Shown here one piece after another: positions 1-35,377 of a stretch of DNA of 35,377 nucleotides; position 1 is the first letter of the stretch, and every line of letters begins with the position of its first letter. The translations under genes were made by a program, and so were the position numbers. Origin of the DNA: Nocardiopsis suaedae (GTDB lineage Bacteria > Actinomycetota > Actinomycetes > Streptosporangiales > Streptosporangiaceae); NCBI RefSeq assembly GCF_027706745.1, contig NZ_JAQFWP010000070.1, positions 1 to 35,377 on the forward strand, in the 5' to 3' direction. The notes beneath the pieces are model-generated. The model was given only the letters and a program-made list of their open reading frames with translations, was not told the origin of the DNA and did not search any database.

Positions 1-54
1 ATCATCGAAACCCTCGCTGCCTACTGCACACGAATTAACGACTCAGGACACTAG
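1..54 (+). CDS. C-terminal end of a probable IS630-type transposase (partial)
   Basis: The window opens inside a reading frame that ends at TAG 52-54. Its last 17 residues are IIETLAAYCTRINDSGH. From memory, this resembles the conserved tail of actinobacterial IS630-family transposases, where a WTKTADEI-like stretch is followed by LAxYCxRIxxSGH. Only the tail is visible, so the DDE catalytic residues and the element's other end lie outside. If correct, an insertion sequence abuts the hydroxylase gene that starts 28 bases later. The identification rests on a short match and could be coincidental. Confidence 0.5.
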   Translation: MIETLAAYCTRINDSGH

Positions 55-81
55 GCTGCCCGCGGTCGGCCGTGGAAGACG

Positions 82-1074
82 TTGAAGGGTAGGGCCTTGG
101 GAAGCAATGACAACGGTCCCCATCACAGCGAACTGACTCTCACCGAAGAGGAGAGCGGTCGCATCAACGACCTTTGCGTCGAGCTCGCGACGCGGCATTC
201 TTCGATGCGGGGTGAAGCGCTCTTCGCCGAAACACGGGAGATAGCGCGCCGGATGCCCCGGCGTGTCCGGGACTTCCTCGGCGGGTTCAAGCGCGAAAGC
301 GCGGACCACTGCGTGATCAGAGGCCATGTCGTCGACGAGGACCGCATCGGGCCGACCCCCGCGGACTGGAGGGACCGCCCCAGGCCGAACCGGGAGTTCC
401 CTGAGGAGATCCCCCTCATCCTCTATGGCCACCTGCTCGGCGCCCCCTTCGCATGGCCGACGCAGCAGAACGGGAACCTGGTCAACGACGTCTTCCCGAT
501 CAAGGGATACGAGAAGGAGCGGCTGGGCAACGGGAGCGAGCTGCCCCTCACCTTTCACACCGAGGACGCCTTCCACCCCCGGCGCGCCGACTACCTCGTC
601 CTGGCGTCCCTGAGGAACCCGGATCGGATCCCGCTGGTCGCCTCGCGTCCCCGCCCGGCCGATATCGAGGACCGGGACCTCGATCTGCTGTTCCTGGAGA
701 GCTTCCGAATCATTCCGGACGGGTCGCACCTTCCGCAGAACAACACGGTGGACCCCGGCGGTCCGGACCGGGAATTCGAGGATATCGAGAAGCGGTTCCG
801 CGACCGCGAGCCGACGGCCGTCCTCTCCGGATCCAGGAGGCGCCCCTTCCTCCGGTTCGACGCCTCGCACATGGAACCCGACGGCGATGAGTCCGCCCGC
901 GCGTTCCGGGCGGCCCACGACAGCATGGACAGGAACCAGGTCGCATTTCCACTCGAGCCGGGTGACCACGTCATCCTGAACAACCACCGCGTGGCCCACA
1001 AGCGGAATTCCTTCGCCGCGCGCCACGACGGGACCGACCGCTGGCTGAAGCGGATCAACATCAGGGCGTCCTGA
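82..1074 (+). CDS. Fe(II)/2-oxoglutarate oxygenase, VioC/clavaminate-synthase-like amino-acid beta-hydroxylase
   Basis: This 330-aa protein aligns well along its length with the arginine beta-hydroxylase VioC and relatives (enduracididine and asparagine hydroxylases of non-ribosomal peptide pathways). Visible features are the substrate-side TQQ-G segment before DVFPIKG, the iron motif HTE in FHTEDAF (His159, Glu161), the third iron ligand His306 in RVAHKR, and the 2-oxoglutarate arginines in DRWLKRI (Arg320, Arg324). Of the two VioC aspartates that hold the substrate guanidinium (LRxDxD), the first is kept (Asp260) and the second is Ser262, so the substrate may not be arginine. The protein stops just after DRWLKRINI, about 25 residues earlier than VioC. 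The start is TTG 82, because no ATG or GTG is in frame after the upstream stop; the SD is only a weak GGAAG. No other natural-product gene is visible, so it is either an orphan or the edge of a cluster to the left. Confidence 0.82.
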   Translation: MKGRALGSNDNGPHHSELTLTEEESGRINDLCVELATRHSSMRGEALFAETREIARRMPRRVRDFLGGFKRESADHCVIRGHVVDEDRIGPTPADWRDRPRPNREFPEEIPLILYGHLLGAPFAWPTQQNGNLVNDVFPIKGYEKERLGNGSELPLTFHTEDAFHPRRADYLVLASLRNPDRIPLVASRPRPADIEDRDLDLLFLESFRIIPDGSHLPQNNTVDPGGPDREFEDIEKRFRDREPTAVLSGSRRRPFLRFDASHMEPDGDESARAFRAAHDSMDRNQVAFPLEPGDHVILNNHRVAHKRNSFAARHDGTDRWLKRINIRAS

Positions 1075-1104
1075 GCCGCACGCCGACGGGAGCGGGCCTG
1101 CTGA

Positions 1105-1117
1105 GGCGGGCCCCGCC
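1105..1117 (+). terminator. Weak hairpin after the hydroxylase gene
   Basis: A short stem GGCGG/CCGCC with a 3-nt loop lies about 30 bases after the hydroxylase stop and before the next gene. It has no T tract, so termination here is only a guess. Confidence 0.25.
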
Positions 1118-1158
1118 CGGTACGCTGCCGACCGGGAAACCGGCCCAAGGGAGCGGAC

Positions 1159-1641
1159 ATGACGCGGATCGGGATCACCGGCCACTCCAACCTCTCGGCC
1201 GACAGTGCTCCTCTCGTGCGCACGGCCCTGGCCGGAATCATCGCCCCCTATCGGGACGGCGGCCTGGTGGGCCTCTCGTGCCTGGCCCGCGGGGCCGACC
1301 AGATCTTCGCCGAGGCCGTGCTGGAGGCCGGCGGGAGCCTCGAGGTCGTGCTGCCCTCGGTCGACTACCGCGAGGCCAAGGTCGGGCCCCGGAACCTCGA
1401 TCAGTTCGACGGCCTGCTCATGCGGGCGGCGCTGGTCCGCTACATGCCGCACCGGACCGCCGGGGAGCGGGCCTACGCGGACGCCAACGAGGCCATCCTG
1501 GGCAGCATCGACCGGCTCGTCGCCGTCTGGGACGGACGGCCCTCAGGAGGCAAGGGCGGAACCGGCGACGCCGTCGAAGCCGCGCGCGGCCGGGGCGTCC
1601 CCGTCGACGTCGTCTGGCCCGAGGGCGCCCGCCGCGGATGA
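1159..1641 (+). CDS. Small SLOG/Rossmann-fold (DprA/LOG-like) protein of unknown function
   Basis: This 160-aa protein opens with MTRIGITGHSNL and continues with SCLARGADQIFAEAVLEAGG and LEVVLPS. That is the nucleotide-binding pattern of the SLOG superfamily (DprA, LOG, DUF1273-like): a beta strand ending GxTGH, then a GAD-x-hydrophobic helix. The second half carries DANEAILGSIDRLVAVWDG and a run GGKGGTGDAVEAARGRGVPVDVVWP, typical of the conserved last strand of the fold, where the terminal strand predicts a nucleotide or nucleotide-derived ligand. An SD-like AAGGGAGCGG precedes ATG 1159. SLOG proteins often sense or process nucleotide signals in conflict systems, but no TIR, Sir2 or effector gene sits beside it. 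The ligand and role are unknown. The next genes are on the opposite strand. Confidence 0.65.
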   Translation: MTRIGITGHSNLSADSAPLVRTALAGIIAPYRDGGLVGLSCLARGADQIFAEAVLEAGGSLEVVLPSVDYREAKVGPRNLDQFDGLLMRAALVRYMPHRTAGERAYADANEAILGSIDRLVAVWDGRPSGGKGGTGDAVEAARGRGVPVDVVWPEGARRG

Positions 1642-1657
1642 CCCCGGTGGGTGATCG

Positions 1658-1819
1658 CTACACGGACGCATCGCCGCCGACCCCGTCGGGGAAGGGACCG
1701 TTCAGTTCCGCCCCCTGCATGGCGGCGTCCATGAGCGCGGCCGGATCGGCGAGCACCGCTTCGGCCGCGCTCACCGAGCCCGTTCCCGCGATGCGGTCAC
1801 CGCGAACGTACCGGGTCAC
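1658..1819 (-). CDS. Possible small protein (53 aa) overlapping the MFS stop codon
   Basis: The GTG at 1819-1817 overlaps the MFS stop TGA (1818-1816) as GTGA, a usual sign of translational coupling. The frame runs 53 codons to TAG and reads as a plausible protein (VTRYVRGDRIAGTG, then SVSAAEAVLADPAALMDAAMQG, then NGPFPDGVGG). Third codon positions are mostly G/C, matching genuine genes here. No family is recognised. It could be a real small partner of the transporter or a chance open frame in GC-rich DNA. Nothing better occupies 1642-1815. Confidence 0.38.
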   Translation of the reverse strand: MTRYVRGDRIAGTGSVSAAEAVLADPAALMDAAMQGAELNGPFPDGVGGDASV

Positions 1820-3144
1820 GCGATCGGTCGGCGGGTGTCCCCCAGGTCGGTGTCCTTGGGCTCCTTGACCACGGAGACCGCCACGCCTGAGACCGCGCAC
1901 AGCACCATGATGTACGCCCCCACCGACAGCCCGCTCCCCGTGGACTGCATCAGCGCCTCGGCGATGGTCGGCGCGAACGCCCCTCCCAGGACGGCGCCGA
2001 GGGCGTAGCCGATGGCGACCCCCGAATAGCGCACGGACGCCGGGAACATCTCGGCGTACAGGGCCGACATGGGGCCGTACGACAGCCCCAGCCCGATGCT
2101 CATGACGAGCACCGCCACCGTGAACAGGCGGATGTCCCGCGTGTCCATCAGCAGGAACAGCGGCACCATCCACGCGAACATCGCCGCATAGCCGATCTGG
2201 AAGGTGCGCACCCGGCCGATGCGGTCCGACAGCGCCCCCGCCAGGAGCGTGAACACCAGCCAGCTCGCCGCCCCCGCGACCGTCGCCAGCAGCACGGACG
2301 ACCTCGGCAGTCCCAGCACCCCGGTCCCGTAGCCGATGAAGTACGCGATGAGCAGGTACCCGGCCGCATTGTTCCCGATGAAGACCAGCGCGGTGAGCAG
2401 CACGTTCCTGCTCTCGCCGCGGAACAGGTCGCGCAGCGGCGCCGACGAGGTCCTGGTGCGCTCCTCCAGCTCCCGGAACACCGGGCTCTCCTCCACGGCC
2501 CGCCGGATCAGGTAGCCGACCACGATCAGCGTCACCGACATCAGGAACGGCACCCGCCACCCCCACGCCAGGAACTGCTCCTCGGTCGTCGCCGCGTCCA
2601 CGGCCCACAGGACGCCGGTCGCCAGGATGAGCCCGACCGGCACCCCGATCTGCGGAAAGGCGCCGTACAGCCCGCGGCGCCCGCGCGGCGCGTGCTCCAC
2701 CGAGAGCAGGGCGGCGCCGCCCCACTCGCCTCCGGCGGAGAACCCCTGCAGGATGCGCAGGAGGATGAGGGCGACGGGCGCGGCCAGGCCGATCCGTCCA
2801 TAGGTGGGCAGCAGCCCGATGAGCGTGGTGGCCGCCCCCATCAGGAGCAGGGTCAGCACCAGCATGCGCTTGCGGCCGATCCGGTCGCCGAACCGCCCCG
2901 CGACGACCGCGCCCAGCGGCCGGAACAGGAAGCTGATGCCGATCGTGGCCAGCGAGATGAGCGTCGCCAGGCCGGGCGCCCGCTCGTTCACCGGCCCGAA
3001 GAAGTGGGGGGCGAACACCAGGCCCGCGGCCTGGGCGTAGACGAAGAAGTCGTACCACTCGATCGTGGTGCCGGCGAGCGCCCCCGCGAGGACCCGGCGG
3101 TCCTCACGTGGGGCGGACGGGGGGTGCGGCGGTGCGTTCGACAC
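1816..3144 (-). CDS. MFS transporter, metabolite:H+ symporter (MHS) family
   Basis: This 442-aa inner-membrane protein has about 12 hydrophobic segments. Family marks are GTTIEWYDFFVYAQAAGLVFAPHFF in the first segment (typical of the MHS group, e.g. ShiA, ProP and KgtP), GRFGDRIGRKR in the loop between segments 2 and 3, and LRILQGFSAGGEWGGA in segment 4. These predict proton-coupled uptake of an organic acid, shikimate-like compound or betaine; the substrate cannot be read from sequence. The start is GTG 3144, because GGAG lies 6 bases upstream and the next 15 upstream codons contain no family sequence. It lies downstream of the OmpA-like lipoprotein gene on the same strand with a 93-base gap, and a possible small ORF overlaps its stop. 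Confidence 0.88.
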   Translation of the reverse strand: MSNAPPHPPSAPREDRRVLAGALAGTTIEWYDFFVYAQAAGLVFAPHFFGPVNERAPGLATLISLATIGISFLFRPLGAVVAGRFGDRIGRKRMLVLTLLLMGAATTLIGLLPTYGRIGLAAPVALILLRILQGFSAGGEWGGAALLSVEHAPRGRRGLYGAFPQIGVPVGLILATGVLWAVDAATTEEQFLAWGWRVPFLMSVTLIVVGYLIRRAVEESPVFRELEERTRTSSAPLRDLFRGESRNVLLTALVFIGNNAAGYLLIAYFIGYGTGVLGLPRSSVLLATVAGAASWLVFTLLAGALSDRIGRVRTFQIGYAAMFAWMVPLFLLMDTRDIRLFTVAVLVMSIGLGLSYGPMSALYAEMFPASVRYSGVAIGYALGAVLGGAFAPTIAEALMQSTGSGLSVGAYIMVLCAVSGVAVSVVKEPKDTDLGDTRRPIA

Positions 3145-3237
3145 GAAGGACTCCGTTCGGGGGCGTCGCGACGGCAGCGCCCGTCCCACGATGCCCGCCG
3201 CGCCCCATGCGCGCCAGACGCCTCCCGGCCCCGTTCC

Positions 3238-4821
3238 TCAGCGGGTGATCGCGACGCCCTCCATCGTGCCCATGGGGCCGACCCTGACGTCGGTGGCCGT
3301 CGTCCCTTCGGTGATCGGGAGCATCGCGTAGTACTCGGCCGTCCCCCCGGGCGGCAGGATGGTCGACCCCAGGTTGATCCCCGCCGCCGACGAGCAGAAG
3401 CAGTACGGGTCCTCCCGGTCGTCGGGGACGTCGACCCGCAGGGGGCGCGCGGCCGCCCCTCCGTCGGCGCCCCCCAGGGACACGTTTTGGGTGGCGTGGT
3501 ACCGGAACTCCATCCAGTCCTCGGAGGACATGTACATATCGACGCTCGCGTCGTCGTCGTTGGGGTTGTGCAGCTCGTAGGTGAGCAGCGCCGTGTTCGG
3601 GGTGACGGCCTGCAGCCCGGTGAGCGCGACGTCGACCTCGGCGGCGCCCTCGTCGTCGTCCGACGGTCCGGAGACGGCGGCCTCCGTCGCGGGGATCCCC
3701 TCGCCCTGTGCGGCGGCGCCGTCCTCGTGGGGAGAGGCGCCCTCACCGGGCGCGCCGTCCTCGGCCCCCTCTTCGACGGGGGTCCCCTTCGGCACGCTGA
3801 CCGTCACCCGCCGGTTGCGCGCCCGGCCGTCCTCGGTCTCGTTGCTCGCGATCGGCTCCCGAGAGCCGAACCCCTCGGTCTCGTACTCGATGTCGCCGCC
3901 GATGCGCTCCTCCAGCGCGTCCCGCACGGCCTCGGCCCGGTCCTCCGAGAGGGGGTCGTTGATCGCGTCGTTCCCGGAGGAGTCCGCGTGCCCCTCGATC
4001 CGGACCCGGGTGGGCCCCAGCGCCTCGATGTCGGCGGCGGTCGTGTCGAGCAGCTCGCCCGCCTCGGACGTGAGCTCGGACTCCTCGACCTCGAACAGCA
4101 CGTCGGTGGACAGGTTGAAGTCGGTGGCCTCGGAGTCCTCGATCACCGTCTCCTGGTCGGACTCGATCACCGACTCCAGCTCGGCGGTCTCCGGCTCGGC
4201 GTCCGGCTCCTCGCTGGGAGGCGTGTAGTCCAGCCCTTCGGGCGCGCCCTCCTCGACCGGCACGTCCACGAACGGCAGGGCGACATGGGTGACGACGGTG
4301 AGCGCGTCGACGCCGGCGGGAGGCGCCGCGAGGACGACGTAGCCCTCCCATTCCTCCCCCTCGTCGAGGATGGAGCCGGAACTGGAGCTGCACAGGCACT
4401 CCCCCTCGCCCGCGTAGTAGGGCCGGTGCAGCTTCCGCCCGTCCGGGTCCAGCCACGCGACGCCGGAGAAGTAGTCCCAGGGGTAGTCCTCGCTCTCGCC
4501 GAACCCCTCGGCCAGATGCGACCCCAGATGGATCCGGGTGTCCTCCTCGTTCACCACGGTCATCCGGGCGACCATGTGCTCCTCGTCGACCCGGTGCAGG
4601 CTGATCTCGGCACGCCCGCCGGGCATCTCCCACACGTTGGTCGCCCGGGAGGTGATCGGCTCGACGGTCGCGGCGCCGCCCCCGCCTCCGCCGTCCTTCC
4701 CGGGGTCCTCGCCGCCGCCCCCGCCGCCATCGCCCCCCAGCAGGCCGCACCCGGTGAGCGCGAGCAGAACGGCGCTCACCGACGCGAGCCAGGGCACGGC
4801 CCGCTTCACATTCCGCGCCAT
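3238..4821 (-). CDS. OmpA-like lipoprotein with a duplicated outer domain
   Basis: This is a 527-aa secreted lipoprotein. A signal peptide (MARNVKRAVPWLASVSAVLLALTGC) ends in the lipobox LTGC, so Cys25 should be lipidated; a Gly-rich linker follows. Residues about 55-170 form a beta-rich domain with a CLCSSSSG motif. About residues 240-360 form an OmpA C-terminal peptidoglycan-binding domain: LSTDVLFEVEESELTSEA, then RIEGHADSSG, then LSEDRAEAVRDAL, then GSREPIASNETEDGRARNRRV. The last ~115 residues resemble the N-terminal domain again, including CFCSSAAG. OmpA domains bind diaminopimelate of peptidoglycan, so the protein probably spans membrane and wall. ATG 4821 is chosen because GGAGGAG precedes it and the signal peptide starts there. 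Its partner is unknown. Confidence 0.85.
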   Translation of the reverse strand: MARNVKRAVPWLASVSAVLLALTGCGLLGGDGGGGGGEDPGKDGGGGGGAATVEPITSRATNVWEMPGGRAEISLHRVDEEHMVARMTVVNEEDTRIHLGSHLAEGFGESEDYPWDYFSGVAWLDPDGRKLHRPYYAGEGECLCSSSSGSILDEGEEWEGYVVLAAPPAGVDALTVVTHVALPFVDVPVEEGAPEGLDYTPPSEEPDAEPETAELESVIESDQETVIEDSEATDFNLSTDVLFEVEESELTSEAGELLDTTAADIEALGPTRVRIEGHADSSGNDAINDPLSEDRAEAVRDALEERIGGDIEYETEGFGSREPIASNETEDGRARNRRVTVSVPKGTPVEEGAEDGAPGEGASPHEDGAAAQGEGIPATEAAVSGPSDDDEGAAEVDVALTGLQAVTPNTALLTYELHNPNDDDASVDMYMSSEDWMEFRYHATQNVSLGGADGGAAARPLRVDVPDDREDPYCFCSSAAGINLGSTILPPGGTAEYYAMLPITEGTTATDVRVGPMGTMEGVAITR

Positions 4822-5011
4822 TTCTCCTCCGTCTTCTCCAGGAGTCGCCGAGTCGGTCACAGTCCGGCGCGAAAGCTTAACAGCGGGGATACCGGCCACC
4901 GGCGGCGGAGGGGCCCGGCACCGGTTCCCTCGCCCTCCGGCGTTCCCGGCATCACCCGACGTCAGAGCGGTGCGAGGGCGTCGAGACGGCCCATCGGGGC
5001 CGACATCGGGT

Positions 5012-5032
5012 GGCCGGATCCGGCATCCGGCC
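5012..5032 (-). terminator. Hairpin terminator after the NhaC-family gene
   Basis: A perfect 8-bp stem GGCCGGAT/ATCCGGCC with a 5-nt loop begins 29 bases past the transporter stop in its direction of transcription. There is no T tract, which is common for actinobacterial hairpins. It separates the lyase/transporter unit from the lipoprotein gene. Confidence 0.45.
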
Positions 5033-5060
5033 GGGGAGGGGTCTCAGGGGGAGAGGGGGC

Positions 5061-6677
5061 TCAACCGGCGCCCCGCGGGCGCCCCTCCGCCTCGCGGCCG
5101 AGGCGGCGCACGCCGAACCAGCCCGTCAGCGGCGCCAGGAACGCGATGAGCGCGGAGAAGACGACGCCGCTCCAGTTGAACACCGCCCACGGCAGGAAGT
5201 CGAAGTTGGCCACCCCGAGCGTCGTCGCGAAGAACACCCCGGAGACGGTCCAGGGCATCAGCACCTCGGTGATCGTCACCGAGTCCTCCATGCTCCGGGA
5301 GAGGTTGACCGGGTGCAGCCCCCTCCTGCGGTACGCCTTCCCGTACAGGTCGTTGACGAGGAAGTAGGTCACCAGTGCGTTGGACGTGCCGTTGATGATG
5401 GCGAAGCCCGAGAGCAGGGTGGCCGAGACCAGTCCCCCCGCCGTCCTCAACCGCGCGATCATCCGCGACAGCAGCACCCGCAGCACGCCCGAGTTCTCCA
5501 GCGCCGCCGCGAAGAAGAACGCGCAGAAGACGAAGAACGCCGAGTTGTACATCGCGTGCAGGCCGCCGCGCTCCAGCAGCTCGGCGAGGGTGTCGGAGAC
5601 GGCCCCGGCGCCGAGCATGTCCGCGGTGAACCCGGAGACCGCCGCGTCGAACAGCTCGCCCGGCCCGAACCCCTGCACCACCGCCGCCAGCAGCAGCGCC
5701 GACAGCGACGACGCGAACAGCACCAGCAGCGGCGGCTTGCGCATCAGCGATCCCACCAGCACCACCACCGGCGGGATGAGCAGCACCGGGCTCAGGTGGA
5801 ACAGCCCGTGCAGCTCGTCGACCGTGGCGTCCACGGCGCCGAGCCCGCTCGGGGTGCCGCCGATGGCCGTGCCCGCCGCCAGGAACACCGCGGCCGCCAC
5901 GAGCGACGACGGCACCGAGGTGTACAGCATGTGCCGGATGTGCTCGTACAGGTCCGCACCGGCCGCCAGCGAGCTCATGTTGGTGGTGTCGGACAGCGGC
6001 GAGAGCTTGTCCCCGAAGTACGCGCCCGACACGACCGCCCCGGCGGTGACCGCCACCGACACGTCCATGGTCTGGGCCACGCCGATCAGCGCGACCCCGA
6101 CCGTTCCGCCCGCGCCCCACGACGTCCCCGTGAACGTGGCGACGATGGCCGTCACGACGAACGCCAGGACGTACAGGTACGACGGGTCGATCAGCTCCAG
6201 CCCGTAGGCCACCATCAGCGGGATGGTCCCCGCGACCATCCAGGTGCCGATGAGCATCCCGATGCTCAGCAGGATGAGGATCGCCGGCAGCGCGCGCTTG
6301 ACCTTCTCCCCCATGTCGGTGAGCACGGTGGTCAGTCCCCTGCCGTGGCGCGCCGCGAAAAGGGCGAGCACGACCGCCGCGAAGATGAGCATGAGCTCGG
6401 CCGGGTACTGCAGGACCCCGATCCCGCCGACGAGGATCGCCACGACCGCCGCCATGGGCACCAGCGACGCGGCGAGTCCGGGGGTGGGAGCGTCGGCGCC
6501 GTCCGTCCCGCTCTCCGGGGCCGCCCCGGAGGAGGGTCCGGTGTCGACGGCCGTGTCAGGCCCCTCGTCGGGCCCCTCTCCGGGCCGCCCGTCCGCGGCG
6601 CCCTGTCCGGGCGCGCCGTCCGGCGGGGCTCCGGCCTCCGGGCGGCCGTCCGGTGCCTTCTCCTGGGGGGCGTCCAT
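5061..6677 (-). CDS. NhaC-family Na+/H+ antiporter-type transporter
   Basis: This 538-aa membrane protein has an acidic, Pro/Gly-rich soluble N-terminus of about 70 residues and then about 11-12 hydrophobic segments. NhaC-family segments are recognisable: WMVAGTIPLMVAYGLELI, FTGTSWGAGGTVGVALIGVA, GAVVSGAYFGDKLSPLSDTTNM (the conserved GAYFGDKxSPLSDTT block) and a C-terminal INGTSNALVTYFLVNDLYG. Family members exchange Na+ for H+, malate/lactate, or in the predicted MetT subgroup take up methionine. The gene follows the PLP lyase gene by 48 bases on the same strand, so the two are probably co-transcribed. This context favours uptake or export of an amino acid or its breakdown product over general pH control, but that is inference. 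ATG 6677 has GAGAGGA upstream. Confidence 0.85.
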   Translation of the reverse strand: MDAPQEKAPDGRPEAGAPPDGAPGQGAADGRPGEGPDEGPDTAVDTGPSSGAAPESGTDGADAPTPGLAASLVPMAAVVAILVGGIGVLQYPAELMLIFAAVVLALFAARHGRGLTTVLTDMGEKVKRALPAILILLSIGMLIGTWMVAGTIPLMVAYGLELIDPSYLYVLAFVVTAIVATFTGTSWGAGGTVGVALIGVAQTMDVSVAVTAGAVVSGAYFGDKLSPLSDTTNMSSLAAGADLYEHIRHMLYTSVPSSLVAAAVFLAAGTAIGGTPSGLGAVDATVDELHGLFHLSPVLLIPPVVVLVGSLMRKPPLLVLFASSLSALLLAAVVQGFGPGELFDAAVSGFTADMLGAGAVSDTLAELLERGGLHAMYNSAFFVFCAFFFAAALENSGVLRVLLSRMIARLRTAGGLVSATLLSGFAIINGTSNALVTYFLVNDLYGKAYRRRGLHPVNLSRSMEDSVTITEVLMPWTVSGVFFATTLGVANFDFLPWAVFNWSGVVFSALIAFLAPLTGWFGVRRLGREAEGRPRGAG

Positions 6678-6725
6678 TGCCTCATTCCTCTCGGGTCGGG
6701 AGGGGAGGGACCCGGTCGGGCGGCC

Positions 6726-7898
6726 TCACACCTCGGCGAGGGCTCTTTCGAGGTCGGCGATCTGGGGCGCGGCGCCTTCGAGCCCCACGGACAGGCGGAC
6801 CAGCCCGGGCGGCAGGCCCCGGGCGCGCAGCTCGTCGCCGTTGCCGGGCCGCTGCGGCGAGGTCGCCAGGCTCTCGTAGCCGCCCCAGCTCACCCCGATC
6901 CGGAACAGCGACAGCGCGTCCATGAACCGGGCGACCCGGTCGAAGGAGCCGTCCTCGAGTTCGAAGGAGAGCAGCCCGGAGTACCCGCGGAACTGCCGCC
7001 GGACCAGCGCCTCGTCCGGCCCGTGGGCGACGGCCGGGTGGTGCACGGCCGCCACCCGCGGGTGCGCGGCCAGCGCCTCGACCACCGCCCCGGCGTTGCG
7101 CCGGTGCTCGGCCATGCGCACCGGGAGCGTGCGCAGTCCGCGCAGCACCAGGGCGGCCTCCATCGCCGACATGGCCGCCCCGAAGAGCTGGTGCCCCTGG
7201 TAGAAGACCTCCCGCACCGCCTCGCGGGACCCGACCAGGACCCCGCCGACGACGTCGCTGTGCCCGCCGATGTACTTGGTGCACGAGTGCACGGCCAGGT
7301 CCACGCCGAACGTGAGCGGCTTCTGGTGGAGCGGGGTGGCCCAGGTGTTGTCGATGACGGTGCGGATGCCCCGCCGCCGCGCCTGGGCGGCCAGCGCCGG
7401 GACGTCCAGCACCCGCATGAGCATGGTCCCCGGGCTCTCCAGGTAGATCAGCGCGGTGTCGTCCCTGATCCAGGGGCCGATGTCGGCGGGCGGGTCGGGC
7501 AGCGCGGTGTGCTCGACGCCGAAGCGGCGCAGGTGCTCGGCCAGCTCCAGGGTGGGGCCGTAGACGGTGTTGACGAACAGCACGTGGTCGCCGCTCTTCA
7601 GCGTCCCCGCCAGGACGGCCGCGATCGCGCCCATGCCGGAGGCGAAGCACTTGGCGGCCTCCCCGCGCTCCAGCAGCGCCAGCCGCTCCTCCAGGAAGGC
7701 GACGGTCGGGTTGGTGCCGCGGCTGTAGACGGGGTTCTCGTGCTCGGCGGCCTGTTCGGCGACGAACCGCCCGAACGTGGGCTTGGCGAACAGGCTCGTC
7801 TGGTACACCGGCGGCGCGACGGCCCCGGACGGGTTGTCCGGCCCGTCCCAGGCCGCCATGCAGATCTCCCGGTCCCGCACCTCGTCCCGGCTGTCCAC
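6726..7898 (-). CDS. PLP-dependent C-S lyase/synthase (cystathionine gamma-lyase/synthase, Cys/Met family)
   Basis: This 390-aa cytosolic enzyme is of the Cys/Met-metabolism PLP family. Seen are VYSRGTNPTVAFLEERLALLE (substrate loop), FASGMGAIAAVL (cofactor phosphate), LIYLESPGT, VIDNTWATP (Asp holding the pyridine nitrogen) and AVHSCTKYIGGHSDVVGG with the Schiff-base lysine near residue 208. The C-terminal RLSVGLE carries the carboxylate-binding arginine. These residues do not separate cystathionine gamma-lyase, cystathionine gamma-synthase and methionine gamma-lyase. GTG 7898 is preferred: AAGGGGG precedes it, homologous sequence begins there, and the likely promoter lies at 7950-7977, so upstream ATG 7949 and TTG 7961 fall at or above the transcription start. 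It is divergent from a GntR regulator and likely co-transcribed with the NhaC-family gene. Confidence 0.85.
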   Translation of the reverse strand: MDSRDEVRDREICMAAWDGPDNPSGAVAPPVYQTSLFAKPTFGRFVAEQAAEHENPVYSRGTNPTVAFLEERLALLERGEAAKCFASGMGAIAAVLAGTLKSGDHVLFVNTVYGPTLELAEHLRRFGVEHTALPDPPADIGPWIRDDTALIYLESPGTMLMRVLDVPALAAQARRRGIRTVIDNTWATPLHQKPLTFGVDLAVHSCTKYIGGHSDVVGGVLVGSREAVREVFYQGHQLFGAAMSAMEAALVLRGLRTLPVRMAEHRRNAGAVVEALAAHPRVAAVHHPAVAHGPDEALVRRQFRGYSGLLSFELEDGSFDRVARFMDALSLFRIGVSWGGYESLATSPQRPGNGDELRARGLPPGLVRLSVGLEGAAPQIADLERALAEV

Positions 7899-7949
7899 CC
7901 GTGCGCCCCCCTTGCTCCCCTGCGGCGTAAGCCGCGCCACAGCGGTCAT

Positions 7950-7977
7950 CTTGTATGACAAGCTGATAAGCGGTCAA
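7950..7977 (-). promoter_or_regulatory. Promoter of the lyase-transporter unit with a GntR/FadR-type operator on its -10 region
   Basis: Reading the minus strand, TTGACC (7977-7972) is followed after 16 bases by TACAAG (7955-7950), a fair -35/-10 pair. The -10 lies inside a perfect dyad CTTGT-ATG-ACAAG (7950-7962). TTGT-N3-ACAA is the usual form of operators for FadR-subfamily GntR regulators, and such a regulator starts at 8085 on the other strand. The layout predicts repression of the lyase promoter. Control of the regulator's own gene is possible but less clear. Confidence 0.6.
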
Positions 7978-8084
7978 TAGGGGCGGAGGGACGGGAGCCC
8001 GGGAGGCGCTCCTGCGGCGCCGGGGCTCTGTAGGGTGAAGGGCGTCAGGACACCGGCGGCCGAGCGAAGGGCAGGGCGGACAGC

Positions 8085-8867
8085 ATGGGATCAGCGCCCG
8101 CGGGGCCGTCCGCCTCCAGGCACGCCCGCCCCAACTCCCTGACGACCCAGGTCGTCTCCTTCATCGAGGAGCTGTGCGTGGCCCCGGACGCCGAGCCCGG
8201 CACACAGCTCCCCTCGGAGAAGGAGCTGGCGGAGCGCTTCGGGGTGAGCCGGGTGGTGCTGCGCGAGGCGATGAAGACCCTGGAGGCCAAGGGGCTCGTC
8301 CACCGCCGCCAGGGCAAGCCCGCGGTGATCGCCTCGCCCAACGCCCTGCCGGTGGAGGACTTCATCGCCCTGTCGGTGCTGCGCGACCGCCGCGCGCTGA
8401 TGGAGTTCACCGAGATCCGCAAGGCCCTGGAGGTGCACGGGGCCCGGCTGGCCGCCCAGCGCATCGCCGGCCCCGAAGAGGAGGAGACGCGCGAGCACGT
8501 CGCCCGTGCGCGCGAGTCGATCGCGCAGATGCGCGCGGCCCCGCTCGACATGGCCAACCGGCTCGGCACCGACATCGCCTTCCACCGGGCGATCGCGGCC
8601 GCGTCGGGCAACCGCAGCCTCACCCGGATCCTGGACGCCCTCGAACGGTCCCTGGCCGGGAGCCGCGAGCAGAGCCACCGCCGCTTCCTGGCCGCGTGCG
8701 CCGACCCCGCCTCCTCGGCCGACGAGCACGAGGAGGTGCTCGCCGCCGTCCTGTCCGGCGACCCCGCGCGCGCCGTGGCGGCGATGGAGGAGCACCTCCA
8801 GGTCACCCTGCAGGAGATCGAGACGCGCCCCGCCGCGGCGGGAAATGACGACTCCGAACCCCTCTGA
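8085..8867 (+). CDS. GntR-family regulator, FadR subfamily (FCD domain)
   Basis: This 260-aa regulator has an N-terminal winged helix (residues ~20-90: GTQLPSEKELAERFGVSRVVLREAMKTLEAKGLVHRRQGK, the canonical GntR helix-turn-helix). It is followed by an FCD ligand domain (~100-245). Metal/ligand-binding residues of FCD proteins are visible: Asp and His in DIAFHRAIAAASGN, and His in DEHEEVLAAV and AMEEHL. FCD regulators bind small carboxylates or amino-acid derivatives, which would fit a substrate of the divergent lyase/NhaC pair. ATG 8085 has a weak SD (GGGCGGA). A strong hairpin follows the gene. The family is certain, the ligand unknown. Confidence 0.9.
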   Translation: MGSAPAGPSASRHARPNSLTTQVVSFIEELCVAPDAEPGTQLPSEKELAERFGVSRVVLREAMKTLEAKGLVHRRQGKPAVIASPNALPVEDFIALSVLRDRRALMEFTEIRKALEVHGARLAAQRIAGPEEEETREHVARARESIAQMRAAPLDMANRLGTDIAFHRAIAAASGNRSLTRILDALERSLAGSREQSHRRFLAACADPASSADEHEEVLAAVLSGDPARAVAAMEEHLQVTLQEIETRPAAAGNDDSEPL

Positions 8868-8907
8868 CCTGCTTTACCGCGCATTTGCCGGAAGCGCGGA
8901 CACCTCT

Positions 8908-8945
8908 TGCGCACCGCCCGGCCGGACCGGGGCCGGGCGGGCGCA
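8908..8945 (+). terminator. Strong hairpin terminator after the GntR gene
   Basis: Arms TGCGC-a-CCGCCCGGCC and GGCCGGGCGG-GCGCA form 15 base pairs with one bulged A and a 7-nt loop, starting 40 bases after the regulator stop. There is no long T tract. Confidence 0.65.
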
Positions 8946-9137
8946 CACCGCCCCGCCTACCCCATTTGTCCCTTGTGTCCTATTCGTTGGACCGGGGCAC
9001 ACCACCCCCGCCCGCCCTTTTCGCCGACCCGCCCGCGGGGTATATGACCAGGGCCCGGCGCGACCCGGGGCGACGCCGCCGACACCCAGCGTCCCCGATT
9101 GCACCGCCTACTACAGAGAACCACACATTCGGATTAA
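8946..9137. other. Non-coding stretch between the GntR terminator and the BCCT promoter
   Basis: I see no convincing gene here. The open frames crossing it are compositionally biased and lack SD sequences. Base composition drops from GC-rich towards AT-richer near 9110, where the leader region of the transporter gene begins. Confidence 0.5.
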
Positions 9138-9167
9138 TTTACGATAACCAATCGCGTCGCATATGCT
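9138..9167 (+). promoter_or_regulatory. Candidate promoter of the BCCT-hsp20 operon
   Basis: TTTACG (9138-9143) and TATGCT (9162-9167) are 18 bases apart, each matching four of six consensus positions, in the most AT-rich stretch of the neighbourhood. If used, the leader would be about 200 nt long. Other pairs nearby fit less well. Confidence 0.35.
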
Positions 9168-9282
9168 ACACCGCCACCGACCCGGTCTATGATTTATCCG
9201 AAAGCTTGCCGCTAATGGCGGAACGTAATTGGATAACAGGCACCGGGCAAGAGGAGTCGGGCGGCGCGACACCGCGAGCAAA

Positions 9283-9356
9283 CCGCCTCACCTGCGACGA
9301 TAGCGGGGATTGAGGCGGCAGGCGCGCTCCCGGCCGCCATCGCGGCCCGGGCGGCC
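9283..9356 (+). promoter_or_regulatory. Two hairpins in the BCCT leader RNA, the second abutting the ribosome binding site
   Basis: CCGCCTCA (9283-9290) pairs perfectly with TGAGGCGG (9311-9318) around a 20-nt loop. GGCCGCC (9332-9338) pairs with GGCGGCC (9350-9356) around an 11-nt loop. The second ends two bases before the SD GAGGAGG (9359-9365). The arrangement suggests translational or structural control of the transporter. It matches no riboswitch class that I can recognise. Confidence 0.45.
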
Positions 9357-9373
9357 CCGAGGAGGTAATCGCC

Positions 9374-11056
9374 ATCTCTCGCTTAAACTCGTACATCCGG
9401 GAGCACACGAACCCACCGGTGTTCTTCATCTCAGGTGCGGTCGTCCTGGCGTTCCTCGTCGTCGGTGTGGCGATTCCGGAGCGGTTCGGTGAGATCACCT
9501 CCGCGGTCCGGACGGGCATCGGCACCTACTTCGGCTGGTTCTACGTCCTGGCCACGACCTTCTTCCTGCTCCTGTCGCTCTTCCTGATGGTCAGCCGCTA
9601 CGGGAACATCCGTCTGGGCCCGGACTCCTCGCGTCCGGAGTTCAGCACCATGGCCTGGTTCGCGATGCTCTTCACCGCGGGCATGGGCATCGGCCTGGTC
9701 TTCTACGGCGTCTACGAGCCGACCCTGCACATGCAGAACGAGTTCGTGCGCGGCGTGGGCGACGACCCGGCCACCCAGGCGATGCAGTACACGCTGTTCC
9801 ACTGGGGCTTCCACCCGTGGGCGGTGTACATCGTCCTGGGGCTCGCGCTGGGCTACTTCTGCTTCCGCAAGGGCCTGCCCATGCGGCCCGCCTCGGCGCT
9901 GTACCCGCTGATCGGCGACCGCATCTACGGGTGGATCGGCAACCTGATCGACATCCTGGCGGTGTTCGGCACCCTGTTCGGCCTGGCCACTTCGCTCGGC
10001 CTGGGCACGCAGCAGGTGAGCGCGGGGCTGAGCCACGTGTTCGGGATCCCGAACAACCTGATCGTCCAGGTGCTCATCATCTGCCTGATCACCTCGATCG
10101 CCGTGGTCAGCGTCGTGGCCGGCATCGACAAGGGCATCCGCCGCCTGTCGGTCATCAACCTGTGGATGGCCTTCGCCCTGCTGGTCGTCATGTTCCTGGT
10201 CGGCCCCAAGCTGTTCCAGCTCAGCATGATGTTCACCGGCCTGGGCGAATACCTGCAGAACCTCGTGCAGATGAGCCTGAGCTACATCTCGCCCGAGGGC
10301 GACGAGGCGGCCAGCGCCTTCGCCCAGGACTGGACCATCTTCTACTGGGGCTGGTGGATCTCCTGGTCGCCGTTTGTCGGCATGTTCCTGGCCCGGATCT
10401 CCTACGGCCGCACGATCCGCCAGTTCATCCTGGGCACGCTGTTCGCCCCGGTCGGCGTCAGCGTCATCTGGTTCGGCGTCTTCGGCGGCACCGGCATGTT
10501 CTACGACCTGTTCCGCCTCGAAGGCGACGCCATGATCTCCAACTCGGCGGACGAGGGGGCGGCGACCTTCAACCTGATCGACGCCTTCCCGCTGCCGGTG
10601 GCGATCCTGTCCGTCCTGGCGCTGCTGACCATCGCGGTGGTGACGATCTTCTTCGTCACCTCCTCGGACTCCGGTTCGCTGGTGGTCGACATGCTCACCA
10701 ACGGCGGCGACCCGCACCCCGTCCGCGTCCAGCGCATCTTCTGGGCGTCCATGGAGGGCCTGATCACCATCGTGCTGCTGGTGATCGGCGGTGCGGAGGC
10801 GATCGACGCGCTCTCCGCGGCGGCGGTCTCCACCGGCCTGCCGTTCGCGGTCGTCCTCCTGGTCATCGCGTTCGGCCTGCTGAAGGCCCTGCGCCGGGAG
10901 AGCCCGGCGTCCATGCTGCCCAGCGGCCTCGTGGTGCCCAGGGACGGCAACGGCCCACCGACCATCCAGGTCGACGGCGACCGCATCCCGGTCGAGGAGC
11001 CGGTCGGCGACACCGCGCCCAAGGACACCGCACCCCGCGACACCAGCGAGAAGTGA
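9374..11056 (+). CDS. BCCT-family Na+-coupled betaine/choline-type transporter
   Basis: This transporter is about 560 aa with 12 membrane segments and is probably an osmoprotectant importer. BetP-like features are the glycine-rich GMGIG (near residue 103), the HWGFHPWAVY aromatic box (near 143-151) and the signature DWTIFYWGWWISWSPFVGMF (near 320-333). Together these are the aromatic cage for a trimethylammonium group and the Na+-coupled form of the motif. The start is odd. The SD GAGGAGG (9359-9365) is followed 8 bases later by ATC 9374. Translation from there gives SRLNSYIREHTNPPVFF, and the family-conserved TNPPVF segment lies before the first in-frame GTG at 9419. No ATG, GTG, TTG or CTG is in frame between the stop at 9311 and 9419, so either AUC is used or there is a sequence error. 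Hsp20 follows after 13 bases. Confidence 0.88.
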   Translation: MSRLNSYIREHTNPPVFFISGAVVLAFLVVGVAIPERFGEITSAVRTGIGTYFGWFYVLATTFFLLLSLFLMVSRYGNIRLGPDSSRPEFSTMAWFAMLFTAGMGIGLVFYGVYEPTLHMQNEFVRGVGDDPATQAMQYTLFHWGFHPWAVYIVLGLALGYFCFRKGLPMRPASALYPLIGDRIYGWIGNLIDILAVFGTLFGLATSLGLGTQQVSAGLSHVFGIPNNLIVQVLIICLITSIAVVSVVAGIDKGIRRLSVINLWMAFALLVVMFLVGPKLFQLSMMFTGLGEYLQNLVQMSLSYISPEGDEAASAFAQDWTIFYWGWWISWSPFVGMFLARISYGRTIRQFILGTLFAPVGVSVIWFGVFGGTGMFYDLFRLEGDAMISNSADEGAATFNLIDAFPLPVAILSVLALLTIAVVTIFFVTSSDSGSLVVDMLTNGGDPHPVRVQRIFWASMEGLITIVLLVIGGAEAIDALSAAAVSTGLPFAVVLLVIAFGLLKALRRESPASMLPSGLVVPRDGNGPPTIQVDGDRIPVEEPVGDTAPKDTAPRDTSEK

Positions 11057-11069
11057 GAGGAGGTCTTCG

Positions 11070-11537
11070 ATGCCGCCCAAGAAGAGGGCCCGTAACCCGT
11101 TCCGTGGCGTTATGGACATGATGAGCGAGATGAACCGCATCTCCGACACCATGTCCAACCTGGAGACGGGGACCGCCACCCAGCGCGGCTTCTCCGATGC
11201 GTGGAGCCCGCCCACGGACATCTTCGCCCGTGGGACCGACCTGGTCTTCCGAAGCGAGCTCCCGGGGGTCGCCCCCGAGAACGTGGAGGTCACCTTCTCC
11301 CACGGCTACCTCACCATCACCGGTGAGCGCCGCAAGGAGGACGACGGGGTCGTCTACTACGCCGAGGAGCGGTTCCGCGGCGCCTTCCGGCGGGACATCA
11401 CCCTGCCCGAGGGCGTCGAGGACGACGACATCGAGGCCAAGTTCGACGACGGCCTCCTGGAGATCACGGTGAAGGGCGGAGCCGACGCCGAAGGCCCGGC
11501 CCGCATCGACATCCAGAGCAAGAAGCGCCGCGCCTAG
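11070..11537 (+). CDS. Small heat-shock protein, Hsp20/alpha-crystallin family
   Basis: This 155-aa ATP-independent holdase has a basic, Met-rich N-terminal arm (MPPKKRARNPFRG, then MDMMSEMNRI). An alpha-crystallin domain spans residues ~50-140: PPTDIFARGTDLVFRSELPGVAPENVEVTF, then YLTITGERR, then FRGAFRRDITLPEGVEDDDIEAKFDDGLLEITV. The C-terminal IDI motif used for oligomer contacts is present. SD GAGAGGAGG precedes ATG 11070. Only 13 bases separate it from the BCCT transporter, with no hairpin between, so the two should share a transcript: an osmolyte importer together with a chaperone. No HspR/HAIR or CIRCE-like operator is seen in front of it. Confidence 0.92.
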   Translation: MPPKKRARNPFRGVMDMMSEMNRISDTMSNLETGTATQRGFSDAWSPPTDIFARGTDLVFRSELPGVAPENVEVTFSHGYLTITGERRKEDDGVVYYAEERFRGAFRRDITLPEGVEDDDIEAKFDDGLLEITVKGGADAEGPARIDIQSKKRRA

Positions 11538-11549
11538 CGGTCGCGACGA

Positions 11550-11590
11550 GGAAGGGCCGGTCCCGGGTCTCCCCCGGGACCGGCCCTTCC
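11550..11590. terminator. Bidirectional terminator between convergent hsp20 and the M16 peptidase gene
   Basis: A perfect 18-bp stem (arms 11550-11567 and 11573-11590, 5-nt loop) sits 12 bases after the hsp20 stop and 22 bases after the peptidase stop on the other strand. It would serve both genes. Confidence 0.8.
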
Positions 11591-11612
11591 CCATGTGCGC
11601 GGGCGCCGCGCC

Positions 11613-12947
11613 TCAGAACTCCCGGCCCTGCTCGTACGGGCCGATCACCGCCAGCGTGCGCTCCCCGCCCAACAGCTCCTCGGCCACCTGCGCGACCTCG
11701 TCGGTCGTCACCGCGTCGAACAGCGCCAGGTCCTCGTCCATCGAGTAGTGCTTGGCATAGCCCAGCTCGTGCGCGGTCAACCGCCCCATGCGGGCGCTGG
11801 ACCCCTCGCTGCCGAGCACCCAGGACCCCTTGATCTGGCCCTTGGCGCGCTCGACCTCCTCGGCGGAGAGCCCGCCCCCGGCGGCCGCGGCCAGCTCGTC
11901 CCGGCACACCGACAGCACCTCGTCGACCTTCTCCGGCAGGCACCCGGCGTAGATCTGGAACGCCCCCGTCTCGGCGTGGGCGCTGTGGAAGGCCTGCACC
12001 GCGTAGGCCAGGCCGCGCTTCTCCCGCACCTCCTGGAAGAGCCGCGAGGACATGCCGCCGCCCAGCGCCGAGGCGAGCACCCGCACCGCGTACCAGCGCG
12101 GGTCCGTGCGGCTCACCCCCTCGCAGCCCAAGATGAGGTGGGCCTGCTCGGTCTCGCGGGACAGCAGCGCCGTGCCGCCGTGCACGGGGACCGGCGCACC
12201 CCCGATGCGGGGCGCCGCCGGTGCCGCGTCGGGCGCCCCGGCCAGCACACCGGCGAAGGCCTCGCGCACCAGGTCCACCACGGCCTCGTGCTCCAGCCCC
12301 CCGGCCGCCGCCACGACCAGCTCCGGCGGCCGGTAGGCGCGGGCGTACTGCTCGGCGATGCGGTCGCGCGGGAGGCGCCCGATGGTGTCGTTGGTGCCCA
12401 GGATGGGGCGGCCCAGCCCGCTGCCCGCGTAGAAGTGCTCGGCGAAGACGTCGTCGACCAGGTCGCCCGGCTCGTCCTCGTACATGGCGATCTCTTCGAG
12501 GATCACCCCGCGCTCGGTCTCCACCTCGCCCGGGTCCAGCACCGAGTGCGCCACCATGTCCCCGACCACGTCCACCGCCAGCGGCAGGTCGCGGTCGAGC
12601 ACCTTGGCGTAGTAGCTGGTGTGCTCCTTGGTGGTGTAGGCGTTGTGATCGGCGCCCACGCCGTCCAGCAGCGCCGAGATCCGCAGGGCGCTGCGCCGCT
12701 TCGTGCCCTTGAACAGCAGGTGCTCGAGGAAGTGCGCGGCGCCCGCGTGGTCGTCGTCCTCGTCCCGGGAGCCGGTGGTGGCCGAGATCCCGAAGGCCGC
12801 CGACCGCATGCCGGGGACCGCCTCGGTCACCACCCGCAACCCGCCGGGGAGCACGGTGCGCCGCACCAGGCCGGAGCCCTCGGAGGCCTCCAGCAGGGTC
12901 AGCGCGGTGCCCGGGTCCTGCTCGGCCGCGATGGGAGGAGTGCTCAA
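11613..12947 (-). CDS. M16-family zinc metalloprotease (processing-peptidase-like)
   Basis: This 444-aa protein has the inverted zinc motif HxxEH as HFLEH (His72, Glu75, His76) and a third glutamate in VETERGVILEEI (near 143-152). The preceding GSRDEDDDHAGAAHFLEHLLFKGT block and NAYTTKEHTSYYAKVL are typical of the bacterial group related to mitochondrial processing peptidase. The second half (LILGCEGVSR, then RVLASALGGGMSSRLFQEVREKRGLAYAV) is the non-catalytic M16C domain with the conserved SSRLFQ-REKRGLAY block. Its place directly after pnp is the usual actinobacterial order. TTG 12947 is chosen: GAAGGA lies 5 bases upstream, and the codons above it show no family sequence. The substrate is unknown. 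A very strong hairpin separates it from pnp, so part of its expression may come from a separate promoter. Confidence 0.88.
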   Translation of the reverse strand: MSTPPIAAEQDPGTALTLLEASEGSGLVRRTVLPGGLRVVTEAVPGMRSAAFGISATTGSRDEDDDHAGAAHFLEHLLFKGTKRRSALRISALLDGVGADHNAYTTKEHTSYYAKVLDRDLPLAVDVVGDMVAHSVLDPGEVETERGVILEEIAMYEDEPGDLVDDVFAEHFYAGSGLGRPILGTNDTIGRLPRDRIAEQYARAYRPPELVVAAAGGLEHEAVVDLVREAFAGVLAGAPDAAPAAPRIGGAPVPVHGGTALLSRETEQAHLILGCEGVSRTDPRWYAVRVLASALGGGMSSRLFQEVREKRGLAYAVQAFHSAHAETGAFQIYAGCLPEKVDEVLSVCRDELAAAAGGGLSAEEVERAKGQIKGSWVLGSEGSSARMGRLTAHELGYAKHYSMDEDLALFDAVTTDEVAQVAEELLGGERTLAVIGPYEQGREF

Positions 12948-12995
12948 TCGGATCCTTCTCGATGGTCGTCGGTTCCGGTGCCCGGACGCGAACGG

Positions 12996-13034
12996 CCGGG
13001 GCGGCCGCACCCCCGAAGGGTGCGGCCGCCCCGG
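12996..13034 (-). terminator. Very strong hairpin between pnp and the M16 peptidase gene
   Basis: A perfect 17-bp stem (arms 12996-13012 and 13018-13034) with loop CCGAA starts 16 bases beyond the pnp stop. It should terminate most pnp transcription or protect its 3' end. Confidence 0.75.
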
Positions 13035-13050
13035 CGCCGGTCACCGGGGA

Positions 13051-15357
13051 TCAGGTGTTCTCGCTGCTGCGCGCGCCGCGGCTGCGGCGACGGCGGCGCG
13101 GGGCCCCGCCGTCGCCCTCGCCCTTGGCCGCGTCCTGGTCGCCGTCCTCGGAGGAGTCACCCTCCTCCTCGGCGGCCGGGGCCGCCTCGGCCTCCACGAC
13201 CTCGACGGGGACCAGCGACAGCTTCCCGCGGTCGTCGATCTCGCGGATCTCGACCTGGATCTTCTCGCCGATGCCGAGCACGTCCTCGACGTTCTCGATC
13301 CGCTTGCCGCCGTGCAGCTTGCGGATCTGCGAGATGTGCAGCAGCCCGTCCTTGCCGGGGAGCAGCGACACGAACGCGCCGAAGGCGGTCGTCTTGACGA
13401 CGGTGCCCAGGTAGCGGTCGCCGACCTCGGGCATGGTCGGGTTGGCGATGCTGTTGACGGTGTCCCGGGCCGCCTCGGCCGAGGGGCCGTCGGTGGCGCC
13501 GATGTAGATCGTGCCGTCGTCCTCGATGGTGATGTCGGCGCCGGTGTCCTCCTGGATGGAGTTGATCATCTTGCCCTTGGGGCCGATGACCTCGCCGATC
13601 TTCTCGACCGGGATCTTCACCGTGAGGATGCGCGGCGCGTGCGGGCTCATCTCCGCGGGGCGGGTGATGGCCTCCTGCATCACGTCGAGGATGGCCAGGC
13701 GGGCGCCGCGGGCCTGCTGCAGCGCGGCGGCCAGCTGCTCGGCGGGGATGCCGTCGAGCTTGGTGTCGAGCTGCAGCGCGGTGATCACGTCGCGGGTGCC
13801 GGCGACCTTGAAGTCCATGTCGCCGAAGGCGTCCTCGGCGCCGAGGATGTCGGTCAGCGTGACGAACCGGTCGCCGTCGCTGATCAGGCCCATCGCGATG
13901 CCCGAGACCATCTCCTTGAGCGGCACGCCGGCCTGCATCAGGGACATGGTCGAGGCGCAGACCGACCCCATGGAGGTCGACCCGTTGGAGCTGACCGCCT
14001 CGGACACCTGGCGGATCGCGTACGGGAACTCCTCGCGCGAGGGCAGCACCGGCAGCAGCGCCCGCTCGGCGAGCGCGCCGTGGCCGATCTCGCGGCGCTT
14101 GGGCGAGCCCACCCGGCCGGTCTCACCGGTGGAGTACGGCGGGAAGTTGTAGTTGTGCATGTAGCGCTTGGTCCGCTCGGGGTTGAGCGTGTCGACCATC
14201 TGCTCCATGCGCAGCATGTTCAGCGTGGTGACGCCCAGGATCTGGGTCTCACCGCGCTCGAACAGCGCCGAGCCGTGCACCCGCGGCACCACGCCGACCT
14301 CGGCGCTGAGCGGGCGGATGTCCTTGGGGCCGCGCCCGTCGATGCGGATCTGGTCACGCAGCACGCGCTCGCGCATGAGCTGCTTGGTCAGCGACCGGAA
14401 CGCCGCGGAGATCTCCTTCTCCCGGCCCTCGAAGTCCTCGGCGAGCTTCTCGGCCGCCTCGGCCTTGACCTCGTCCAGCCGGGCCTCGCGGTCCTGCTTG
14501 TCGGCGATGGTCAGCGCCTCGGCCAGCGGCTCCCGGACGGCGCCGTCGACGGCGGCCAGCGCGTCGTCCTCGTAGTCGAGGAAGACCGGGAAGTCGGCGA
14601 CCGGCTTGGCGGCCTGGCCGGCCAGCGCCTGCTGGGCCTTGCACAGGACCTTGATGAACGGCTTGGCCGCCTCCAGGCCCTCGGCCACCGTCTGCTCGGT
14701 GGGGCCCACCGCGCCGTCGGCGACCAGCTTGAGGGTGCGGGTGGTGGACTCGGCCTCGACCATCATGATCGCGACGTCGCCGTCGTCGAGCACCCGGCCG
14801 GCCACGACCATGTCGAAGGTGGCGTTCTCCAGCTCCGAGTGGGTCGGGAAGGCCACCCACTGGCCCTCGATCAGCGCCACCCGGACGCCGCCGATGGGCC
14901 CGGAGAAGGGCAGCCCGGCGAGCTGGGTGGACATCGAGGCGGCGTTGATGGCGACCACGTCGTAGAGGTGGTCGGGGTGCAGCGCCATGATCGTCTCGAC
15001 GATCTGGATCTCGTTGCGCAGGCCGTTCTTGAACGACGGGCGCAGCGGCCGGTCGATCAGGCGGCAGGTGAGGATGGCGTCCTCGGACGGGCGCCCCTCG
15101 CGGCGGAAGAACGAGCCGGGGATGCGCCCGGCGGCGTACATGCGCTCCTCGACGTCGACCGTCAGCGGGAAGAAGTCGAGGTTGTCCTTGGGCCGCTTGG
15201 AGGCGCTGGTGGCGGAGAGCACCATCGTCTCGTCGTCAAGGTAGGCCACGGCCGAGCCGGCGGCCTGCTGGGCCAGCCGGCCCGTCTCGAACCGGATGGT
15301 CCGGGTGCCGAAGCGGCCGTTGTCGATCACGGCCTCGGCGGAATACGCGCCCTCCAT
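13051..15357 (-). CDS. pnp: Polyribonucleotide nucleotidyltransferase (PNPase)
   Basis: This 768-aa enzyme performs phosphorolytic 3'-5' RNA decay and polynucleotide synthesis, and acts as a trimer. Domains in order are first RNase PH core (~10-150: [15 protein letters not shown], then FFPLTVD, then [28 protein letters not shown]), helical linker, second RNase PH core (~330-560: [17 protein letters not shown], then [14 protein letters not shown], then [16 protein letters not shown]), KH (~590-650: [29 protein letters not shown]) and S1 (~660-730: [30 protein letters not shown]). An acidic/basic low-complexity tail ends the protein. ATG 15357 has GAGGAGG 6 bases upstream; the frame is open above it but holds no family sequence. 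It follows rpsO, as in most bacteria. Confidence 0.97.
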
Positions 15358-15620
15358 GGGCGTCCTCCTCATTCGGATTCGGGTGCGCTCGCCCGCGTCC
15401 GAGCCCCGGAGGGTCCTCTTACGTCGCCGAGGGTCATGCTCGGGTCCCCAGGCGCGCCGGACGTCGAACCGGCGCGCCCGGCCCGTGACGGCCGGCCATC
15501 GATCGAAGCCCGCGGCAACGCCCGGTGGGGGCGGGCCGCGGACCACTACCGAGGACCGGCCTCGACGCGGCGGCCGAGGTGCGGGCGCGGGAGCGCTTTC
15601 CATCACTGTCTTCGGTTGTC

Positions 15621-15646
15621 GGGCCCACGGTTCGGAACCCGGGCCC
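15621..15646 (-). promoter_or_regulatory. Dyad-rich hairpin in the pnp leader
   Basis: Within the ~340-base rpsO-pnp gap, GGGCCC (15621-15626) pairs with GGGCCC (15641-15646) and the inner GGTTC pairs with GAACC. pnp leaders of other bacteria hold RNase III-cut hairpins used in autoregulation; this and the rpsO terminator stem are candidates for that role. I see no other gene in 15358-15699. Confidence 0.35.
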
Positions 15647-15699
15647 ACCATGGACCATACTGCCTGGCCACGGTCGAATGTGGTAGATCCACACTACTA

Positions 15700-15731
15700 A
15701 GAGAGGGAGCGGCCGGGGCCGCTCCCTCTCT
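15700..15731 (-). terminator. rpsO terminator hairpin
   Basis: AGAGAGGGAGCGGCC (15700-15714) and its perfect complement at 15717-15731 form a 15-bp stem (a few inner pairs must open for the loop). It begins 9 bases after the rpsO stop and is followed by TTAGTAGTGT. In other bacteria part of rpsO transcription reads through such a hairpin into pnp. Confidence 0.75.
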
Positions 15732-15740
15732 CGTGTCCGC

Positions 15741-16010
15741 TCAGCGGCGCAGACCCAGGCGCTGGATCAGCTCGCGGTAGCGGTTGATGTCCTTCTTCTG
15801 GATGTACTTGAGAAGGCGGCGGCGGCGGCCGACCATCAGCAGCAGCCCGCGGCGGCTGTGGTGGTCGTGCTTGTGCGTCTTCAGGTGCTCGGTCAGCTCG
15901 GTGATGCGGTGCGTGAGCAGCGCCACCTGGACGTCGGGCGAGCCCGTGTCGCCGTCGACCGTGCCGTACTCGGCGACGATCTTCTTCTTGGTCTCGGCGT
16001 CGATCGCCAA
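15741..16010 (-). CDS. rpsO: 30S ribosomal protein S15
   Basis: An 89-aa protein of exactly the usual S15 length: [15 protein letters not shown], then [48 protein letters not shown], then [13 protein letters not shown]. It binds the central domain of 16S rRNA early in 30S assembly. The start is TTG 16010, with GAGGGAG a few bases upstream; an in-frame ATG much further up would add unrelated sequence. It lies between ribF and pnp in the standard order, with its own hairpin terminator. A strong hairpin in its leader may be a self-binding site. Confidence 0.97.
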
Positions 16011-16159
16011 AGGTGCTCCCTCTCGATGATTCGGTACGCGTGTGCCGCCTCCGCGGTCGGGGCGGCGGCCGCGGTGACCGCGCGTACGAGCAGTCACCGT
16101 CCCAGACGGGCCCGCCTCCCTGGGCGGCGCACCGGCGCCGCGCCCCGGGCGGGCGGCCG

Positions 16160-16182
16160 CGTTCCGCGCTCGGCGCGGAACG
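16160..16182 (-). promoter_or_regulatory. Perfect hairpin in the rpsO leader, candidate S15 autoregulatory element
   Basis: CGTTCCGCGC (16160-16169) pairs perfectly with GCGCGGAACG (16173-16182) around a TCG loop, 150 bases above the rpsO start. A -10-like TAGACT (16212-16207, minus strand) lies about 25 bases upstream of it, so the hairpin would fall near the 5' end of an rpsO transcript. It may instead be the ribF terminator. No gene is seen in 16011-16277. Confidence 0.4.
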
Positions 16183-16277
16183 GGCAGGGCTGAACAGCCT
16201 CTAGCGAGTCTAACGCACGTTGGGCCTACCCAGGACCGGAGTGTGAGGAGGGCCGCCCTCGCGTGCGCGCGGCCCCC

Positions 16278-16772
16278 TCAGACCTGCGGTGCCGCCTCAT
16301 CCCGCATCAGCACGCGGGCGCGCTCGACGTCGGCGTTCATCGCCTCGATCAGCTCGTCCACGTCGGCGAACCGGCGCTGGCCGCGGATGCGGTGTACGAA
16401 GTCCACCGCCATCTTCTCCCCGTACAGGTCCAGGTCGTCGCGGTCCAGGGCGTAGGCCTCGACCGTGCGCTCGGTGCCCTCGAAGGTCGGGTTGGTACCG
16501 ACCGAGATCGCCGCGGGCCAGCGCGCCTCGGCGCCCTGGTCCGGGTCGGTGCGCAGCAGCCACCCCGCGTAGACCCCGTCGTCGGGGACCTCGCCGCCCT
16601 CGGCGGCGTCCAGGTTGGCCGTGGGGAACCCGAGCAGCTCCCGCCCGCGGGCGGCGCCGTGCACGACCACGCCCTCCACCCGGTGCGGGCGGCCGAGCGC
16701 GGCGGCGGCCTCCTCGACCCGCCCCTGGGCGATGAGCTCGCGCACCCCTGCGGACTGCCCCTCCTGCGGCAC
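16278..16772 (-). CDS. ribF: Riboflavin kinase domain protein; RibF lacking its FAD-synthetase half
   Basis: This 164-aa protein corresponds to the C-terminal part of bifunctional RibF (normally ~310 aa). It begins at the domain junction (SAGVRELIAQGRVEEAAAALGRPHRVEGVV) and carries the kinase marks GRELLGFPTANL, GVYAGWLLR, ISVGTNPTF and VEAYALDRDDLDLYGEKMAVDFVHRIRGQRRF. It should phosphorylate riboflavin to FMN. The N-terminal FMN adenylyltransferase domain (with GxFDGVHxGH) is absent: only 50 bases separate this start from the truB stop, and no frame there encodes it. GTG 16772 has a good SD (GAGGAGG), so the short form looks expressed rather than decayed. FAD synthesis would need another enzyme elsewhere. 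It keeps the normal ribF position between truB and rpsO. Confidence 0.85.
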   Translation of the reverse strand: MPQEGQSAGVRELIAQGRVEEAAAALGRPHRVEGVVVHGAARGRELLGFPTANLDAAEGGEVPDDGVYAGWLLRTDPDQGAEARWPAAISVGTNPTFEGTERTVEAYALDRDDLDLYGEKMAVDFVHRIRGQRRFADVDELIEAMNADVERARVLMRDEAAPQV

Positions 16773-16822
16773 GTGCCCCTCCTCTACGGCCTCTGCTCCA
16801 GCCTCTGCGGCCCGGGCGCGGG

Positions 16823-17698
16823 TCAGGCGCCCGCGAACACCACGATGGGCTTGCTGTACCCCGGCCGGTCCTCGGCCAGGGCCACGACCTCCCCGTCCGG
16901 GGCGAACAGGCCGATCGGCCCGGCCCCCAGGGTACTGGGCGCGATCCGGTTGCCGTGGGCCACCTTCCGCGCCTCGTCCTCGCTGAGCACCCGCACCGGG
17001 AACGCCGCGGCCACCGCCTGGGACAGCGGGACCGACGTGAACTCCTCGGCGAGCTGCTCCAGCGTGCGCGCCCGCTCCAGCCCGTAGGGCCCCACCCGGG
17101 TGCGGCGCAGCCGGGTGAGGTGGCCGCCCACCCCCAGGGCCTCGCCCATGTCCCGGGCCAGCGCGCGGATGTAGGTGCCGCTGGAGCAGGTGATGCGCAC
17201 GTCCAGGTCCAGGAAGGGGCCTTCGCGGCGCACCGCGTCCACGGCGAACTCCGACACCGTCGCCGGGCGCGCCTTCAGCTCCACCGACTCCCCGGCCCGC
17301 GCCGACTTGTACGCCCGGCGCCCGTTCACCTTGATCGCGCTGACCTGCGGGGGGATCTGCATGATCTCCCCGGTCAGCGCGGCGGCGGCGCGGCGCGCGT
17401 CCTCCTCGGCGACACCGCCCGCATCCGTGCGGGAGGTCTCCTCGCCCTCGGCGTCGTCGGTGTTGGTGGTGGCGCCGAGCCGGACCGTGCCCGCGTACTC
17501 CTTCTCGGTGAGCGCCAGGTGGCCCAGCAGCTTGGTGCCCTTGCCGATGCCGAGCACCAGCACCCCGGTGGCCATCGGGTCCAGGGTTCCGGCGTGCCCC
17601 ACCTTGCGGGTGCCGGCCAGCCGCCGGACCTTGGCGACCACGTCGTGCGAGGTCCAGTCGGCGGGCTTGTCGACGATCGCGACGCCGCTGTCGGTCAT
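16823..17698 (-). CDS. truB: tRNA pseudouridine(55) synthase
   Basis: A 291-aa enzyme forming pseudouridine 55 in the T-loop of tRNA. Family blocks are VDKPADWTSHDVVAKVRR, KVGHAGTLDPMATGVLVLGIGKGTKL with the catalytic Asp of GTLDP, QIPPQVSAIKVNGRRAYKSARAGE and RITCSSGTYIRALARDMGEALG. A C-terminal PUA-like region follows (residues ~225-291, ending GEVVALAEDRPGYSKPIVVF). Homologues begin near MTDSGVAIVDKP, so ATG 17698 is used; a GTG ten codons higher (17728) overlaps the rbfA stop as GTGA and may be the coupled start instead. It is followed by the shortened ribF. Confidence 0.95.
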   Translation of the reverse strand: MTDSGVAIVDKPADWTSHDVVAKVRRLAGTRKVGHAGTLDPMATGVLVLGIGKGTKLLGHLALTEKEYAGTVRLGATTNTDDAEGEETSRTDAGGVAEEDARRAAAALTGEIMQIPPQVSAIKVNGRRAYKSARAGESVELKARPATVSEFAVDAVRREGPFLDLDVRITCSSGTYIRALARDMGEALGVGGHLTRLRRTRVGPYGLERARTLEQLAEEFTSVPLSQAVAAAFPVRVLSEDEARKVAHGNRIAPSTLGAGPIGLFAPDGEVVALAEDRPGYSKPIVVFAGA

Positions 17699-17724
17699 GG
17701 GTCGGGTGGTTCCTCGTCTGTCGG

Positions 17725-18168
17725 TCACTCGGCCGATTCGGCCTCGTCCTCGCGCGGGGTCTTGTACGGGTCGGCGTCCCCGGCCGGGCTGGCCCCCGCC
17801 GCGGAGCGGGCCACGTCGGCGTCGCTCTGCCGGGCCTGCGCCAGCAGGTCCTCGATGTGCTGGGCGTTGGCCTGCACCTCGTCGGCCTCGAAGGTGAGGC
17901 TGGGGGTGTGCCGCAGCCCGGTCTGGCGGCCCACCTCCGAGCGGATCACGCCCTTGGCGCTCTCCAGCGCGGCGGCGGTGCCCGCCTTCTCCTCGTCGGT
18001 GCCGAAGACGGTGTAGTACACCGTCGCGTCGCGCAGGTCGTTGGTGAGCCGCGCGTCGGTCACGGTGACGAACCCCAGGCGGGGGTCCTTGATGCGGCGC
18101 TCCAGCATCTCCGCGACGATCCGCTGGATGCGGTCGGCGAGCTTGCGGGCGCGTGCGGCGTCCACCAT
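17725..18168 (-). CDS. rbfA: Ribosome-binding factor A
   Basis: A 147-aa assembly factor of the 30S subunit with a KH-like fold: ARARKLADRIQRIVAEMLERRIKDPRLGFVTVTDARLTNDLRDATVYYTVFG, then SAKGVIRSEVGRQTGLRHTPSLTFEAD. An acidic tail of ~35 residues ends the protein. ATG 18168 gives the usual N-terminus (MVDAARARKLADRIQ) and lies 10 bases after GAGGAGG; an ATG three codons earlier (18177) overlaps the ylxP stop as ATGA. The tight packing implies coupling with ylxP and truB. Confidence 0.95.
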   Translation of the reverse strand: MVDAARARKLADRIQRIVAEMLERRIKDPRLGFVTVTDARLTNDLRDATVYYTVFGTDEEKAGTAAALESAKGVIRSEVGRQTGLRHTPSLTFEADEVQANAQHIEDLLAQARQSDADVARSAAGASPAGDADPYKTPREDEAESAE

Positions 18169-18173
18169 GGTCG

Positions 18174-18515
18174 TCATTCCTCCTCTGGACCGAAGAGCCG
18201 CCGCCTCGCGGAGAGCAGCTCGATCTCTGGCCGTCCGGCCACCAGGCGCTCGCAGGTGTCGAGCACCTCGGTGCAGTGCGCGGCCGTGGAGGCCACGACG
18301 GCGATCCCGATCTCGGAGCGGCGGTACAGGTCCTGGTCCCCGGTCTCGGCGACCGAGACGGAGAAGCGCCGCTGGATCTCGGCCACGATGGGCCGGACCA
18401 CCGACCGCTTCTGCTTCAGCGACCGGACGTCGCCCAGCAGGATGTCCAGGGTCAGGGACCCGACGAATGCGCCGTTCCGGGCGCGGTTCCTCGCGTTGCG
18501 CGATCTGGATGTCAT
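18174..18515 (-). CDS. YlxP-like DUF503 protein
   Basis: A 113-aa protein with the DUF503 pattern VGSLTLDILLGDVRSLKQKRSVVRPIVAEIQRRFSVSVAETGDQDLYRRSEIGIAVVAS, then LDTCERLVAGRPEIELLSARRRLFGPE. The family sits between infB and rbfA in many Gram-positive genomes and is linked to ribosome assembly, but its biochemical role is not settled. Homologues usually start with M-x-VG, whereas here VGSL is preceded by about 18 basic residues, and no SD stands before ATG 18515 (or ATG 18527). The exact start is therefore uncertain. Confidence 0.85.
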   Translation of the reverse strand: MTSRSRNARNRARNGAFVGSLTLDILLGDVRSLKQKRSVVRPIVAEIQRRFSVSVAETGDQDLYRRSEIGIAVVASTAAHCTEVLDTCERLVAGRPEIELLSARRRLFGPEEE

Positions 18516-18567
18516 CACATGCCACATGACGGAGTGGCGGGCCGTCGAGGGGTGGTGGGAACGGGGG

Positions 18568-18595
18568 GCGGGGCCCCGCCGGAGCGGGGCCCCGC
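18568..18595 (-). terminator. Hairpin between infB and ylxP
   Basis: Two copies of GCGGGGCCCCGC separated by CGGA form a perfect 12-bp stem, starting 9 bases past the infB stop. It would reduce read-through into ylxP-rbfA-truB. Confidence 0.65.
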
Positions 18596-18604
18596 ACCGC
18601 CGTG

Positions 18605-21577
<2,973 letters not shown>

Positions 21578-21632
21578 TGCTCTCCTCTACTCGGTCCGGG
21601 ACATGCGCTGTGCCGGACCGTCGCTAGCTTGA

Positions 21633-21668
21633 CGTACTCATCGCTGCGTACTCATCGAGCGCTCATCG
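21633..21668 (-). repeat. Short direct repeats in the infB leader
   Basis: CGTACTCATCG occurs at 21633-21643 and 21647-21657, and the core CTCATCG again at 21662-21668. They lie 55-90 bases above the infB start, in the 212-base gap below ylxR. The function is unknown. No gene is seen in 21578-21789. Confidence 0.5.
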
Positions 21669-21789
21669 CAATCTCGACCCGCTTCCTCGTCGTTACACAA
21701 CAATGGGTCTGTGCGCCGGTGTCCCGGCATGGCAAGACCCGCCGACGCCTGTTCGGTACAACCGCGGTGTCGGCGTGATCATTCCAACC

Positions 21790-22104
21790 CTATCCGGAAC
21801 GGCCGCCGCCTCCAACGCGCGGACCGCCGGAGAAGTAGGCGGCCGCACGCGAGGTGTCGAGCCGCCCGCGGGCCCGGAAGGCCCGCTGGAACGCTCCGCG
21901 CCGCTCCGCCGACGCCCAGCATGCGGGGTCGGGGTGGAGGTAGGCGCCGCGTCCCGGCGCCCGCCGCTCGGGGTCGGGGGTCACCAGGGCGCCGTCGGCC
22001 ACCAGTCGTACCAGGTCGGACTGAGCCGCCCGAGACCGGCACCCCACGCAGGTGCGTACGGGGGGTCGCCGGCCGCTGTCCCCGATTCTAGCGCGCTCCG
22101 GCAT
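21790..22104 (-). CDS. YlxR family (DUF448) RNA-binding-like protein
   Basis: A 104-aa basic protein with the YlxR marks [61 protein letters not shown]. The family lies between nusA and infB; in other bacteria it has been described as nucleic-acid binding, acting on RNase P or transcription. ATG 22104 overlaps the last codons and stop of nusA by 17 bases, implying coupling. The Cys pair (CVGC) and the buried Arg/Gly block are intact. The C-terminus is a short Gly-rich tail. Confidence 0.93.
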
Positions 22105-23125
22105 CGTCCAGGCCGTCCTGGGGGTCGGCGCCGTCGGGCAGCCCGACCACCGGCTCGTCGCCGTGGGCGTCGGAGCGGATGTCGATCCGCCACCCGGTGA
22201 GCCGGGCCGCCAGCCGGGCGTTCTGCCCCTCCTTGCCGATGGCCAGCGACTGCTGGTAGTCGGGCACGGTCACCCGGGCCACCTTGGCCGCGGCGTCGAC
22301 CACCTCGACCCGGTCCACCCGGGCCGGGGACAGCGCGTTGCCCACGAACACGGCCGGATCCTCGGAGTGGTCGACGATGTCGATCTTCTCGCCGTTGAGC
22401 TCGGCCATGACGTTGCGGACCCGGCTGCCCAGCGGGCCGATGCAGGCGCCCTTGGCGTTCACCCCGGGCTTGTTGGAGCGCACCGCCATCTTGGTGCGGT
22501 GCCCGGCCTCGCGGGCGATCGCGGCGATCTCCACGGTGCCGTCGGCGATCTCGGGGACCTCCAGCTCGAAGAGCTTGCGCACCAGGTTGGGGTGGGTGCG
22601 CGAGAGGGTCACCGACGGGCCGCGGTGGCCCTTGCGGACCTGCACCACGTAGGCGCGGAGCCGCTCGCCGTGCCCGTAGTCCTCGCCGGGCACCTGCTCC
22701 TGCGGGGGCAGGACGGCCTCCACCCGGCCCAGGTCCACCAGCACGTTCCGCGGGTCCTTGCCCTGCTGGATGATGCCGGAGACCACCTCGTACTCGCGCC
22801 CGGCGTACTCGCCGAGCGTCAGCTCGTCCTCGGCGTCGCGCAGCCGCTGCAGGATGACCTGCTTGGCGGTGGAGGTGGCGATGCGCCCGAAGCCGGTGGG
22901 CGTGGCGTCGTACTCGCGGGCCTGCCCGGTCTCCTCGTCGGTCTCGGAGGCCCACACGGTGACGTGTCCGGTGGAGCGGTCCAGCTCGACCCGCGCGGAG
23001 GCCTCGGTCCCCTCCTGCCGGTGGTAGGCGATCAGCAGGGCGTCCTCGATCGCCTTGACGACCAGGTCCACCGAGATGTCCTTCTCGCGCTCCAGGCTGC
23101 GCAGGACGCTCATGTCGATATCCAC
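22088..23125 (-). CDS. nusA: Transcription termination/antitermination factor NusA
   Basis: A 345-aa protein, the short actinobacterial form without the C-terminal acidic repeats. An N-terminal RNA-polymerase-binding domain (1-~110: [33 protein letters not shown]) is followed by S1 (~115-185: [39 protein letters not shown]), KH1 ([32 protein letters not shown], then [18 protein letters not shown]) and KH2 ([30 protein letters not shown]). GTG 23125 is preceded by GAGGGGGAG. It starts 12 bases after the rimP stop and overlaps ylxR. An inner ATG four codons later is also possible. Confidence 0.96.
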
Positions 23126-23137
23126 GGGGCTCCCCCT

Positions 23138-23623
23138 CTAGTCCGCCGCGGCTTCGCCGTCGGCCGGGCGGCGGAATTCCACCTGGACCTTGCCCCGGTC
23201 GAGGTCGGCGTAGCGGTACTCGGCCCGCTCGCCGCCGACGTCGAGCACCACGCCCTCGTCGCCGGCCTCCTCGACGCGCCCGGTGACCTCGCCGCCGTCG
23301 GCGAGGTGGGCCTGCACGAGGCGGCCGCGGGAGCGGCGCCAGTGCCGGGGAAGGGTCAGCGGCCGGTCCACACCGGGGGAGGTCACTTCCAGCACGTAGG
23401 GGGCGCTGCCCATCTCCTCGGACGCGTCCAGCGCGGCCGAGATGTCCTGGCTGACCGTACCGACCGCGTCCAGGTCGACCCCGTCGTCGGAGTCGACCAC
23501 CACACGCAGCAGGCGCCGCTTGCCGGCCGGGGTGACCTCGACGGCCTCCAGCTCCAGCCCGGCCTCGGCCAGCACCGGTTCGAGCAGGGCGGCCAAGCGG
23601 TCTTGGCGAGCCTGCGCCCCCAT
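23138..23623 (-). CDS. rimP: Ribosome maturation factor RimP
   Basis: A 161-aa 30S assembly factor. The N-terminal domain carries LAALLEPVLAEAGLELEAVEVTPAGKRRLLRVVVDSDDGVDLDAVGTVSQDISAALD and the signature YVLEVTSPGVDRPLTLPRHWRRSRGRLV. The C-terminal Sm-like domain includes GRVEEAGDEGVVLDVGG and the KVQVEF ending. ATG 23623 has GAGGAGGAA upstream; the longer open frame above it has no family sequence. It is the first gene of the rimP-nusA-ylxR-infB series and is divergent from the ferritin-like pair. Confidence 0.95.
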   Translation of the reverse strand: MGAQARQDRLAALLEPVLAEAGLELEAVEVTPAGKRRLLRVVVDSDDGVDLDAVGTVSQDISAALDASEEMGSAPYVLEVTSPGVDRPLTLPRHWRRSRGRLVQAHLADGGEVTGRVEEAGDEGVVLDVGGERAEYRYADLDRGKVQVEFRRPADGEAAAD

Positions 23624-23680
23624 CTGCGTTCCTCCTCGGGAATTCCGCCCGGTCCCGCGGGCGGGCGCCGGGGCGGTCCA

Positions 23681-23709
23681 GCTATACACGAAAGTCGGCC
23701 GCACGTCGC
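23681..23709 (-). promoter_or_regulatory. Candidate promoter of the rimP-nusA operon
   Basis: On the minus strand TATAGC (23686-23681) is a good -10 hexamer, with GCGACG (23709-23704) 17 bases upstream as a weak -35. It would give a leader of about 50 nt before rimP. The rest of 23624-23921 shows no gene. Confidence 0.35.
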
Positions 23710-23921
23710 TGCGAGTGCGGTTTGGCCTACAAGGGTATCCACAACCGCGGCCTCTCCAGGCAATCCGCGCGCCGCCCGGACCCCGCGGGTCCGCGGGCGG
23801 GAGCGCGCCGGCGGAAGCGGAGCGGAACGGGAACGCCGCCACACCCCCGCTTCGCGCGGCCGTGCCCCCGTCTCATGGAAGGATTGGCGGGGCACTGCGT
23901 CGACGGCGAAGGAGATCGGAT

Positions 23922-24434
23922 TTGGGCGTGAGGGGCGGCACCGCCGGTACTTCCGTCACCCGCCGCACCGTGCTCGCTGCGGCGCTCATGGCCGCTGCGG
24001 CGAGCGGCTGCCAGGGGGCCCACTGGTATCCGAGCGAGGTGGGGCCCGACGAGCGCGTGCTGCGCGGGGCCATCGCCGACAAGGAGCGGCTCATCGCGCG
24101 CTACCGTGCGGCGCTGGGCGCCGACGAGGGGCCTGCCGACCTGCTGGAGGAGTTCCTGGCGCACCACGAGGACCACCTGGCGACGCTGCGCGGGCGGCTG
24201 CCGGACACCGAACGGCCGCGCGAGGACCCGGAGGCCTCCCCGTCGCCGTCCCCGTCGCCGGTGGGCGGCGAGCCGGTGGACGCGGCCGGGCTGCGCACGG
24301 CCGAGGAGGCGGCGGCCCGCTCCCGGGCGCGCCAGTGCGGCGACGCCGGGGACCCGGCGCTGGCGCAGCTCCTCGCGTCGATCGGGGCCTGCGAGATCGG
24401 ACACGCGCACAAGCTCGGTGAGGAGGTCGGGTGA
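23922..24434 (+). CDS. Ferritin-like lipoprotein with a Tat-type signal
   Basis: This 170-aa exported protein has TRRTVLAAALMAAAASGC near its N-terminus, combining a twin-arginine motif with a lipobox, so it is probably a Tat-exported lipoprotein. The mature part is helical and shows ferritin-like spacing of Glu/His: ERLIARYRAAL, then LLEEFLAHHEDHLATLRGRL, a Ser/Pro linker, then LAQLLASIGACEIGHAHKL. This resembles the DUF4439 group, to which the next gene belongs. TTG 23922 is chosen because AAGGAG lies 7 bases upstream; a GTG six bases later is less well placed. The stop overlaps the next start. Metal binding is possible but unproven. Confidence 0.75.
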   Translation: MGVRGGTAGTSVTRRTVLAAALMAAAASGCQGAHWYPSEVGPDERVLRGAIADKERLIARYRAALGADEGPADLLEEFLAHHEDHLATLRGRLPDTERPREDPEASPSPSPSPVGGEPVDAAGLRTAEEAAARSRARQCGDAGDPALAQLLASIGACEIGHAHKLGEEVG

Positions 24435-24913
24435 GCGAGACGGCCGGGGCGTCGCCCACGCCGGAGGCCACCGCGGAGGTGGAGGCGCTGCAGAAGGCGC
24501 TGCGGGCCGAGCACGCGGCGGTGTACGGGTACGGGTTCATCGGGGCGCGCAGCGAGGGCGGCGAGCGCGACCGGGCCGCACGGCACCTGGACGCGCACCG
24601 GGCGCAGCGGGACACGGTGCGCGCGGAGCTGGTGGACCTGGACGCGGTGCCCGCGCCCGCGGAAGCCGCCTACACGCTGCCCGGGTCCGACGGCCGCGAT
24701 GAGCTCGCGGAGTTCGCGCGGCGCATGGAGGGCACCTCGGCCCAGGCGTACCTGGAGGTGGCGGGCACCGCCGAGTCGGGGCCGCTGCGGGGGTTCGCCG
24801 CGGAGTCGCTGCAGGGGGCGACGGTGCGCACCCTGGAGTGGGGCGGCGGGTTGGACACCTTCCCGGCCTACCCCACAGGCGATCCGGACGAGCCGAACGA
24901 TGAGGACGACTAG
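24431..24913 (+). CDS. DUF4439 ferritin-like protein
   Basis: This 160-aa protein without a signal peptide is made of predicted helices. The DUF4439 mark is VEALQKALRAEHAAVYGYGFIGARS, with Glu/His at ferritin positions; a second helix (RAARHLDAHRAQRDTVRAEL), AEAAYTLP and LEVAGTAESGPLRGFAAESLQGATVRTLEWGG complete the pattern. The function is not established; such proteins resemble ferritins and rubrerythrins, so metal or redox roles are guessed. GTG 24431 overlaps the preceding stop (GTGA). The pair probably acts together, one membrane-anchored outside and one in the cytoplasm. Confidence 0.82.
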   Translation: MSETAGASPTPEATAEVEALQKALRAEHAAVYGYGFIGARSEGGERDRAARHLDAHRAQRDTVRAELVDLDAVPAPAEAAYTLPGSDGRDELAEFARRMEGTSAQAYLEVAGTAESGPLRGFAAESLQGATVRTLEWGGGLDTFPAYPTGDPDEPNDEDD

Positions 24914-24939
24914 GGCGCCGACCCGGCGGTCGGCGCCCT
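24912..24939. terminator. Bidirectional terminator between convergent DUF4439 and proS
   Basis: AGGGCGCCGACC and GGTCGGCGCCCT form a perfect 12-bp stem with a 4-nt loop. The stem touches the DUF4439 stop and ends 12 bases past the proS stop on the opposite strand. Confidence 0.75.
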
Positions 24940-24951
24940 CGCCGGGCCGCC

Positions 24952-26703
24952 CTACTCGGCGGCCACGGCGGCGGCGACCGTGTCGGCCGCGCCGTCCAGG
25001 GCGATCTCCCGCCGGTCGCCGGTGCGGCGGTCGCGCAGCTCCAGGACGCCGTCGGCCAGGCCCTTGCCGACGATGAGCGAGGTGGGCACGCCCAGCAGCT
25101 CGGCGTCGGTGAACTTCACGCCCGGGGAGACGCCCTTGCGGTCGTCGACGAGCACCCGCAGGCCGCGCTCCTCCAGCTCGGCGGCCAGGCCCAGGGCGAC
25201 CTCGATCTGCTCGCCCTTGCCGGTGCCGACCACGTGCACGTCGGCGGGGGCGGCGGCGCGCGGCCACACGATGCCCTTGCCGTCGTGGGACTGCTCGACG
25301 ATGGCGGCCACGACACGGGAGACGCCGATGCCGTAGGAGCCCATGGTGACCCGCTTGGGCTTGCCGTCGGGGCCCAGCGCGTCCAGCTCGATGGCGTCGG
25401 TGTACTTGCGGCCGAGCTGGAAGACGTGGCCGATCTCGATGCCGCGGGCGGTGTAGAGGGTGCCGCGGCCGTCGGGCGAGGCGTCGCCGTCGCGGACGTC
25501 GGCCACGTCCAGGACCCCGTCGGGGGTGAAGTCGCGGCCGCAGACCAGGTCGACCACGTGGTGGTCGGGGCGGTCGGCGCCGGTGACCCAGCGGGTGCCC
25601 TCGACCACGCGCGGGTCGACATAGAAGCGCAGCTTGTTGTCGAGCAGGGCGTTCGGCCCGACGTAGCCCTTGACCAGGAAGGGGCGGGCCGCGAAGTCCT
25701 CCTCTTCGAGCAGGGCGACCTCGGCCGGCTCCAGCGCCGCCTCCAGGCGCTTGACGTCGACCTCGCGGTCGCCGGGCACGCCGATGCCGATGACCTCCCA
25801 CTCGGCCGCGCCGGGCTCGCGGACCTTGACGAGGACGTTCTTGAGGGTGTCGGCGGCGGTGAAGGTGCGGCCGAGCCCGGCGCCGTTGAGGTGGTCGACC
25901 AGGGTCTCGATGGTGGGCGTGCCGGGGGTGTGGTGGACCGCCGCCTCGGGCGGCCCGTCCAGCGGGAGGGCGGCGGGGGCGGGGACGCGCACCGCCTCGA
26001 CGTTGGCCGCGTAGTCCGACTCGGTGCTGCGGACGAAGGTGTCCTCGCCGACGGGGGTCTCGGCCAGGAACTCCTCGGAGGCCGAGCCGCCCATGGCGCC
26101 GGAGGTGGCCGCGACGATGACGTAGTCCAGGCCGAGGCGGTCGAAGATGCGGACGTAGGCGGCGCGGTGCCGCTCGTAGGACTCCTGCAGGCCCGCGTCG
26201 TCGATGTCGAAGGAGTAGGAGTCCTTCATGTGGAACTCGCGGCCGCGCAGCACCCCGGCGCGGGGGCGGGCCTCGTCCCGGAACTTCTCCTGGATCTGGT
26301 AGAGCGTGACCGGGAAGTCCTTGTAGGAGGAGTACTCGCCCTTGACCAGGTGGGCGAAGACCTCCTCGTGGGTGGGGCCGAGGACGTAGTCGGCGCCCTT
26401 GCGGTCCTTGAGGGCGAAGAGGGTGTCGCCGTACTCGACGGCCCGCCCGGTGGCCTCGTAGTACTCGCGGGGCAGCAGGGCGGGCAGCAGCAGCTCCTGG
26501 CCGCCGATCGCGCCCATCTCCTCGCGCACGACCCGCGCGACGTTCTCCAGGACGATCTTGCCCAGCGGCATCCAGGAGTAGATGCCCGGGCCGGTCCGGC
26601 GGACGAACCCGCCGCGCACCAGGAGCTTGTGGCTCGGCACCTCGGCGTCCGCCGGGTCCTCACGCAGGGTGCGCAGGAACAGGGTCGACATCCGCAGCAG
26701 CAC
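24952..26703 (-). CDS. proS: Prolyl-tRNA synthetase, bacterial type with editing domain
   Basis: A 583-aa class II synthetase charging tRNA-Pro. The N-terminal catalytic core carries [82 protein letters not shown] and, later, YTDAIELD and [10 protein letters not shown] (motif 3). The INS editing domain (~235-395, YbaK-like: [30 protein letters not shown], then FLVKGYVGP) lies between motifs 2 and 3 as in the bacterial form. The anticodon-binding domain ends the protein. GTG 26703 is chosen for GGAG 5 bases upstream and an N-terminus matching homologues; the GTG two codons higher lacks an SD. Confidence 0.96.
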
Positions 26704-26816
26704 GGCCACTCCTCAGTGGTTGACGGTGCACACGCCGGTGCACGGAGAAACGGGTCGGTCATTCGGGTGTGGAGGGGGTTTCCAGGCTAGCGGCCCCGGT
26801 GGGCGGGTGCAGCCGG

Positions 26817-26867
26817 AAAAAGGGGCGCCGCCCGCCCCTCGGGGGAGAGGGTGGGCGGGCGGCGCCC
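26817..26867 (-). terminator. Rho-independent terminator of the phosphatase-fold gene
   Basis: A perfect 15-bp stem (arms 26823-26837 and 26853-26867) is followed in the direction of transcription by CC and TTTTT (26821-26817). This is the only hairpin in the window with a clear T run. Confidence 0.85.
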
Positions 26868-26882
26868 GGGGGAGGCGAGGCG

Positions 26883-28400
26883 TCAGCCTCCCAGGGAGAA
26901 GGTCGTCATGACCGAGGCGTGGTCCGAGGTCCACTCGTTGTCGGCGTGGTCCGGGTACACCTCCGGCTCGCCGGCCACCAGGGTCTGCGACTCCTCCACG
27001 GCGAGTGGGCCCGCGTAGTAGATGAAGTCGATGCGGTCCTGGGGCTCGTCCACCCCGGTGGCGCCGTCGCGCTTGGGGAACAGCGGCGACCAGGTGGTGC
27101 CGGGGACGTCCGCCGGGTCGGGGTGGGCCTCGCGGAAGGAGTCGGTCAGCCCGGCGTCGGTGGGCACGGTGGAGGCGGGCCAGGGGACGTCCGCGTAGCC
27201 GCAGTTCTTCTCCCGCAGCTCCTCGGTCCAGTCCAGGTGCGACGGGGAGTTGAAGTCGCCCATGAGCAGGACCGGGTCCTCGTCGGCGGCGGCCAGGTCG
27301 TCCTGCATGGCCTCGACGGTGTCGGTGATCTGCGGGGTGCGGCCGGACTCGGCCTCGCGCTCCAGGATGCGCTCGACGCTCATGCCCGAGTCGCAGGCGT
27401 CGTAGGGGCCGTAGGGGGTGTAGCCCAGGTGCACGTCCCAGACGGCGACCTCGGAGTCGGTGCCGTCCAGGGCGATCTTGACGCTCCCGGAGGCGTTGAC
27501 GGTGCCGCGCTCCTCGGTGATCGGGTAGCGGCTGATCACACCGAGGCTGCCGGAGGACTGCCAGTGGTCCCAGCCCAGGGCGTCCGCCAGGCGCTCGGCG
27601 GCCTCGCCCTCGGTCTCCTGCAGGCCGACGATGTCGGCGTCGGACTCGATGAGGTAGCGGAGCTGCTTCTCGTGGTACCCGTTCACCTGCGTGCCGGCGT
27701 GCCAGGTGTTGTAGCTCATCACGTTGAGCTCGCCGACGAGGTCCTGGTTCTCCTCGCGGACCGGGATGGCGGCGGTGATGGAGGCCGTGGAGCCGTCGGC
27801 GCCGGTGGCCTCGATCTCGACCTCGGCGTCCCTGTCACCGTCGGGCGTGCCGGTGAGGGTGCCGTCCTCGGCGACCTCGACCCAGCCGCGGCCGCCGGTC
27901 TTGCGGAAGGCGACCCCTTCGCCGCCGCCGGAGACCAGGCCGCCGACCGAGGCCTCGTAGGCGTCGCCCTCACGGGCGTTGCGCAGGGTGATGCCCTCGG
28001 TCGGGAAGGACACCGGCCGGTCGTCGGCCACGGTGAAATCGACCGGGTCGGCCAGCCAGGCGTAGCCGTCCTTCGCCAGGAGGTAGGCGGTGTAGTCGCC
28101 GGCGCGCAGCCCGGAGGTGTCGACGGTGGCCTCGCCCTGCGCGTCGGGCGCGTAGGTCCAGGCGAGGGAGGGCTCGGTGTACTCCTCGTCGACCGGCCCC
28201 TCGCCGCCGCGGTACACCCCGATCCAGTTGGTGCCGTCGGGCGCGTCCGTGCCGTAGGCGAACCGGGCCTGCTCGCCGACGGCCACCGGTCCGGCCAGGG
28301 CCAGGGTCCCCGCCTCGGCCTGCGCCGGGGCGGCCGCCCCGGCCAGGACGGCCGCGGCCGCCGCGGCGGACGCGATCGCGCGTCTCCACCAGCCTCGCAT
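26883..28400 (-). CDS. Secreted endonuclease/exonuclease/phosphatase-family enzyme with N-terminal Ig-like domains
   Basis: A 505-aa exported protein. A Sec signal peptide (MRGWWRRAIASAAAAAAVLAGAAAPAQA) ends in an AQA cleavage site. Residues ~30-125 form a beta-sandwich (FAYGTDAPDGTNWIGVYRGGEGP) seen in some secreted phosphodiesterases, and ~130-215 a second Ig-like domain (GLVSGGGEGVAFRKTGGRGWVEVAEDGTLTGTP). The EEP catalytic domain runs from ~220: LNVMSYNTWH, DIVGLQETEG, WDVHLGYTPY, LMGDFNSPSHLDW, DRIDFIYY and TSDHASV. These supply the metal and catalytic Asn, Glu, Asp and His of DNase I/sphingomyelinase-like enzymes. The substrate is a phosphodiester or phosphomonoester outside the cell, not further defined. 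ATG 28400 has GGAGG 4 bases upstream. Confidence 0.88.
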   Translation of the reverse strand: MRGWWRRAIASAAAAAAVLAGAAAPAQAEAGTLALAGPVAVGEQARFAYGTDAPDGTNWIGVYRGGEGPVDEEYTEPSLAWTYAPDAQGEATVDTSGLRAGDYTAYLLAKDGYAWLADPVDFTVADDRPVSFPTEGITLRNAREGDAYEASVGGLVSGGGEGVAFRKTGGRGWVEVAEDGTLTGTPDGDRDAEVEIEATGADGSTASITAAIPVREENQDLVGELNVMSYNTWHAGTQVNGYHEKQLRYLIESDADIVGLQETEGEAAERLADALGWDHWQSSGSLGVISRYPITEERGTVNASGSVKIALDGTDSEVAVWDVHLGYTPYGPYDACDSGMSVERILEREAESGRTPQITDTVEAMQDDLAAADEDPVLLMGDFNSPSHLDWTEELREKNCGYADVPWPASTVPTDAGLTDSFREAHPDPADVPGTTWSPLFPKRDGATGVDEPQDRIDFIYYAGPLAVEESQTLVAGEPEVYPDHADNEWTSDHASVMTTFSLGG

Positions 28401-28573
28401 CGTGCCTCCGTTCTCACTGCGCGTGCGCAGGTCGCACGCGTTGACGGCGCACGACCATCGCACAGCGCACGGCGGCCGAACCCCGGGTAACGGTTCGGAG
28501 AAGGTTACGCTCTTCCTAATCGGAAGCAGGTAAAGCGCCAGCGGAGCGCGGGGACCGGGCCAAACATCGCCGC

Positions 28574-28597
28574 CCCGGCCGCCCGGCGGCGGCCGGG
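28574..28597. other. Hairpin in the divergent spacer upstream of the monooxygenase promoter
   Basis: CCCGGCCGCC and GGCGGCCGGG form a perfect 10-bp stem with loop CGGC, just upstream of the -35 of the monooxygenase operon. It may insulate that promoter. The rest of 28401-28573 holds two tandem 11-base units starting GGTT (28492-28513) and no gene. Confidence 0.4.
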
Positions 28598-28604
28598 CGA
28601 TTCG

Positions 28605-28651
28605 TTGTGGGCTCGTCACCCCGCTGATACACTACCAAGCGTTCGCTTGGT
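28605..28651 (+). promoter_or_regulatory. Promoter of the monooxygenase operon with a TetR-type dyad operator
   Basis: TTGTGG (28605-28610) and TACACT (28628-28633) are 17 bases apart. The perfect palindrome ACCAAGCG-TT-CGCTTGGT (28634-28651) follows immediately and would cover the transcription start. Near-identical dyads lie at 34430-34447 and 34502-34519. The form and position suit a TetR-family repressor; none is encoded in the window. Confidence 0.68.
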
Positions 28652-28673
28652 TGGTACCGACCCCGGAGGCGCC

Positions 28674-29744
28674 ATGGCGTCCCTGCGCATCAGCCTGGGA
28701 TACGAGGTGGAGGTCCGCGGCCGCACCCGCGAGGTGGAGCGGCGCGCCTTCGAGAACACCCTGGCCCAGGCCGAACTCGCCGACGAGCTGGGCTATGAGG
28801 CCGCCTGGCTCGTCGAGCACCACTTCACCCGCGGCTTCTCCCACTCCTCGGCCCCCGACCTGGTGCTGGCCGCCGTCTCCCAGCGCACCCGGAACCTGCG
28901 GCTGGGGCTGGGGGTGGTGCTGCTGCCCTTCCAGCCGCCGGTGCGCACCGCCGAGCGCGTCGCCACCCTGGACGTGCTCTCCGGCGGCCGGGTGGAGTTC
29001 GGTACCGGGCGCGGCGCGTCCCCCCTGGAGTACCAGGCCTTCCAGCGGCCGTTCGAGCAGTCGCGGCGGATCTGGGAGGAGTCCCTGGACGCCGTGCTGG
29101 AGATCTGGCGGGCCGACGGCGAGCCCGTCACCCTGGACGGCCCCTACTTCCAGGTGCCCGGGGTCTCGGTGCTGCCCCGGCCGGTGCAGGAGCCCCACCC
29201 GCCGGTATGGGTGGCCTCCACCAGCCTGGAGGGGTACCTCGCCGCCGCCCGGCGCGGGCACAACCTGCTCGGCATGACCATGCTCAAGGGCCTGGACGAC
29301 GTGGCCGAGGACATCGCCGCCTACCGGCGGCAGCTGGCCGAGAGCGGCTTCGACCCGGACAGCCGCCGGGTGGCGCTGATGGTGCCCTGGCACGTGGCCC
29401 CCACCCGGGACGAGGCCCTGGAGACCGCCGCGGACGCCGTGCTCTGGTACATCCGCCGCCAGGTCAACCTGGTGACCCCGCCGGGCTACTACGACGCCCG
29501 GCACGCCACCCACCGGGTGCTCGGCCAGCTCGCCGCGGGCATGGCGCCCGAGGAGGCGCTCGACGTGCTGCGCGAGCACCACATGGTGGTGATCGACGAC
29601 GTGGCCGGATCGCGCGAGGCGGTGCGGCGCATCGCCGAGGCCGGCGCCACCGACCTGCTGCTGCAGGCGCAGGTGGGCGGGCTGGCCCACGAGCACGTGT
29701 GCAACTGCCTGAAGCTGTTCCGACAGGAGGTGGCGCCCTCGTGA
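28674..29744 (+). CDS. Luciferase-like flavin-dependent monooxygenase (LLM family)
   Basis: A 356-aa TIM-barrel enzyme of the bacterial luciferase-like group. Typical segments are ISLGYEVEVRG, AQAELADELGYEAAWLVEHHFTRGFSHSSAPDLVLAAVSQRTRNLRLGLGVVLLPFQPPVRTAERVATLDVLSGGRVEFGTGRGAS and HPPVWVASTSLEGYLAAARRGHNLLGM, then a C-terminal ADAVLWYIRRQ and LLLQAQVGG. Such proteins use FMNH2 (from a separate reductase) or F420. A flavin reductase carrying the same operator sits at 34565, favouring a two-component FMN system. ATG 28674 has GGAGG 4 bases upstream. The stop overlaps the next start. The substrate is unknown; CoA-linked neighbours suggest a CoA thioester or its precursor. Confidence 0.87.
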   Translation: MASLRISLGYEVEVRGRTREVERRAFENTLAQAELADELGYEAAWLVEHHFTRGFSHSSAPDLVLAAVSQRTRNLRLGLGVVLLPFQPPVRTAERVATLDVLSGGRVEFGTGRGASPLEYQAFQRPFEQSRRIWEESLDAVLEIWRADGEPVTLDGPYFQVPGVSVLPRPVQEPHPPVWVASTSLEGYLAAARRGHNLLGMTMLKGLDDVAEDIAAYRRQLAESGFDPDSRRVALMVPWHVAPTRDEALETAADAVLWYIRRQVNLVTPPGYYDARHATHRVLGQLAAGMAPEEALDVLREHHMVVIDDVAGSREAVRRIAEAGATDLLLQAQVGGLAHEHVCNCLKLFRQEVAPS

Positions 29745-30856
29745 GCGGGCGGACATGGATCCGGGCCGACCTCCCCGGGCCCGGGACGGCCCCCGACCCG
29801 GAGGGCGAACTGCTGCTGCTCGGACCCGACGGCGTGCCCGGCGCCGCCCTGGGACGGGACGACCGGGTCTGCGCCACCGAGCTGGGCTGCTCCCTGATGG
29901 CCCGGGCCGGGGTGGCCTGGGGCGACCGGGTGGCGGTGGCGCTCAGCGCCGAGGGCGACCAGACCGGTGCCCTGGTGGCCGAGTCCGCCGCCAACGCCGG
30001 GGGCCGGACCGCGGTGCTCGGCCCGCGCGGACGGATGCGGTCGCACGCCGCGATGCGGGCGATGGACGCCACGGTGCTGGTGGCCACCCCGTGCGGGGCG
30101 GCCGACCTGCTGGCCCGGCTGCACATGGAGTTCCAGGCCGACCCGCTGGACCTCGGCCTGCGGCGGATCCTGCTGGCCGGGGAGATCGCCCCGGACGCGC
30201 TGCGGCGGCGGCTGGCCGCCGAGTTCGGGGCCGAGGTCGGCGACCTGTTCATCGACCCTCTGCTGCAGGTGCCCGTCGCCTACCGGCCGTTCGGGACCGA
30301 GGGCGCCGACGGGTTCGAGGCCGCGCTGTCCGGGACGATCGGGCTGGCGCCGCTGGACGCCGACACCGTGTACGAGCCGCCCTACCCGGCCGGGACGGCG
30401 GAGATCGTGACGCTGCCCGACTGGCGCCCGAAGTTCCACGGGATGGTGGTGCGCACCGGGTTCACCGCCGAGCCCGCCGCGGGCGCCACCGCGGTCCCCG
30501 TCCCCTCGGGGACCGTCGGCGAGCGCGTCCTGGTGCGGGGGCGGTGGCTGCCGCTGCCGCGCCTGGAGCGCGAGCTGGCGCGGGTCGACGGGATCGGTGC
30601 CTGGGAGCTGCGGGTGTCCCGCCCCGGGACGCTCGACCTGGCCGAGCTGCGTGTGGCCTTCAGCCGGGCCTCCCTCATCGGCGACCGCATGTGGACGGCG
30701 CGCATCGAGCAGGCGCTGGCGTCGTTCTCCCCCGTGCGGATCGCGGTCGTGGTGGAGGACGAGGCGCGGGACGAGGGCGGCGCGGGCCGGCTCACCGATG
30801 AGCGCGGGCACCACCTGGCGCGCGACAGGGGCGACGCGCGGGCCCGCACCGGCTGA
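29741..30856 (+). CDS. Degenerate PaaK-like adenylate-forming protein
   Basis: This 371-aa protein has the look of phenylacetate-CoA-ligase-type enzymes without their catalytic motifs. Resembling PaaK are GVAWGDRVAVALSAEGDQTGALVAESAANAGGRTAVLGPRGRMRSHAAMRAMDATVLVATPCGAADLLARL, the helix-turn RRILLAGEIAPDALRRRLAAEFGAEVGDLFIDPLLQVPVAY (in PaaK, FGGE and YGLSE sites) and a C-terminal RLERELARVDGIGAWELRVSRPG-like domain. Missing are the Thr/Ser/Gly-rich ATP loop, a YGxxE motif, a TGD motif and the usual C-terminal lysine context. It may be a scaffold or regulatory partner, a specialised enzyme, or a decaying gene, though the frame is intact. GTG 29741 overlaps the monooxygenase stop (GTGA), so synthesis should be coupled. 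Confidence 0.68.
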   Translation: MSGRTWIRADLPGPGTAPDPEGELLLLGPDGVPGAALGRDDRVCATELGCSLMARAGVAWGDRVAVALSAEGDQTGALVAESAANAGGRTAVLGPRGRMRSHAAMRAMDATVLVATPCGAADLLARLHMEFQADPLDLGLRRILLAGEIAPDALRRRLAAEFGAEVGDLFIDPLLQVPVAYRPFGTEGADGFEAALSGTIGLAPLDADTVYEPPYPAGTAEIVTLPDWRPKFHGMVVRTGFTAEPAAGATAVPVPSGTVGERVLVRGRWLPLPRLERELARVDGIGAWELRVSRPGTLDLAELRVAFSRASLIGDRMWTARIEQALASFSPVRIAVVVEDEARDEGGAGRLTDERGHHLARDRGDARARTG

Positions 30857-30888
30857 CACCGCCCCGCGGCATGCGAGGAGGACCCCCC

Positions 30889-32601
30889 ATGGCCCAGTCC
30901 CCCGAACCTCCCGTCTCCCCCGCGTCCCCTCCCGTCCCCGACCCCACCGCCTTCCCTCCCCTCCCCGAGGGGTGGACCACCCTGCCGCGGATGCTGCGCG
31001 GCCGGGCGCGCCGCACCCCCGGGGCGGTGCTGCTGGCCGCCGACGGCGAGTGGCTGACCGCCGAGGACCTGGCGGCGCGGGCGCGGCGGATCGGCCGGGC
31101 GCTGATCGCCTCCGGTGTGCGGCCGGGCGACCGGGTCGCGCTGATGGCGCCCAACTCCCCCGCCTGGGGCGCGGCCGCGTTCGGGGTGTGGGAGGCGGGG
31201 GCCGTGCTGGTGCCGCTGTCGACCCGCTACAAGGGGCTGGAGGCGGGCGGGCTGCTGCGCCGCACGGGCGCGCGGGTGCTGATGTGCGCCGAGCGGTTCC
31301 GGGACACGCCGTCCACCGGGGCCATCGGCCGGGCCGAAGGGCGGCCGGAGGGCGGGCGCCCCTTCGCCGGGCTTCCCGGGCTGGCCGAGGCGGTGCTGCT
31401 GGACGTGGAACCCGGCGGGCCGGAGGCGCGGCGCGAGGGCACGGTGGCCTTCGCGGCGTTCCTGGACCGGGCCGGGGCGGTCCCCGAAGCGGCGGCGGAG
31501 GAGCGCGCGCTGGGGGCGGGCGGCGGCGACCTGGCCGAGGTGCTGGCGACCTCGGGGACCACGGGCGAGCCCAAGGGGGTCATGATCCCGCACGGACAAT
31601 TGTTGCGGGGGTACTGGGACTGGGCCTCGGTGGTGGGCCTGGACGGGGAGGACCGGTACCCGGTCATCGCGCCGTTCTCGCACGGGTTCGGAGTGAACGC
31701 GGGGCTGCTGGCGGGGGTGATGCGCGGGGCGCGGCTGCTGCCGCAGGCCGTCTTCGACCCCGGCGGGCTGGCCGGTCTCATCGCCGATGAGGGGGCGACG
31801 GTGCTGGCGGGGCCGCCGACCCTGTTCCAGGGGCTGCTGGCGCGGCGGGCCGCCGGGGAGCGGTTCCCCGCGCTGCGGGTCGGCATCTGCGGGGCCGCGT
31901 CGGTGCCGCCGGAGCTGGTGCGGCGGCTCCTCGACGAGGGCGTGGTGCGGCGGATGGTCAACGCCTACGGGCTGATCGAGGGGACGGTGGTCTCCATGAC
32001 CCGGGAGGGCGACCCGGTGGAGGTGGTGGCCGGGTCCGCCGGGCGGCCGATGCCGGGCGTGCAGGTCGAGGTGGTGGACGAGAAGGGCGGGCCGCTGCCG
32101 CCGGGGGCGCGCGGGGAGATCCTGGTCGGCGGGTCCGGGGTGATGGACGGCTACTGGGGGGACCCCGGGCGCACGGCCGAGGCGGTCGACGGGCGGGGGC
32201 GGCTGCGCACCGGGGACGTGGGCGTCATGAGCGAGCGCGGCGACCTGTCGGTGGTGGACCGGAAGAAGGACGTGTTCACCGTGGGCGGGTTCAGCGCCTA
32301 CCCGGCGGAGATCGAAGCGCTGCTGGTGCGCTGCCCGCTGGTGGCGGCGGCGGCGGTCCTGCCGGTGCCGGACGAGCGGCTGGGCGAGGTGGGATGCGCG
32401 TTCGTGGTGCCCGCGGACGGCGGCGCGGGCGCCTCCGCCGCGGACACGGCGTCCGAGGTCACCGCCTGGGCCAGGGAGAACATGGCGAACTACAAGGTGC
32501 CGCGGAGGGTGGTGGCGGTGGAGTCGCTGCCGGTCAGCGCGAACGGCAAGACGGACAAGGCGGCCCTGGCGCGGCGCCTTGCCGACGGGCGGGAGAGGTG
32601 A
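30889..32601 (+). CDS. Acyl-CoA synthetase / AMP-dependent CoA ligase
   Basis: A 570-aa ANL-superfamily enzyme that activates a carboxylic acid as acyl-AMP and transfers it to CoA. All core motifs are present: ATP loop LATSGTTGEPKGVMIPH, YGLIEGTVVSMT (YGxxE variant), RTGDVGVMSERGDLSVVDRKKDVFTVGGFSAYPAEIEALL (A7-A8 and hinge) and SANGKTDKAALARRL with the C-terminal catalytic lysine. Upstream are the family helices (WTTLPRMLRGRARRTPGAVLLAADG, then VRPGDRVALMAPNSPAWGAAAFGVWEAGAVLVPLSTRYKG). The sub-type resembles medium/long or cyclic-acid ligases such as FadD3, but the substrate is not readable. ATG 30889 has GAGGAGG 7 bases upstream. It is third in the operon begun by the monooxygenase. Confidence 0.92.
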   Translation: MAQSPEPPVSPASPPVPDPTAFPPLPEGWTTLPRMLRGRARRTPGAVLLAADGEWLTAEDLAARARRIGRALIASGVRPGDRVALMAPNSPAWGAAAFGVWEAGAVLVPLSTRYKGLEAGGLLRRTGARVLMCAERFRDTPSTGAIGRAEGRPEGGRPFAGLPGLAEAVLLDVEPGGPEARREGTVAFAAFLDRAGAVPEAAAEERALGAGGGDLAEVLATSGTTGEPKGVMIPHGQLLRGYWDWASVVGLDGEDRYPVIAPFSHGFGVNAGLLAGVMRGARLLPQAVFDPGGLAGLIADEGATVLAGPPTLFQGLLARRAAGERFPALRVGICGAASVPPELVRRLLDEGVVRRMVNAYGLIEGTVVSMTREGDPVEVVAGSAGRPMPGVQVEVVDEKGGPLPPGARGEILVGGSGVMDGYWGDPGRTAEAVDGRGRLRTGDVGVMSERGDLSVVDRKKDVFTVGGFSAYPAEIEALLVRCPLVAAAAVLPVPDERLGEVGCAFVVPADGGAGASAADTASEVTAWARENMANYKVPRRVVAVESLPVSANGKTDKAALARRLADGRER

Positions 32602-32636
32602 CGGGGCGGACCGTTACGGGCGAGGTCCGCCCCGTC
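32600..32636. terminator. Bidirectional terminator between convergent CoA ligase and DUF35 genes
   Basis: GACGGGGCGGACC (32600-32612) and its complement (32624-32636) form a perfect 13-bp stem around an 11-nt loop. The left arm begins inside the ligase stop codon; the right arm ends 14 bases past the DUF35 stop. Confidence 0.75.
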
Positions 32637-32650
32637 GGGAGCACCCGGCG

Positions 32651-33163
32651 TCACTCGCGCGGGCGCCAGTCGACGACCTTGGTGAACGCGCCGCCGCCGG
32701 TAGGCGCCCCGGCTCCCGGGGCCGGCCCCGTGTCGGTGAAGACCGCCTCGACCGGCTGGCCGCGGCGCAGGTCGCCCGGGTCGGCACCGACCAGGCGGCC
32801 CCAGCAGTACAGCGCCGGACCGTCGTCCAGGGCCACCCGCAGCACCGTGTAGGGGGCCTCGAACGCGGGATGGAAGGTGCGGCGTGTGACGGTCCAGCCG
32901 TCGACGGTCCCGGTGCCGGTGCCTTCGCGCCACTCCCACTCCAGGGACAGGCACACGGCGCACACCTCCCTCGCGGGGAAGCGCGGGGTCCGGCAGTCGG
33001 CGCAGTACTGGACGAGGAAGCGCCCCTCCCCGACCGCCTCCCACCAGTAGGCGGAGTCCCGGTCCGCGCCGGGGCGGGGGCGCGGCGCGGCGGCCCCGCG
33101 CCCGTCCCGCCGCCGACCGTCCTGGTCCCGGACGTCCTGCCGAAGGCTCTGCGTTCGGTTCAT
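32651..33163 (-). CDS. DUF35 Zn-ribbon/OB-fold protein, partner of a thiolase-like enzyme
   Basis: A 170-aa protein with an N-terminal helix (DRDSAYWWEAVGEGRFLVQYC), a four-cysteine zinc ribbon (YCADCRTPRFPAREVCAVC) and an OB fold (WREGTGTGTVDGWTVTRRTFHPAFEAPYTVLRVALDDGPALYCWGRLVGA, then RRGQPVEAVF). DUF35 proteins pair with thiolase-fold proteins; in actinobacterial steroid side-chain degradation such a pair forms an aldolase (Ltp2 with ChsH2's DUF35 domain). Here the thiolase-like gene lies 49 bases upstream on the same strand. ATG 33163 has GGAGGTG 4 bases upstream. The N-terminal ~30 residues are charged and low-complexity. Confidence 0.9.
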   Translation of the reverse strand: MNRTQSLRQDVRDQDGRRRDGRGAAAPRPRPGADRDSAYWWEAVGEGRFLVQYCADCRTPRFPAREVCAVCLSLEWEWREGTGTGTVDGWTVTRRTFHPAFEAPYTVLRVALDDGPALYCWGRLVGADPGDLRRGQPVEAVFTDTGPAPGAGAPTGGGAFTKVVDWRPRE

Positions 33164-33212
33164 CGGTCACCTCCGCGGTGAGCGTCGTAGGGGCGCGCCG
33201 CCCAGGGGGCGG

Positions 33213-34394
33213 TCACCGCCCCGCGGTCAGCAGGAGGGCTGACGTGCCCGCCAGGACATAGCCCGGCTGACCGGTGGACAGGGCCACTTCGGCGCCGTCG
33301 ACCTGGCGCGGGCCCGCGTCGCCGCGGAGCTGGCCGACGGCCTCGGCGACGTGGTTGATACCGTGCACGTACCCCTCGGACAGGAATCCCCCGTGCGTGT
33401 TCACCGGCAGCTCTCCCCCGATTCCCAGGGCCTCCGAGGCGGCGAAGGGGCCGCCTTCGCCTTTCCGGCAGAAGCCGTAGTCCTCCAGTTGCACGACCAC
33501 CGTCCAGGTGAAGCAGTCGTAGAGCTCCGCGAGGTCGACGTCGTCGGGGCCCAGGCCGGCCATTGCGTACAGGCGCGGGGCCAGGCGCGCGGCGGACGAG
33601 GTCGTCAGGTCGTCGCCCAGGCCGCCGGGGGCGGGCGGGGAATAGGTCGAGTGGCCTCCGGCCCAGGCCGCAGCGGCGATGTCCACGGGCGGCCTGCGCA
33701 GGTCGCGGGCGCGTTCGGCGGAGGTGACGACCAGGGCGCAGGCACCGTCGGTCTCCAGGCAGCAGTCCAGCAGGCGGAACGGCTCCGAGACCCAGGGCGA
33801 GGCGAGGTAGTCGTCGAGGGTGATGGGGTCGCGCTTGAGCGCGCGCGGGTTGGCGGCGGCGTTGGCGCGCTGGCGGACAGCGATCGCCCCGAGGTGTTCG
33901 TGGGTGGTGCCGTAGGCCTGCATGTGGGCGCGGGCGGGGACGGCGTAGTGCTGGACGGGCGCGAGAAGCCCATAGGGGGCCTGGTATTGCAGGTCGAACG
34001 CGCCCGCGGGGGCGCGGCCCTGCCCGCCCATGCGGAACTCGGAGCGCGCGTTGATGGCGCGGTAGCAGACGACGACGTCGGCGATTCCCGCGGCGACGGC
34101 CAGAGCCGCTTGGCCGATGACGGCGTGCGAGACCCCGCCGCCGCCGAACTGGTCGAGGTGCCAGGCGGGGTCGGTGATTCCGAGGGCGGGGCCCACGACC
34201 CATGGGGGGCTGGAGTCGCCGACCCGGTGGGTGGCGATACCGTCGACGTCGCCGATGCCCAGCCCGGCGTCGTCGAGGGCGGTGAGCACCGCGCGGCAGG
34301 CGAGGGCGGTGGTGCTGATACCGGAGTCGCGGCTGAACGGGGTGGTGCCCACCCCGGCCAGCGAGGCCGCTCCGCTCAGTCCCGTTCCCGCCAC
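33213..34394 (-). CDS. Thiolase-fold protein without the catalytic cysteines (Ltp2/SCP-x-like, probable aldolase)
   Basis: A 393-aa thiolase-superfamily protein of the lipid-transfer/non-specific group: GVGTTPFSRDSGISTTALACRAVLTALDDAGL, then HLDQFGGGGVSHAVIGQAALAVAAGIADVVVCYRAINARSE, LLDCCLETDGACALVVTSAERA, DVDLAELYDCFTWTVVVQLEDYGFCRKGEGG and PVNTHGGFLSEGYVHGINHVAEAVGQLRG. The nucleophilic cysteine expected in the GGG-S-H stretch and the second cysteine expected in the C-terminal GQPG stretch are both absent; the NxHGG motif is kept. That pattern fits retro-aldolases such as Ltp2, which use tyrosines, rather than true thiolases. GTG 34394 follows GGGGAGG. A consensus -35 and an operator lie upstream. 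It is followed by DUF35, its likely partner. Confidence 0.85.
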   Translation of the reverse strand: MAGTGLSGAASLAGVGTTPFSRDSGISTTALACRAVLTALDDAGLGIGDVDGIATHRVGDSSPPWVVGPALGITDPAWHLDQFGGGGVSHAVIGQAALAVAAGIADVVVCYRAINARSEFRMGGQGRAPAGAFDLQYQAPYGLLAPVQHYAVPARAHMQAYGTTHEHLGAIAVRQRANAAANPRALKRDPITLDDYLASPWVSEPFRLLDCCLETDGACALVVTSAERARDLRRPPVDIAAAAWAGGHSTYSPPAPGGLGDDLTTSSAARLAPRLYAMAGLGPDDVDLAELYDCFTWTVVVQLEDYGFCRKGEGGPFAASEALGIGGELPVNTHGGFLSEGYVHGINHVAEAVGQLRGDAGPRQVDGAEVALSTGQPGYVLAGTSALLLTAGR

Positions 34395-34422
34395 GGCCGC
34401 CTCCCCGGTCCGGTCCCCTCCG

Positions 34423-34452
34423 AGTCAAGACCGAGCAAACGCTTGGTGTCAA
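34423..34452 (-). promoter_or_regulatory. Promoter of the thiolase-DUF35 unit with an operator in its spacer
   Basis: On the minus strand a perfect TTGACA (34452-34447) is followed after 18 bases by a weak -10, TTGACT (34428-34423). The spacer is filled by the dyad ACCGAGC-AAAC-GCTTGGT (34430-34447, plus-strand reading), differing by one half-site base from the dyad at 28634. Repressor binding here would exclude RNA polymerase. Confidence 0.6.
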
Positions 34453-34469
34453 GAGGGCGACCCCGGCGG

Positions 34470-34519
34470 GTGACGGGGCGGGCTTCGGCGAGTAGGATGA
34501 AACCAAGCAAGCGCTTGGG
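34470..34519 (+). promoter_or_regulatory. Promoter of the flavin-reductase gene with an operator at the start site
   Basis: GTGACG (34470-34475) and TAGGAT (34493-34498) are 17 bases apart. The dyad ACCAAGC-AAGC-GCTTGGG (34502-34519) follows the -10 by three bases, the same geometry as at the monooxygenase promoter. It is back-to-back with the thiolase promoter. Confidence 0.6.
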
Positions 34520-34564
34520 AGATACCGAGGGGGCGACCCCGGCCGAGGACAGGAGGGCAGGCCC

Positions 34565-35128
34565 GTGTCAGGAGACCGAGGGGGCGCACACCGCGCCGTG
34601 GCCGAGGCGCCCCGAACCCGTTGGAACGGGGCCCACCCCGCACCGGCCCCCTTCGGATCCCGGGAGTTCCGGGACGCCTTGGGCCGGTTCCCCACCGGGG
34701 TGGTGGCGGTGGCGGCCCACGACCCGCACACGGGCCGCCCGGTGGGCCTGGCGGCCAACTCCTTCACCTCGGTGTCCCTGGACCCGCCGCTGGTGGGGTT
34801 CTGCGTAGGCCGGGCGAGCACGAGCTGGCCGGCGCTGCGGTCGGCGCCCCGGCTGGCGGTGAGCATCCTGGGCGCGGACCAGGAGGAGGCGTCCCGCCGC
34901 CTGGCGGCCAGGGGCGGCGACAAGTTCTCGGGCATCGCCTGGCACGCGTCCCCGTCCGGGGCCCCGGTCGTCGAGGGGTCGCAGGCATGGCTGGAATGCG
35001 AGGTGGAGGCCGAGCACCCGGCGGGAGACCACATCATCGTGGTGGCACGCGTCCACCACCTGTCCGACCAGGGCGGAACCGCGCCGTTGCTGTACTACAG
35101 GGGCGAGTACCGAGCCCTGGAAAAGTAG
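34565..35128 (+). CDS. Flavin reductase (HpaC/RutF-like), probable partner of the LLM monooxygenase
   Basis: A 187-aa protein with the flavin-reductase-like split barrel: SREFRDALGRFPTGVVAVAAHD, then GLAANSFTSVSLDPPLVGFCVGRASTSWPALRSAPRLAVSILGADQEEASRRLAARGGDKFSGIAW, then WLECEVEAEHPAGDHIIVVARVHHL and a final LLYYRGEYRAL. Such enzymes reduce FMN or FAD with NAD(P)H and supply it to a separate monooxygenase. The only flavin monooxygenase in the window is the LLM protein at 28674, which has the same operator. GTG 34565 has AGGAGGG 7 bases upstream; the first ~28 residues are extra relative to the domain. Confidence 0.88.
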   Translation: MSGDRGGAHRAVAEAPRTRWNGAHPAPAPFGSREFRDALGRFPTGVVAVAAHDPHTGRPVGLAANSFTSVSLDPPLVGFCVGRASTSWPALRSAPRLAVSILGADQEEASRRLAARGGDKFSGIAWHASPSGAPVVEGSQAWLECEVEAEHPAGDHIIVVARVHHLSDQGGTAPLLYYRGEYRALEK

Positions 35129-35377
35129 ACGGGGCGGGGCCCTCCCCCTCTTCCTACGCCGCACCTCCCCCGCCAACCGGGACACCGAAGGCGGGCTCCC
35201 CTGGCGGCACCATCGTCGACTGCCGGGCGTGTGCGTGGTCACCGTGATGGGCGGCGACGGGGTGAGCGGGGCGCTTCCCCGGGCCTGCCTGCCGTCCGGC
35301 GGGCCCCTCGCAGTTCCGGCGAGCGGCTCGGCTGGTGCCCCGCTCGTGGGCTTCGGCCGTCCGGGGGGCCGGTGCGC
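35129..35377. other. Right edge with no assignable gene
   Basis: A modest stem CCCGCC/GGCGGG (35169-35174 with 35190-35195) could end the flavin-reductase transcript. A plus-strand frame from GTG 35230 is open to the window end, but its composition (Gly/Pro/Ala-rich) and lack of an SD give no support for a gene. Confidence 0.4.

Follow-up and report, generated by a model that had tools for sequence, protein, structure and literature searches.

KstR2 represses steroid C/D-ring (HIP) catabolism in Mycobacterium and Rhodococcus (PMC3068626, PMC5380842), with HIP-CoA as its effector (PMC5380842). The Rhodococcus jostii KstR2 site ro04652/53 contains ACCAAGCGATTGCTTGGT (PMC3068626). A second well-described system is the steroid side-chain aldolase Ltp2-ChsH2, in which ChsH2 is a DUF35 protein (PDB 6ok1, from T. 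curvata), together with Sal/Shy; here, Tyr294 acts as catalytic base and Tyr344 as catalytic acid (PMC12329534).

Here we follow up three palindromes in a 35,377-nucleotide stretch of Nocardiopsis suaedae DNA (contig NZ_JAQFWP010000070.1; hereafter the window), for which a preliminary description, made from the letters alone, had proposed a six-gene catabolic regulon. These dyads look like operators of a larger, conserved catabolic gene set, a predicted regulon for which a candidate regulator can now be named: a KstR2-like TetR protein encoded on another contig, C33. The predicted regulon resembles the KstR2/HIP regulon in its putative control by a TetR protein of CoA-thioester catabolism with an identical recognition helix and matching operators, but differs from it in that (i) the C33 TetR sits on a separate paralogous branch, (ii) in the window's genus this TetR is linked to a set of luciferase-like monooxygenase (LLM), Ltp and ligase genes, and (iii) the HIP genes of the genus have their own KstR2, with an altered helix and operator. 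As in Ltp2-ChsH2 and Sal/Shy, the thiolase-like gene of the window adjoins a DUF35 gene, and its product, aligned to 6ok1, keeps the equivalents of Tyr294 and Tyr344; unlike in Ltp2-ChsH2, His296 is replaced by Cys (by Ala in a second copy on C33), and a ChsH1/MaoC-type hydratase is not among the six window genes. As in two-component FMN-dependent luciferase-like monooxygenases, an LLM and a flavin reductase fall into one predicted regulon, whereas here three LLMs share it with CoA ligases and the window LLM does not reach the cut-off in any of the 25 NCBIfam models listed.

Operators and promoters

The putative operators and the adjoining promoter element are as follows.

28625..28633, plus strand: −10-like element TGATACACT, abutting operator 1 on its 5' side
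28634..28651, no strand: operator 1, perfect dyad ACCAAGC-GTTC-GCTTGGT, 5' of the LLM operon; arms unchanged in 8/8 aligned genomes
34430..34447, no strand: operator 2, ACCGAGC-AAAC-GCTTGGT, 5' of the thiolase-DUF35 genes
34502..34519, no strand: operator 3, ACCAAGC-AAGC-GCTTGGG, 5' of the flavin reductase gene; identical in 6/6 genus genomes

All three dyads are exact instances of ACCRAGC-N4-GCTTGGK, located where the preliminary description had placed them, and together they account for all exact matches in the window (four strand matches at three places, compared to none in 100 dinucleotide shuffles). Genome-wide, the exact dyad occupies only four places in 6.97 Mb, and its reversed control none, so the motif is not common at random positions; three of these places lie inside the window, and the fourth lies on C33, beside a second LLM gene and a thiolase-like gene. 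Relaxed forms are not enriched, either with three mismatches in the window (16 compared to a mean of 14.8) or with two mismatches in the genome (84/76, below the 120/114 of the control), and therefore only the near-exact dyad carries information. The core AAGCN4GCTT is rarer than its reversed control (14 compared to 106) and of no use by itself. One-mismatch dyads occur at nine further places, two of them on C33 (43384 and 51428) and seven elsewhere; among the latter, conservation was shown for C2:216553 only. The fourth exact place, 43384, 51428 and a two-mismatch site at C33 17847 each stand in front of a catabolic or transport operon, and each has a counterpart at the same position in relatives. 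The window operators likewise lie at orthologous promoters in all six genus genomes, with the site at the operator 2 position taking the form ACCAAGCAACTGCTTGGT in two of them, and they hold their position in G001 to G005 although the genes diverge to 58-99% identity.

The claim that each dyad lies on a plausible promoter was borne out in part. The −10-like element reads TGATACRCT or TGCTACGCT in 8/8 genomes and a TTGACA adjoining the thiolase-side operator is kept in 6/6, but a strict σ70 promoter scan found none. The LLM gene, given earlier as starting at 28605, most likely starts at ATG 28674 instead; the operator, the Shine-Dalgarno sequence and this ATG are conserved in all eight aligned genomes.

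Window genes and the wider gene set

The six genes named in the preliminary description are present, and their products compare with known families to different degrees.

28674..29744, plus strand: luciferase-like (LLM) monooxygenase (Pfam PF00296, 2e-58), first gene of a probable three-gene operon
29741..30856, plus strand: PaaK-like protein, its start overlapping the LLM stop by 4 bases; P-loop missing
30871..32601, plus strand: AMP-dependent acyl-CoA ligase (PF00501), closest model FadD3 (NF005801, 484.9 bits)
32651..33163, minus strand: DUF35 protein (ChsH2-type zinc ribbon/OB fold; PF12172, PF01796)
33213..34394, minus strand: thiolase-like, Ltp2-type putative aldolase subunit (PDB 6ok1, 4.2e-84)
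34565..35128, plus strand: flavin reductase, HsaB-like (PF01613; NF045630, 169.9 bits)

PaaK-type CoA ligases carry an ATP P-loop motif of the SGTTG type. This motif was not found in the PaaK-like protein, being present in none of nine aligned orthologues. The protein has no Pfam match at 1e-5, a profile match to 2-hydroxyisobutyryl-CoA synthetase at 1.5e-4, weak DVU_1553/PaaK matches and a fold model with a mean pLDDT of 79. The earlier label holds as a weak relationship to PaaK-type ligases, and judging by its sequence the protein is probably not a working ligase. Both the acyl-CoA ligase and the flavin reductase fall short of their model cut-offs (657 bits for FadD3 and 230 bits for HsaB, respectively); the flavin reductase is the best of five HsaB-like matches in the genome, none of which exceeds the NF045630 cut-off. 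The DUF35 protein is a probable partner of the adjacent thiolase-like protein. The proposed retro-aldol cleavage remains plausible because both Ltp2 catalytic tyrosines are retained. The YDHF motif is absent, reading YDCF in the window protein and YDAY in the C33 copy. The best-fitting NCBIfam models and PDB entries for the LLMs did not lead to a substrate.

We judge contig C33 to be the continuation of the right end of the window from three relatives (G002, G004 and G005), in which the window's flavin reductase gene and the TetR gene lie on one contig, 7.8 to 9.4 kb apart. C33 carries the TetR gene and further dyad sites, C33:11672 among them; N. potens DSM 45234 has the TetR locus as well. 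The predicted regulon exceeds the six genes first proposed, as the C33 operons would contribute two more LLMs along with CoA ligases, dehydrogenases and a transporter. On C33, the DUF35 and thiolase-like genes do not adjoin each other. Several C33 genes, including the second ligase (18436-20136), the transporter ATPases, WhiB and CydAB, were named by eye.

A KstR2-like TetR as candidate regulator

The window had been described as lacking a regulator gene, and the likely regulator gene lies about 8 kb beyond its right end.

C33:7581-8384, start probably 7647: KstR2-like TetR (Pfam PF00440, PF17932)
C43:12250-12873: KstR2 orthologue, inside the HIP cluster

The earlier guess of a TetR repressor of the acyl-CoA type fits this candidate well. 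Its best PDB matches are 2ibd (7.5e-56) and KstR2 4w1u (7.5e-53), and proteins of the C33 type share 43-46% identity with the PDB KstR2s. In an unrooted tree of 12 sequences, seven C33-type proteins are set apart from three C43-type proteins, 2ibd and 4w1u with a support of 1.000, which makes the C33 TetR, by its sequence, a paralogue of KstR2 outside the KstR2 orthologue clade. Its recognition helix, GILSGSLYHHF, is identical to that of 2ibd and 4w1u in 7/7 C33-type sequences compared. The published operators match as well: ACCAAGCGATTGCTTGGT of ro04652/53 fits the dyad with no mismatch, three M. tuberculosis gel-shift probes with one mismatch each, and all nine tabulated KstR2 sequences with zero to two mismatches (PMC3068626).

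The pairing of this TetR with the dyad extends well beyond the genus. A position weight matrix built on the sites of genome G000, for which its scores are circular, found 47 sites over 80 TetR loci from other species, with at least one in 39 of the loci (reversed control, 0); the other 41 loci have no site scoring at least 18 within about 10 kb. The KstR2 14-mer AnCAAGnnCTTGnT occurs 53 times over the 80 loci, 47 of them at the TetR promoter, with none for the control. In the window's genome, the site at the promoter of the TetR gene deviates and scores weakly (C33 7608, score 13.5). Across 150 genomes, those with this TetR hold 2.26 dyad sites on average (n = 94) and those without it 0.68 (n = 56), compared to 0.48 and 0.43 reversed-control sites, and among the 74 sites listed, 21 are no more than 50 kb from the TetR gene (0.87 expected); as related genomes are not independent, the significance of this co-occurrence is overstated. 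The sequences themselves show the sites and how these are conserved, the TetR gene linked to them and its KstR2-like helix and operators. Such an operator code permits the predicted regulon to be read in many genomes. Based on the genome-wide distribution of sites, their conservation at orthologous promoters and the linkage of a KstR2-like TetR across many genera, we consider it very likely that the C33 TetR is a KstR2-type repressor acting on the window dyads.

Three other explanations of the dyads deserve mention. In a GC-rich genome, and with two- and three-mismatch forms not enriched, the dyads could be structural repeats or chance palindromes devoid of a regulatory role, yet the absence of the exact form from shuffles, its rarity and its conserved position at promoters leave this a negligible probability. 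Another regulator might bind them, the C33 TetR being a mere neighbor: TetR-like stretches are numerous in the genome (at E<=1e-3 there are 58 matches, the C33 TetR and 57 others), and about half of the TetR loci lack a strong site nearby. We regard this as improbable, given the linkage of sites and TetR over many genera, the pairing of a KstR2-like helix with a KstR2-like operator and the fact that, in relatives, the TetR gene has a site at its promoter. The KstR2 orthologue on C43 is a more specific contender, which would leave the C33 TetR with another role; it is nearer to PDB KstR2 (222 bits against 2ibd, compared to 193 for the C33 protein) and groups with PDB KstR2 in the tree (split support, 1.000). 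However, its recognition helix is altered (GMLAGSLYYHF), its cluster promoters bear another operator, ACCAAACNNTTGTTAG, which occurs six times in C43-type stretches of three genomes and not once in the 80 TetR loci, and the dyad co-locates with the C33-type TetR, so that control of the window sites by the C43 protein appears very improbable.

Proposed mechanism and substrate

With the C33 TetR as the repressor, we infer from the genomic pattern that it would bind the dyads and repress the operons, that these would be co-expressed and that the ligand would be an acyl-CoA. In the absence of inducer, a TetR dimer would sit on ACCAAGC-N4-GCTTGGT at or beside the transcription start and block RNA polymerase. 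The acyl-CoA ligases of the regulon would turn the substrate into a CoA thioester, which would bind the C-terminal domain of the repressor and release it. One signal would then open the window promoters (LLM-PaaK-like-ligase, thiolase-DUF35 and flavin reductase) and, on C33, those of the second LLM and ligase with the Dabb and thiolase-like genes, of the SDR gene and the DUF35 and ligase genes, of an oligopeptide-type ABC transporter, and of an ALDH-ADH-hydrolase-LLM set. Most likely, a cyclic or branched carboxylic acid would become a CoA ester, undergo oxygenation by FMNH2-dependent LLMs and be cleaved by Ltp2/DUF35 retro-aldolases.

Whether this chemistry belongs to ordinary 9,10-seco steroid degradation, in its side-chain or ring steps, can be weighed from gene content. 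A KstR2-type regulator, the encoded Ltp2/DUF35, FadD3-like and HsaB-like proteins, the HIP cluster on C43 and the HIP clusters in which Nonomuraea, Streptosporangium and others have the same TetR type (there, synteny and sites suggest control of the HIP genes; in 14 of the 80 loci the TetR lies next to FadA6 within a complete HIP cluster) speak for it. Against it, KshA_C (PF19298) is found in 0/6 genus genomes, the HsaC-type model gives weak matches in four of these six but exceeds its cut-off in none, and no HsaB in the genome exceeds its cut-off. The TetR is also independent of KshA over 150 family genomes, with 23 having both, 71 the TetR only, 14 KshA only and 42 neither at E<=1e-70 (odds ratio, 0.97), and 29, 65, 16 and 40, respectively, at the Pfam cut-off (odds ratio, 1.12). 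Standard steroid degradation as the identity of the gene set is weakened by the missing KshA, and we consider the ordinary route possible but rather unlikely. Since KshA is absent from all six genus genomes, the substrate may be a non-classical one, polycyclic or terpenoid, and the locus suggests a catabolic branch of steroid-like or terpenoid type that lacks KshA.

The preliminary description had not recognized the gene combination as a described pathway, and we likewise found no matching pathway among the open-access papers listed; among those listed on KstR2 in Streptosporangiales and on steroids in Nocardiopsis there was nothing about this regulon, and the letters of the dyad led only to PMC3068626, through its 14-mer string. 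We speculate, as a tentative and rather unlikely proposal, that Nocardiopsis and its relatives possess an undescribed aerobic route under a KstR2-derived repressor. In this route, LLMs and Ltp2/DUF35-type aldolases would replace KshA/HsaABCD in taking apart a polycyclic or terpenoid acid and would feed a HIP-type (hydrindane) pathway, which these genomes would have kept while lacking the classical genes for rings A and B; paired changes in helix and operator would insulate the two KstR2 paralogues from each other. The HIP genes of the window's genus carry an operator different from the dyad, and the two KstR2 paralogues offer a natural example of differing helix/operator pairs.

Exact dyads and the genes they flank

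The sites in the window and on C33, the contig judged to continue its right end, support a predicted regulon of a variant KstR2 kind, KstR2 being the TetR repressor of the steroid C/D-ring catabolism (HIP) genes. The single dyad-marked regulon proposed in the preliminary description is upheld and extended, with exact sites that are rare, lie at orthologous promoters and are linked to a KstR2-type TetR gene. A pattern search recovered all three window dyads with the exact form ACCRAGC-N4-GCTTGGK, and none of 100 shuffles gave one.

Features of the window
28634-28651, exact dyad (operator 1)
28674-29744, luciferase-like monooxygenase (LLM) gene, first of a probable operon
29741-30856, PaaK-like gene, overlapping the LLM gene by 4 bases
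30871-32601, acyl-CoA ligase gene, third in the LLM operon
32651-33163, DUF35 gene, strand opposite to the LLM operon
33213-34394, thiolase-like gene, strand opposite to the LLM operon
34430-34447, exact dyad
34502-34519, exact dyad
34565-35128, flavin reductase gene

Features of C33 (some gene names assigned by eye)
7581-8384, TetR gene, start probably GTG 7647
11672, fourth exact dyad, flanked by thiolase-like and Dabb genes and by a second LLM-ligase pair
17847, near-match with two mismatches, dividing an SDR gene from DUF35, ligase and ATP-grasp ligase genes
43384, near-match with one mismatch, preceding an oligopeptide-type ABC transporter
51428, near-match with one mismatch, preceding ALDH-ADH-hydrolase-LLM

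The genome-wide motif scan proposed earlier, run over 6,968,238 bases in 139 contigs (the window being one entire contig, C70), found the exact dyad at four places, the three in the window and C33:11672, and the reversed control pattern at none. Nine further places have one mismatch, C33:43384 and C33:51428 among them. At two mismatches the whole-genome counts show no excess over control (84/76 forward, 120/114 control), so that only near-exact sites are informative.

The LLM, PaaK-like and acyl-CoA ligase genes are probably one operon. The LLM start at 28605 was not retained: it would place the operator within the gene, and ATG 28674 is kept with its Shine-Dalgarno sequence in all eight aligned genomes. 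The PaaK-like protein is probably not a working ligase, since it has no Pfam match at 1e-5 and nine orthologues give weak ligase matches and lack a P-loop. Retro-aldol cleavage, also proposed earlier, is supported but not proved: the thiolase-like protein matches Ltp2, a steroid side-chain aldolase subunit (PDB 6ok1, 4.2e-84), and keeps Tyr294 and Tyr344, both described as catalytic in PMC12329534, but has Cys for His296. Divergent from the LLM operator lies an Exo_endo_phos-family gene (26883-28619, minus strand), probably not a core regulon member, as it was not found at the corresponding place in two further genomes (G025 and G079). A GC-rich hairpin of 8 pairs (28580-28599; 0.7 expected by chance), labeled terminator-like by the scan, lies just upstream of operator 1.

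Two KstR2-like paralogues

The TetR-family repressor guessed at earlier has a candidate in the C33 gene at 7581-8384, whose product, with 2ibd and KstR2 as closest solved structures, is by sequence a KstR2-type protein. That the window holds no regulator is most likely an effect of the contig end: the TetR and flavin reductase genes share a contig, 7.8-9.4 kb apart, in three same-genus genomes (G002, G004 and G005), and in G005 the genes between them are, by eye, those that open C33. In G001 and G003 the two genes fall on different contigs.

A second KstR2-like gene, a KstR2 orthologue, lies amid HIP-type genes on another contig, C43.

Features of C43, in a genome without KshA
L136:8751-20000, HIP-type cluster that includes a KstR2 orthologue with a changed recognition helix; the operator is ACCAAACNNTTGTTAG
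Acyl-CoA dehydrogenase (Pfam), and another assigned by eye
SDRs
Thiolase resembling FadA6 (above the NF005865 cut-off)
Hydratase resembling EchA20 (above the NF005925 cut-off)
IpdA-like CoA-transferase-family protein
15870-16595, IpdB-like frame, 71% to its G025 counterpart
FabK/NMO-like protein, likened to IpdC (described as FabK/NMO-like in PMC5380842)

An unrooted tree of 12 sequences sets the C33 type apart from the C43 type and the PDB KstR2s (support 1.000). Despite this separate branch, all seven C33-type sequences carry KstR2's recognition helix letter for letter (GILSGSLYHHF), and their operator form matches: PMC3068626 gives nine KstR2 sites, which differ from the window dyad by 0-2 mismatches, the R. 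jostii ro04652/53 site by none and seven, including all three gel-shifted M. tuberculosis probes, by one. The C43 type, in contrast, groups with the PDB KstR2s but has an altered helix (GMLAGSLYYHF in the window's genome and G025, GMLGGSLYYHF in G002) and its own operator, ACCAAACNNTTGTTAG, which occurs six times at divergent promoters, twice in each of three genomes. Across the two types, the predicted operator thus goes with the recognition helix.

Conservation of the sites

Sites stand at the orthologous LLM operon, thiolase and flavin reductase promoters in all six genus genomes and at the C33 LLM promoter in six of six (end base altered in two), as well as at the SDR/DUF35 and ALDH promoters in all five genomes covered for each; the transporter site is strong in two of three covered and weak in G002. 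In the operator 1 alignment the arms are invariant and two middle bases switch between TT and AA. Sites precede many of the same genes in other genera (20 stretches, eight genomes, six genera), although these stretches were selected because they contain the TetR and, in six of the genomes, listed sites as well, a choice that favors finding sites.

Among 80 TetR loci, the best 80 of the search matches, a PWM from the window's genome found 47 sites in 39 loci, none in the other 41 and none in the reversed control; a site precedes LLM1 in all ten loci with LLM1 within reach. The KstR2 14-mer occurs 53 times in these loci (control, 0). Of these occurrences 47 fall between -200 and +60 relative to the start of the TetR match, which makes it very likely that the relatives' TetR is autoregulated; in the window's genome the site at the TetR's own promoter is weaker. 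TetR and sites co-occur over 150 genomes, among the sites listed and with relatives that are not independent.

HIP genes and substrate

Fourteen of the best 80 loci have a C33-type TetR beside a full EchA20-IpdA-IpdB-IpdC-FadA6 set (in Nonomuraea, Streptosporangium, Thermoactinospora, Planotetraspora and others), ten with a site between EchA20 and an SDR, and one MAG (G052) carries HIP genes, TetR and LLM1 module on a single contig. These arrangements suggest that HIP and LLM modules can share one regulator type. Within the window's genus, the C43-type paralogue apparently governs the HIP genes.

We consider breakdown of a different cyclic or terpenoid acid more probable than a classical sterol pathway. 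KshA_C was found in none of six genus genomes; an HsaC-type model matched four weakly and none over cut-off; and the best HsaB-like match in the genome, the window flavin reductase, is under cut-off. Moreover, the presence of the TetR shows no association with that of KshA across 150 genomes of the family (both, TetR only, KshA only and neither: 23, 71, 14 and 42 at E<=1e-70, odds ratio 0.97; 29, 65, 16 and 40 at the Pfam cut-off, 1.12). The KstR2 orthologue is commoner with KshA (at least 28 of 37 genomes, versus at least 21 of 113 without). A more speculative possibility, less likely than not, is an LLM/aldolase route that would feed a HIP-type pathway without KshA.

Further sites

An unlinked near-match, ACCTAGCGCCCGCTTGGG (C2:216553; L031:7553), has an F420H2-dependent quinone reductase-type gene on one side and an FAD monooxygenase gene on the other; with a site at the same position in two relatives (L069:10012; L084:10079), this locus is a probable further regulon member. 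GCCGAGCGAGTGCTTGGT (C4:43311; L030:7311) precedes a zinc alcohol dehydrogenase gene by about 40 bases. In other genera (L125:6209-8281; L135:5920-10093), dyads precede, by eye, a hydantoinase-like gene and a branched-chain-amino-acid-type ABC transporter.
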